From Spiroplasma chinense (GTDB lineage Bacteria > Bacillota_I > Bacilli_A > Mycoplasmatales > Mycoplasmataceae), in NCBI RefSeq assembly GCF_008086545.1, contig NZ_CP043026.1:124001-188000 (forward strand): a DNA stretch of 64,000 nt, in the 5' to 3' direction. Positions 1-64,000 of this stretch are shown piece by piece (the stretch's first letter is position 1; each line of letters opens with the position of its first letter). The notes under the pieces were generated by a model. The model was not told where the DNA came from. It saw only the letters and a list, made by a program, of their open reading frames with translations, and searched no databases. Made by a program: the position numbers and the translations under genes.

Positions 1-11
1 CACTTTGTTTT

Positions 12-51
12 AGCAACTTTGGAAAAAAGGTTGCTTTTTTTTTTTTTTTTT
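12..51 (+). terminator. Probable terminator of the upstream gene
   Basis: A short stem (AGCAAC at 12-17 with GTTGCT at 30-35) is followed by 17 T residues (35-51). This is a usual intrinsic terminator layout for a gene ending before the window. The T run also forms the spacer of the putative ptsG promoter. Confidence 0.55.
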
Positions 52-58
52 GTAAAAT
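31..58 (+). promoter_or_regulatory. Putative ptsG promoter with poly-T spacer
   Basis: TTGCTT at 31-36 and TAAAAT at 53-58 are separated by 16 bases, nearly all T. The start codon of ptsG follows at 94 with a GAAAGGAAAAG ribosome site. The promoter call is by consensus only. Confidence 0.4.
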
Positions 59-93
59 ACCGGTAGTGTTAATTACACAAGAAAGGAAAAGTT

Positions 94-1935
94 ATGAACG
101 AAAAACAACTTAAACAAAAGAGTGGTTCAGCTGGATGACAAAAATTCCGTCAAAGTGCTGGTGCTACCCTTTCTAAACTTAGTAAAGCGTTCCTACTTCC
201 AATAGCACTTCTGCCAATAGCAGGGGTATTTTTAGGAGTTGGAGCTACCATCCAAGCAAATACAGCTGAGTTAAGCGGTATTTGATACTTAGGTTCAGTA
301 ATGAACAAAATGGGTGATGTATGTTTTGGTAACTTACCGATATTATTTGCAATATCAGTTGCAATTGCTTATACTGAAGATTCGGGTGTTGCTGCCATTA
401 CTGCCGTTGTAGGATTCCTAGTTATGAATGGAATTCAAGCAGCCTTAATTACACCAGAATATGCTGAAGGAAGTGCTGAAATTGCTTCATACAAAATGTT
501 ATGATGAAAAGGAATTCCTACAGCTTTAATTACAGCTAATGTAGGTATAACATCATTAAATACTGGAGTTTTTGCAGCTATTTTTGTTGGTGCAATTGCA
601 GCTGTAATGTACAACAAATTCCACAAAACTCAATTACCTTCATTTATTAGTTTCTTCTCAGGAAGTAAATTAGTACCAATCGTAACATTCGTTGCAGTTA
701 TACCATTATCATTTGTATTCCTATTTATCTGACCAGGGGTTGGATTAGGATTAAACTGATTTGGAGTAAACTCTGGAAAACTTCCATTTGGAACAGACTC
801 ATTAGTTTACGAAATTATTGAACGTTCACTAGTTCCGTTCGGACTACACCACGTTTTCTATGCACCATTATGATGATCAGCAGCTGGTGGAGGTATTAAC
901 GATCAATTAGTTAATAACTTCGTTGATGCTGTTGCTAAAACTCCTGATCTATTTGAAAAATTAGGAGATGGAATTAAATCAGATTTAGCAGCTTTAGGTA
1001 CTACAAAAGATAATTTAGATGCTTTAAAAGAAAACCTAAAAACTGTATTTGAAAACAACAAATTATGAGGAGCATTGGGTGACCAAACAGCTCTATATGC
1101 AGTTATTGCACAAAAAACAGTTAAATTTACAGACTTATCATTGATGGGATTAAACTTAGGTAGATTCCAATCAGGAAAATTTGGATTTATGTTATTAGCA
1201 TTGCCAGCTGGAGCTGTTGCAATGTGATTAAATGTACCTAAAGAAAACAGAAAAAATGTTATGGGGATTTACTTCTCAGCTGCATTTACTTGTTTCTTAA
1301 CAGGAATTACAGAACCAATCGAATTTACTTTCTTATTCTTAGCTCCTTGATTATTCTATGGAGTTCACATGCCTTTAGCTTCAATCAGTTTCTGAATTAC
1401 AGGATTGATGAAAGTTCACGTAGGTATGACAGTTAGTGGTGGATTCATTGACTTTATCGTATTTGGTCTAGTACCATGACAATTAGGAACTAATGCAGTT
1501 CACGTATTTTGAATTGTGGCCTTAATGACCCCAGCTTACTTCTTTGCATTCTACTTTGCAGTAAAATATGCAGATGTAAAAGTACCAGGTCGTGAAGGAG
1601 ATGGAAAACTATTTACAAGAGCAGATGTAAAAGCTAAAAATTCAGCAAAAGGTTCAGCTAAAGTAGAAGAACAAATTGCTAAAGCTACAAAAATCATTGA
1701 ATACTTAGGGGGAGAAGCTAACATTACTAATGTTGATTCTTGTGCATCAAGATTAAGATTAACAGTTGTTGACTCTTCACTAGTAAACAAAGATGGAATT
1801 ATGTCTCTTGGAGGAACAACTGGTATCATTATTAAAGGTACAAGTGTTCATGTTGTGTATGGTGGAGAACAAGAAGTTATTAAACCACACATGAGAGAAA
1901 TCTTAAAAAAACAAAGAGAAGCTAAAAAAGCTTAA
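94..1935 (+). CDS. ptsG: PTS glucose-type transporter, EIICB
   Basis: Integral membrane sugar permease of the phosphotransferase system, 613 residues. Residues about 20-500 are the polytopic EIIC channel, with the conserved stretch [17 protein letters not shown]. After a linker, residues about 525-605 form EIIB; Cys550 in [13 protein letters not shown] is the phosphorylated cysteine. There is no EIIA domain, so the separate crr product at 41213 is the likely donor. ATG at 94 follows GAAAGGAAAAG with good spacing. Several TGA codons must be read as Trp. Glucose is the most likely substrate, but N-acetylglucosamine permeases share this EIIC/EIIB order. Confidence 0.92.
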
Positions 1936-1944
1936 ATAGTTTAA

Positions 1945-1971
1945 AAATAACTCGTAAGAGTTATTTTTTTT
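1945..1971 (+). terminator. Terminator after ptsG
   Basis: AAATAACTC and GAGTTATTT form a 9-bp stem with a GTAA loop, followed by a T run. Confidence 0.8.
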
Positions 1972-2062
1972 GTATTATATGTTGCTAAAAAACACTGCTT
2001 TTATTGACTTTTTTAAAATTATAGAGATATTTCAAGTATTATTTATTTAGGAGGAAAAACGA

Positions 2063-2368
2063 ATGAAAGCTATAAAAATTTTTGCAGCTCATTGATTAGA
2101 TTGGATTTTAACACTTCTAACATTGGGTGTATTTGGAATTATTCAACAAATTAATACCGGAAGAGGAATTGAAACTTTTGGAATGAGAAAACTTGGAATT
2201 ACTTATAGTAATCCAGATCGTTCAGGAAATCTATATATAATGAACGGTTTTGCTTATATATTATGATTTTTAACATTTGGTGTAATGTTTATTATTGATT
2301 TGATTGCTCTTTTCGGTGATAATGAAACTTTTGGAGAAAAATGATCAGGAAACGTAAGAAACGTTTAA
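2063..2368 (+). CDS. Small membrane protein, possibly RDD-like
   Basis: 101 residues with two hydrophobic segments (about 12-30 and 63-87), so an integral membrane protein. ATG follows a strong GGAGGAAAAACGA site. The pieces RGIETFGMRKLGI and ETFGEKWSGNVRNV recall the 'TLGK..LG' and 'DK.AGT' motifs of RDD-family proteins, which would make this a minimal RDD-like protein; that is inference. It sits alone between two terminators. Function unknown. Confidence 0.75.
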
Positions 2369-2415
2369 TATCAAAATAGTAAATATTAATTTAATAACAA
2401 GAAGTATCAAACTTT

Positions 2416-2443
2416 AACCATATGCTTGTCATATGGTTTTTTT
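2416..2443 (+). terminator. Terminator
   Basis: AACCATATG / CATATGGTT stem with a CTTGT loop and a T run; ends the small membrane gene and isolates ldh. Confidence 0.8.
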
Positions 2444-2486
2444 AACCTTTTTTTGAATTTCTTGTCAAGTAAATGGAATATCTTTC

Positions 2487-2515
2487 TTGAATTTTTATTT
2501 CAATCAAAATATGAT
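2487..2515 (+). promoter_or_regulatory. ldh promoter
   Basis: TTGAAT (2487-2492) and TATGAT (2510-2515) with a 17-base spacer, giving a short leader of roughly 25 bases before the ldh start at 2546. Confidence 0.6.
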
Positions 2516-2545
2516 ACTATGAAAAAGTACGAAGGAGAAGTAAAA

Positions 2546-3499
2546 ATGAAAAAAGATAAAAAAATTGTCCTTGTTGGTTGTGGTTCTGTTGGTACCAGTT
2601 TTGTTTATTCTGCTATTAACCAAGGAATTGCACAAAATTATGTACTTATAGATGTTAACAACGATCTTGCAGAAGGAAATGCAATTGATATGACAGATGC
2701 TCAAGCAGTACTGCCAACAACCTTTCAAACATTAAAAGCTGGAACTTATGATGATTGTAAAGATGCAGATGTAATTGTAATTACAGCAGGAAGACCTCAA
2801 AAACCAGGAGAAACTAGACTTGATATGGTTGCAGATAATGCAAAAATCATGAAAACTATTGCTTTAAGTATTAAAGCATCTGGTTTTGATGGAATAACAA
2901 TTATTGCGTCAAACCCAGTTGATGTATTAACTCAAGTTTATAAAGAAGTTACTGGATATCCAAAAAATAAAGTAATTTCTTCAGGAACTACTCTAGATTC
3001 TTCTAGATTACAAAAATTACTTGCAAAAAAAATGAATGTAGCACCAAGAGGTGTTCACGCTCATTTAATTGGAGAACATGGAGACTCTTCAGTTGCAGCT
3101 TGAAGTAAAGCTGTTGTAATGGGGAGACCATTAAAAGAGTTTGTAAAAGAAGGAGCTATCACAGAAGCTGAACTAAAAGAAGTTTGAGACAGTGCTGTCC
3201 ATTTAGCTTACCAAATCATTGAGAAAAAAAGAGCAACATTTTACGGAATTGGAGCTTGTCTTGCAAAAATAGTAAGAGCAATTCTAATTGATGAAAAATG
3301 TCAAATGCTTGTAGGTACTTACTTAGAAGGTGAGTATGGAGTTAATGATGTTTATGTAAGTGTTCCTTGTATCGTTGGAGAAAACGGTGTAGAACAAATC
3401 GTGAACTGAGACTTAGATGAACTTGAATTAAAGGAATTCAAGGAATCTGCAGAACATTTAAAAGAAGTATTTAAAACAGCAAAAGAAGCTATTAAATAG
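2546..3499 (+). CDS. ldh: L-lactate dehydrogenase
   Basis: Reduces pyruvate to L-lactate with NADH, the final step of fermentation. 317 residues, normal length. The N-terminal Rossmann motif GCGSVG is at residues 11-16, and the catalytic His178 lies in IGEHGDSSVAAW. The reading frame is open further upstream (to 2426), but AAGGAGAAG just before the ATG at 2546 and the conserved N-terminus fix the start. Two Trp positions in the C-terminal half are TGA. Own promoter and terminator, so monocistronic. Confidence 0.95.
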
Positions 3500-3504
3500 T
3501 AAAA

Positions 3505-3528
3505 AAAATCCTCACCGAGGATTTTTTT
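3505..3528 (+). terminator. Terminator after ldh
   Basis: AAAATCCTC / GAGGATTTT stem with a 3-base loop and T run. Confidence 0.85.
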
Positions 3529-3610
3529 ATGTAACACTCAAAGTGTTTTAACGAATTTACTTTATATAATTGATATATAATAATTTAAGACTGTTAAAAA
3601 GAGGGAAGTT

Positions 3611-5101
3611 ATGAGTAAAAAAATTTTTATTACCCAAATTGTTACACTTGTTGTTTGAGTGGCTTTTGCATTTGTTCCCATTGGTTATTTGAGGTTTATC
3701 ATAAGTGACGATTCTTTGGATGATGCAATATATGATACCTTTAATGATGATGGAGAATATAGAAAAATTTATATGCTTGTTATATTGTTGGTTTACTTTT
3801 TTTGGGGATTTAGATTTTTTCTTTGATTGCCAGAATTGAAAAGGTTGAAGTATTTTGTTGCAGGTGATTCCAAAGATGATTTAGTCCAATTGATCCAGAG
3901 ACTATACTTGGCAATCTCGGGTTGTATGTGTATTGGGGGAATTTTTTCAATCATAAATTATGTGATTCTTTCTAAAACTAGTTATTATAACGGCAATATC
4001 TATGATGGAATAGGCGATTACGTTAAAGATTATAAAGTAGAATTTTTGAGTTTATATTGACTGGCAGTGGTTGTACCAGTGTTAGCCTCTATTGCTTCAA
4101 TAATTATTTTGTTGATAAGTATTTTTTTATTTAAAAAATATGTACTTATAAAAGGTGTTAGAACTAAAAGCAACACTAGAAATCAAAATTATAAAAAAGT
4201 GGAAGACCATTTCTTTATCTATGAGTATGATACCGCACAAGATAATTTGTATATTGAATACACATTGAGTGAGATAAACAAGACCTTTAAAAAAGAAGAA
4301 TGAACAAGTTTTCAAAATATCGATGTTTTAAAAGAATTTATGAGAAGAAGAACATTTACCTTTACAAGAGATAATAGATTCTTTAACGTTGAAGTATTTC
4401 CTATTTTTGTAAAACCCGAAGACTTTATAGATATATTTAAGTTCAATAATGTTCATGAAAAATTAAAAAAATTAGCGACTATAAATTATACAAAATTTGC
4501 TTTAAATTTTGCATCCTATTTAGAGTCTGCGCTTACTGATTATTATATGGAAACAAAACAATTTCTACTTGAAGATCATAATTTTTATATGATGGTTTAT
4601 GCAATTTCTAATGATTTTTTTCAGAATTATTGTAATGAAATAAATGATTACTTAAAAAAGACAGAGGATATTGATTCTAACTATGAAATGAGAAAAATAC
4701 TTAATTTCACCAATAGGTCCCATTTTGTTAAAAAATTTATAACTGACATACAAGCTGTTTTTTACAGTTTTTATGAGCATTATAAAAACCCATATAAACA
4801 AAGTGAAAGTTACCATAATCAATATTCTTATAGTGAAGAAGAATTTGAAGAAACTTACGAAGAAGAATATGAAAAAAATCAAACAAATAGTAATTTAGAT
4901 TATGAAGTTATTATGGCTCTTAACTTTCTCTCTCTAAAAGAAGATTGTAGTTATGAAGAATTTAAAAAAGCATTTAGGTTCATGGCAAAAAAATTACATC
5001 CTGATGTTAACAAAGATAGTTTCAATGCAGAAAAAGACATGCGTAAGCTAAATATATACAGAGATGTTTTAGAAGGGTATTTTAAAAATAAAAAAAATTA
5101 A
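3611..5101 (+). CDS. Membrane-anchored J-domain protein
   Basis: 496 residues when TGA is read as Trp; under the standard code it falls into three pieces (3827, 4067 and 4340 are internal). Four hydrophobic segments lie near residues 8-30, 55-75, 98-120 and 150-175. A long cytosolic part follows, with an acidic stretch near 400-420. The C-terminal 60 residues form a J domain with the HPD tripeptide at 463-465 (KKLHPDVNK), the motif that stimulates DnaK ATPase. It is not DnaJ: there is no Gly/Phe region or zinc finger. Start at ATG 3611 after GAGGGAAG. Role inferred: recruits DnaK to the membrane. Confidence 0.82.
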
Positions 5102-5103
5102 AT

Positions 5104-5130
5104 AAAAAAATCCTCAAAGAGGATTTTTTT
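5104..5130 (+). terminator. Terminator, usable in both directions
   Basis: AAAAAAATCCTC / GAGGATTTTTTT stem. It ends the J-domain gene and overlaps the 3' end of the converging gene on the other strand. Confidence 0.8.
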
Positions 5131-5884
5131 ATGCGTTTTGTTCTAATTCTAAGAATATATCTCTTTTAAAGTACAGTTGACCATATTTTGGACATCTGAA
5201 TTTAAGTAATAAGATGTTGTTTGCAACAGCACCTAAACTTGTCACTCCTCAAAAACCGATTAAACCACAAAATATAAGAGAAACATATACTCCCAGTCCA
5301 ACTTTTTCTGCAGCTACCCCAGGATATGGGAAACCTACATTAGTTGATCTTTCAACTCCTTTTGCAAAAACAAAAGTTATTCAAAAGACATAAACTAAGA
5401 CTATAACCGCATTTGGAATTCCTGCTAAAAGAATTTCTTTTAGACTATAGATGTAATTTAAGTGAAAGTAACTTAAATAACCTAAAATTGAAAATGGAAC
5501 CAAAATGTGTATAGTTACAAATCTAAATCAAGCAACATCTGTTGTGATTGGAGGACCAATTTTCATGATAACACCAGTTACTCCAACTACAAAAGTTATC
5601 ATTGCAAAAGAGCAAAATGATAAATCTAAATATTTAAAATAAACTGAAGTTTTTCTTGTAATGGTTAGATATAATTTTGTAACAAAATAAATTACAGCAA
5701 ATATTGCAAATCAAACTGATAAATAAGTAACGTCTTCGAAAATTCTTGACTCAATACTTACAGCACCTTTTGGTTCTCCCATTACTCCCATTGTTGTTGA
5801 GATGTATGAAAGAGTGTATGCTAAAAATATCATAAAGAGCATTGTTGAACAAAAAATTATATCGACAATTTTATTTCTATTCAT
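5129..5884 (-). CDS. Six-TM-type membrane protein, paralogue A
   Basis: 251 residues, strongly hydrophobic with about six membrane segments. Same length as the next minus-strand gene (6005-6760), to which it aligns end to end: shared SIE..F.DVTYLS near 43-57, LKEILLAGIPNA near the middle and KYGQLYFKRDIF at the C-terminus. Conserved His in IHILVPF and HLNYIYS gives a pattern like the FAR-17a/AIG1 or Pr6Pr group of membrane proteins, which is only a resemblance. Start ATG at 5884 is preceded on the minus strand by an AAAGGTATTAAGAA site. Function unknown. Confidence 0.8.
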
Positions 5885-5964
5885 TTTTTCTTAATACCTT
5901 TCTTTGCTTATTATATACCAACTTATATATGGAAGATGTAAGGGAAAAGAACTTTGATAAAATA

Positions 5965-6006
5965 AAAAACATTTTAACCTTTAATTTTAAGGTTAAAATG
6001 TTTTTT
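5965..6006. terminator. Bidirectional terminator between paralogues
   Basis: AAAACATTTTAACC and GGTTAAAATGTTTT form a long stem with A and T runs on either side. It ends the minus-strand gene at 6005-6760. Confidence 0.8.
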
Positions 6007-6760
6007 AATCTGCAAGTGCTTCATCAATAAAAATATCTCTTTTAAAGTACAGTTGACCATAAATCGGTCCTCTAAATTTAGTTAATATTGCATTATTTAC
6101 AAGTGCAGATAAACTTGTAACAATTCCATATCCAAATACAGCACTGATGCAAAGTGTTACATAAATTTGAACCCCTACAACTTGAGGTGCTACAGCTTCA
6201 TAAGGGAATGGAACATTTGTTGTTCTCAATACACTATCTGAAAAAGTAAATGAAATTCAAATAACATAAGTTAAAACTATTAAAGCATTTGGAATACCTG
6301 CCAATATTATTTCTTTTACACTGTAAATATAATTTAATTGGTAATAACTTAAGTAAATTAAAAAACCAATTGGTGTTATATAGTGAATTACAGAAAATCT
6401 ATATCACATTACATCTGATGTAAAAGGTGGTGCTATATCCATAAATACTCCAATGGTTGCAATAATCATTGTAATTAATGCAAAAGCACATAAAGATAGG
6501 TCAAAATATTTAAAATAAACAGGTTTATTTCTTGTAGCTGTTAAGTAGATCTTAACAGTGGAATAAACAACTGCAAACACTACATACCAATCTGATAAGT
6601 ATGTAACATCTTGAAATAATTTATACTCAATACTTACTTGAGTGTTTTCTTCTCCCATGATTCCCATGGTACAAGAGATATAAGATAAAGTAAAGGCACT
6701 AGCTATAAAGAAAAGTATTGCCGAACAAAATGCTATATCTATTGATTTTTGTCTTTTCAT
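6005..6760 (-). CDS. Six-TM-type membrane protein, paralogue B
   Basis: 251 residues, clearly a duplicate of the 5129-5884 gene. Both begin with a basic tail followed by an I(D/V)I.FC segment, both carry the SIE.(R/K).F(E/Q)DVTYLS motif, and both end in YGQLYFKRDIF. About six transmembrane helices; no enzymatic motif recognised. The two copies are separated by a terminator and about 120 bases, so each is probably transcribed alone. ATG at 6760 follows GGAGTGATAGA on the minus strand. Confidence 0.8.
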
Positions 6761-6855
6761 TCTATCACTCCATTTTTTAATTATATATTATAGATGTAGT
6801 AAAGTTGTTTTAAGATAAAACTTATAATATACAACACATATGTGTATTTTTTTTG

Positions 6856-6933
6856 TATAATATTATTAAACCAATTAGGGCTATTTTAAAAATCTAAAAA
6901 AATGTTTTTATAGGGTAAGAAAAACATTTTTTT
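6856..6933 (+). promoter_or_regulatory. Promoter -10 and leader terminator-like hairpin
   Basis: TATAAT at 6856-6861 lies about 130 bases before the next start codon. In the leader, AAAAATGTTTTT (6898-6909) and AAAAACATTTTT (6920-6931) form a 12-bp stem ending in T residues. Either it terminates an unseen upstream transcript or it attenuates the gene at 6992. Confidence 0.4.
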
Positions 6934-6991
6934 ATATAGCAATTACAAATCATATAAATTACAAATCTATTAAAAAGAAAAGGTGTAAGGT

Positions 6992-8401
6992 ATGAAGAGG
7001 TTAATTGCAGCATTTTTAATTTGAATAATTTTAATGACAACAGCTATAGTATTTATAGCTATTTTGGGTTTTGGTTCTTATCGTTTTGAATCTTCAAACT
7101 CTTTAAAGTTACTAAAAAATCATGTGCAGAGAATAGTTAATGAAAATAATAACTATCAGGATGCACAAAGTGCAGCCTCTATAGTAAATGAAAACATATT
7201 ATTAATAAAAGAAGAAAACATTTTTGTTGAGCAAGAAGAACCAAAAAGTGTAGACCAAGTTTTATTTGTAATTGCAAAAGCAAAAGACGAAGTAATTGAA
7301 GTAACTTATAGACCTTCAAAACTAGTGCTTAATAAAACCGCACAATTTGTATGATGTGAAGAAAATAGTTTTGAACAAACTCTCTCTTTAAAAGAAAATG
7401 AAAACATTAATATGAGTGACCAATTTGTTTTGGTAAATGATTCAATTGAAGTTGAAATCCAAACCCAAAACAAAGAACAAGATTTTTCAAATCTGAATAT
7501 AAGTGATGATTCTTTAATTGAAATTTCCGTTTCAAAAAACATATTAATTATTAAGGGTTTGAAAGTTGGCGAAACAAATGTAACAGTTAATCCCGAAACT
7601 TCAAATAGTTTTAGTTTCAAGGTGACGGTGTTTGAAGAAGAAAAAGAACCTGAAGTTTTACCAATAGACAATATTGATTTATTGGTTGATGAAGTTAAAG
7701 AAATTAATATAAAGGTTATAAATATAGAAAATCCTGTTTTTAAATTAGAAAATCAAAATAAAGATATAACAAGTGCTGAGTTAAATAATAACAAAATTAA
7801 ATTGGTTGGTTTAAAAGAGGGAAAATCATTAATAACAATACAATTAAGTAATTACAATCAAGTATCTTTCGAGGTTTTTGTTTCTGATTTACCTTCACTA
7901 CCTTTTGTTGAAGATCAAAATGTCTTTGTTAATCAAAGTGTAAGAATTTCAATTGCTGATTGAGGGGTAAATAATACTGATTTAACTTTTGAATCTGAAG
8001 ATACTTCACTATTCACCTTATCTTCAACATCAACTTATATAAACATAACAGGAATTAAATTTGGAAATAGTAGTTTAAAGATTTCAACAAAAGGTATGAA
8101 AAGCACAAGTTTCAGAGTAGATGTTTGAAGAGTTCCTTTAATAGATAAAGTAGAATCACAAGAAATTTTAGTGGGAGAAACAAAATCTATTGTAGTAATG
8201 ATAGCAAATCCTTACCCACAAGCAACTTTTACAGTGAGTTCTTTAGATATTTATATTGCTGAAGTAAAAGTGACTTTTAATAATTTGTTAAGAGTAGAGT
8301 TTGATTTAATTGGAATATATCCAGGTATTGTGCACGTTCATATAGATTATCCGGGTGCTTCAAGAGTAGTTTTTATTGTAAATGTAATTGAAAACACATA
8401 A
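6992..8401 (+). CDS. Surface protein with Ig-like repeats
   Basis: 469 residues. One N-terminal membrane segment (residues 5-28) with no lipobox cysteine, so probably an anchored protein facing outward. After a helical stretch (about 30-75), the rest is beta-rich and repetitive. Several units share the pattern 'I...L.I.GL..G...(V/I).....(S/F)F.V.V', for example ILIIKGLKVGETNVTV, IKLVGLKEGKSLITI and INITGIKFGNSSLKI. This matches the bacterial Ig-like (Big_2) fold by pattern. Internal TGA codons are Trp. Likely an adhesin or surface structural protein. GTGTAAGG gives the ribosome site. Confidence 0.72.
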
Positions 8402-8426
8402 TATATGCCATTATTATGTGTTTTTT
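8393..8426 (+). terminator. Terminator overlapping the stop codon
   Basis: AACACATAATA / TTATTATGTGTT stem followed by T residues; the 5' arm includes the stop codon. Confidence 0.8.
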
Positions 8427-8461
8427 GTTGCTTAAAAATTTAGTTTAGAGAATAAAACTTA

Positions 8462-8491
8462 TTGTATTACAATAGGTTTTTGTTTTATAAT
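8462..8491 (+). promoter_or_regulatory. tmRNA promoter
   Basis: TTGTAT (8462-8467), 18-base spacer, TATAAT (8486-8491), placed 9 bases before the tmRNA 5' end. Confidence 0.7.
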
Positions 8492-8499
8492 AAGTGTAT

Positions 8500-8916
8500 G
8501 GGGGTGTCCTGGTTTCGACAGGATACATCTAACCCATGACTGCAGTGGTTTGGTAGACCATAATACTTCTAGGTTTGATAAAATGCAAACAAAAACAAAA
8601 ACGAATTTGAAATGCCAGCATTCATGATCAATAATGCATCAGCTGGAGTTGCTTTAGCAGCTTAATTAAACCCTTTTAGAGTTTAATAGCAATTCAACGT
8701 TAATTGGTGTTTTTGTACTTCATCAATTAATCGTATTACCTAGTACAATAGACTTTGTGATTTTAGCAATAAGCAGGGTCGAATCAATATTGCTAACGCT
8801 ATGAATTAAATCTAGTCTCTTCTGTTGGTTTATAGTGTAAGTTAGAAGAAACTAAACTGTAGATGTCATGGTTCGGAGTATTTTGGACGCGGGTTCGATT
8901 CCCGCCATCTCCACCA
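8500..8916 (+). ncRNA. ssrA: Transfer-messenger RNA
   Basis: Rescues stalled ribosomes by trans-translation. The 5' end GGGGGUG pairs with CAUCUCC just before the encoded 3' ACCA, closing the acceptor stem. The tRNA-like 3' part carries the T-loop GGGTTCGATTCCCG, and the 5' part has the typical GGTTTCGACAGGA. About 417 nt, normal size. The tag frame lies at 8585-8665, and pseudoknot-forming GC-richer segments follow it. Confidence 0.96.
8585..8665 (+). other. tmRNA tag reading frame
   Basis: The resume codon GCA begins a 26-residue tag, ANKNKNEFEM through to GVALAA, then TAA. The terminal Leu-Ala-Ala is the usual protease-recognition end. The tag is long compared with the 10-residue tags of many bacteria, as is common in Mollicutes. 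Confidence 0.85.
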
Positions 8917-8961
8917 TTTTTTTTGTCTTATTGACTTATGAGAAAGGTAAGTGAGTTCTAA

Positions 8962-10908
8962 ATGAATTTTATATCAGCGCTTATCGCATGTCTTTCTTAT
9001 ACTGCAATTACAGCTTTTGTTTATACAGTAACATATGGCCTATCAAGACACTTATTTATTAAAATAAAAATATACTATGAAATAGTTTTAGGAATTGGAC
9101 TTGGTTTTATTTCAGTCTTTGGAACTATTGTTTTGTCATTGGCTATGGGTGATGACAAAAACTATTTACTAACTATTTTATTACCTATATTTTTGTTTTG
9201 AACAGCTTTACTGTTTATTTCACCATTTGCAACTATTGGGGTATTGGCTTGTAATATGATAGCTTTATTCTTGTTTCCATATCTTTTCCCACTATACTTT
9301 GGAAAAATTGAATCAACAGAAACAGCTATGTTTGTTGCTTGAGGATATTCAATATGTATAATTCTTTATTTAATAGGTATTTTTTGAAAAAAAATTGATA
9401 ATTGAACATCTTGGTCTTTAATTACAATTTCTCTTTTGGTTTCAGGATTAATTCTTATGATGCCAAAAATTAAATCAGAAGAATCTGCAAATTTTTTAAT
9501 GACACTAATGATTTGATTGGGTACAGGTTATTTAACCTATGCTTATTTATCAATTATTAATCAAATTTACAATCACGCACTACAACTTCAAAATGTTGTT
9601 GTATATGACCACCAATATTTCTTGAACCAAGCAAATGCTCATGAAGAAATATTAAAAACTATTCAAAGTAAAAAAATTAGACATGGATTCTATTTGACTT
9701 ATTTTATTTCAAATTATGATTTATTTGAAAAGAAAGTAAGTAACTTAATTCGTGAGCACGTTACAACTTCAATAGCTCAAGAGTCTTATGAAAAAATTAA
9801 AGAAAACTTTGAAGGGGCTGTATTTTTCAAACCTAACTATAAAACTTTTGGAGTATTTATCCCTGCCAATAACTTTAAAGAAGTTAGTGACAGTGAAAGT
9901 ACAAAAAATATATTTATTAAAATTGAAAAAATAGTTTCAAGTATTAGTTCAACTTTTAAAGTTGATAAATATAAAGTAAGTGTAAAAATTAAAGCTGCAC
10001 TTTCAATTTACGGATTAAATTCAAACAGTTTAGATACATTGTTTGAATTTAATAGATCAATTCAAAACAAACAAGCTTCAGAACTTATAAGTACAGTAAC
10101 TCTTGTAGATCCTATTGAATATTTAAATGAAAGAAATAGAACTAAAAAAATTCTTACTTTAAATGAAGTTGTTTCTTTAAACCACTCTTCACCAATCTTT
10201 GAACCAATTTATGATTTAAAACAAAGAGATTTTGGTTACCAATATATAAATCACATGGTAGAAGGAATTGAAATAGATTCAAACTTATTTAAAGAACAAA
10301 AAAATTTGATAAGTGAGTTTGGACTAACAACAATCTTTACTCGTTTCTTAGCATTGAGTGGGATTAAATCAATTTATAGAAACAAAATAAATGATGCTTA
10401 TTCATTTATTGGTTATGATATAAGTTATTTATCAAAAAAAGATTTTGATATTCACGAGTTCTTATCAAAATTAAAATCTTATAAAATTAATTTAAGTAAA
10501 TTAATTTTAACTTTTGACATTACAATTGAAGTTGATGATAGAGAAAGATTAGAAAAAAATATTCAATCCCTAAAAGAAAAAGGAATCAAAACTGCAATTC
10601 AAGAGTTTGGTTCAGAAAAAGCAGACTACAGTTTAATACCAATTTATAAACCAGAATATATTTTTATTGAAGGAAATGTTATTAAAAAAGTAAATTTAAT
10701 TGAAGAAAATGCACAAATAGTTTCAAATGCAATTAAGATAGCTAAAAAAATAGATGCACAAGTTGTTGCAACTAAAGTAGATACATATATAATCTTTAAA
10801 GCATTGAAAGAAATGGGAATAGAATTATTTATGGGTCACTTAATTGGTTCGGGAGTTGAACCAAAATTAGAAGCACCAGCTGAACTTGGTTTCCTATTAA
10901 ATAAATAG
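8962..10908 (+). CDS. Membrane protein with degenerate GGDEF/EAL-like region
   Basis: 648 residues. Residues 1-200 contain about six to seven membrane helices. The middle (about 235-390) is in the position of a GGDEF domain but has no GGDEF signature. Residues 414-640 follow the EAL phosphodiesterase fold: EPIYDLKQRDFGY for the EAL region, LSKLILTFDITIE, then IQEFGS (near 547) where active enzymes have DDFG, and VVATKVD (near 603) where they have AEGVE, ending in ELFMGHLIGSGVEP. Key acidic catalytic residues are therefore missing. No other cyclic-di-GMP gene is visible. It sits 12 bases upstream of mgtE, probably cotranscribed. Role unknown; perhaps sensory. Confidence 0.75.
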
Positions 10909-10920
10909 AAAGGAATTTTT

Positions 10921-12375
10921 ATGAGCCCACAAGTATCAATAGAAGAACTTAGTGAAAAAATTAAAACCTTATTATCTGAAAACAAGGTTTCAGAACTAAG
11001 GGAATTGGCAGAAGAATATTATCCTGCCGATATGGCAGAAGCTCTGTCAGAATTTGAAGACAAAGATATCATTAAAGCTTTAAGATTCTTTTTAACAGAA
11101 GATAGTGCTGAAATTTTCACTTTCTTTGATAATGAAATTCAAGAAGAAATAATTAAAAATTATTCTTCTGAACAAGTGAAAGAATTATTTGAAGAAATCT
11201 TTACAGATGACATCGTAGATATTTTAGAAGAAATGCCAAGTAACATTGTAAAAAAAGTTTTAAGAGCATCTTCGTCAGAATCAAGATTACAAATTAATAA
11301 AATATTAAAGTATGAAGAATCAACAGCTGGAAGTATCATGTCTGTTGAATATACAAAAATTAGAATTAATTGAACAGTTGGACAAGCGATTGAATTAATA
11401 AAAAAAGAAAGAGAAGAAACTGAAGAAGTAAGTCACTTCTTTGTAGTGGATGAAAGAAATAACTTGCTTGGAATTGTCGACTTAAAAAATTTATTCTTCT
11501 CAAAACCAGATACTCCAATAGAATCAATTATGGATGATAGATTTATTTTCTCTTATACAAAAGCTGATCAAGAAGAAGTAGCTGAACAATTTAAAAAATA
11601 TGATATTACAATATTGCCAATTTTAAATAGTCAAAATAAATTAGTAGGTATTATTACTGTTGATGACGTAATTGATGTTATTGAAGAAGAGGCAACAGAA
11701 GATATTCATAAACTTGCAGGGATTAGTCCAACTGAAGATGCCTATTTTAAAACAAGTGTTTGAAAAATGGTTAGATCTAGAAGTGTGTGGTTATTATTCT
11801 TAATGATATCTGCAACACTTTCACAAGTTGTTATTTCAGCTTTCATAAAAATTTATGGTGTTCATGATGGTGAAGTAACTGAAGGGGGACAAATAACAAA
11901 CATAACAACTATTGTAACTGTATTGTTAACCCCTCTGCTAACAGTTATTTCTGGAACAGCTGGTAATGCTGGAAGTCAAGCATCCACTATGGTTGTTCGT
12001 GCCCTATCTTTAAGAGAAGTTGAAACGAAAGACTTTGCTCGAGTAATGTGAAAAGAATTTAGAGTAGCTGCAATTACAGGAGTAATTCTTGTAACAGTAA
12101 ACTTCTTAAGGATGATAATAATTTATGCAGTTCAATTTAAAGGTAATATAAATCAAAAAGAACTTTGATATACAATAGCTACACTTTCTATTGCTATGTA
12201 TTTAACTTTAATTGTTTCAAAATTAATTGGTGGTTTACTTCCGATTTTAGCAAAAAAAGTAAGATTAGATCCAGCAGTAATGGCAGCGCCATTACTTACA
12301 ACTTTGGTAGATGCTCTTTCAACAGCAATATTCTTCTCAGTGGGGTTAATCTTCTTTAGTCAATTTATTTTTTAG
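10921..12375 (+). CDS. mgtE: Magnesium transporter MgtE
   Basis: Mg2+ channel of the cytoplasmic membrane, 484 residues. In order: MgtE N domain (about 5-130, with the YPADMAEAL-type helix repeats), two CBS domains (about 135-265, with ESIMDDRF and VVDEARNN-like segments), a connecting helix, then a membrane domain (about 285-484) with five helices and the GTAGNAGSQASTMVVR motif of the pore. ATG 10921 follows AAAGGAATTTTT. Several TGA codons are Trp. Cytosolic Mg2+ usually gates this family through the CBS part. Confidence 0.93.
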
Positions 12376-12391
12376 AAGGAAAAATTAAAAT

Positions 12392-13048
12392 ATGAGATTA
12401 AGAAATAAAAATTGAACCAAAGATTATATTGAAGAAAATAGTCAATATATGATTAATACAAATGAAAAAATAAATCCTGAAAAATGTTTTGAAAATAAAG
12501 GTAAATACTTTTTAGAAATTGGTTGTGGTAAAGGACAATTCAGTATTCAAAATGCTTTAAAGTATAGTCAAAATAATTATATTGCAATGGAAAAAGAGAC
12601 AACAGTAATTGGTGTTGCTCTTAAAAAAGCTATTAATACTTTTGAAGGTGAATTTAAAAATTTAAAATTTTTAAATAAGTTTGCAGAAAACTTGTTAGAT
12701 ATTTTTGAACCAAAATCTTTTGACACAATATTTTTAAATTTTTCAGATCCTTGACCTAAATCTAAACATTATAAAAAAAGATTGACTTACATTTCTTTTC
12801 TAGAAATTTACCATCAACTTTTAAAAGATGATGGATATATAGAAATCAAAACAGACAATGATAAGTTATATGAATTTAGTTTAGAAGAAATTGAAAAGTC
12901 TAAGTTTGAATTAATTATGAACACAAATGATTTGTACAGTTCAGAAAAGTTATTAGAAAATAATATACCAACAGAGTACGAACAAAAGTTTCACTCTATG
13001 GGTAAAAACATAAATAAAATTATATTAAAAAAAGTAGTGAACGATTAA
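12392..13048 (+). CDS. trmB: tRNA (guanine-N7)-methyltransferase
   Basis: Methylates G46 of the tRNA variable loop using S-adenosylmethionine. 218 residues. Motif I is LEIGCGKGQFS (about 42-52), and the family signature NFSDPWPKSKHYKKRL is complete once TGA is read as Trp, followed by YIEIKTDN. ATG 12392 is 16 bases after mgtE, with GAAGGAAAAATT as ribosome site, so it is likely in the same operon. Its stop overlaps the stop of the converging gene by four bases. Confidence 0.94.
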
Positions 13049-13617
13049 ACCTCTGGGTTTTGTTCACTACTTTTTTCTTTAACTTTTTTACTATTTTCTA
13101 AATAGAAAGTTTTATATTCTTCTTTAAATTGTTCGTGTTGATTTAAAAGATACGAAGTTATTGCAAAGAAGGTATATAAGAATATTGTGTTTATTAAATA
13201 AACACAAATATATACTCATCAATATTTTTGAGCAACTTGAGAAAAAGTTAAATCTTTGAAAATACTATTTGCACTTGTCAGTTGTATAAAGAAAGTAATT
13301 ATGGTTAACAAGTTTATGAAGATATGTATGTATCTTGAAAACTTAACACTTATAGAGTTTATTTCTCCTGATTCATCTTTTTCAACTACTATATCAAGAA
13401 AGACACTAGTAGAGGTTTTTGACATGTTAACAACACAAGCAATTAAGTATATTAATGTAAAGTCTAGAACCAACTGACTAGATCAAATTATTTTGCCTTC
13501 CTTATTTAAAGGTAAGGCAAAAACAATTATAAGAGCTATTAAGATAATTGCAAATATAACCGAACCCATTCAAAGCATAGGTTTTTTTAAAGTTGGTTTT
13601 ACTGTATTAAAATTCAA
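13045..13617 (-). CDS. Small membrane protein of unknown function
   Basis: 190 residues on the minus strand with about four hydrophobic segments and a charged, Lys/Glu-rich C-terminus. No family recognised. The proposed start is TTG at 13617, five bases after AGGTGAT; other in-frame choices are GTG 13626 and ATG 13578, so the N-terminus is uncertain. The 3' end overlaps the trmB stop (13045-13048), with no terminator between the converging genes. TGA is used as Trp. Confidence 0.62.
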
Positions 13618-13618
13618 A

Positions 13619-13668
13619 TTTATCACCTATAAGTAATTATATCTTTATAGTTGCTTAAAGGTGATAAA
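13619..13668. repeat. Inverted repeat around the minus-strand start
   Basis: TTTATCACCT (13619-13628) and AGGTGATAAA (13659-13668) are perfect inverted 10-mers 30 bases apart. On the minus strand the proximal arm holds the presumed AGGTGAT ribosome site. It could pair with the distal arm in the leader and hide that site, or be an operator. Confidence 0.5.
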
Positions 13669-13716
13669 ACTTAGTCATTTTGTGAAAAAAGTTTTTCATA
13701 AAGTTTCAATATTCTG

Positions 13717-13744
13717 TTGTAATTTGAGTGAATTGAAATATAAT
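13717..13744 (+). promoter_or_regulatory. Promoter of the BMP transporter operon
   Basis: TTGTAA (13717-13722), 16-base spacer, TATAAT (13739-13744). Transcription would start near 13751, about 20 bases before the riboswitch. Confidence 0.6.
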
Positions 13745-13767
13745 TAAGTTGTATTTAAATAGAAGTA

Positions 13768-13832
13768 AGTTCATATAAGTTGACATAACGGGTCAGCGTC
13801 TCTACACCAGACCTATCTGGTTGCTATGAAAC
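13768..13832 (+). promoter_or_regulatory. Purine-type (guanine-like) riboswitch aptamer
   Basis: The stretch fits the purine riboswitch core. P1 is GTTCATA with TATGAAAC. J1/2 contains ATATAA. P2 is GTTGAC / GTCAGC closing loop ATAACGG. J2/3 is GTCTCTAC. P3 is ACCAGA / TCTGGT closing loop CCTA, and J3/1 is GCTATG. GG at the end of L2 and CC in L3 can make the loop-loop contact. The C in GCTATG is the specificity base of guanine (not adenine) riboswitches. Short L3 resembles the Mesoplasma florum 2'-deoxyguanosine variants. U in CTAC of J2/3 favours guanine. The operon downstream is a purine/nucleoside-type importer. Confidence 0.82.
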
Positions 13833-13833
13833 A

Positions 13834-13889
13834 AGGAGGAATTTGGATAATTAAAAAGCAATTTTAATTTTCTGATTTCTCTTTTTTTT
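13834..13889 (+). terminator. Riboswitch expression platform (terminator)
   Basis: Right after P1, AAGGAGGAATTTGGAT-AATTAAAA can pair with TTTTAATT and the following pyrimidine-rich stretch to give a long imperfect stem with an 8-bp perfect tip, ending in eight T residues. It fits an intrinsic terminator controlled by the aptamer. An AAGGAGG sequence buried here is not followed by a useful start codon. Confidence 0.6.
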
Positions 13890-13980
13890 ATAAAATAGCT
13901 TTAATTGTTGAGCTTGCTATTTATCTACACTAAGAATGATACGTTTAAAAAGAAAGTTTAATACGGAGGAAAAATAATAT

Positions 13981-15321
13981 ATGAAAAAATTATTATCTGG
14001 CCTAATGGCTGTAGCAATAGTTGGATCAAGTGCTGCAAGTGTTGTTGCTTGTGGTAAAGGATTAGACACTAGTAAAATTACAGGAGAAAAAATTTGATTA
14101 GTAACAGATACTGGTAAAGTTGACGATAAATCATTTAACCAATCAGGGTTTGATGGCGGAAATTACTTTATCAATAACATTCACAACCCAAACGGAACTG
14201 ATAAAACAATTGGTAAAACTGAACCAGATGACCTAAGTGATTTACAAGCAGCATATGAAAATGCTAAATTTGATGGTGCTGGAACATTAATCTTACCAGG
14301 ATTCCACCATGCACTTGAAGGTGAAAACAAAGCTGCTAGAGTAATGAATGGTGGAACTACAATTCTACTTGACGGTGATGACGGCGGACAAGCAAACCAA
14401 ATTGGTATTATGTTTAGAGGGGATGTTTCAGGGTTCTACGCTGGATTATCTTCATTAATCCAATTATCAAACGATGCAACTTGAACTAAAAAAGAAGTTG
14501 TTATGTCAACATTCGGTGGAGTACATAATGCAGGAGCTGTTGATAACTTTATGGTTGGATATTTAGCTTCAATAGAAGTATTTAACAAAATTGTTGGTGA
14601 TGAAAAATTAAAAGAACAATTTAATGTTGGAGAAAACGTTACAAGTGCTAAAAGAGTAAGCACACAAGAAAACGGACCAGCAACTGATCAAGAATCAACA
14701 TGATTCTCAGGTTCATTTGCAGCAGGAGATGGTAAAACTTTATCAGAATCTCATATAAATGCAGGAGCATCAATTATTATGCCAGTTGCAGGACCACAAA
14801 CTAAAGATACATTAGATGCTATTGGAGATAGAAAAGATGTATTTGTTGTTGGTGTTGATACAGACCAAGTAACTTCATACGGTACTGAAAAATTCTTAAC
14901 ATCTGCTGAAAAACCTTTAGTTGATGCAACAGTAATCTCATTAGGACACTCAAAACTTTATAATGGAAAAGAAGGAGTACAAGATAAAACTCTTGCATAT
15001 GCAAAAGATAAAGGTGCTTCATTCTCTACAGCGGGAACTGATGGAAAATTCTCAAGTTACGACATGGAAGCTAAAAAAGGTGAAACATGAGAAGGAAAAA
15101 CACTATGAATGGGTGGAAAAGCCTCAAATGGTGGAAAAAATAAAGTTACTGCAGAAACTTACAACAAAGTTTCAGAAATAATAACTCAAGCAATGTTAGA
15201 AGAAACATCAATAGATTTATTTGCAAAAATTGCTACTGACGCTTCAGCTAAAAACATTTTATCAAATGCAACAGTTAAAGCTTATGCAGACAAAATTATT
15301 GCAGATTTAAATAAAGAATAA
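13981..15321 (+). CDS. BMP-family substrate-binding lipoprotein
   Basis: 446 residues. Signal peptide with lipobox ASVVAC; Cys24 is the lipidated residue. The mature part has the BMP/Med/PnrA features IWLVTDTGKVDDKSFNQSG near the N-terminus, GTLILPGFHHA and FVVGVDTDQ. This family binds purine nucleosides in several bacteria. It begins the operon with the ATPase (15413) and the permeases (16939, 19106). GGAGGAAAAATAAT is the ribosome site. The guanine-type riboswitch upstream supports a purine or nucleoside ligand. Confidence 0.9.
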
Positions 15322-15364
15322 TTTTATAAAATCAAATACTTTTGCAAGACAAAAGAAAAATGCG

Positions 15365-15394
15365 AAGTGATATTTTTATAAAATATCACTTTTT
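15365..15394 (+). terminator. Intra-operon hairpin, partial terminator
   Basis: A perfect 12-bp stem (AAGTGATATTTT / AAAATATCACTT) with three-base loop and a short T run lies between the lipoprotein and ATPase genes. It would lower expression of the membrane components relative to the binding protein. Confidence 0.65.
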
Positions 15395-15412
15395 ATATAA
15401 GGAGAAAAAACA

Positions 15413-16939
15413 GTGAACGACAATATTATTGAAATGAAAGATATTTTAATGATTTTTAACAAAAAAATCGTTGCAAATGATAATGTCAATTTTTCTGTAA
15501 AAAAAGGAGAAATACATGCCTTGATGGGTGAAAACGGAGCTGGAAAATCTACTTTGATGTCAATTTTGTTTGGTATTTATAACCCAACAAAAGGGACAAT
15601 AAAAATTAGAGGTAAAGAAGAAGTTGTCACTAGTCCAATTAAAGCAAACAAGCTAGGAATAGGTATGGTTCATCAACACTTTAAAATGGTGGACATCTTC
15701 CCGTTATGAAGAAATATTTCCCTAGGTTCAGAAGAAACAATATCAAAAACAGTAATTAATTCAAAAAAAATTAAAGCTGATATTACTGAAATAATGGAAA
15801 AATATAATCTTAGTGTAGATTTAGACATAAAAGCAGAAAATGCTTCGGTTGGTATGAAACAAAGAGCTGAAATCTTAAAAGTTTTATACCAAGGAAATGA
15901 AATTCTTGTGTTTGATGAACCCACAGCGGTTCTAACTCCTCAAGAAATTGATGGTTTTTTAGAAGTTTTATTGGAACTTCAAAAAAATGGTAAAACTATA
16001 ATACTAATTACTCACAAAATGAATGAAATCAAGAAAGTTGCAAACTCAGCAACTGTATTGAGACTTGGAAAGTCAATTGGAACTTATGATGTTAAAACAT
16101 CTTCAATTGAAGAACTTTCAGAAGCTATGGTGGGAAGAAAACTTGTTGAAATTAAAAATGAACACAGTGATCCTAAGGGAGATAATTTCTTAGAATTAAA
16201 AAATATATATGCTAACAAACAAGGATTTAAGAAGATAAATGCTTTGGATAATGTTAGTTTAGGTGTAAAAAAAGGTGAAATTGTTGCAATTGCTGGAGTT
16301 GAAGGTAATGGACAATTAGAACTTGCAAACATAATTTCTGGTATGTCTTCTCCAAATAGTGGTGAAGTTATTATCGATGGAAAAGACATTACAAAAGCAA
16401 ATGTTTCACAAAGATTTGTGAAATATAAAATGTCACATATTCCAGAAGATAGACATAAACATGGTCTAGCTTTAGATTGAAACTTAATAAATAATGGAGC
16501 ATTTGAAGATATTGCAACTCCAAAATTCTCAAGAAAAGGTATTTTGAGAAGAGGGAAAATGCAACAATATGCTCAAGATATTATTGACAAATATGATGTA
16601 CGTAATGCTGACTTTGGTTTTGCTATTGCAAGACAACTGTCAGGAGGAAACCAACAAAAAATGATAGTTGGTAGAGAATTTACAAGAGAAGCTGATTTCC
16701 ACTTGATTTTCCAACCTACTAGAGGGTTAGATGTTGGTTCAATTGAGTTTATTCACTCTCAAATTCTAAGATTAAAAAGTGAAGGAAAAGCTATATTGTT
16801 AATTTCTTATGAATTATCAGAAATTATGCAATTGGCTGACAGAATTATTGTTATAAATGCTGGCCATATTATTGGAGAAATACCTGGAAATAAAGCAGAA
16901 AGAAATCAAATCGGTAGAATGATGATGGGGGAAAAATAA
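15413..16939 (+). CDS. ABC transporter ATPase, two nucleotide-binding domains
   Basis: 508 residues in the fused double-ATPase layout of simple sugar and nucleoside importers. Domain 1 has Walker A GENGAGKST (about 41-49) and Walker B VFDEPTAVL. Its signature position reads ASVGMKQR instead of LSGGQ-like. Domain 2 has a degenerate Walker A (GVEGNGQLE) but an intact LSGGNQQK signature and a QPTRGLDVG Walker-B region, where DEP-type acid is replaced by Gln. So one composite active site is probably dead, typical of this subfamily. Start is GTG at 15413 after AAGGAGAAAAAA. It overlaps the permease start at 16939. Confidence 0.9.
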
Positions 16940-19119
16940 TGAACTTTAAATTAAAAAACTGAGTAAGACATATGAAAGTTAAAGCTCAATTAAAATCTCC
17001 AGAAATTAAAAAAACTGCTTCTTATTTCAAAACTAGTGTTATTTCAATATTAATTGGAACAGTATTGACAATGATCTTAATTTCTTTCCTTGGAGTTAAT
17101 CCGATAGATTTCTTCCAAAGAACGTTTAATGTTGTATTTACAAGAGAAATTAACCTACAAAGAACATTCTCTTGATTTGCGGTTTATGCATTATTTGCTT
17201 TAGGACTTGCAATTGGATTTAAAGTAGGTTTATTCAATATGTCAGGTTCTGGACAAGCAATTCTTTCAATGGGTGTAACTGGATTGATGTTAGTTAATGT
17301 GTTTGGAAATGTTCAAGGACAAATAAACAGAGGGAACCCAGGGTTTATAATTGTTATTTTAATAGTTATGGTTCTGGTTTCAATGTTGCTTTCTTCAATT
17401 ACTGGAATACTTAAAGTGTTCTTCAATATCCATGAAGTTGCAACTTCAATTCTATTGAACTGAACAGTATGATACATAATGAAATGAGCATTTGCTCTTA
17501 AAGGTTTCAACTCATCAACTCCTAGAATTCCTTTGGATTGAATTGCGGTTGGTGGAATTAGTTGGTTAATTCCAGTTATTCTTACAGTAATTGTATTTAT
17601 TGTGGCTTGATTTGTTTTAACATTTACAACTTTAGGATATAAATTTAAACTTGTAGGTGTTCAAAAAGATGCTGCATCATACATTGGTGTAAACTACAAA
17701 AAATATATAATCAGTGCAACAGCAATACAAGGATTTTGTATTGGACTTGGTTCATTTGTATATTGGAGTGCAATTAGAGGAGGGTATGCATTAGGAAATG
17801 ATGTAATACCAACAATTGGATTTGATGCAATTGCTATAAGTTTAATTGCATTTAACAATATATTTGGAATCTTACCAATATCATTCCTATGAGCTTTATT
17901 ATCAGTTGGAATGCCAGTTGCTGTAACTGGTTATAGTGAACTGGGAAGAGAAATATCACCATTGATCTTTGGTTTCATTGTTTACTCTTCAACATTCTCT
18001 TCACTATTCCTAAGATTTGTACCAATTAAATGGTCAAAAATTTGAATCCATTTATTCTACAATAAACCTTTACAATTAAAGGTTAAAGAATTGAAGGGTG
18101 AAATTTCAGGAATTAGAAAAGAAATTAAAAACATTAAAGCAAATAATTTTGAAGGTTTCAAAGAACTTGAAGTGTTGTTTACTAAATATCAAGAAGATAA
18201 AGAAAATCAAGAACTAAAAAAACAATTCTTAGAATTAAAACAAGAAAATATTGTAGTTCTTAAAAGAAGAATTAGTGTGATAAAAGACGAAATCGTTTAT
18301 CAACAAACTAAAGAATGTGAAAAATTCTACAACAGAGGGTTCTTATCAATTAAGAAAACTTATAACCAAAAAGCTTTAAGAAGAACTTGAGATTTATTAA
18401 ATCCAGCTGTAGCTGAACTTAACGTGATTCAAGAAGAAAAAATTCAAATTGATGCTGATTTTAAAAAATATAAAAAAGCAAAATTTGATGCTCTTAAAGA
18501 CTTTAAAAAAGAACAACATAGAAATTATGTTGAAAAATGTAGAAGACTAAAAAGCGATTATAAAATCGAAGTTTATACATTGGCTTTAGAACTAAAAGAA
18601 ATCAAAAAAAATCAACAAGATGAAGCTGCTATGGAAAAAATAAGATTACAAATCTTAAGTTTAAAAGAAAACTTAGCAACAAATCTAGAACAAGCAAAAA
18701 TTTCATATAATGATTCATTGGTTGTTAGCGAACAACAAATGAAAGAATTTGATAAAATTAATGCTGAAAATATGAAAATTAGAGAAGAAAAACTTGCAGC
18801 TCTTACAATTCAATTAGAAGAATGAAAAGAAAAAGATAAAAAAGTAAACGAAGTTTGATCAGAAATCGTTGCAAGGTTAAAAGAAAAAAACAAAGAGTTA
18901 TTATTAGAAAAAAAAGAAAAATACAATGCTGCAAAAACTGAGTTCAAAGATTTCATGACAGAGCAAAAAACTACTTTGGTTGCAAAAGCCTCTGAAATGC
19001 AAGTTTCTCAAACTGAGAAGAAAGAACTTTCAATGCAGGTTAAAAAATATAAAACAGATTATAGAGTTATGGGGTATAACAAATTTATAGAATTAGGTGA
19101 AAAATATGGATGTAAGTAG
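16939..19119 (+). CDS. ABC transporter permease with long coiled-coil tail
   Basis: 726 residues, about twice the usual size. Residues 1-375 are a normal BMP-type permease with about nine hydrophobic segments (FKVGLFNMSGSGQAI is characteristic). From about residue 379 to the end, the protein is Lys/Glu/Gln-rich with heptad-like spacing and almost no Pro or Gly, a long cytosolic coiled coil. The frame is unbroken and base composition does not change. ATG 16939 sits in the stop region of the ATPase gene; its own stop overlaps the next permease start by 14 bases. Confidence 0.88.
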
Positions 19120-20029
19120 TTTATTTCAATATACCGCTGAATTCTTTGTTATCATCTCTCTAGCAGCTTTAGCTGGAATGATAGCTGAAAGATCAGGGAT
19201 TGTAAATATTGCCATTGAAGGATTTATGACTTTGGGTGCATTAGCATTTGCAATCATCGGTAACCTATCAAGAACCCCATCTAATAATGGTATGCAAGTG
19301 CTTATATTTGTCGCAATCTTCGGATTGGGTATGATATTTTCATTAATGCATTCATTTGTAGCTATAAGGTTAAAATGTGACCAAATTATTTCTGGTACTG
19401 CTATAAACTTATTTATGCAAGGATTTGCATTGTTTATAGTAACTTCAGGAGTAGTTGGTGGAGATAAAAACTTTATCGAAGCAAAATTCCTAAATATATC
19501 ATTTGATAGCTCAAAAATATTTAGTGTATATCTTTTAATTACTATCATTATTACTGCAATATTAGGGTTCTATTTCACATTTACAAGAACAGGAAATAGA
19601 CACATTGCAGCAGGAGAAAATCCAAATGCATTAGATGCAGTTGGTATTTCTGTTAACAAATATCGTTATTTAGCAACAGCATTTTCTGGAGGGGTAGCTG
19701 CAATTGCAGGAGCATTCTTTGTAATTGTTATTAAAGCTTCAACTTTCTATGGAAGTGTTGATGGATTTGGGTTTATAGGACTTGCATTGATGATTATTGG
19801 TCAATGAAGAGTTAAATTCATCCCGCTATTCTCACTATTCTTTGCATTTATCTTTGCATTCGTAAGAATTGCAGGAGCAAGTGCTGGAATGCCAGACTTT
19901 ATTTCAAAACATAACGTTTTATTAAAAGCCTTACCATTTATACTTTCACTTGTTGCCATGGTTGCGATTTCTAAATGATCAAGACCACCAGCAGCTTCTG
20001 GAAAACATTTTGATAAGTCAAAACGTTAA
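19106..20029 (+). CDS. ABC transporter permease, second subunit
   Basis: 307 residues, polytopic, of the BMP/nucleoside-type permease family (ERSGIVNIAIEGFMTLGA, then GENPNALDAVGISV and FSGGVAAIAGAF). It pairs with the first permease to form the channel. ATG 19106 follows AGGTGA inside the preceding gene; GTG 19097 is also in frame but less well placed. The overlap suggests translational coupling. A terminator follows. Confidence 0.9.
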
Positions 20030-20036
20030 TAAACCT

Positions 20037-20060
20037 AACACCACTTTAAGTGGTGTTTTT
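20037..20060 (+). terminator. Terminator of the BMP transporter operon
   Basis: AACACCACTT / AAGTGGTGTT stem followed by T residues. Confidence 0.85.
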
Positions 20061-20104
20061 ATTTTATAAATAGGTTAAAATTAAATTAGAAAAGAGGGAA
20101 GGAA

Positions 20105-20497
20105 ATGAAAAGAAAGGGAAAATTAACTTTCACAATTGCAGCTGCCATTAGTATTTTGCTAGGAATAACAGCATTAACTTATATGAGTGTAAGATTAACA
20201 GAAGTTTCAGATTTGATTGAAAAATCTGCCTTAGCAAGATTTGCAGTTGTAATTGGTATATTTTTTTCAGTAATTGGATTATGTGTTTCTGCTTTGATTA
20301 CTTGATTTGGTTTTTCAAAAAAAGCAGGATTAAATAAAGTAGGTTCAATTATGGCAATTGTTTTTGGATCACTTGGATTATTTAGTTTTGTAATCACAAG
20401 AGCTGAAGTTTATGCATTAACAATGGGTCTAATTCAAGGATTCAATAGTATTGCTTTGCTTACTGGTGGAATTATCTATATTTCTTCAAAAGAATAA
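20105..20497 (+). CDS. Small four-TM membrane protein (paralogue 1)
   Basis: 130 residues, about four transmembrane helices. Begins KRKGKLTFTIAAAIS and ends GGIIYISSKE. It resembles the next two genes (20572 and 21060) in length, basic N-terminus followed by a helix, a central KSN/KNK-type polar turn and a final GG.(I/L)Y segment, so they look like a tandem family. Start ATG 20105 follows GAGGGAAGGAA. Function unknown. Confidence 0.75.
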
Positions 20498-20512
20498 AAA
20501 AAACCACTATTT

Positions 20513-20542
20513 TTGCTAATATTCACACTTTTAATATACAAT
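20513..20542 (+). promoter_or_regulatory. Putative promoter of the second paralogue
   Basis: TTGCTA (20513-20518), 18-base spacer, TACAAT (20537-20542), 30 bases before the start codon. No terminator separates the first two paralogues. Confidence 0.45.
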
Positions 20543-20571
20543 ATTATTAGATATTTGGAGGATATTAAAGT

Positions 20572-20952
20572 ATGAAAAAAACTGGTAGACTTATGTACGC
20601 AATTTCAAGTGCCGTTTCATTAGCATTTACCCTAATAGTTGTTATTTTATTAGTTACAGCAGTAGGTGCTGCTGGAAGTGGGTTAGAAGCTGAAGATAAA
20701 ACTGCAGTTGCAGCCGCGACAACTGTTATTGTTGTATTGATAGCTTTATTGAGTATTCCTACTATTTTAGCAGTAGTATTTGGATTTAAATCAAACGAAA
20801 AACTACAATTTGCTGGAGCAATAATTGCAATTATTGTAGGTGGTTTATCATTATTTGCACCATTTTTCTTAGAATCAACAGGATTTGGTTCTCTTGTATT
20901 AGGTATATTAATGATCGTTGGTGGTGGTTTATACCTTGGGGGTAAAAACTAG
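20572..20952 (+). CDS. Small four-TM membrane protein (paralogue 2)
   Basis: 126 residues with four hydrophobic segments, Ala/Val/Ile-rich. Starts KKTGRLMYAISSAVSLAF, with the same plan as the neighbours at 20105 and 21060; GGGLYLGGKN at the end corresponds to GGIIYLVAKK of the third. ATG 20572 follows TTGGAGGATATTAAAGT. No catalytic motif. Confidence 0.78.
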   Translation: MKKTGRLMYAISSAVSLAFTLIVVILLVTAVGAAGSGLEAEDKTAVAAATTVIVVLIALLSIPTILAVVFGFKSNEKLQFAGAIIAIIVGGLSLFAPFFLESTGFGSLVLGILMIVGGGLYLGGKN

Positions 20953-20963
20953 TTGCTGTCTTT

Positions 20964-20991
20964 AAAAACTTAACCTTAAGGTTAAGTTTTT
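20964..20991 (+). terminator. Terminator
   Basis: AAAACTTAACC / GGTTAAGTTTT stem with TTAA loop and T run. Confidence 0.8.
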
Positions 20992-21059
20992 ATTTTGTTC
21001 TGTTGAGGTTTTTTTTATCCCTGTTAAAGGGTATAATTAACTTAATTGGAGGAATTTTT

Positions 21060-21422
21060 ATGAGAAATGCAGGAAGAATTGCATATGTAGCAGCTGGAAT
21101 TATTCAGTTAGCATTTGTGGTAGTTACAGTAGTGATGCTGTTTACTTCTTCATGAGGGGATAGTTTAAATGGTTTTGCAGATAAAGCAAAATCTATTATT
21201 ATGATTATATTATTTTCACTACCAACATTAATATCTGTGGTACTAGGACTTAAAAACAAAAAAGAACAATTCTTTTGAGGAGCATGAATTGCTATTGCTA
21301 TTGGAGTACTTTCATTAGCTGGTGGGTGATTTGTTGCAGGACCTGTAGCATTTTATGTATCTGCAGCAATTGCAGTAACACAAATTTGTGGTGGAATTAT
21401 CTATTTAGTTGCAAAAAAATAA
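21060..21422 (+). CDS. Small four-TM membrane protein (paralogue 3)
   Basis: 120 residues with TGA read as Trp at four positions. Opens RNAGRIAYVAAGIIQLAF, close to the KKTGRLMYAISSAVSLAF of the second paralogue, and ends GGIIYLVAKK. About four membrane helices. TTGGAGGAATTTTT is the ribosome site and TATAAT at 21032-21037 a possible -10. Function unknown. Confidence 0.75.
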
Positions 21423-21431
21423 GCAATATGT

Positions 21432-21461
21432 ATAACCCTTTATTTATGGGGTTATTTTTTT
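21432..21461 (+). terminator. Terminator
   Basis: ATAACCC / GGGGTTAT stem with T run after the third paralogue. Confidence 0.75.
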
Positions 21462-21472
21462 GTCAAAAATAG

Positions 21473-21549
21473 AAAAAAAATTCCAAAGTTTGGAAAAACC
21501 ACCATTTTTTGGTTAAATTCATTGTGGAATTTTTTTTAAATGATACAAT
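21473..21549 (+). promoter_or_regulatory. deoD promoter inside a long inverted repeat
   Basis: AAAAAAAATTCCA (21473-21485) and TGGAATTTTTTTT (21525-21537) are perfect 13-base inverted arms; smaller repeats (CCAAAGTTTGG, ACCA/TGGT) lie between. The right arm covers the spacer of a likely promoter: TTGTGG (21522-21527), 16 bases, TACAAT (21544-21549). It may be an operator, or a terminator on which the promoter overlaps. Confidence 0.45.
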
Positions 21550-21575
21550 TTAAATATACAAAGGAGATATAAAGT

Positions 21576-22292
21576 ATGACACCACATATTGAGGCAAAAA
21601 AAGAAGATATTGCAAAAGTAGTACTTATGCCAGGAGACCCGCTAAGAGCTAAGAAAATTGCAGAAACATATTTAGAGGATGTTAAACTTGTAAATGAAGT
21701 AAGAAACATGTTTATGTATACTGGAACTTACAAAGGCAAAAAAATAACTATTGCTGGTAGTGGAATGGGATGTCCAAGTATTGGAATCTATTCTTACGAA
21801 CTATTCAAATTCTATGATGTTGATAGCATTATTAGAATTGGAAGTGCAGGAAGTTATAAAGAAGGTATAAATGTTTACGACGTATATAACGTACAAGAAT
21901 GTTTTGGTGAAAGTGATTTTGCAAAATTGGCAGCAAATATCGATAAAAGAGTAATTCCTGCAAGTAAAGAATTATTTGATTTAATCGAAGAAACTGCAAA
22001 AGAAAAAAACATAACAACACATAAAGGAATAGCTCATTCATCTGATGTTTTCTACAGACACGAAAGTCATGATTCATTAGCTTTTGCAGCAAAAAATAAC
22101 TTAGATGTTGTTGAAATGGAATCATTTGCTTTATTTGCAAATGCCATTGCAACCAATAAACAAGCAGCTTGTTTATTGACAATTTCTGACAGCTTCATTA
22201 CAAAAGAAGTTACAAGTGCAGAAGAAAGACAAAACAAGTTCATGACAATGGTAGAACTTGCTTTGGAAACAGGCTTAAAAGTAGCAGGATAA
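21576..22292 (+). CDS. deoD: Purine nucleoside phosphorylase, DeoD type
   Basis: Splits purine (deoxy)nucleosides with phosphate to the base and (deoxy)ribose 1-phosphate. 238 residues, the usual size for the hexameric bacterial type. Conserved features: VLMPGDPLRAK, AGSGMGCPSIGIYSYEL, RIGSAGSY, then VVEMESFALFANA (nucleoside-binding) and LTISDSF with the general-acid Asp. Trp content is low and no TGA break occurs. ATG 21576 follows AAAGGAGATATAAAGT. Fits salvage of nucleosides taken up by the BMP transporter upstream. Confidence 0.95.
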   Translation: MTPHIEAKKEDIAKVVLMPGDPLRAKKIAETYLEDVKLVNEVRNMFMYTGTYKGKKITIAGSGMGCPSIGIYSYELFKFYDVDSIIRIGSAGSYKEGINVYDVYNVQECFGESDFAKLAANIDKRVIPASKELFDLIEETAKEKNITTHKGIAHSSDVFYRHESHDSLAFAAKNNLDVVEMESFALFANAIATNKQAACLLTISDSFITKEVTSAEERQNKFMTMVELALETGLKVAG

Positions 22293-22325
22293 TCTGTTAT
22301 TTTTTTATGGAAGGAAAATGCTTTT

Positions 22326-23285
22326 ATGACAATTTTAGCAATTGAATCTAGTTGTGATGAGTTTAGTGTGGCTATTATGGTTGACGGACAAATAAAAGCA
22401 AATATAATTTCTTCTCAAATAGAAGATCACACAATTTATGGTGGTGTAATTCCTGAACTTGCCTCAAGATTACACGTGAAAAACTTTGGTTGAGTATTAA
22501 GTGCTGCAATTCAAGAAAGTCAAATTACTTTTGAACAAATTGATTGCATAGCATATACTGCAAACCCAGGACTAATTGGTAGTTTAATCGTTGGGAAATT
22601 AGTCGCTGAAACTTTGGCTTTGTATTTAAATGTCCCTTTGATGCCCTTGAACCATATTCAAGGGCATATCTATGGAGCAAATATTGAAGAAAAATTTGAA
22701 TACCCACTACTTGCGTTAGTGGTTAGTGGAGGACACACACAAATTCAATATTTAGAAAAACCCTTAGATTTTAAAATTATTGGTACCACACAAGATGATG
22801 CAATTGGGGAATGCTATGATAAAGTAGCTAGAAGTCTGGGATTGGGATATCCAGGCGGACCTAAAATTGACAAATTTGCACAAAACGGTGATGAAAATAA
22901 ATATGCGTTACCTTTTCCAAAAAACGATTCAAGTTATGATTTTTCATACTCTGGATTAAAAACTGCTAGCTTAAATTTAATTAATAAATTAAAACAAAAT
23001 GGAGAAGAAATAAATATATCAGATTTTTGTGCAAGTTTTCAAAAAACTGCTGTGGATACAGTTATATCTAAATTAGAAAGAGCTATAAAAGAGTTCAAAC
23101 CAAAATCAATTACTGTGGCTGGAGGAGTTTCAGCCAATAATTTGATAAGAAAAAAGTTGAATGAACTTGGTTCAATGTATAATATAGACAGAATTGTTAT
23201 ACCAAATATCAAATACTGTACAGACAACGCTGCAATGATGGCAGAACTTTGCAACGAATACTTAAAGATCAAACAAAATGGCTAA
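22326..23285 (+). CDS. tsaD: tRNA N6-adenosine threonylcarbamoyltransferase
   Basis: Final enzyme of t6A37 formation in ANN-decoding tRNAs. 319 residues. Motifs: [13 protein letters not shown] at the N-terminus, the metal-binding HIQGHIYGA (about 108-116), VVSGGHTQI, the GYPGGPKID segment and [15 protein letters not shown] 22326 has GGAAGGAAAATG upstream; the out-of-frame ATG at 22318 is not used. Its last codons overlap a possible upstream start of the next gene. Confidence 0.94.
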
Positions 23286-23301
23286 AAAAGGGGAGAATAA
23301 C

Positions 23302-24087
23302 ATGAGATCATTTTTAAGTAAATTAACAACAATTGATGAAAAAGATTTAACAACAAAAGAGAAAAAGATAGTTGAGTATATTAAGGGACATTTAAAAGAA
23401 ATTGTAGACACAAATATGAAAATCGAAAGAATGGCACAAGAAGCTGGAACAGGTTATAGTGCAATTTACGGACTTTTAAAGAAATTAAACATTAAAGGAT
23501 TTAGAGATTTTGCAATTTCATTGGCAAACGATGCAGAAAATCAAGAAATCAATGTAGCAAAAGATGATGAAAATGTAGTTTCAGCATACATTAACTTGAT
23601 TAAACAAAACTATGCATTAATTGAAAAAAGATCAATTTTTGAATCTTTAACTTTATTAAAACAAGCTAAAGGAAATAGAATTTTCTTTTGCTACTGAGAG
23701 AACTTACTTTCAGGACCTGCAAGTGAATTGTCAAACTTCTTTTACAAAGAAGGATTCAATGCTCACTTACTAGATAGTGACCAAGAAACATTAAAAGATA
23801 GAATTAACACATCTTCAGAAAATGATGTATTTGTATTTTTCACAAGATATGGGAATTCAAAACGCTTAGATAGTTTTATTGAAAACATTGGAGAATCAAA
23901 CAGAAAAATAATTTATATTTCTGGTAAGGTTCCTTCAAGTGATGTATTAAAATACTTATCTTCAATTCATACTTTAATTGTAGATAACCCAGACCAAACA
24001 ATGTACAAAGGACACATTTCATATTCAGTGCCTTTTAACTACTTTAATGATTTATTAATGTACCACTTCTTAAACATGGAGGAATAA
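23302..24087 (+). CDS. MurR/RpiR-family transcriptional regulator
   Basis: 261 residues. The N-terminal HTH_6 domain (about 1-85: LTTKEKKIVEYI... followed by MAQEAGTGYSAIYGLLKKLNIKGF) binds DNA, and the C-terminal SIS domain (about 105-240) binds a phosphosugar. ATG at 23302 follows GGGGAG; an upstream in-frame ATG at 23278 overlaps tsaD but has no ribosome site. The neighbour manA (24095), eight bases downstream, suggests control of hexose-phosphate metabolism. Confidence 0.86.
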
Positions 24088-24094
24088 AAATATA

Positions 24095-25003
24095 ATGAGT
24101 AATGAGAATAATATTTATAAATTAAAACCTTTCTTTTCAGAAAGAATTTGAGGAGGAGACAAACTAAAAGAGTTTGGATTTAACATCCCTTCAAACAATA
24201 TTGGAGAAGCTTGAGTAATTTCAGCCCACGATAACGGAATGGGTTACTTGAACTACAATGGAAAAGAAATTAGTTTAAAAGAATTTTATAAAAACAAGGA
24301 TGTTTTCAAAGATGATAAAGATGAGTTTCCGTTATTAGTAAAAATAATAACTGCAAACGATTATTTATCAGTTCAAGTTCACCCAGATGATATTTATGCA
24401 AAACAAAAACATAATTCATTTGGAAAACCAGAAAGTTGATATGTATTAGATTGTCCAAAAGATGCAAAACTAATATATGGACACAAAGCAAAAACCGTTG
24501 AAGAGATAAAAAATGCAATTGATAATAAAGAAATTTTAGATATTTTAGAAGAAGTTGAAGTAAATAAGGGAGACTTCTTATATGTAGAACCTGGAAAAAT
24601 TCATGCAATTACACCTGGAGTTACTGTTTATGAATTGCAAAGATCTAGTGATATAACTTATAGATTATTTGACTACAACAGAGTTGACGATAAAGGTCAA
24701 GAAAGAGAATTGCATATTGAAGATAGTTTGGCAAACATAAAGGTTCCAGACTCTGAACCTTCAATCATTAGAAATGCAAGTGGTTTAATTTTTGAATCAA
24801 AATACTTCTCATTATTCTTGCACACAGTTGAAACACCATTTAATTTAAATATTGAAGTTCCTTGAATGCAGTTAACTGTAATTGAAGGACAAGGAAAAAT
24901 TAATGGAGTAGATTTCGTTTCTGGTGAGTCTGCAATTTACATTAATGAAAGTATGCCAGAAATTTCTGGAGACATTAAAGTGATTATTTCTTGAATAAAA
25001 TAA
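24095..25003 (+). CDS. manA: Mannose-6-phosphate isomerase, class I
   Basis: Interconverts mannose 6-phosphate and fructose 6-phosphate; zinc enzyme. 302 residues, the short form of the class I family. Zinc and active-site regions visible: SVQVHPDDIYA, then GKPESWYVLD (Trp from TGA), VEPGKIHAI and ELQRSSDITYRLFDY with the catalytic Arg. ATG 24095 follows GGAGGAATAAAAATATA, eight bases after the regulator gene, so they form an operon. Confidence 0.93.
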
Positions 25004-25047
25004 AACAACCTTATATAAATCTTTAGATTTATCAGGTTGTTTTTTTT
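25003..25047 (+). terminator. Terminator after manA
   Basis: AAACAACCT / AGGTTGTTT outer stem with a nested ATAAATCT / AGATTTAT stem, then a T run. Confidence 0.8.
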
Positions 25048-25131
25048 AATCATAAATATTACATTTTTAGTGTTTAAAGTCATTACTTTTATTTATAATA
25101 ATAAGTAAGTTTAAATAGAAGGGTAAAAGTT

Positions 25132-26211
25132 ATGAGAAAACACCACAAAAAACCCAAACGTACATTGATAAATACGGTTAAAAAGAATTTCAGAAGACTT
25201 TATTCAAATCTTGAAAAGCCTTTCAGACCAAGAAATATGAGAAAGAAAAATGTTGAAAAATCACTTAAATCTTACTTAACTACAAATAATATTTGTAAAA
25301 AATATTATAAAAGACCACAATTAATGATTAATGATATGGAAAATTTAGAAAGAGTTACATTTCACACAACTGATGGCATAGAACTTGTAGCAAATCTATA
25401 TACTCCAAATAAAGAAAGTAATAAATGGGTAATTGCTTGTCACTGATTTGCAGGACATAAAAATTGAGCAATTCACCATGCAAAAATATTTACAGAAATG
25501 GGATACAATGTAATGGCTTTTGACTTTAGAGGTCATGGAGAATCACAAGAAGATTCTACAACTATGGGAGCAAAAGAACATTTAGATTTAATGGGTGCAT
25601 TAGATTGATTAAAGAAAAATAGAACTATTGATGAACTTGCTTTAATGGGGACAAGTATGGGAGCGTTCACAGTAAATTACTGTTCTTTAAAATATGCAAA
25701 AATATTTAAAGAAGCAAATCTGAAATTTGTAGTTTCAGATTGTACATATGGTAGTTTATTTAGATTACTAATACATGTTAGAGATATTTACTTACGTTTC
25801 ATACCAAGAAAAAGAGCTAAAAAAATGGTTAATAAAATTATTGCCAAACACAAGAAAGCAGAGCTTGATGTAGATTTTGGAGATGCAAGTATTTTTAGAC
25901 TGTTAGAAACAGGATATAAACCTGAGTTTCCAACTTTATTCTTACACAGTAAAGATGACAAAGTAACACCTCCATCAGATAGTTATGAATTAATGTTAAA
26001 AAGAAAAGCTTATGTTGAAGATGATTATTTAATTTATAACTACTCAACTCACGCTTTAACTATTAAATTCCACTTTAAAACATTTAATTATAAAGTGGGA
26101 CAATTTATTGCAAAACAAGATGGAACACAAGAGATGTTTGAAAATGTTGTTAGCGAATGAAAATTACTAGAATATGATAAATTAGATGATTTATCAATAA
26201 AATTACAATAA
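25132..26211 (+). CDS. Alpha/beta hydrolase
   Basis: 359 residues. A very basic N-terminal stretch (residues 1-65) precedes an alpha/beta hydrolase fold: VIACHWFAGHK (oxyanion region), FDFRGHGES, nucleophile elbow GTSMG with Ser near 174, acid in LHSKDDKVTP and catalytic His in YSTHALT. Related to the YqkD/peptidase S9-like hydrolases of Mollicutes; substrate unknown, perhaps lipid or peptide ester. The ATG follows AAGGGTAAAAGTT; asnS follows after 20 bases. Confidence 0.86.
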
Positions 26212-26231
26212 AAAAAAGAGGAGCCAATAAA

Positions 26232-27596
26232 ATGGAATTAAAAGAATTATATTCATCATATGAAAAATATGATGGAAAAGAAATTACTATCATAGCAAGA
26301 GTTAGAAGTCACAGACAAGGAAAAGCTGTAAACTTTTTAGTTCTAAATGATGGAACAACAATAAACGACATACAAGTTGTTTATAAAAGTGAAATAGAAA
26401 AATATGAAGAAGTTTCAAGTGCTAGAGTAAGTAGTATTGTTGAAGTAAGTGGGAAAGTTGTTTTAACTCCTGGAAAACCTCAACCATTTGAAATTAGTGC
26501 TTCAAAAATAGAATTATTAGATCAAGCAATTGAAAACTATCCTTTACAAAAAAAAGAACACTCACCAGAGTTTTTAAGAGAAATAGCTCACTTAAGAGCA
26601 AGAACAAAAACATTTCAATCAATTTTTAGAATTAGAAGTGCTGCTGCATTTGCAATTCACGAGTTCTTTAACCAAAACAACTTTATCTATGTTCATACAC
26701 CAATTTTGACAGAAAACGATGCAGAAGGGGCTGGAGAAACTTTTGTAGTTACAACAAGAACTGATGCCAACTATGAAGAAGACTTCTTTGGTAAAAAAGC
26801 AGCACTTACAGTTTCTGGACAATTAAATGCAGAATCATTTGCACAAGCATTTAAAAAAGTATATACATTTGGTCCTACTTTTAGAGCTGAAAACTCATAT
26901 ACTTCAAGACATGCTGCAGAATTTTGAATGATTGAACCAGAAGTTGCTTTTGCAGATTTAAAAGATAACATTGAACTAATTGAAAAAATGGTAAAACACA
27001 TTGTTAACTATTTATTTAAAAACAACATGGATGAATTAAACTTCTGTGCTCAAAACCTAGAAGAAGGTCTAATTGAAAAACTAAAAACAATTATAGAAAA
27101 CGATTTTGCAATAACTCCTTATGAAGAAGCTATTGAAATACTTAAAAAAGCAGTTGCTGATGGAGTAGATTTTGAAGAAAAAAACATTGAATTTGGTTTA
27201 GATTTAGGAACAGAACATGAAAGATACTTGTGTGAAGTTGTAAACAAAAAACCTACTTTTGTTACTAACTATCCAAAAGAAATCAAAGCTTTCTATATGA
27301 AGCAAAATGAAGATGGAAAAACTGTGGCAGCTGTTGACCTACTAGTTCCTGGAATTGGAGAGTTGGTTGGTGGAAGCCAAAGAGAAGATGATTATGAAAA
27401 ATTAATCACAAGATGTAAAGAAATGAACATTGATCCAGAAGAATTATGATGATACAACGATTTAAGACAATATGGATACTATAAATCAGCTGGATTTGGT
27501 TTAGGTTTTGAAAGATTAATTATGTATGTAACAGGAGCTGCAAACATAAGAGACGTATTACCTTTCCCAAGAACACCAAAAAACTTATTATTCTAA
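26232..27596 (+). CDS. asnS: Asparaginyl-tRNA synthetase
   Basis: Class IIb aminoacyl-tRNA synthetase charging tRNA-Asn. 454 residues. N-terminal OB fold (about 12-105: [24 protein letters not shown]), class II motif 2 [21 protein letters not shown] and motif 3 [14 protein letters not shown], ending in [28 protein letters not shown] is the ribosome site. TGA-coded Trp residues occur at the conserved FWMIEPE and in [10 protein letters not shown]. Confidence 0.95.
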
Positions 27597-27617
27597 AAAC
27601 ACGAAAGTGTTTTTTTA
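27595..27617 (+). terminator. Terminator after asnS
   Basis: AAAAACAC / GTGTTTTT stem with a GAAA loop and T run. Confidence 0.75.
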
Positions 27618-27760
27618 TTTTTGTGTATTAAATTTATTTAAAGCAAAGAAAAAGCTATATAATAAGCAATTATGGCTTGGGTTTTTTAAATTGATTTATT
27701 TGCCTTAAACAAGAATTATAGTGTAAAATAAATATGATGCAAAAAATAGGAGGATACAAA

Positions 27761-28726
27761 ATGTTACTATCATTTGTTGTTGTCTCTCAAGACACAAACA
27801 GTTCTTTTGAAAAAACAATAGACAGTATATATGCTCAAACAGATAATGACTATGAAGTTATCATAGTTTCTGATAAGAGTATGGCTGATAATGCAAAAGA
27901 AGTGTATGGAAGAGACAAATTCTGAAATAACAACAACGTAAAATTAGTGCTAAATAATTCCATCCAAGGTTTATCTGTTTCTTGAAATACAGCTATTGAT
28001 TTAGCTGAAGGGAAATACATTAAATTTGTAAACCAAGGAGATTCAATAAAACCAAATTATGTTGAAGAAATGAAAAAAACTGTAGAAAAATTCAAATCTG
28101 ATGAAATTGATATTATTGAATATGATGTTCAACTTGTTGGGTTAACAAACACAACCATAGAGACTTATTTAGAAAAAGATAATGTATATGAATTGGCAAA
28201 TTGTTACGATCCATATGCTTATACAAATTCAATCTTATTTAATAAAGTATTTAGAACAAAATTATTACAAGATTTTGGATTTAAATTTAGAAGATTTGTA
28301 AGATTTGACATGTTATTTATCTATAAAGTATTGGGACAAACAGATAAATTCTTATATAGAAGTGGTGAACCTCTTGAAGAGGTAATGGTAGCACCAGTTC
28401 AATATTCAGCTTTTGACCTTGTAAATCAATGAACTCACATTCTGAACTATTACAGAAGAATTGCTAAATTTAAAGATCTAAAAGATTACTTGAATTATGC
28501 ATATTACAAAACAATGGTTCATATTTGATTATGAATGATCAAACACTACGATAACAAATTGCTATTGAAAAAAGCTTCAAGTTTCGTTGAAAGAAAGTTT
28601 GCTGAAAAACAAGAAGATTTTGTTGCAGAAAACAAAGTTTTCAAACAACAAAAAGATGCTAGATTTACAGAAATTTGTACAAACTTTAGTAAGTATATAA
28701 AAGATATGTACAAATTAGCTAAATAA
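27761..28726 (+). CDS. Family 2 glycosyltransferase
   Basis: 321 residues. N-terminal GT-A fold: LSFVVVSQDTNSSFEKTIDSIYAQT, YEVIIVSD, GLSVSWNTAIDLAEGKYIKFVNQGDSI, where GDS takes the place of the usual DxD. The C-terminal part is helical without clear membrane anchor. ATG 27761 is chosen because AGGAGG lies just upstream; the in-frame ATG at 27734 would place that site inside the gene. Probably acts on lipid or surface polysaccharide. RDD gene follows after 13 bases. Confidence 0.85.
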
Positions 28727-28739
28727 GAGGAGTCTTAAA

Positions 28740-29438
28740 GTGTCAAAATTAAACACACAAGAAAATTTTGATAATATATCAAACTCTTTGCAAGAGTGGA
28801 ATAAGCCACACTTGGGAAGAGTTTTTTTTGCTAGACTTTTTGATACCATATTAGCATCAATTCCAATGATAATTCTAATAGCTTTATATAGAGCTAGTAA
28901 TTGACAAAGTGCTTTGATAATTACAAGTGTAAATTTAACTACCTTATTTCTATGCTTTGTATTATTACCATATTTTTTAAAGGGAAATACTTTGGGTAAA
29001 TTAATGTTAAATTTAAGACTGGTTAAAAAAGATGATAGTAAAGTTACTTTTTGAAATATTTTAGCAAGAGAAATATACTATGTTTTCATTCCTGTTTTCA
29101 TTCAATTAATTTCACAAATATTAATTATTGTAATATTTGTGAAATTAAATTCAGACAATAGTGATGAGTTAAAAGGAAAAGAACCTTTAACTCTATTACA
29201 AAATTTAAGTTATTTATTATATACATGTTGATATTTATATATTTGTTTAACAATAGCACTTCAAAAAGAAAATCAATCATCAATTGATCACAAAATGAAA
29301 TTGTGAGTAAGACATGTGGTTAAAATAGATGCAAATCTTGTTAAAGTTAAAGAAGAAAAACCACATGTCCACTTAAAAGAAAATAGACCTGGTTTGATAG
29401 ATATCGAACAAATTGATGAATTATTTGAAGATGAATAA
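28740..29438 (+). CDS. RDD-family membrane protein
   Basis: 232 residues; open only when TGA is Trp. RDD hallmarks: GRVFFARLFDTILASIPM at the N-terminus, GNTLGKLMLNLRLVKKDD in the centre and SSIDHKMKLWVRHVVKI at the end of the domain, then a polar tail of about 45 residues. About four membrane helices. Start GTG 28740 follows AGAGGAGTCTTAAA. Function of the family is unclear; some members affect ion transport. Confidence 0.85.
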
Positions 29439-29506
29439 TCTTTAAAAATATTTTTTTAAAGCAATAATATTGTTATTATTAATAAGTTATATAAGGAGAA
29501 AAAGTT

Positions 29507-31672
29507 TTGAGCGATTTATTACATGGATTAAATGATAGACAAGTTGATAGTGTAATTACAACTGATGTACCGTTAAGAATTATAGCTGGTGCTGGTAGTG
29601 GTAAAACAAAAGTAATTACAACTAAAATTGCCTATTTAATTGAAAAAGAAGGATACAATCCTAATAAAGTTTTAGCAGTTACTTTTACAAATAAAGCTGC
29701 AAATGAAATGAAAGATAGAATTCAAAAGAATTCTAATGGTGCTTATAGAACTCCTTTCATTATGACTTTTCACTCATTTTGTGTAAGAGTGTTAAGAGAA
29801 GATTTTGCACACGCAAATCTAAGACAAGATTTTACAATCATTGATACAACAGACCAAACAAAAATTGTAAGAAAAATTCTTAAAAATCTTAATATGGATG
29901 ATACTAAAAATAAACCAGAGAAAAAAATCATTTCAAAAATTAGTGGTTGAAAATCAAAATTTATGACTTGACAAGAAGCTGAACAAGAATCTTATTCTCC
30001 AGTTGATAAAAAATTTGCAAAAGTTTATAGAGATTATATTGCATACCTTGAAGAAAGAGGTTTTGTTGACTTTGATGATTTAATTTTGAAAGTTCACCAA
30101 TTATTTAAAAATGTAATTGAAGTTAGAAATAAATGAATTTCTAGATTCGATTATATTATGGTAGATGAGTTTCAAGATACAAATGATACTCAATTCGATT
30201 TAATTAAATGACTTACAAATAACAGGGGTTGTTTGACAGTTGTTGGAGATCCTGACCAAACTATTTATTCTTGGAGAGGAGCTAAAGTAAATATTATTTT
30301 AAACTTTGAAAAAGAATTTAAAAATGCAAGAACGGTAATGTTAACTCAAAACTATCGTTCTACAAAACCTATTTTAGATTTAGCAAATAACTTTATTGAT
30401 AATAATAAAAATAGAGAAAAGAAAGACATCTTTACTGAAAAACTTGAAGGTGAAAAAGTTTCTCTAAAAGAGGCAAACTCAAGAAATTTTGAAGCTAAAT
30501 ATGTAGCTTTAAAAATTAAAGAATTAGTCGAAAAACAAAATTACAACTATAGTGACATTTTTGTTTTGTATAGAACAAATGCTTGGTCATTAGAGTTTGA
30601 AAAAGAGTTTGCAAACTCTAAAATTCCTTTTCAAATGATTGGAGGATTACAATTTAGAGACCGTAAGGTTATTAAAGATGTAACTTCGCTTTTAAGAGCT
30701 GTTGCAATTAAAGATGATTTAGCTTTTGAGAGAATTTTTGGTTTCATTCCAAAAGTTGGAGCTGTAACTGAACAAAGGTTATTTGAACTTGCTCATAACA
30801 TGGGTGTAAACATGTTTGACTTATTAGTAAATTGTGAAAATGAAGTTATGAGTGTTTCTAAAAACTTAACTTCACTTTCAAATGCTTTAAGACAAGCAAA
30901 TGAAATGTTTTTAAAAAATGAAAAACTTGTAGATATTTGTAGATTACTTGTAAATAAAGTTGGTTATGAAGATAGAATCAACATTAAAGAAAAAGAAGGT
31001 ATTGAAACAAAACAAAACCTTCAAGCGTATTACGACCAAATGAGTCAATATGATATAGCATATGATCAAGAAGAAAATGATACAAATAGACTTGTAAAAT
31101 TCCTACAAGACGAAAGTTTAATTGTAAGTGAAACAAATAGTGAAGTACCAAACAAGGTTACTTTATTGACAATTCACTCAGCAAAAGGACTGGAAAATAA
31201 AGTTGTCTTTGTTGTTGGGTTATGTCAAGATGTGTTCCCTTCAAAAATGAGCTTTATGTCTACAGATTCTCTGGAAGAAGAAAGAAGAGCATTTTATGTA
31301 GCTGTTACAAGAGCTGAAGAGATGTTATTTATAAGTTATGTATCTGGGGAATATTCATTTATGTCTAATGGTAATTTAGGACCAAGTAAATTCATTTCTG
31401 AATTAGACCCAAATCTTTATGAATTAGAAAAAAACATATTCTTTCACTCACCAACAGAGATGTCTAGTCAAAAATATTCATCAGGAGTTATGGACATAAA
31501 ACCTGAAAAACTAGATTCAGGTGTTTTGACAGGTGATATAGTAGAACATATGATGTTTGGAGAAGGTGTTGTAACTAAAATACTGGACAAATATATTTCA
31601 GTGGCATTTAAAAACCCTGCATTTGGTACTAAATCCATACCAATTAACTCAGGTGCTTGAAAGAAAAAATAG
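29507..31672 (+). CDS. pcrA: ATP-dependent DNA helicase PcrA/UvrD
   Basis: Superfamily 1A 3'-5' DNA helicase for repair and replication. 721 residues. Walker A AGAGSGKT (about 27-34), VTFTNKAANEMKDRI (motif Ia), MVDEFQDTN (motif II), VGDPDQTIYSWRGA (motif III), QNYRST (IV), TIHSAKGLE (V) and VAVTRAEEML (VI). Start is TTG at 29507 after ATAAGGAGAAAAAG. The C-terminus ends in a short beta domain as in PcrA. TGA is Trp at several internal positions. Monocistronic, with a strong terminator. Confidence 0.95.
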
Positions 31673-31698
31673 TAATTTAACAATTACTATTTTTTTTG
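31670..31698 (+). terminator. Terminator after pcrA
   Basis: TAGTAATT / AATTACTA stem, TAAC loop, T run. Confidence 0.85.
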
Positions 31699-31850
31699 TT
31701 TAGATATGCAAAACTTTTACATGAAATTCAAATAAGATAACAATTTCAATCTAAAAGTCAAACATAAATTGAAAATAGGAGTAAAACTTTTTTACTAAAT
31801 TAAAGGTTTTATTTATTGCTCCCAGGCGTATTTTAAATTAAAATAACTAT

Positions 31851-31886
31851 ATATCAAAAAAAATTAATATTAAGAGTTTTTGATAT
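31851..31886. repeat. Inverted repeat in a lipoprotein leader
   Basis: ATATCAAAAA and TTTTTGATAT, 16 bases apart, lie 32 bases before the lipoprotein start. Further upstream (31778-31831) GGAGTAAAAC could pair with GTTTTATTTATTGCTCC. Either may be regulatory; no known RNA family recognised. Confidence 0.4.
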
Positions 31887-31917
31887 GCTTTTAGAGAAAG
31901 ATAAAAGGGGATAAAAT

Positions 31918-32331
31918 ATGAAAAAATTATTAACTGTATTTTCGTCAATATCTGTATTGAGTTTAACAAGTTATTCAGTTTCTTGCTTTGGAGATATAAA
32001 TACTGGTAAGGCTCCAAATATAGAACTTTCTGAAAAAATCAAAATTTCAGAACTAGGAGAATTCCAAGGTAAAGATGATCTTCCATCGCTAGAAGAATTA
32101 ATTCATCAAATTAACATAGTAAATAAAGAAACTGAATATTTTGAAGAACTACCAAACTTTGGTTTCAGCAATGAATATACTTATGAAGTAAGAGCAAATG
32201 AATATATTAAATTTTCTGAAACACCCAGTGAAACAAAAGCTAGTCTTGAGATTTTAGAAAAACCAAAAAGTGTGCTTTTAAAAGGTAAATTAGAAGTTAC
32301 TTATAAATATTCAAAAAAAACTGTAGATTAA
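31918..32331 (+). CDS. Small lipoprotein
   Basis: 137 residues. Signal peptide MKKLLTVFSSISVLSLTSYS with lipobox SVSC, Cys23 lipidated. The mature domain is acidic, without a recognised family. It has the typical size and signal of the numerous Entomoplasmatales lipoproteins. Ribosome site AAAGGGGATAAAAT. An unusually long hairpin follows the stop. Confidence 0.8.
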   Translation: MKKLLTVFSSISVLSLTSYSVSCFGDINTGKAPNIELSEKIKISELGEFQGKDDLPSLEELIHQINIVNKETEYFEELPNFGFSNEYTYEVRANEYIKFSETPSETKASLEILEKPKSVLLKGKLEVTYKYSKKTVD

Positions 32332-32368
32332 CATTTTAAAAGCAACATCGGGTTGCTTTTAAAATGTT
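32330..32368. terminator. Perfect 17-bp hairpin without U-tract
   Basis: AACATTTTAAAAGCAAC and its exact complement are separated by five bases, right at the lipoprotein stop. The 3' side is followed by A residues, not T, so it would serve as an RNA stabiliser or weak terminator. Confidence 0.5.
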
Positions 32369-32500
32369 AAAAAAGTATTTAAATGACTAAATATTAAAAA
32401 ATTTTACTTAAAAACGCTATTTTTAGCAATTTATAAAATAAATTTGAATAAGCATTTCATAAATTAATATATATAATATAAGTGATAGGAGGAATTCAAG

Positions 32501-32764
32501 ATGACTTCATTTACAGCAAAAGTAACTGATCCAGTTGGTTTACACGCTAGACCTGCATCAGTTCTTACAAAAGAGGCTTCAAAATTTACTTCAGAAATTA
32601 AAATTATTTGTGGAGAAAAAGAAGGAAACTTAAAGTCAATTATGAACGTAATGGCATTGGCAGTTAAGTCTGGAGCAGAAGTTACAATTGAAGCAAACGG
32701 TGATGACGAAAAAGAAGCTGTTGCAGCAATTGAACAAGCAATGAAAGACAACTCAATTATCTAA
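32501..32764 (+). CDS. ptsH: Phosphocarrier protein HPr
   Basis: Carries the phosphoryl group from enzyme I to EIIA in the PTS. 87 residues, normal. His15 in GLHARPAS is the catalytic site and Ser46 in LKSIMNVM the site of HPr kinase. ATG follows ATAGGAGGAATTCAAG. A possible promoter with TTGAAT (32444-32449) and TATATA (32468-32473) is upstream. It is not linked to ptsI, which lies 6.6 kb away. Confidence 0.96.
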   Translation: MTSFTAKVTDPVGLHARPASVLTKEASKFTSEIKIICGEKEGNLKSIMNVMALAVKSGAEVTIEANGDDEKEAVAAIEQAMKDNSII

Positions 32765-32781
32765 TTGGCATATTTTTTAAG

Positions 32782-32802
32782 AACGACTAGGTCGTTTTTT
32801 TT
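32782..32802 (+). terminator. Terminator after ptsH
   Basis: AACGAC / GTCGTT stem with T run. Confidence 0.75.
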
Positions 32803-32984
32803 AGTTTTATTTATATCTGTTTTTATTAATAGATTATTAATTAAAAAGTTTAATTAATTTTTTGACTAAAAAAGTTGAATTTCTTAGTAGTTTGCAGCTT
32901 AAAGGATTCTGTTAAATCCTTGTAAATAGATTGATTTTTTCTTTTAAAGGAATAATATGATTTTGAAAGTGAAAGGATGAAAAA

Positions 32985-33191
32985 ATGAAAAAATTATTAA
33001 GTACATGAAGAGTCTTGACCTGAATTTCAAGTAGTTTTAGGATGTTTACAAATAGAATTATAAGTAAAAATAAGTTATGAAGTGAAAAAAATATTTTTAT
33101 TAAGGACCCAGTAAATAATAACCAGAAAATTAAAGATAAAGCGTTTTTGAAAGTTGCATCACTTACATACGCTAAAATGGAAACTTTTTAA
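32985..33191 (+). pseudogene. Decayed lipoprotein gene
   Basis: A 68-residue frame starts MKKLLSTWRVLTWISSSF, which matches the signal peptide pattern MKKLLS..LTLISSS of the local lipoproteins but has Arg in the hydrophobic core and no lipobox Cys. The remaining part is short and basic and ends without a domain. AAAGGATG before ATG 32985 is a usable ribosome site. Best read as a degraded lipoprotein remnant, though a small real protein cannot be excluded. Confidence 0.45.
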
Positions 33192-33196
33192 TCGTT

Positions 33197-33619
33197 ATGA
33201 AAGATACATATATGAGAAAAAATGAGATTAAAATAAAAGAAAATCTCTTAATATCATTAGTAATGGATAGTTTTTTGGTGGGTTGAATTTTATTTGAGTA
33301 TTTCTTTGATAGAGATGCTAATATTTATATTACTTTTTCAAGCAATATAATGGGACTTGTTATTTTTGCATGATCTGCAAGAAACAAACTTGCTTTACAA
33401 CCGATATTTTCATATGTCAAAAAAGTTAGATCAAGCATGACATCGTTGGTCTTATTGCTAATATTTTTTTGAATTCCTATTTTTTCAGTAGGTTTTATAT
33501 CGGTTTTATATTTAATCGAAAAAAAAGAAATGAAAAAATTAGGAATAGATTTGGATAAAATTAAGTTCTTTTGTAAAGTAGAATATACAACAGAAGATAT
33601 TAGTGAAATAGAAGTATAG
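33197..33619 (+). CDS. Small membrane protein
   Basis: 140 residues, about four membrane segments, with Lys-rich ends and TGA used as Trp three times. It starts five bases after the preceding frame and lacks an obvious ribosome site at ATG 33197 (or at ATG 33212), so coupling to the upstream frame or another start is possible. A terminator follows. No family recognised. Confidence 0.6.
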
Positions 33620-33620
33620 G

Positions 33621-33651
33621 AAAAACAAAACTCTAAAAGTTTTGTTTTTTT
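33621..33651 (+). terminator. Terminator
   Basis: AAAACAAAACT / AGTTTTGTTTT stem and T run. Confidence 0.8.
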
Positions 33652-33739
33652 ATCAGTAACCATTGAGGTTAAGTCCATATTAATTTTTGCTTTTTATCTC
33701 TAAAATTGGTAAAATCTTCTAGGAAAGGGAATAAATAAA

Positions 33740-34486
33740 ATGATAGAGATTAAAAAAATATCAAGGAAACTTGGTAACTTTGGACTTAAAGATGTTAGTT
33801 TCGAAATAAAAAAAGGTGCTGTTGTTGCTTTCGTTGGTGATAATGGTGCTGGAAAAACTACAACCATCAAAGCTTTATTTGGCGAATTAAAACTTGACAG
33901 TGGTGAAGTTTTAATTGATGGTGACAATTTATTTGCACACAACAATTTACAAAGAGTTGCTTTTTTTCCTGACTCAAACAATGTTCCAATGAACATAAAA
34001 GTACACGATTATTTGCTTTACATTTGCGCAGCTGGGGGAATAAACACTGACGATGCAAATAAAATAATTGACAATGTTTATAAACTGTTGGAACTAAGAC
34101 CTTACAAAAACAAGAAAATTAAAGAACTTTCATCAGGATGAAAGAAAAAAGCTATTATGGCAAGTGTTTTGGTTAGAACACCAGAATACATTATTTTTGA
34201 TGAACCAACAGCTAACGTAGATGTTGATTCAAAATTACATTTTATGAGTATTTTACATTTACTTGTAAAACAAGGAATAACAATACTTATAACAAGTCAC
34301 ATTATTGAGGAGTTACAAGAAATTGCAAACTATCTTGTCCTAATTAAAAAAGGAGAAATAGTTTACGCTCAAGATTTTGATAACAAAACAGAAAAAATAA
34401 TGGACGTTTACAGACAACACATGAAAAATCCAATTAAAGACTTAAGTTTATTGCAAAAATTATATAGAGAAAAGAGAATGCAATAA
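33740..34486 (+). CDS. ABC exporter ATPase, cassette 1
   Basis: 248 residues, single nucleotide-binding domain. Walker A GDNGAGKTT (about 35-43), signature region KELSSGWKKKAIMAS, Walker B YIIFDEPTANVD and switch His in ITSHIIEEL. In the signature the second Gly is replaced by Trp, encoded by TGA. Cotranscribed with its permease: the stop overlaps the ATG at 34486 (TAATG). Very similar to the ATPase at 36520. Confidence 0.92.
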
Positions 34487-36504
34487 TGCAAGCTGAAAAA
34501 ATTAAAAAAGTTAAAAGTAATACTGGAGAGCGTAATTTTAGAATTATATTTAATATAAATTTAAAATTATCATTAAAAAATCCAGGAATTATAATTGGAA
34601 TTATTTTGCATGTGATAACTTGTGCATTGACCCTAGCAGTAGAAACTTTCTTAGGACTAGGTCAATCTGATTCACTTTATGTATATAGAATGTTTTTCTA
34701 TGTATTTGGATCTGCAACAACTATATTTTTAGTTATGGTTGGATCAATATATTTATTTAAAAGACAAGTGAATGATGGAATTCACTCAATCGAATTAAGA
34801 GCTGGTTTTAGAGCTTCAAAATCTTTTTCAATAAGATTGTTAGTATTACTTACTATATCTCTTATTGCTAATGCATTTGTGCTTATGGTTGTATTCTTTT
34901 TACACCTAGTATCACCAGTTACAACAGAACTTATGGTAGCCTTTGGTTATTCACAAGTATGTTATTTAATATTTTTATCAATAGTATCAATATTAATAAT
35001 TACATTTTTATTTACAGGAAGTAAAACAGTTGTTGCAACTTTATTAACAACTGTGTTTATGTTCGTTGTTGCCTTATCACCGTTATTTGCTTCAATTAAG
35101 TACATGATAGCAGATGGCGATGCAAAAACAACAAACTATGGTTTAAAAGTAAAAGCACTTAAAGATTACACTGATTTAGTAGCGGGTAATTCAAGTGAAG
35201 ATATTAAAGATTTATATACTGATAAATTAGTTGATGGAAAATCACAAATTATTACAAGTTTCCAAAAAAACTTAGATTACTATAAAGACGATAATATCAT
35301 GAGAGATAAACTAGGATTGCCTTATATAAATTATGAAGGCGATTCAAACAAAATATCTAGAGGTTATGAAGGGATTCTTTCAGAAGCGATTATGGGACGT
35401 TTAGTTGCAAAAACATTTAAAATGGGTCAATGAAATTATGACTATTCAAATATTCAACTAACACCTAAAAATGATGAAGAAAAAGTTAACCCAACGTATA
35501 CAGTACCAAATTTATTAGAAGGAACACAATTAAAAGTAGTTCTAGAAAAAATTTATGATGCTGCCTATGATGTTTATGCAGATACTAACGGAACTTCAAA
35601 TAGAGGAACTGTTTCAAAAATGTTTGCATATCAATCACCTGGATACTTTACAAGTTATCCAAATCAATTTAGTAGAATGAACATAAGTAATGTAATTAAC
35701 AGTATTTCAAGAGAAATACCAGAGTACAGAACTTACTTAAATTCAATCCTTACAATCTACAATCGTTATGAACAAATTTGAAATACAACTACTGGTGAAA
35801 CAATATTTGCAGAACCTTTAAAAATTGAATGAATTACAAGTACAAAATACGATGCAGAAGATTTTTACACTCCTGATTTAACTTTAGATTCAGGATATGG
35901 CGATTCAAGTTCAATCACAGTAAAACAATTAATGGATAGAATAAATCAAGTTGGTATGGAAGAACCTGATTTTAAATATACAAGTAACAAAGAAATTGAA
36001 GATAAAAACTATGAGATTGCAGAACTATATTACAATGTACCAGAACTTACTATAATTAATAATTTAATTATTAATTTATGATTAGAATCATTTAGCTTAA
36101 CATTTGCACCAACAAGTTCAAATTCAGAAGTTTTAAGTGATATTTATGGTTACTTTAATGCAACAAATAGAAGTAAAGCTTTAACAACTGATATCTTTAG
36201 ACACTTTGGTGCAATGTCATCAGGAGTGTTGTCAGATCCATTTACAAATGATATTTACAATGGAGTTGGAACAGCAATTATTTACCAAGGAAGATTAGTA
36301 TATGTAAAAAATATATTTAATTTTGAACAAGATTTCTTAACAAAACAAGATGTCACAAAGGAACAAAAATTATTTTTAGAAGGTAGAAAACTAAAATATT
36401 CAAATAGTTTTATTATTCCTTTAGCGTTCTTTGTGTACCTATTAATATCATCTCCACTTGCTTATCTTGCATATCTAATTTATGAGAGAAAGTCTAAAAT
36501 TTAG
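34486..36504 (+). CDS. ABC exporter permease, cassette 1
   Basis: 672 residues. Membrane helices cluster near residues 25-205, with ABC-2-like arrangement, followed by a large hydrophilic extracytoplasmic region of about 420 residues and a single C-terminal helix (about 640-660: FIIPLAFFVYLLISSP). The big external part is predicted from lack of hydrophobicity. The equivalent gene 37269 has the same plan. Substrate unknown; neighbouring genes are PTS genes and give no hint. Confidence 0.85.
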
Positions 36505-36519
36505 AAGGGAATAGTTAAA

Positions 36520-37269
36520 ATGATAGAGATTAAAAAAATAACAAGAGACTTAAGAGGTTTCTTTCTAAATCAAGTAAGTTTTACAATTAAAAAAGGTTCT
36601 GTTGTTGCTTTCGTTGGTGATAACGGTGCTGGTAAAACTACAACTATTAAGGCTTTGTTTGGAGAATTAAAATTAGATAGCGGAGAAATATTAATTAACG
36701 GAGAAAATATTTTAGAAAACAACAATTTACAAAAAATAGCATTCTTTCCAGATTCAAATAACGTGCCAATGTCTATGACATTAAAAGAATATGTGTCATA
36801 CATTTGTGCGGTAAACGGAATGAATAAGAAAGATGCAGATACAAGGGCTAAAGATGTTTATGCAATGTTAGACCTTGAAAAATATGTTAACAAAAAAATT
36901 GGTAGTTTATCTGCTGGTTGAAAGAAAAGAGCTATTATGGCAAGTGTTCTTGTAAGATCACCTGAGTTTATAGTTTTTGATGAACCAACAGCCAATGTAG
37001 ACGTTGAAGCAAAACTTTCATTTATGAACATCTTGCATGAACTTTCAAATATTGGAGTAACAATTTTAATAACAAGTCATATTTTAGAAGAGTTACAAGA
37101 AATTGCTAACTACTTAGTATTAATTAAAAATGGTGAAATCGTTTTTGAAAACGATTTCAATAATCAAACTGAAAGTATAGCAAATATTTACAAACAAGTG
37201 ATGAGCGAAAAAACTGACAATATGGAACTTATGAGAGAAATCTACAGACCAATTGAGGAGGTTAAATAA
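36520..37269 (+). CDS. ABC exporter ATPase, cassette 2
   Basis: 249 residues, a close duplicate of the 33740 product: IEIKKI(S/T)R start, KKG(A/S)VVAFVGDNGAGKTTTIKALFGELKLDSGE nearly identical, FFPDSNNVPM, LS(S/A)GWKK(K/R)AIMASVLVR and FDEPTANVD. The TGA-encoded Trp in the signature is kept. Ribosome site AGAAGGGAATAGTTAAA; stop overlaps the permease start at 37269. Confidence 0.92.
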
Positions 37270-39218
37270 TGGAACTAAATTCTATGAATAACCCAATCGT
37301 AAGTCCCGAAAAAATGAAAAAGAAAAGAAGTATTAAAGATATCAAATTGACATTACCAAAATTTAATGGTGTATGATTACTTCTTTGAATTAACATTAAA
37401 AAAAGTTTCTCATCAAAAGCAATTATAGGAACAGGAATTGTTTATATAATTATTGCTTTAGTATTTATTATAGTGCCAGCAAAATTAGATATCGCTGGTG
37501 AAGATTTTTCAAGATTGATGTTGCTTGTAGGTTACATTTTGGCAGTATTCTTCTTTGTGGTATTTTTAACAGTTGTAGTTATGAACTTGATAAAAACGCC
37601 AATGATTGAAGGTATAACCAAAATTGAAACTAGAGCAGGAGTACCGCTTTGAAAAACATTCTTAATTAGATATACAACATTCTTGATAGTTTCATGATTT
37701 TATGTATTAATTAATTTTATTTTAGCAATGGTATTTACAACTGGATTTGAAACAGCTGTCTTTTCAAGAGCTATGTTCTTATATGGACCTGTAATTTTCT
37801 TCTTTATCTTACCGATATTTTGATTCCCAGTTGCAGGATTAATAGCATTAATTTGCTCTCTTGCAATGGGAACATTCTTAGGAATCTTTTGTGGAGCAAT
37901 TATGGCAATTACTCCAATGATTAATGGTTTAGTAACTTTAATTTCACAACAAGATTACAGAATATCAGAACAGTTAACAAATAGTAATAAACTCAAGTTT
38001 GGAGCTATGTATTTACAAGATTTCTACAATACAGTAAGCAAAGAGGAAGCATCTGGCAAAATATTTGACGATAAAATATCAGATATTGCATATGCTATTG
38101 AAGAAAACTTTTTTGATTCTTTTGAATTATCAAATTTAGATTTCAATTCTTCTTCAAAAAATAACGATTGAGAAAAACCAGATCAAAGCAGTAATGCTAT
38201 GGCAACTCTAAAAAGAGCAATTTACTTAGGTCAATTTAACATTGATTCAAGAACAGACTTTAATACTAATTTAATTGAAGGAACTGTACAAAGAACTCCT
38301 TTAGAGGGGCTTGCAATAAACAAATTATTAACAGATATGTACAATAAAGTGGATGAACTTATGGAAACAAATGATCGTCCAACAATGCATAGACCTGATT
38401 ATATATCTGGTCCATTTGTTGAAGGTGCTATTTCAACTGGAGCTATGAAATCTTATAAAGTTAGCGACATGACAAATTGATTTGCAAAAAAATTACCTGA
38501 ATACAAAACATTGTTTAACTTTATTGGTAAAAGTTATGACAAATACCATGAATTATTCTTTGCAAATGATATTTATGGTTATTCAAATAGAGGAATGTTT
38601 GAAAAATTTGATGTTTCAAATTATGGTAATACAGTTGCCCAACCTTCAAATGCTACAGTTGACAACACTAGACAATTTGAAATTTACTTTAGATATCCTG
38701 AATATATGGTATTAAATAGTGTGATTCTACAAAGTTGATTAAATTCATACAGCATTAACTATATTGATGAAAGTATTTTTTCAGATGGTTGAGGGAGTTC
38801 TTCTTCACTTTCAAGTAAAGCTATGTACGAAAAAATGGAAGAATTACAATCACATTCAACTAACAAAAAAATGGCAAATATCTTTATGCATTTCTATATG
38901 ATGTATACAGGATCTGCATTAAGTACTAATGTAGGAGATGCTTTTGTTGATGATGGAGGGGTTGGTCTTGAAACTAGAGGGTCAACTTCAAAACTTAGAA
39001 ACATTCAAGCTCTTGCTAAGTATTCTAACAAAGCAATTACATCAGCTGCTGGTGTAAATGGTTTAATTGATGTAGAAACTGGGCCTATGTTTAAAGAAAA
39101 TAGTGTAAGTACAACTTTTGGATTCAATATTCAACTAGCAATATTTATGTATATACTAGTTGCAGCTGGATTCACTTACCTAATTTACTTACTATATAGC
39201 AAAAACGCAAGAATTTAA
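37269..39218 (+). CDS. ABC exporter permease, cassette 2
   Basis: 649 residues, same plan as the first-cassette permease: N-terminal cytosolic tail, membrane domain near residues 45-230 with about six helices, a large hydrophilic segment (about 235-615) and a C-terminal helix (FNIQLAIFMYILVAAGFTY). The two permeases share little primary sequence by eye apart from their layout, suggesting divergence after the duplication, or a heteromeric transporter. Followed by a terminator. Confidence 0.85.
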
Positions 39219-39227
39219 TAAAACACT

Positions 39228-39253
39228 AAAACTCAACTTGGTTGAGTTTTTTT
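39228..39253 (+). terminator. Terminator of the exporter operon
   Basis: AAAACTCAAC / GTTGAGTTTT stem and T run. Confidence 0.85.
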
Positions 39254-39365
39254 GTTTTAAAGGGTAGAAAAAAAGTTTGTAAAACTAAATAATGAGAAAC
39301 ACCAAGTATTAATGCTAATTTTGTGTATAATAATTGTGATTAAGACTTAGGAGGAATGTGTTAAC

Positions 39366-41084
39366 ATGTCAATTAAAATTAATGGTACTGGTGCAAGTAA
39401 CGGAATTGCAGTGGCAAAAGTTTATATTTTAGATGAACAACCAATCGTAATTCCAGATAACAAAGCCAGTGATATTGAAGCAGAACTTGCAAATGTAAAT
39501 GCTTCAATTGAAAAAGCAAAGACTGACTTAGAAAATCTACAAGTTATTGCAAGAGAAAAATTAGGGGAAGAAAAAGCAGCTATTTTTGAAGCTCATGCTT
39601 CAATTCTTCAAGACCCAGCAATGGCAGAAGAATTTACAGCTCTAATTAAAGATAATAACTATAATGGAGCAAAAGCAATTAGTGAAGTTGCAAACAAATA
39701 CATTGAAATGTTTGGTGCAATGGATGATGATTACTTCAAAGAAAGAGCAGCTGATGTAAAAGATGTTACAGAAAGACTTATTAGATACGTATTAAAATTA
39801 CCTGTAGCAGATCTTGCAACAATTAGTGAAGAGGTAATTATAGTAGCAGAAGATTTAACACCTTCTCAAACAGCACAATTAAATCCAAAATTTGCAAAAG
39901 GTTTTGCATGTAATGTTGGGGGAAGAACAAGTCATGCTGCAATTATGGCAAGAAGTTTAGAAATCCCTGCAGTTTTAGGATTAAAAACAATTCTTTCATC
40001 AGTAAAAGAAAATGATGTTTTAGCAATTGATGGAGCAACTGGAGAAGTTGAAATTAATCCTGAAAATAAAGATGTTTGAAACAAAAAAGCTGAAGAATTT
40101 AAAGCTGAAAAAGCTTTATTAGAAGAATTTAGAAATAAATCAACTGTAACAAAAGACGGATATGACAAATTTATCTTAGAAGGTAATATTGGAAGTCCAA
40201 AAGATGTCGCTGGAGTTTTAGAAAATGGTGGAGAAGGAGTTGGTCTATTTAGATCAGAATTCCTTTACATGGATAATGACCACTTCCCAACAGAAGAAGA
40301 ACAATTCGCAGCATACAAACAAGTAGTTCAAGACATGGGTGGAAAACTTACAGTTATTAGAACTTTAGATATTGGTGGAGACAAAAAATTATCATATTTT
40401 GCTTTCCCAGAAGAAATGAACCCATTCTTAGGATATAGAGCTATTCGTTTTACAATGGATAGAAAAGATATCTTTAAAGATCAAATTAGAGCTTTACTAA
40501 GAGCAAGTGCTTTTGGACCAGTAGGAATTATGTTCCCAATGATAGCAACTGTTGATGAATTTAAAGCTGCAAAACAATTTACTTTAGATTGTAAAGCAGA
40601 ACTTGAAAAAGAAGGAGTTGCTGTTGGAGCTGATTTGGAAATCGGTATGATGGTAGAAATTCCTGCAGCAGCAGTTAATGCTGAAAACTTTGCAAAACAC
40701 GCTGACTTCTTTAGTGTTGGAACAAATGACTTGATTCAATACACAATGGCAGCTGACAGAATGAGTGAAAATGTAAGTTACTTATACCAACCATACAATC
40801 CTTCAATTTTAAGATTATTAAAAATGACAATTGATGGTGCACATAAACACGGTAAATGAGCTGGAATGTGTGGAGAAATGGCTGGAGAACCAGATGCAAT
40901 TCCATTATTAATGGGATTGGGGTTAGATGCTTACTCAATGTCTGCAACAAGTATTTTAAAAGCTAGAAGTATTATGGCAAAATTAACTCTTGCAGAAACT
41001 CAAGAATTAGCAAACAAAGCACTTGAGTGTGAAACAACAGAACAAGTTTTAGAATTAGTACATAATTTAATGAGTACAAAATAA
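39366..41084 (+). CDS. ptsI: PTS enzyme I
   Basis: Phosphoenolpyruvate-protein phosphotransferase, first PTS step. 572 residues. His190 in [19 protein letters not shown] is the phosphorylated residue; [13 protein letters not shown]-type ([15 protein letters not shown]), [12 protein letters not shown] and the C-terminal [11 protein letters not shown] with the catalytic Cys are all present. TTAGGAGGAATGTGTTAAC gives the ribosome site; TATAAT at 39326-39331 is a probable -10. Acts with HPr (32501), Crr (41213) and PtsG (94). Confidence 0.96.
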
Positions 41085-41114
41085 ACAAAAAATCTCACAA
41101 GAGATTTTTTGTTT
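41083..41114 (+). terminator. Terminator after ptsI
   Basis: AAACAAAAAATCTC / GAGATTTTTTGTTT stem, ACAA loop; the T-rich arm acts as the tail. Confidence 0.7.
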
Positions 41115-41212
41115 ATTATTATAAAATAGCAATATTTATGTAGGTATTTAGAACATTTTCTAAAAAAAACAAAGAAATAGGTTAAAATTACTATGTATAG
41201 GAGGATTATCGA

Positions 41213-41689
41213 ATGGGATTATTCACAAAAAATAAAAATTTAGAAATCTATGCACCAGTTGATGGTGAAATAATCGATTTGACAAGTGTTAAAGACGAAG
41301 TCTTTGCAGAAGGGATGTTAGGAGAAGGTTTAGCGTTTGAACCTGCTAATGGAGAATTTGTAGCTCCAATCAGTGGAAAACTTGTAACTGTTTTCCCTTC
41401 AGGACATGCTTTTGGAATCAGAAGTAAATGTGGAGTTGAAATTTTACTACACATTGGTTTAGATACAGTTACTCTTGATGGAGAAGGATTTGATGTTAAA
41501 GTAAAACAAAACGAATCTGTAAATCAAGGAGACACACTTGTAGTAGTTGATTTAGAAGAGGTATCTAAAAAAGTTCCTGCAATGCAAACACCTTTAATTT
41601 TTACAACAGACTCAATGAGTGGTAGAAAAATCGAAATTTTAAAAACAGGTAAAGTTTCTAAAGGGGATTTAGTAGCAAAAGTTAGCTAG
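41213..41689 (+). CDS. crr: PTS glucose-type EIIA
   Basis: 158 residues, soluble. Accepts phosphate from HPr on His80 (VEILLHIGLDT); His65 in PSGHAFGI is the second active-site His. YAPVDGEIIDL marks the N-terminal strand. ATG follows ATAGGAGGATTATCGA. Complements PtsG, which lacks an EIIA domain. Own terminator, so it can be expressed apart from ptsI. Confidence 0.95.
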   Translation: MGLFTKNKNLEIYAPVDGEIIDLTSVKDEVFAEGMLGEGLAFEPANGEFVAPISGKLVTVFPSGHAFGIRSKCGVEILLHIGLDTVTLDGEGFDVKVKQNESVNQGDTLVVVDLEEVSKKVPAMQTPLIFTTDSMSGRKIEILKTGKVSKGDLVAKVS

Positions 41690-41694
41690 ATTTT

Positions 41695-41723
41695 AAAAAA
41701 TGTTTATTATTAAACATTTTTTT
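41695..41723 (+). terminator. Terminator after crr
   Basis: AAAAAATGTTTA / TAAACATTTTTT stem with T run. Confidence 0.8.
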
Positions 41724-41759
41724 ATTTTTTATTCAAGTAAAATTAAATAAGGTGATTAT

Positions 41760-42773
41760 ATGGAAAAAGAAAAGAAATGGTTCAAAGATTTTGATGGAAC
41801 CCCAACAAAAGGATGAACAAAATTAGATAAATACTATCATACAAAATATGATTTTAATTACACCTCTGTTGAATGAAAAACTGATGGAATGATTTATTTA
41901 TCAGCCTGTTTAATAGCACCTTTATTTATATCTATTCTTGCAAAATTGTTTTTTGGTTTATCTGGTAGTCAAGGAGCTCAGTTAACAGTTCAATTGCTAC
42001 AAATAGTTTGTGCTTTAATTGGTATGGTAGTTTTATGACAAAGAGATCCAAAAGGATTTTGAAGAAGTGGAAGAGCTTGATTTTTTGTATATTCAGCATT
42101 ACCTTTAGCCCTTTCAATTGTGGCAGGAATTATTTTAGCAGCTATACCAGGTTTAGAAAATGGATATGGACAAGATTTTACAATGATGGTTATTTCGATT
42201 GCTAATGCAGCAACAATACTTGCATTAATGTATAAATTGGATAAAGTTATTTTCTTTAGAATAAGAGAAACATTTAAATTACACTGGAAATCATTGTTAG
42301 TTACTGCAATTATTGGTTTTATAATTTTATTTTCAGTTTCAAATTTACTATTTGGTATAGTGTTTGAAAAAATAATATTTAAAATTAATGAACAATCTCA
42401 AAATCAACAAAATCTATATGGGCCTTTGTCTGACGCAAATGCTTCAACTATAGTAAAAGTGATTTATGCAATGTTGTTATTTATTTACGCAGTTGCTTTA
42501 GGACCTCTTTTAGAAGAGTTTGTATTTAGAAATAGTTGATTTACAGCTGTATCAAACAAATGATTAGCATTTGTAACAAGTTCAATAATGTTTGGGTTCC
42601 TACATTATGGAACAACAGGAGATTTTGAACATGCACTTTCATATACAAGTGCAGGATTTGTGTTAGGGGGAGTATTTTTATTTTCAAAAGGAAACCTAAC
42701 ACATACTTGAATGGTGCATTTATTAAATAATGCAGTATCATTTGCACTTATGTTTATTCCATTAAGTGTATAG
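41760..42773 (+). CDS. CPBP-family intramembrane protease homologue
   Basis: 337 residues, about eight membrane helices. CPBP motifs are complete: EEFVFR (Glu-Glu-x-x-x-Arg) near residues 254-259, FLHYG, and HLLNN at the C-terminal helix. Related proteins process membrane proteins or, in bacteria, confer bacteriocin self-immunity. Start ATG 41760 follows AAGGTGATT. Nine TGA-encoded Trp codons, typical for a membrane protein here. The rluA-type gene follows after 13 bases. Confidence 0.85.
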
Positions 42774-42786
42774 AAAGAATTAGAAC

Positions 42787-43680
42787 ATGACAATTTTAAA
42801 AGTAACTCATAATGATGAGAATCAAACTATATTTAATTATATAAAGAAAAATTTTAAACAGACTAGTTTATCTGTTATTTATAAATGATTTAGAACAAAT
42901 AAAATCAAAATTAATGATAAAAGAATTAAAGATCAAAAAATAGTTTTAAAAGCAGGAGATGAAGTAAAAGTTTATGACTCTGCAAGTGCAGTAAAAAGAG
43001 TTGACTCTACAGTTGTGGATTTTTCGGATTTAAAAGTAATTTATGAGGATGAAAATATTTTAATTGCAGATAAACCTGCAAATTTAGAAATTCACTCACC
43101 GATTAATGAAAATTTAGATGCAAAAGTTAGAAGTTATTTAATATCTTCAAAACAATATGACCCAGAACTTGAAACTTCATTTGTAATAAGTCATGTTCAT
43201 AGATTAGACAAACTTACAAGCGGTCTTGTAATTTATGCTAAAAATAAAGCAACACTTGATGTGTTGCTTGAAGCTATAAAAAATAAAGAAAATATTGAGA
43301 AATATTATATGGCTCAATTGGAAGACAATCTAGTACCTGAAGGTTTAATTGAAGGTTACATAGATTACAATCCAGAAAGTCAATTAGCAGACTTTAGACT
43401 TGAAGAAAAGAAAAGATACAAAGAATGTAGTCAAATTCATAAATGATATGACAAAAAAGATAACATTTTAGAAATTCAATTACTTTCAGGTAGAAAACAT
43501 CAAATCAGAGCGATTATGATGTATTACAATTGTCCAATAGTTGATGATTTTAGATATGGTGGACAAAGAAATCAAAATAAATCAATTGCATTAGTAGCTT
43601 ATAAATTAATATTTAGGAACTTTTCTAATCATTTAGAATATCTAAATGATAGAGAATTTGTATCAACAAATTCCTTTTAA
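42787..43680 (+). CDS. RluA-family pseudouridine synthase (RluC/RluD type)
   Basis: 297 residues. N-terminal S4 domain (about 12-60), then the synthase domain with the catalytic Asp in HRLDKLTSGL (about 138-147), and SGRKHQIRA near the C-terminus. Modifies uridines in rRNA; by domain order (S4 plus RluA) it is a 23S enzyme of the RluC/D group. GAAAGAATTAGAAC upstream is a weak ribosome site. Confidence 0.88.
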
Positions 43681-43717
43681 AAATGTTAAAATATATAGCA
43701 TATGAAGGGGGAACATT

Positions 43718-45631
43718 ATGGTGTCTACAAGACAAGGTATATTTAGTACAATTGTGGGAACTATAATTTCCCTTTTTAATGCCTTAATCCAATTCTTAAC
43801 TATTTACTGAGTTTTGGAAAAATTTGGATCAGAGTTTAACGGGTACGTTCGCCTTGTAAGTTCATTTTCAGCTTTAATTGCAACAGCTGACGGAGCTTTG
43901 GGGTTGGCGACAACAATATTATTAGTTAAACCAATTGTTCAAAATGACTGAATAACTGCAAATGAAATTTATTCAACTTCAAAGAAAAATTACAGAAAAG
44001 CATCATACGTAGGTTTAACTTTAGTTTTACTTACAAGTCTTGCATACCCACTTTACGCGGGTACAAGTAATACAGGTTTATTTGAAGCAGATAGTTGAAA
44101 AAATATTGGTATTAGTTTAGGAACCGAAGGAGAACTTGCGGGATACTGAGTCCTAATGGGGGTTTCTCTAGCCTTTGGTTTGAAAAACTTTTTAGCAGCA
44201 TTTTGGTTTAGTGTATATGAAAATATAATTGCAGCAGATAACAAGAATACAATTAGAAGAATAGTTATTTTATTTACAGATATTTTTGTTTATGGTTTAT
44301 TATTCTACTTGCTAAGTTTAGATGTAAGTCCAGTAATTCCATTCCTTTCAATGTTACTTTACAGTCCAATTAAAGGATTATTGATAATGTTGTATGTGAA
44401 AAGAAAATATTTATGATTGAAATATTACAAAGAATTTAATAGTTTTAGATTGGTGACAACTAAAAAGAAAATATCATTCTCATCAATTGGTACTTCAATA
44501 TTAGTAAATACTGACGTTTTAATTGCATCTATTATTTTAGGACTTAGTGTTTCATCAACATTATCTCTTTATCTTGTAATTGCTGTAAATACTCGTTTGA
44601 TTATGACAAACTTTATCACATCATTTAGAGAATTCTTTGTAGCATTGGTTGCAAAAAGAGGAAGAATTCAGTGAGAAAGTTATGCTAAGTATGAATTATA
44701 TACATACTTAGTGGCAGGATTTACTTTTATAAATATGTCAATTCTTTCACCTTACTTTGTAAGTGCTCTTTATGGAGATCTTGCAATAAATAATTTAGCA
44801 TCAACTTCTGAAGCTGACAGAAATGTTTTAGAATTTATGTTCTTTTCACCTTACTTTTCAATATTATATGCAGGTTCAACTGCTTTAATTATTTTGTGTG
44901 AAGCACAAATAACTTTAATTCATGCAAAAGGAAGATATGGGGAAGTTTCAAAATGACAAAATTATTTAGGAGTTACCTATATAATTGTTGGAACTCTAGC
45001 AACCTTTATTTGTAGAGTAGCTGGAGTTGGTGGAGTTGAATGAAGTTTAGTAAGTGGAATCGTGGCTATGTATGGTTTCAAATTAATATTCTTAGTAATT
45101 AGATATTGTTACTTATGAGTTTATGTTTGAAAATATGCAACATATAACTCTACATTCAAACATGCTGCAAACAACTTTATGATTTTGTTGGCGCCAGCAT
45201 TATTTATGAGTTTGTTTAATATATTCTATATTACAAAAAAATTAAATATTGAATTAACTGCAACAAAATCTATTAATGAAAATGCAGTGGTTGCTCCATT
45301 GATTGGATTGTTCTTTGCAATAATTGCAATTAGTGGATTAGTATTGATTCTATTTGCCTACTTATTTTCACCAAAAATGATGAATGGTATTATGAAAAAT
45401 ATACCAATTATTAATAAAATTGTGAACAAGAAATCTGAAGAAGCAAGAAGAAAACGCTTTGAAGAATATGGAATTGATGTGGATGAAATCACAACAGACA
45501 AGTCAAACCAATTATCACAAGCATTAATAAATATTGCAGAAGAATCTGCGGCAGCTCATTTATCACTTGATACTGTTGAAGTTAAAGTTGAACAAAAAAA
45601 TGATAAAGTTTATGTAATAAAAGGAAGTTAA
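43718..45631 (+). CDS. Flippase-like polytopic membrane protein
   Basis: 637 residues, about 12-14 membrane helices, followed by a soluble C-terminal tail of about 85 residues rich in charged residues. The plan (VSTRQGIFSTIVGTIISLFNALIQFLTIYWVLEKFGSEFNGY...) is that of polysaccharide/lipid flippases of the MOP superfamily (Wzx or MurJ-like). No active-site motif identifies the substrate. Mollicutes lack a wall, so a capsule or glycolipid substrate would fit. ATG follows GAAGGGGGAACATT. Confidence 0.7.
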
Positions 45632-45694
45632 TTTCCTTTTTTTTGTACATTTTTTCTGAAACGATGACGATAGTTATAATAGGAGGAAAAAAAT

Positions 45695-46312
45695 ATGAAA
45701 AAATATGGATTAGTCTTTTATTATTTAGTTGTAAGAGATGACAAAAAAATAGAAATCGTGAATGAGGTTATTAATCCAAGAGGGTGTGATATAATTGATA
45801 TGGCATACGATGATGCCATAGAGGTAATGAGTATAAAAGAAGAGGATAGGTTTGATAAAATGGTAGATGTAGGAAAAAAAGCATTAAATCAATATAAATT
45901 TAATAATGATGCATGTAGCAAAAGAGTAAAAGAAGCTCTTGCTGTCCAAGCACAAGAAATAATCGATCTTAGAGCCGAAAATGCAGCACTTAAGGAATTG
46001 ATTTGCAAAATTAATGAGAAACTTGATGTTTTGGAAAAAGAAAACAAAGAGTTAAACAAAAAAGTTGATATCCTTACCGAAAGGAACATTCATTTAGAAA
46101 AAGAAAACAAAAAGTTAAACAAAAAAATTGATATTCTGACCGAAAAGAACATTCATTTAGAAAATGAAAACAAAAAGTTAAACAAAAAAGTTGATATTCT
46201 GACCGAAAAGAACATTCATTTAGAAAATGAAAACAAAGTTCTTAAGAAAAAAAATCTTCATTTGGAAAATGAAAACATAAAATTAAACAAAAAAATGGAT
46301 TCATTGATCTAA
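45695..46312 (+). CDS. Coiled-coil protein with 21-residue repeats
   Basis: 205 residues. The first 90 form a small domain of unknown type (MKKYGLVFYYLVVRDDKK...). From about 95 to the end it is one continuous coiled coil, with exact-looking 21-residue units ENK(K/E)LNKK(V/I)DILTEKNIHLE(N/K), i.e. three heptads each, starting at residues about 116, 137 and 158, then a shorter 14-residue unit and a final partial one. No signal peptide. ATG follows ATAGGAGGAAAAAAAT. Function unknown, possibly a scaffold. Confidence 0.8.
   Translation: MKKYGLVFYYLVVRDDKKIEIVNEVINPRGCDIIDMAYDDAIEVMSIKEEDRFDKMVDVGKKALNQYKFNNDACSKRVKEALAVQAQEIIDLRAENAALKELICKINEKLDVLEKENKELNKKVDILTERNIHLEKENKKLNKKIDILTEKNIHLENENKKLNKKVDILTEKNIHLENENKVLKKKNLHLENENIKLNKKMDSLI
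46040..46312 (+). repeat. Tandem 63-bp repeats inside the coiled-coil gene
   Basis: Units beginning GAAAACAAA start at 46040, 46103, 46166 and 46229, each 63 bases apart; the last is shortened and a partial unit starts at 46271 (42 bases later). Copy number is a multiple of 21 codons, so changes keep the frame. Confidence 0.85.
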
Positions 46313-46321
46313 AAATATTAA

Positions 46322-46356
46322 AAAAAGCAAATCACCTGTTCGATGATTTGCTTTTT
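46322..46356 (+). terminator. Bidirectional terminator
   Basis: AAAAAGCAAATCA / TGATTTGCTTTTTT stem, T run on the plus strand and A run on the other side; shared by the coiled-coil gene and the converging gene. Confidence 0.8.
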
Positions 46357-46610
46357 TAGTCTCTTCAAACTAGAGCTTTTGTGTTTGCGGTTTTTCCACA
46401 ACCACAAACCCCAAGATTTGAACCTTCTTCTACAATTTCTAAGTTTGCTTGAAGTGCATCTATATATCCTTTTTCAATAGAGTTTTTCATTTTTTCTCCA
46501 TTTTCAAAAGACATTAAAAGTGTTTTACCTTGAGACAAAGCATCTAAATATTCTGATCATTCATGTTTTGTTAGATCAGAAAATACAATTGCATTTTTTG
46601 CGTCTTTCAT
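46356..46610 (-). CDS. Small protein with CGCG motif
   Basis: 84 residues. Only two cysteines, Cys69 and Cys71 in GVCGCGKT near the C-terminus, preceded by a helical part with no membrane segment. Translation starts at ATG 46610 after TAAGGAGGTTAC. Upstream, in the opposite direction, is an HxlR regulator. The late CGCG motif resembles, only loosely, the CGCGG peptides known from radical-SAM-linked clusters, or a CxC redox or metal site. Not recognised as a known family. Confidence 0.72.
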
Positions 46611-46661
46611 TTTTGTAACCTCCTTAATGTTATAATAAGGGATATAAAAAGAACTTCAATA

Positions 46662-46679
46662 AGGTACTTTAAAGTGCCT
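46662..46679. promoter_or_regulatory. Putative operator between divergent genes
   Basis: AGGTACTTTAAAGTGCCT is an 18-base palindrome with one mismatch pair, placed between the divergent HxlR and CGCG genes. HxlR dimers bind such sites. Probable -10 hexamers face both ways (TATTAT on minus at 46631-46636). Confidence 0.55.
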
Positions 46680-46713
46680 ATATATTACAAAAAAATAGAG
46701 GAGAAAGTTTTGT

Positions 46714-47046
46714 ATGAGATTTGAATTAATAAGTGAGTGTCCTGTTGAAACTACTTTAAATGTTTTGGGAAATAAGTGAGTAGTTTTAATAATAAGAGAA
46801 CTTTTAAAGAGTCCAAAAAGACATAGTGAATTAAAGAAATCAATAAATGGAATAACCCAAAAAGTTTTAACTTCAAATTTAAAAAAACTTGAAGCAAATG
46901 GAGTTGTTTACAGAGAGGTTTTATCTAAGAAACCTATACATGTAGAATATAGTTTAACAGAATTTGGAAAATCACTTGAAAATGTGCTATTCTCTATGCA
47001 AAAATGAGGAAAAGAATTACAACAATCTGTAAAAGGACAAAATTAA
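46714..47046 (+). CDS. HxlR-family transcriptional regulator
   Basis: 110 residues, winged helix (DUF24). ECPVETTLNVLGNKWVVLIIRELL and KSINGITQKVLTSNLKKLEANGVVYREV are family hallmarks; the conserved Cys9 of the group can act as a thiol/electrophile sensor. TGA codes for two of the Trps. GAGGAGAAAG is the ribosome site for ATG 46714. Divergent to the CGCG gene, with an operator-like palindrome between. glpF follows after 27 bases. Confidence 0.87.
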
Positions 47047-47073
47047 AAAAAGATTTAAATAAGGAGACAAATA

Positions 47074-47808
47074 ATGGATAATTGATTAACATATTTCAGT
47101 ACAGAGTTACTGGGTACTATGATATTAATTGTGTTAGGGAATGGTGTTGTTGCAAATATTGTTTTAAAAGGCACAAAAGGTAATAACAGTGGATGAATTG
47201 CAATTAGTGCTGGGTGAGGTTTTGCAGTAACGGTTGGTGCAACTATTTCAAGTGCGCTTGGAGGTGTTGCTCATTTAAATCCTGCTGTAACAATTGCAAT
47301 GTTGATTTCTGGATGAAAACAAAATATAGGTCCTTTTTCAGCTCTTCCTCTAATTTTATTGGGACAAGTTTGTGGAGCTATTATAGGGCAAATAATTGTA
47401 GATATTTTTTATGTTAAACACATAAACGATACTCTATCAAGTGACGAGAAAAATAATGTTTTGGCAATGCACGCAACTATTCCAACTCACAGAAATGCAT
47501 TTGTTAATGTATTTTGTGAGTTCATAGCAACAGCTGTTTTAATAGCAACAATTATGGCTACAAGAAATTGATTTGGTCAAAGTGATTGAATGGGACCAAT
47601 TATTGTTGGTGTTTGTGTGATTGCAATTGGTCTTTCACTTGGAGGAACTACAGGTTATGCAATAAATCCTGTAAGAGATTTAATACCAAGAATAGTTCAC
47701 CAATTGTTACCAATTAAAGGTAAAGGAAAATCTGATTGAAAATACAGTTGAATACCTGTTGTTGGACCTATTTTAGCTGGTTTAGTAATTGGAGCAGCCT
47801 TTATTTAA
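47074..47808 (+). CDS. glpF: Glycerol uptake facilitator
   Basis: 244 residues, six-helix major intrinsic protein. First NPA motif is [10 protein letters not shown]; the second is AINPVRDL, i.e. NPV with Arg-Asp after it. The Asp following the second motif marks aquaglyceroporins, so glycerol is the likely solute. GGAGACAAATA is the ribosome site. Shares an operon position with the upstream regulator and is followed by a terminator, then a glycerophosphodiesterase. Confidence 0.9.
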
Positions 47809-47813
47809 TTGTT

Positions 47814-47839
47814 AAATTCTGCTTTAAAGCAGAATTTTT
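47814..47839 (+). terminator. Terminator after glpF
   Basis: AAATTCTGCTTT / AAAGCAGAATTT stem, T run. Confidence 0.85.
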
Positions 47840-47910
47840 AAATTAATCAAAAGTGTGGTGGTCTACCACATTTGATAAAATAATATAAATTAGAAAGAAA
47901 AGGTATAAAA

Positions 47911-48615
47911 ATGTTAATAGCACATAGAGGTTTTAGAAAAGGTAACAAAGAAAATAGAATGGCAGATTTTAAAAATGCTTTAAATTTTTGCAAAGGTGTA
48001 GAATTTGATATCAGATTAACAAAGGATAAAAAAGTCATTATTTTTCATGATGATGACTTTAAAAGAATAGGGAATTGTAATAAAAAAGTAAGAAAATTAA
48101 CCTATCAGGAAATTAAAAATCTGGATTTTTTTAAGAAAAATCCAGATTACTTACCTCCTTTGTTTGTTGAAGAATTTGGTCAACAATTATCTGATAAATT
48201 TGAATTGATAAATGTTGAAATAAAACAAGATAAATACAGTAAAAGTGATTTTGAAATCATTAAAGAGAGTATATTTAAACTTAAAAGTATGACAAAAGCT
48301 GAAATAATAATTTCATCTTTTGGTTTAAAAGAATTGAAGTTTATCTCAAATTTAGAAAAGGGCTTTAAAAAAGGTTATTTGTTTAAAAGAATCATATTTA
48401 TAAATAAATGAAGATTAAAGAAATTTGACTATTTACATGCTCCAATTTATATATTATTAAACAAAAATAAAACCAAAAAGATTAGATCTTTAAAGAAACC
48501 TATAAATGCTTGAACTTTTCTAAATAATAAACAAGTTTTTGAACTAAAACAAATTTATTCTGATAGTGAAATAGTGTCTTATATAAGCGATAATCCCAAT
48601 CTTGATTTAAACTAA
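47911..48615 (+). CDS. Glycerophosphodiester phosphodiesterase
   Basis: Hydrolyses glycerophosphodiesters to glycerol 3-phosphate and an alcohol. 234 residues. N-terminal IAHRGFR with catalytic His, NxE-D pairs (GVEFDIRLTKD) and HDDDF, then NVEIKQD as a metal-site strand. No signal peptide, so cytosolic. AAAGAAAAGG precedes the ATG. Lies next to glpF and fits glycerol or phospholipid use. Somewhat divergent C-terminal half. Confidence 0.87.
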
Positions 48616-48711
48616 AGGTATAAAACTGCAGTTAAATATGTTTAAACTATCATATTTCAACTAAGTCATTATCAAATTCAAACAATGATATAATAAAAAG
48701 TGGTGAAATAA

Positions 48712-50325
48712 ATGACAAATATATCTATTATGGTTCCCGTTTTATTTGCAGTCCTAGCCTTGTTTATGTTTTATACATCTGGGGCAATAATGATGGAATT
48801 ATTAAAATTTAAGATGAAAAACCATTTTGCAACTATTGCAGCTGGATTTTTTGTGTATTTTACATTTATTTCTATTTTTACTTTACCTTTACAACTTATA
48901 TCAGTTCTTCCTTACTTTTTCTTTGTTTATTACCTATGAGGAATTACTATTGTGTATTTGTTGTTTTGTTGTGTTTTTGCAAAATACTGACTTTCAACAA
49001 CATTCATATCAATTAGTTCATTGATTTATTTAGTTGTGGCATTGATTTTCTTGATAATGAATTACGTGGTTTATAAATTTATAAGTGACGGTTCTTTTTC
49101 AAGACATAAAAACACAATTTCAATTATGTTTTGACTTAAGGATAACCCTGTTTCTTTCTTTAATGCATCATCAATGTATAATGTTTTAGGATTTAAACCA
49201 TTTCAAGGTTGATATACTTTCCAACTTTCAATAGTTATGTTGGCTGGAGCTCAAAGTTTTCAATACCAAGATGTAATTATTCCATTTATCTTTATAATTG
49301 ACTCATTTGTAGCAGCTTCAATATTTGTCTACATGTATGATTCATTTAGAAAAGTTGAAAATACTTGAGCAAAATATACTTTGTTATTTTTAAGTTTAAT
49401 AACTTTTGTTGGAACAAAAGTTATTTTGCAAGACTTTAACTATTCTTTATGAACTGGTGATATTTTCTTTATTTACTTGATTATGTATTCAATAATTATT
49501 ATTTTAAGATACACATCTCAAGGGTTTAGAGAAAGAAATGATCCAACTTTTGTTGGCTTAGTAATTGGTGGATATATTGCCTTTTCATGAGATAGTGCAT
49601 ACCAAGTTTTATTCTTGCTTTATGGACTATTATTTGTAATTCAAAGAAGATATACAATTAACTTTACAAAGGACATTTTAAAAATGTCATTATTTGCGTT
49701 AGTGGATCTTTTCTTCTTTAATATTATTTTAAAATTTTACTTACAAACAATATTGTTTGGAGCGTTACTTTTATTCTTAATAATTGTTGCTTATTTAATG
49801 ACAAGAAGTTATTCGGTTGTTATTAAGTTTGAAACTTTTGTTGACCAAAGAATTAATTTTGTAACATTGCTGTTACCTATGGCTTTTATGATTATTTCTC
49901 TTGGACTTACTTTAGCTTCAAATGAATCATTTGTAAACCCAGAAGATACATATCTTAACTTTTTATATGTTTGAACAGCAGTATTTAGAAATGAACTTTC
50001 AAGATATTGAATTACTTTTATGCTATCTATGGCTATACTTGCTATAAGTTTTGTTTGAATCTTTATTAGAAACAGATTTCAAACAAATGTTTTAACTGGA
50101 ATAGTGGACTTATTATTGATTAGTTACTTAACATTTTATAATCCAATTGTTGTAAAGTTCATAAATATTATTTACCCAATGATGACACAATCAAACGGTA
50201 TTATAATGATCATCCAAGGTACATTAGCTATAAATGTTTTATTGTATTGAGGATTTAATAAAATTAATTATAAGAAAACTGAAAAAGTTAAGGTTTATAG
50301 AAAACCCAGCATACTTATAGTATAA
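48712..50325 (+). CDS. Large polytopic membrane protein
   Basis: 537 residues, with 13-15 predicted hydrophobic segments from the N-terminus to about residue 520 and a short basic tail. No conserved motif or known family seen; not a transporter of a class I recognise. About seven Trps are TGA. GTGGTGAAATAA precedes the ATG, a weak ribosome site. Ten bases before ligA, so likely cotranscribed with ligA-gatCAB. Confidence 0.75.
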
Positions 50326-50335
50326 GGAGTAAATT

Positions 50336-52330
<1,995 letters not shown>

Positions 52331-52333
52331 AAA

Positions 52334-52624
52334 ATGAAAATTAATAAAGAATTAGTTTTAGAATTAGCAGACGACATTATGTTAGAGTTAACAGATGAAG
52401 AGGCCAATGAAATTTTAAAAGTTGAAAATGATATTTTAAATAAATTTGAAAAAGTATTTTCAATTAATACAGATAATGTTCAAGAAAGTTATTATTGTTT
52501 CGATGACTTTAATACATACCTAAGAGAAGATAATGATTCAAGAAAAATTACTAAAGAAGAAATGTTAAGAAACGCTCCAAAATCTGAAGATGGTTATGTT
52601 GTAATTGAGAAGGTGGTTAAATAA
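52334..52624 (+). CDS. gatC: Glu-tRNA(Gln) amidotransferase subunit C
   Basis: 96 residues. Small helical subunit that stabilises GatA. N-terminal helix LELADDIMLELTDEEANEIL and the LREDNDSRKITKEEMLRNAPKSEDGYVVIEKVV tail, whose AP...DGY pattern is GatC-like. Begins four bases after ligA; stop overlaps the gatA start (TAATG). Confidence 0.9.
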   Translation: MKINKELVLELADDIMLELTDEEANEILKVENDILNKFEKVFSINTDNVQESYYCFDDFNTYLREDNDSRKITKEEMLRNAPKSEDGYVVIEKVVK

Positions 52625-54081
52625 TGGAATTTACAAATTTAAGTATTGTTGAATTACACAATAAATTAAAAAATAAGGAATTAACAATTAAAGAACTTGC
52701 AAAATCAGTTTACAAAAACCTTCAAGAAAATTTGGATAGTAATTTTTTAGTAACTTTAATTGATGAAGAACAAATCGAAAACTTAGATCAAGAGTTTGAT
52801 GAAACAAATTTACTTTCTGGGATTCCTTATGTAACTAAAGATAATATTTCTACAAAAGGAATTAAAACAACAGCTGGAACAAAAATTTTATCAAATTATT
52901 TTCCTGCAACCGATGCAACAATTACAGAAAAACTAAAAGAAAGTAAAACAGTTCTTTTGGGTAAATCAACTTTGGATGAACTTGGAATGGGTGGAACTGG
53001 ATTATTTGGTTTCAATGGAGAAGTTAGAAATCCATTTGACAATGAAAGAATTGTTGGTGGAAGTTCAAGTGGTAGTGCTTATGCTGTTGCAAAAGGTTTA
53101 GTACCGTTTGCAACTGGAACAGACACTGGTGACTCAATTAGAAAACCTGCAAGTTTTAATGGTATAGTAGGATTCAAACCAACTTATGGAAGTATATCTA
53201 GATTTGGTGTTATTCCTTATGCTCCAAGTTTAGATCATGTTGGTTTCTTTACAAGAAACGTTGAAGATATGGCAATAGTTTGTGACGCAACTTTTGGATA
53301 TGATAAAAAAGATTTTACATCAATTGAAAATAAACATGAGTTCTATAAAAATTTAAATGAAAACAAAAAGTTTAAATTTGGATTTTTAGAAGTTGTCGAA
53401 AAACATATGACTGGTAAAATTCATGATGACTATGTTAAGATTGCTGAAAAAATAAAACAAGATGGAAATGAAGTAATAAACTTAGAGTTCAGAAAAGATT
53501 TATTAGATGCGCTACCTGCGGTTTATATGATGATCTCTTTTGCAGAAGCTGTTTCTACTCACGCAAATTTAGACGGAATTAACTTTGGTAACAGAGTCGA
53601 AGGTGTTGATTACATTGACACAATGAGAAAATCAAGAGCCAAAAATTTTGGAGCCACTGTTAAAAAAAGAATGGTTATTGGAAGTTATCAATTAAAACAA
53701 GAAAATCAAGAAAGACTTTTAGCAAAATCAAAAAAAGTTAGAAGACTTATTATTGAAGAATTAAATAAAATGTTTGAACAAGTTGATGTTTTAATTATGC
53801 CAGCTTCATTAAAAATAGCACCACTAGTCAAAGAAATTTATGGTGTTGAAATTGAAGATAGAGATGACAATGAAGCAATATTTTTAGAAGACCTATTAGT
53901 ACTTGCAAATATGAATGGTATGCCTTCAATCACATTGCCGTTTGTAAAACATAATAACTTACCAATAGGAATTAATTTAAATGCAAAACCAAAAGAGGAT
54001 TTAAAATTGTTACAAGCATCTAAATATTTAGAAGATTTAATTTCTAAAGTCATAAAAGAAAGTGGGGATTTCAATGAATAA
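52624..54081 (+). CDS. gatA: Glu-tRNA(Gln) amidotransferase subunit A
   Basis: Amidase that frees ammonia from glutamine to transamidate Glu-tRNA-Gln; needed because glutaminyl-tRNA is made indirectly. 485 residues. Amidase signature GGSSSGSAYAVAKGLVPFATGTDTGDSIRKPASFNG with the Ser-cisSer-Lys triad (Lys about 75 in PYVTKDNIS). No TGA needed here. Overlaps gatB by eight bases. Confidence 0.95.
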   Translation: MEFTNLSIVELHNKLKNKELTIKELAKSVYKNLQENLDSNFLVTLIDEEQIENLDQEFDETNLLSGIPYVTKDNISTKGIKTTAGTKILSNYFPATDATITEKLKESKTVLLGKSTLDELGMGGTGLFGFNGEVRNPFDNERIVGGSSSGSAYAVAKGLVPFATGTDTGDSIRKPASFNGIVGFKPTYGSISRFGVIPYAPSLDHVGFFTRNVEDMAIVCDATFGYDKKDFTSIENKHEFYKNLNENKKFKFGFLEVVEKHMTGKIHDDYVKIAEKIKQDGNEVINLEFRKDLLDALPAVYMMISFAEAVSTHANLDGINFGNRVEGVDYIDTMRKSRAKNFGATVKKRMVIGSYQLKQENQERLLAKSKKVRRLIIEELNKMFEQVDVLIMPASLKIAPLVKEIYGVEIEDRDDNEAIFLEDLLVLANMNGMPSITLPFVKHNNLPIGINLNAKPKEDLKLLQASKYLEDLISKVIKESGDFNE

Positions 54082-55513
54082 TTTTGAAGTAGTGATTGGA
54101 ATTGAAAATCACGTCGAATTAAAAACTAAATCAAAAATGTTTTCACCAGCTCCAGTTTCTTATGGGTTGGAACCAAATACTCAAATTTCAGATGAAGATT
54201 TAGGTTATCCAGGATTCTTACCAACAGTTAACAAAGAAGGGGTAAGACTTGCAATACTTGCATGTAATGGATTGAATTTAAAAATAGATTCATTGTTAAG
54301 ATTTGATAGAAAAAATTATTTCTATCCTGACTTAGTAAAAGGATTTCAAATTACACAACAGTTCCATCCAATTGGAAGTGATGGGTATATTGAAGTTAAA
54401 CTTGATAATGGAACTGTTAAGAAAATAGAAATTGAAAGATTACATATCGAAGAAGACACTGCAAAACAAAATCATAAAGAAGAATTAACTTTTATTGATT
54501 ACAACAGAAGTGGAGTGGGTCTTGTAGAAATAGTTTCAAAACCTGTAATAAGAAGTGCAGAAGAAGCTGTTGGTTATGTAAACAACTTGAGAGAAATTTT
54601 ATTATTCCTTGGTGTTAGTGATGTAAAAATGAACGAAGGTTCATTGCGTTGTGATGTTAACATTTCAATAAGACCATATGGTTATAATGGTTTTGGTCCA
54701 AAAGTTGAAGTTAAAAACTTGAACTCATTGAACAATGTAAAAAAATCTATTGAGTTTGAAATTAAAAGACAAACTGAAATTGTTTTATCTGGAAATGAGG
54801 TTCAACAAGAAACTAGAAGATTTGATGAAACAAAACAAGAAACTGTTTTAATGAGAACTAAATCTGATGCTATTGATTATAAATACTTCAGAGAACCAAA
54901 TATTGTTCCAATCAAATTAAGTGAAGAATGAATTCAAGATGTGATTAATAATTCACCAGAACTTCCAGTTGTAAAAAAAGAAAGATATTCTTCAGAATAT
55001 AAATTTGAAGAAGAAGAAATTTCTTATATTCTTGCAAGTTTAGAATTAACAAACTTCTTTGAACAAGCTGTATCACTTGGTGCAGAACCAAGAAAAGTTT
55101 TAAATTATTTAACTGGAGATGTTAAACAATTATTAAACAAAGAAAACATTTCTATAGATAAATCAAATTTAAAACCAGAAGACATAGTTGAAATTATTTC
55201 ATTACTAGATCAAGGTGTTATTTCTACAAAACATGTAAAAACTTTATTACCTATAGCATTTGAATCTGATAAAAAAATATTAGATATTATTGAAGAAAAC
55301 AATTTAAAACTAATTAGTGATCCAAAAGTTATTGAAGAGTTTTTAGAACCAATTGTAAAACAAAATATTGATTTAATAAAAGAACAATATGAACAAAGAC
55401 CAGAAAGAGTTGAAAAAACTTTAATGGGTCAATTAATGAAAACAACTGGAGGTAATGTTAATCCAGATGTCGCAAATAAAATTATTTTAGAAAAAATTAA
55501 AGAAAACATATAA
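54074..55513 (+). CDS. gatB: Glu-tRNA(Gln) amidotransferase subunit B
   Basis: Kinase-type catalytic subunit that activates the glutamyl group. 479 residues. VVIGIENHVELKTKSKMFSP at the N-terminus, NRSGVGLVEIVSKP, EGSLRCDVNISI and the C-terminal YqeY-like helical domain (about 330-479). GTG 54062 is also in frame, but ATG 54074 follows GTGGGGAT and matches the family N-terminus. Followed by a terminator. Confidence 0.95.
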
Positions 55514-55544
55514 AAAAGTTCTGAGTATTACTCAGAACTTTTTT
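55512..55544. terminator. Bidirectional terminator, gatB / nrdE
   Basis: AAAAAAGTTCTGAG and CTCAGAACTTTTTT form a 14-bp stem between the converging genes, with T or A runs on both sides. Its right end overlaps the nrdE stop. Confidence 0.88.
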
Positions 55545-57699
55545 ATATAACACAAGCTTCACAATCTAGGTTTTCACTATTTTCTAGAACCTCTTGACGG
55601 ATTCTTACGTAATAAATTGAAGCACATCCTTTTGAAAATGCTCTAATGTACGCTTTGTTTAAATCTCTAGTTGTTGCTGTATCTGTCATAAATAATGTTA
55701 ATGAAATTGCTTGATCAACATGTTGTTGAGCTGCAGCTACTATATCAATAATTGGATCTGGTCCAACTTCGTATGCACCTAAAGCATAGTAACCCATGTT
55801 ATCAAAATTAATTTTATAAGCTGGTACATAAATTCTTCCAAGCTTACCTTCTTTTCTCACTTCAACTGGTGAAACAACAGGTTGTAAACTTGGAGTACAA
55901 CTTGAAAGGTAACTTATTGAACCAGTTGGTGCAACTGCAAGTAAGTGTGAGTTTGCAAGACCAGTACTTTTAATTTCGTTTACTAATTCTATTCAATCAC
56001 TTCTTGTTGGTATGTTTACTTTATATTGTTCAAAAAGTTTTTTTACTTTATCAAGTTGTGGTGTTCATTTGTTTTCTTCACAGTTAGTATATTTTTCAAA
56101 GTAACTTCCATCTGCAAATTTAGATTCTTTAAAATTTTTAAACGTTCCAAATTTTTGTGATAATTTATTTGAAGCTTTAAATGAATGATAAGCCATTGTA
56201 TAAAAGAAAATATTTGTAAAGTCAATTGCTTCTTGTGAATTATAATAAATTTCATTTGTTGCTAAGAAACCGTGTAGGTTCATAGCACCAAGACCAACTG
56301 CGTGATTATTTTCATTTCCTTTTTTTATTGAAGGTGCACTTGAGATATTACTATTTCTTGAAACATGATCAAGAGATTTAATTGAATACTCAATTGCTTG
56401 TCCAAACTCTTCTCCAGCTTCCATCATTTTTGCAATGTTAACACTTCCTAAGTTACAACAAATATCTTCACCTGTTTTTGTGAAACTTAAGTCCTCATCA
56501 AATTCACTTGCTGTGCTAACTTGAACTATTTCGCTACACAAGTTACTCATAACTATTCTTCCAACGTTGCTGTGTGCATTTCTATTGTTAACAGTATCAT
56601 CAAATAATAAATATGGATAACCACTTTCAAAATGTAATTCAGCAATTGTTTGAAAAAGTTTTCTTGCACTTATAAAAGTTTTTTTAATATTTGGATTTGC
56701 TAAAAGATTTTCATATTCTTTAGTAATTGAAATATCAGATAAAGCTTTTTTGTATTCTCTTTGAACATCGTAAGGACTGAATAAAGCCATCTCTTTATTT
56801 TCTTTAGCTAGTTGGAAAGTAATATCGGGTACTACGATTCCTAAAGATAAAGATTTTATTCTTATTTTTTCATCAGCATTTTCTCTTTTGGTATCAAGGA
56901 AAGTCATAATGTCTGGGTGATGTGCATTTAAGTAAACAGCACCAGCTCCTTGTCGTTGTCCAAGTTGGTTTGCATATGAAAATGAGTCTTCTAAGATTTT
57001 CATAATAGGTACAACTCCAGTTGCTTGGTTTTGAATGTTTTTTATTGGAGCTCCAAACTCACGTATGTTAGTAAGAGAAAGAGCAACTCCTCCTCCACGT
57101 TTAGAAAGTTGAAGAGAAGTTGTTACAGCTCTTCCGATTGATTCCATGTTATCTTCAACCCTTAAAAGATAACAAGAAATATATTCTCCTCTTTGTTTTT
57201 TACCAGCATTTAAAAATGTTGGAGTTGCAGGTTGGAATCTACCAAGCATTATTTCTTTTAAAATATTTTTAGCTTCATTAAAATCTGATCCAGCTAAAAA
57301 CAATGCATTCATAATTGCTCTTTGTTCATAATCTTCTAAATAAAATTTATTATCAAAAGACTTTAAACCATACGCTGTATAAAATTTTAACGCACCCATA
57401 AAACTTGGTCATTGTCTTTTAAATGAATAAGCATAGTTTGTTAATTCTTCTATTTGTTGAATTGTGTATCTTTCGATAACTTCTTTTTCGTAGTATTGAT
57501 TTTCCACTAGGTAATCAATTCTTTCTTTAACAGAATTAAAAGTCATAGTGTTTGGTTTAATATGATTTTCTAAATATGAAATAGCTGCATCAATATCATA
57601 TTTAAAATTGTCACCACCTTTTTCTAACATTTTACTTTTTGCATTTAAAGCAATGTACTCATCACTTTCGTTACCAAAAAGTTTATTTGTTTTACTCAT
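55543..57699 (-). CDS. nrdE: Ribonucleotide reductase class I, alpha subunit
   Basis: Reduces ribonucleoside diphosphates to deoxy forms. 718 residues. [12 protein letters not shown]..., the N-terminal catalytic-chain region, [15 protein letters not shown] (redox Cys), [11 protein letters not shown] and the mobile C-terminal Cys pair in LDCEACVI, reduced by glutaredoxin/thioredoxin-like proteins. No N-terminal ATP-cone. Last in nrdF-nrdI-nrdE. Start ATG 57699 after a GAGGAGG-type site. Trps are mostly TGA. Confidence 0.95.
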
Positions 57700-57712
57700 T
57701 ATTTTTTCCTCC

Positions 57713-58159
57713 TCAAAAATTTTCTATTATTTCATTTAAAGTTTCTACATCATGTTTGGTTCCTAAAAGTTCAAACTGATATAGTAAAGGTACATTTAAT
57801 TTTTTTGAAATTATAGGACCTGCAATAGCAAAAGTGTCTCCAAAGTTTGTGTTACCTGAAGCCACAACACCTTTGCAATGATCTCTATTTTCTTTTTTGT
57901 TTAAAAAATTTATTACTTGTCTTGGAACGGCACCTTTAGTATCAGTACCACCCCCTGCATAAGTAGGGGTAATTAAAATGAAATCTCTATTAAGTTCGAT
58001 TTCTTCTTTTAAGTTAATTGGTATTCTACAATTATCTACTCCAAGTTTTTCTACAAAACGATGAGTGTTGTTTGAAAAGGAAGAAAAATATACAACATAT
58101 TTTTCTCCAGTCGGTTTTGAAAAATTTTCTTTTGAAACTAGCTTAACGTTATCGTGCAT
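57713..58159 (-). CDS. nrdI: Flavodoxin-like protein NrdI
   Basis: 148 residues. Binds FMN and supplies the oxidant for NrdF activation. Flavodoxin pattern YFSSFSNNTHRFVEKL, TPTYAGGGTDTKGAVPRQVINFL and GNTNFGDTFA. The start at ATG 58159 overlaps the nrdF stop (TAATG); an extended frame to 58171 has no ribosome site. In the VPK-type R2 systems this protein is needed to make the DOPA radical. Confidence 0.92.
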   Translation of the reverse strand: MHDNVKLVSKENFSKPTGEKYVVYFSSFSNNTHRFVEKLGVDNCRIPINLKEEIELNRDFILITPTYAGGGTDTKGAVPRQVINFLNKKENRDHCKGVVASGNTNFGDTFAIAGPIISKKLNVPLLYQFELLGTKHDVETLNEIIENF

Positions 58160-59181
58160 TAAAAGTCTCAATCCTCATCTTCAGTTTCTTCACTTACACC
58201 CATGATGTATGAAGAACCATTTCCTGAGAAAAAGTCATGATTCTCATCTGCTCTTGCAGATAATTGTGTAAATATTTCTGGTTCAATTCTAGTTTCTTCT
58301 TCACTGAAAGGTGAATCGTATCCCAAGTTTTGTAAAAACTTTCCTGCATTATATAAACTGAAGCGAATTGCATCTTCTGCAATATCAAATCCCTCATAAA
58401 GTTCATATAGATATTTTTTTTCTAAATCAATAAGTTTATAAAGTAAGTCAAAAACAAATTCTTTCATTTCAATTTGTTTTTCCTTTGAAAGTTTTTCAAC
58501 TTTTCTTTGGTATTTGTAACCACTGTAATAATTATGTATAACTTTATCTCTTAGAATTAATCTTATGATGTCTGAAGTGTTAGGCATTTTAGCTCTTGCA
58601 GATAAATAAAATGGTAAGTAGAAACCACCATATAATAAAAATCCTGGCATAAGTGCTGCTGCAACTTTTGATTTTAAAGGATCGTCTCCTTTGTAGTAAG
58701 GAATTAATATTTGTGCTCTTTCTTGTAAAGATTCAGAGTTAATTACTCACTCATGTGCTTCTTCTATTTGTTCGCTTGAACAAAGAGTTGAAAAAATTGT
58801 TCCATAACTTCTTGCATGAACTGCAACCATGAAAGCGAAGTTAGTGTAAATAACTTGTTCGTGATCTGTAAGTGAATGTTCAACTTGAGCTACATCCCCA
58901 ACAGTAGCTTGTATAGTATCTAGTAAAGTAAGTCCTGTAAAAGTACGTGTAATTAGTTGTTGTCATTTTTCATCTAATGTTTTTCAAGATGTAATATCAT
59001 TTGAAACGGGTATTTTTTCTGGTAGCCAAAAGTTTTGTACTACTCTATTTCAAACTTCTAAATCTTTTTCATCATTTAAAACATTTCAGTTTACTGAACG
59101 CATTTTGCCCTTGAAATTATTTTTTGCATATTCTATTGGTGAAACAGATTCTTTGTAATATTTATTGTCGTTTGTTGCCAT
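58159..59181 (-). CDS. nrdF: Ribonucleotide reductase R2, metal-free (VPK) type
   Basis: 340 residues. R2 fold with LTLLDTIQATVGD; C-terminus EDEDWDF docks to NrdE (Trp from TGA). Of the six metal-ligand positions, three are changed: Val119 in FMVAVHARSYG, Pro179 in LMPGFLLYGGFY and Lys213 in LRDKVIHNYY. Asp88, His122 and His216 are kept. Tyr126 is present. This is the VPK set of class Ie R2 proteins, which use a DOPA radical without metal, described in Mesoplasma florum and other Mollicutes. Start ATG 59181 after TAGGAGAAAAAACAATA. Confidence 0.96.
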
Positions 59182-59611
59182 TATTGTTTTTTCTCCTATC
59201 TTTAAAATTTAAAACTGAGAGTCAAAAAAAGATAGACATGTTATATTGTTTGTTTGGTTATATAGTTTTAAATTATACTTTCTTTTTTTCGTCACTCTAA
59301 GTTGTAGTTTTATACTACATTACAAAAAAACAATTTCAATGATTTATGAAGATTAAAATTAATTCAAAAATAAATTTCAATTTTATTTTTCTTACAAGTT
59401 AGATTTATCAATGCTTGTTGCAAAAGTTGCTGTTAAATAACTTTAATGATCACAAATTTACGGCTTATTTTGCCAAAAAATTGAAATTTTTTTTGAACTA
59501 AAAGACTAGGAATTTTTTTTATAGTTTGGTAAAGTATATTGCTAAAACTTTTTATTAACTATATTGCATTAGTTATTCGATTTCTCTATTATTAAGTAAA
59601 AGGAATAAGAC
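59182..59611. promoter_or_regulatory. Divergent promoter region, nrdFIE / recD2
   Basis: Over 400 bases without a gene. For nrdF on the minus strand, TATAAT is at 59272-59277 with TTAGAG at 59295-59300 (17 bases), leaving a leader of about 85 bases. Palindrome GTAGTTTTATACTAC (59304-59318) lies next to the -35. For recD2, TTGCTA (59539-59544) and TATATT (59560-59565) are candidates. No aptamer recognised in the nrd leader. Confidence 0.45.
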
Positions 59612-61885
59612 ATGAAAAAAATTGTAAAAGGAAAATTAGAAAATTTAAATGAAGCTAAATGAGAATTGGGCTGTGTTTTTGAAGGTCAAAAACAAAAAGA
59701 GTGAGTTTCTTGTGATAAAAATTATTTTTCAAACCATTTAGAATATTTAAAAACTATAGCAAACGAATTTGTAGTGTTTAGTATTGAACAAAACAAAGAA
59801 GGTAAAGAAATAAAATCAGTAACACAAGAGAGTGAATTTGAAGATGCTAAGTTAAACTCGTTTTTGGAATGCGTAACTTATAATAAAAAGTTTGAAAGTC
59901 TGTTTGATTTTATGGACTCATATAAAATGGAATATGATAAAAGTAAAAGCAATGAAAGTTTTTTGGTTTGGTTGATGAAAAATAAAATTAAACACACTTA
60001 TTCAAAAACTTTGGTTGAAAATTTAATTTATTTGCAAAATAAAAATATAGATCTTAAATTACTTTATGAGATGTTTCCTGTTATTGAAAATGCAAGTAGA
60101 AGTTTTGAAGAAAAAGACTTTTATTTACAAACAGTGATAGATTTTCTTAAAAAACAAACAATGTTTCTTTTTTGAGAAGGATTAAGTGATGACATTTCAA
60201 ACCTATTACAAGCAATAGGTTTCGAAGTAGAAGAACCTGTTATCATAGCAATTATATTAACATCACAATTAATAAATGAGTGTGAATCATTGGGACACGT
60301 TTTTTTAAGCAGAGAACAATTTTTAGACTTATATTTAAAAACTTTCCCTATGGAAAAGTTTGATGAGGTAATTGAACAAATTATTGAAAAAGATCTGTTG
60401 TATATAGATGATGAATTTAATTGTTATTCAAAATTATATTTTGGATATGAAAGCAAACTTGTTAATAGAATAAAGATCTATAAAGAACAAGAAGGGTATT
60501 ATAACGATTATTTGGACTCTAAATCTGCTAAAGATTATGAAGAACTTTTTACTAAAAAATTTAATGATGAGCAAATTGAAGCTATTGATAATTTTTTAAA
60601 AAATAGGATTTCAATAATTAGTGGTGGAGCTGGAACAGGTAAAACAGAATTAATAAAAACAATTTTAGACATTTTTAATTTTGAATATCCAAGAGAAAAA
60701 ATGTCAGTAAGCGCTTTTTCTGCAATGGCCAAAAATAACATTTCGGATAGAGTGGAAGATTATCTAGTTAAATCAAAAACTGATTTTAATACAATTCATA
60801 AGTTACTTGATTGAAAAGGTTTAAAACCAAAAGTTTTAAAAGGGGAAGGTTATTTAAATTACAAATTGTATATCATTGATGAAGCGTCGATGATAGATGT
60901 TAGAATGTATCAATATTTATTCGAAGCAATAGGAAACAATTTTGTAAGATTAGTGATAATAGGTGATAAGAATCAATTACCAGCAATTGGTGCTGGTAAT
61001 GTTTTTGAAGACCTTATAGAGTCAAAAATTTTTAAAACTACAGTTTTAAAAATCAATAATAGACAAAATAATAACAGTGACATATTAAGGTTAGCAAACT
61101 ATATTTTAGATGAAAGTAAAAAAACAAAAGAAGAAGTTGTTCAATTTTTATCAGATTTAAACCCAGAAGAAGTTGAGTTTTTCTATCCAACAAATTACTT
61201 AGAGGTTATAAATAGATGTGAGTTAGAATACATAAAAGAAGATAATTGAAAAAATCCTGATGAAAAGTTATTTCAAATAGTGGCTAATGTTAATGAAGTT
61301 GAAACCGATGCTTTATTTTCAACAAAAGCGTTGAATTTTTATTTAGAAAATAGAATAGTGAAAGAAAGAATTGAAAACAGCGCTTTTGGAAAAGAAAGCA
61401 GAATATTACTAACCAATAACGTTAGTAAATTTATAAGCAAGCTTTCTTTTGAATTAACAAATGGGCAAATTGGAATAGTTGAAAAAGTGGGTCCAATTAT
61501 TGGTGATAATAATAATGCTATTGCAGAGTTTGATTTTAATTTTTCGAATAAAAAGTTTTTTGGAATATTAAAAAAAGACCAAAAAGTTTATTTAAATCAT
61601 CAAAATAAATGTAAAGTTTCTCTACAAAGTGCTTATGCATTGACTACTCATAAATTACAAGGTGCTGAATTTGAAACGATAATGTATTGTCCTTCTCAAG
61701 GACATGAAAAAAGAAGCAACTTTCATTCAAAAAGAATGGTTTATACTGCAATAACAAGAGCTAGACAAAAACTGATAATTTCGGGAGATAGAGATGGGTT
61801 TATAAATCAAATATGTACCCCGTATGTTAGAGGGAATTCTAAATTTTTAGAATTGTTAAACAAAATTAAATCAGGATCAAAATAG
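59612..61885 (+). CDS. recD2: RecD2-type DNA helicase
   Basis: 757 residues, superfamily 1B 5'-3' helicase. The N-terminal 320 residues hold OB and helical parts. ATPase core: Walker A SGGAGTGKTE (about 337-346, Lys344), DEASMID (Walker B), GDKNQLPAIGAGNV, NNRQNN, and HKLQGAEFETIMYCPS and YTAITRARQKLIISG in the C-terminal half. No RecB or RecC gene is visible. RecD2 enzymes act in mismatch repair and replication-fork processing. ATG follows AAAAGGAATAAGAC. Confidence 0.9.
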
Positions 61886-61961
61886 ATAATTGTTTTATTT
61901 TGCCTGTTTAAGTTGAAAAAAAATGAGAATAAAATAAAATATTATTATTACGGAGGTAATT

Positions 61962-62654
61962 ATGATTTGTAAGAAATTGAAAACGCCTCCTGTTCTATAC
62001 AGTGTAATGGCAACTATAATTATAATTTTTTCAATAATTGAGATTTTATCTAGATTTTATTTTAGTGTTATGTTTTGCAATTTACTTGGCTTTGTAAGGT
62101 TTTGTATAGGTTTTGCATTTATTTTAACCACATTCATTTTAATAACTATTACATTCTTTGAATATAAAAAAGGTTTGAAAGAAAAATTAAGCTACAATTT
62201 AAGTTTAATAACTGCTGCCAAAAGATTGGTACACATTTTTAAAATATTGGTTCTATCATCAACTATGTTGATCTTGTTGGGGTTTACAAACGTTAACTCA
62301 GCTAATGTTTCTCCAAAATCTGCCACTTGAGGCACAGGACTTGGAATGCTTATAGTTTCTGGATGTATTTGAATAATTGCTTTAATGACAACAATTCATA
62401 TAAATTTCAATTGAGCAAATATTAATTTAAACTCTGAAAATAAGCACATGGTAGGACAAATAATGAACAATTATTTAAGAACTATTATTTTCAGAGTTAG
62501 AAGTTGAAGATTGAAAATTATTGAAATTGTTCATAATAATGCGCTTACTGTCTATATGTGTGGAAAAAATAAGATAATTGAAGAAAAAGTAAACTGAAAT
62601 ATAACCCAAGAACTTTTGGTCGTTGAAAAGAAAAATAATCCACCAAAACAATAG
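61962..62654 (+). CDS. Four-TM membrane protein
   Basis: 230 residues. Hydrophobic segments near 12-33, 36-66, 90-113 and 125-145, then a polar cytosolic tail of about 80 residues. No family recognised. ATG 61962 follows ACGGAGGTAATT. It needs TGA as Trp at several positions. The terminator at 62746 follows after about 90 bases. Confidence 0.75.
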
Positions 62655-62744
62655 TTTTTTTGCGAACAAATCTTAGCAGGCTATATAAAAAAGAAAACTA
62701 TTTATAATAATACATGGACTTAACAAGCAAAACAGACAACCTTA

Positions 62745-62786
62745 AAGAGACCTAAAATATCTTATGATATCAGGTTTCTTTTTTTG
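62745..62786 (+). terminator. Terminator
   Basis: AGAGACCTAAAATATC pairs with GATATCAGGTTTCT, with slight imperfection, followed by a T run. Confidence 0.75.
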
Positions 62787-62882
62787 TAAAAAGGTTTTCA
62801 AAATTTAAAAACTATTAAATTTAAACACATATTGGTTGCAATTTGTTTTTAATAACTTAAAATTAGATTAAAGGGAGTAAAT

Positions 62883-63590
62883 ATGAATTGATTAAAAAAG
62901 TTTAAAATTAGAGATAAATTTATACCATTATTGATTTGTTTGTTTTTTACAAATACAGTAATTAACTCAATAGGTTTGGCAACTCTTTTAAGAATTCCAA
63001 ATTATATGGTATTTATTGTTACACCAGCTATTTGAGTTGGATTTTTTGCTATAGTCTTTGCATATTTACTATTAAAATTTAAGCGTTTATTAAAAATCGT
63101 AAAAATAAGCGATGTTAAAGATGCTAATAATAGAAAGATCATAATTGAAGGACAAATAATTAGTGAACTTTTAACTGTTTTTATGTTATTTGTACCAATT
63201 GTAACTATTTATTTCTTAAGTGTTGTTAAAGTGTCACAACAAATGCAGTATCAAGATTTTTATGTTTCTGTTGTAGTTTTATTTTTATCATTAAACCTTT
63301 TAATGGTTTTAGGTTTAATTGCTACAGTATACTACATTTCTTTAAAAGGTAAATTTAAGTTGTGTGATGATAGTTACTTTGTAATGAGATTTACAAGTAT
63401 TTATGAAGAATTAGTAAATTTTGATTTCTCAATTTCAGATGAAAAAGAAATCGAAGAATCATTTGAAGAATTTACAACAGTGTATATGATGACAAAAAAC
63501 GTAATTATTGAAGAAGCTGTTAGTTTAATTAATTTTGAATATTGAAAAACATTTAAAAAGGCAAATGTACCACCAGAAGTTTTAATTTAA
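62883..63590 (+). CDS. Four-TM membrane protein with acidic tail
   Basis: 235 residues. Membrane segments near 14-33, 42-63, 100-118 and 127-150, followed by a cytosolic tail with the acidic stretch SDEKEIEESFEEF. Similar size and layout to the gene at 61962, though without clear identity. ATG 62883 follows AAAGGGAGTAAAT. Function unknown. Confidence 0.75.
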
Positions 63591-63699
63591 CTTTTGTTTA
63601 GGTGCCATATTATAAAATATCCTTTAAATCTAATCCCTTTGAAGGTTATTTACATACTCAATTAAACTTTAAATAAGATTTTCAACTTATAATAAAAAA

Positions 63700-63760
63700 T
63701 ACACACAATAATTTTGATAAAAATACTTTATTAATACACACATAACAAAAATACACACAC
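63700..63760. repeat. Three TACACACA repeats
   Basis: Copies start at 63700, 63735 and 63752, i.e. 35 and 17 bases apart, each preceded by A/T-rich sequence; a degenerate fourth (AATACATAA) follows. Could be protein-binding sites; not DnaA boxes. Confidence 0.4.
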
Positions 63761-63802
63761 TCAAAATACATAAAAAAATCATTAAACCTAAACTTAAGAT
63801 CT

Positions 63803-63833
63803 AAAAAACTTGCTTTTCCTAGGCAAGTTTTTT
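63803..63833 (+). terminator. Terminator-like hairpin
   Basis: AAAAAACTTGC / GCAAGTTTTTT stem with a 9-base loop. It lies 210 bases past the last stop, so it may end the transcript of 62883. Confidence 0.6.
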
Positions 63834-63992
63834 AAAATGAAAATTATTTTTATATTTTAAAATAATTTTTATACCTCTTTAAATCAATGTTAATGGGGAA
63901 AAAAAATAATAGCCATAAAATTGCAATATTAATAGACTTGATTTTTAAGAGTTATTCCCTTATTATAAGAAAGACATTTGGGGGTAACTATA

Positions 63993-64000
63993 GTGAAAAG
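63993..64000 (+). CDS. Start of a gene running off the window
   Basis: GTGAAAAG at the very end follows GGGGGTAACTATA, a plausible ribosome site at correct spacing. Only the first codons (V/M-K) are inside the window, so nothing can be said of its product. Confidence 0.3.

Follow-up and report, generated by a model that had tools for sequence, protein, structure and literature searches.

A probable guanine riboswitch with a short L3 loop upstream of a predicted nucleoside importer operon in Spiroplasma chinense

Guanine riboswitches of the Purine family (Rfam RF00167) form a three-way junction with U22, U47, U51, and C74 in the pocket and G-C kissing nucleotides in loops L2 and L3, and they act as terminator-based OFF switches of purine-uptake genes. 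The aptamer described here has the same junction and nucleotides, a predicted switch of the same kind, and a target gene of the same kind; it differs in its L3, which has 4 nt instead of 7 nt. As Kim, Roth, and Breaker reportedly found in 2007, short-loop aptamers of Mesoplasma florum retain guanine or adenine binding; the present aptamer has similarly short loops, comes from a different genus, and keeps an unaltered guanine core. The 2'-deoxyguanosine riboswitch of M. florum (2'-dG-I; RF01510) resembles it in clade, in its short L2 and L3 (AUAANGG and CCNA), and in the P-A-T-H topology of the antiterminator. The pocket of the M. florum riboswitch is C22/A47/C51/G52, whereas U22/U47/U51/A52 is found here, and the gene downstream encodes ribonucleotide reductase rather than a BMP importer. 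In the M. florum riboswitch (dGsw), a P-T helix is the antiterminator, and the ligand holds P1, which leads to termination (PMC5838219, PMC12268651). Position 51 decides between nucleoside and base, being C in 2'-dG-I and 2'-dG-II and U in guanine riboswitches, and U51C alone converts a guanine riboswitch to dG (PMC8872408). The closest described proteins are the PnrA/BmpD/P48 nucleoside ABC importers, which likewise have a PnrA-like lipoprotein with 8/8 contact residues, a two-domain ATPase, and two permeases; overall identity to them is low, and permease 1 of the locus studied here has a long extra C-terminal part.

We analyzed a 64,000-nucleotide stretch of the S. chinense genome (the window; NZ_CP043026.1, positions 124,001 to 188,000, forward strand), which belongs to the same family as Mesoplasma. 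We propose, with a probability of about 0.82, that it contains a guanine-sensing purine riboswitch serving as the transcriptional OFF switch of a BMP/PnrA-type nucleoside ABC importer. Pocket positions follow the numbering of the Bacillus subtilis xpt aptamer; as a check on this numbering, M. florum dGsw reads C22, A47, C51, and G52 in the same alignment. One element of our collection (G010:C1:625525) is identical over the aptamer to the published M. florum dGsw (sequence from PMC5838219). The RNA features are as follows.

13717..13744, + strand: likely sigma-70 type promoter (TTGTAA, 16 nt, TATAAT; consensus scan)
13766..13772, + strand: predicted antiterminator strand P (UAAGUUC), overlapping the P1 5' strand and pairing with 13839-13845 (constrained folding)
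13769..13831, + strand: purine (guanine-pocket) riboswitch aptamer, a three-way junction of P1, P2/L2, and P3/L3 (cmscan, R1 model, covariation)
13770-13775/13825-13830, + strand: P1; the flanking G13769 and A13831 do not pair
13779-13784/13792-13797, + strand: P2
13785-13791, + strand: L2, AUAACGG
13798-13805, + strand: J2/3, GUCUCUAC
13800..13803, + strand: J2/3 pocket nucleotides CUCU (positions 48-51), predicted to pair with GGAG at 13835-13838 in the antiterminator
13806-13811/13816-13821, + strand: P3
13812-13815, + strand: L3, CCUA (4 nt)
13776, 13799, 13803, 13804, and 13824, + strand: pocket nucleotides U22, U47, U51, A52, and C74, read from the sequence
13833..13889, + strand: intrinsic terminator, with its stem at 13833-13884 and a U8 tract at 13882-13889 (folding)

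An initial annotation had proposed that an aptamer and a directly downstream terminator in this leader fit a purine riboswitch with the guanine-type C in J3/1. Fold, coordinates, model score, and covariation all bore this out, and the C is C74 at 13824. Its further expectation of a Purine score above the Rfam gathering threshold strictly failed: RF00167 gave 35.3 bits against a gathering score of 37, 1.7 bits short, with a whole-genome E value still at 3e-4. RF01510 gave 40.3 bits against 51 (whole-genome E, 4e-7), and a scan of the window at Rfam gathering thresholds returned tmRNA only and not the aptamer. Such a cut-off is a curation threshold rather than a biological feature, and relatives with the same pocket pass that of RF00167. 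We gathered RF01510 or RF00167 matches from 60 genomes of the family, which yielded 162 elements; a covariance model (R1) was made from 23 guanine-pocket elements in a gap-free alignment (A3), all from other genomes, with that of the window left out. R1 scored the window aptamer at 62.1 bits (E, 4.7e-12 for the window and 1e-10 for the whole genome). In A3, 95.9% of cells were paired, two-sided changes occurred in 14 of 19 pairs, and the covariation score was 0.712, compared with 0.242 for shuffled and at most 0.150 for slid alignments. Only two places in the 1.37-Mb genome were found with the Rfam models, and again with R1; the second (C1:589375; L001/L005) lies 112 nt 5' of an NCS2 purine permease frame. 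A chance origin of the aptamer is excluded. Within the order, 55 of 62 matching genomes were from the family of the window's genome. A literature search on Spiroplasma guanine riboswitches found nothing relevant. The window aptamer is genuine and belongs, as an ordinary member, to a riboswitch family already known.

The core of the aptamer, set in a P1/P2/P3 junction with covarying stems, reads U22, A23, A24, U47, U51, A52, and C74, which is a canonical guanine pocket. A G-C kissing contact is predicted between GG at 13790-13791 in L2 and CC at 13812-13813 in L3, both invariant in A3, as is the A-U pair that closes the CCNA L3. The short L3 had been likened to that of the Mesoplasma 2'-dG variants, and the loop is indeed short; its use as a pointer to 2'-deoxyguanosine did not survive comparison with the family. 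There, a 4-nt CCNA L3 was found in most guanine-pocket (U51) and adenine-type (U74) elements. Short L3 loops are common to guanine, adenine, and dG pockets, long ones occurring mainly in the Citri-like genus g8 and in purE elements. Because the loop is a clade-wide trait, it is not diagnostic of 2'-dG sensing. Guanine riboswitches given dG-I-like loops lost affinity more than 50-fold (PMC8872408), so tight binding of guanine cannot be taken for granted in a guanine aptamer with short loops.

A switch of transcription is suggested by the sequences around the aptamer. The consensus scan found one promoter site against 2.8 expected by chance, which is weak alone; a TATAAT-like box with roughly this spacing to P1 is present in most g1 relatives, among those listed. 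The terminator hairpin at 13833-13884 was predicted to have a free energy of -14.2 kcal/mol. In transcripts ending before the terminator 3' arm, the ligand-free aptamer and the antiterminator were both at -16.3 kcal/mol. In the set of 101 elements that have terminators, alternative pairing to the terminator arm surpassed that in shuffled sequences (mean z, -1.8, with shuffles that kept base composition only). Because the antiterminator of the window aptamer alone was no better than shuffled (z, -0.26), the switching mechanism at this aptamer is a prediction from energy balance and from analogy with M. florum dGsw, whose P-T topology the predicted antiterminator shares.

The genes that follow, translated with genetic code 4, are laid out as an importer, with an ATPase and two permeases of the BPD_transp_2 family lined up in a single row of genes.

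13981..15321, + strand: BMP/PnrA-family lipoprotein, nucleoside-binding subunit, 446 aa (PF02608, E 8.6e-9; lipobox C24)
15413..16939, + strand: ABC ATPase with two ATP-binding domains (PF00005, two stretches, E 2.4e-45)
16939..19119, + strand: permease 1, BPD_transp_2 (PF02653, E 2e-31, residues 75-328 of 726)
19097..20029, + strand: permease 2, BPD_transp_2 (PF02653, E 2e-32)
21576..22292, + strand: DeoD purine-nucleoside phosphorylase (TIGR00107, 262.6 bits, cut-off 232)

The PF02608 match is above its cut-off and spans only part of the BMP lipoprotein, which also resembles the PnrA-like lipoprotein structures 6yab and 6y9u (E, 2e-6) and Treponema pallidum 2fqw. In Mycoplasma agalactiae P48, the nucleoside is contacted by D78, F81, N82, D166, F274, G299, D323, and K341 (PMC12892991). 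All eight contacts are kept in the BMP lipoprotein, as D49, F52, N53, D131, F246, G271, D293, and K311 in our own mapping by motif and spacing, and all eight are invariant across 12 aligned genomes. The proposal of a BMP-type importer of nucleosides thus stands as a prediction of transport, made from this homology and these residues. About 400 highly charged C-terminal residues extend permease 1 beyond its BPD_transp_2 domain. DeoD lies 1.5 kb beyond the permeases on the same strand and is a candidate operon member; we infer both the extent of the operon and the substrate of the importer. A BMP gene was present in 20 of 20 genomes of the window's genus and was led by a riboswitch in 14 of the 20.

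The sequence itself shows the fold and its covariation, the pocket nucleotides, the terminator, the order of the genes, and the lipoprotein's family and contacts; we infer guanine as the ligand and OFF as the direction of switching. In the absence of guanine, the P1 5' strand (13766-13772) and J2/3 nucleotides 48-51 would pair with the terminator 5' arm, and RNA polymerase would read through. Guanine in the junction pocket would form a Watson-Crick pair with C74, with further contacts to U51 and U47, and P1 would be locked. The freed arm would then allow the terminator (13833-13889) to form, and the importer genes (13981-20029) would not be made. Imported purine nucleosides would be phosphorolysed by DeoD to bases including guanine, so that guanosine would supply the ligand of the switch and close a feedback loop. 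Nucleoside uptake in salvage-dependent wall-less bacteria would thereby have a clear regulatory logic. The initial annotation had the BMP operon shut off by guanine or deoxyguanosine; the OFF architecture and the guanine pocket favor the guanine part, and U51 speaks against the deoxyguanosine part.

A 2'-dG-I type riboswitch would account for RF01510 scoring above RF00167 on the window aptamer and for the agreement of L2 and L3 with the dG-I loops, and dG-I-like or C51 pockets do lie on BMP operons of other genera. The pocket itself reads otherwise: C51 (C58), the mark of a 2'-dG sensor, together with C22 and G52, defines the 2'-dG-I core, and the window has U13803, U13776, and A13804 at these places, with U22, U47, U51, and A52 in place of the C, A, C, and G of dGsw (PMC5838219). 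Because position 51 is U, the guanine reading stands and a deoxyguanosine sensor is very unlikely. Among the 45 elements of the window's genus, none carried C51; 44 were U51/A52, and the remaining one was low scoring and degenerate looking. Moreover, 14 RF01510 matches above the gathering score have the guanine pocket U51/A52 (L087 603-672, L092 298-367, L095 298-367, and 11 more), and no nrd genes were found beside these 14. Judged by such pockets, the Rfam name 2dG-I gives a wrong idea of what is bound in this clade, and a match to RF01510 does not fix the ligand. A search for a riboswitch upstream of the window's nrdF-nrdI-nrdE genes (55543-59181, - strand), where Mesoplasma and other genera have one before nrdF, found none. 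We consider it just as improbable that the ligand in vivo is hypoxanthine, xanthine, or a guanine/hypoxanthine pool. Canonical guanine pockets are tolerant, discriminating only about tenfold (PMC9295807), and nucleoside import would raise hypoxanthine too, via DeoD. Against this, the pocket shows no xanthine-II-like change, position 51 being U, and C74 argues against adenine. A guanine sensor thus remains our preferred reading, and a tempting misreading is corrected: in this clade, neither a short L3 nor an Rfam 2dG-I match means a deoxyguanosine sensor.

A guanine aptamer could also be real and yet fail to control the operon effectively if a second promoter or a weak antiterminator bypassed the terminator. 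A TATAAT-AGC-like block and TTTACACA are conserved in the genus's BMP leaders between terminator and ribosome-binding site (13890-13934 in the window) and may represent a second promoter or an operator; the shuffling result for the window's own antiterminator points the same way. A hairpin proposed for this block was rejected, as it fits only two or three species. Visible selection on the aptamer pairs and pocket, the strength of the terminator, and its retention in most relatives leave such a bypass little chance. The chance that the importer has a substrate of another kind, such as a sugar or vitamin B6, is slimmer still. Among NCBIfam models, those nearest to the ATPase and permeases are named "putative B6 transporter," and ABC ATPases for B6 and sugars are the closest equivalogs, but all of these scores are far under cut-off. 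The lipoprotein retains every nucleoside contact and, in several genera, is linked to purine riboswitches with three different types of pocket. An effective guanine switch on a nucleoside importer therefore remains the reading we favor.

In the family census, 97 elements were U51/A52, 19 of them with the adenine-type U74. The first gene after these 97 was in most cases purine related, most often an NCS2 permease (33) or BMP (17), followed by hpt (8), guaA (7), purA (6), purE (5), and guaB (4). The U74 elements precede purA-purB, permease, and a few other genes, and those on purA-purB and NCS2 permease operons have short loops (L156, L157, L161, L163-L166, and others). C51 elements precede nrd, BMP, and lipoprotein genes. 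Natural short-loop guanine, adenine, and dG pockets before related genes offer a test bed for changes in RNA pocket specificity, and for the function of guanine aptamers whose kind of loop, when placed in guanine riboswitches, was reported to make guanine bind less well.

The most interesting by-product is the change of pocket on related BMP operons. Whether the riboswitch of one kind of importer has repeatedly changed its pocket in this family, with U22/U51/A52 in the window's genus, mostly C22/U51/G52 in Mesoplasma, and C51 in other genera, is in our view an even call. A tree built from 35 BMP proteins grouped those with G52 elements (mostly C22/U51/G52) in a single clade (98/97), which lay within the guanine-pocket proteins of the window's genus; C51/A52 elements were placed elsewhere, and three or more changes were needed. 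Because most Mesoplasma BMP elements keep U51 (CUGC), a change of ligand there is not certain. Three genomes (G001, G002, and G053) have adjacent BMP genes, one with a C51 switch and the other with a U51 switch.

L078, 5793-5856 and 4001-4062, - strand: tandem BMP switches, first C51, second U51
L099, 301-364 and 1951-2012: tandem BMP switches, first C51, second U51
L098, 301-362 and 7192-7253: tandem BMP switches, first C51, second U51

Should these pockets differ in ligand, the duplicated binding proteins would be matched to different sensed purines.

Several other arrangements were observed in the family. Elements with the pocket U22/G24/A47 (mostly)/C51/A52 and a short L3 occur in genera g2, g10, g11, and g12 (L082, L105, L083, L063, and others); they precede nrdF, BMP, DHH, and solute-binding-protein genes and score as RF01510, with a core unlike that of M. 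florum. In Mesoplasma (L036, L041, and L053), consecutive dG-type riboswitches each precede a lipoprotein gene beside an SBP_bac_8 ABC transporter; one lipoprotein in this type of cluster is an Endonuclease I lipoprotein, and the whole has the appearance of a regulated cluster for scavenging nucleic acids. Phosphonate-binding-like (P37-type) lipoprotein/ATPase/permease operons lie under guanine- or dG-type riboswitches at L114, L140, L109, L060, and L167, hinting at a purine-related substrate.
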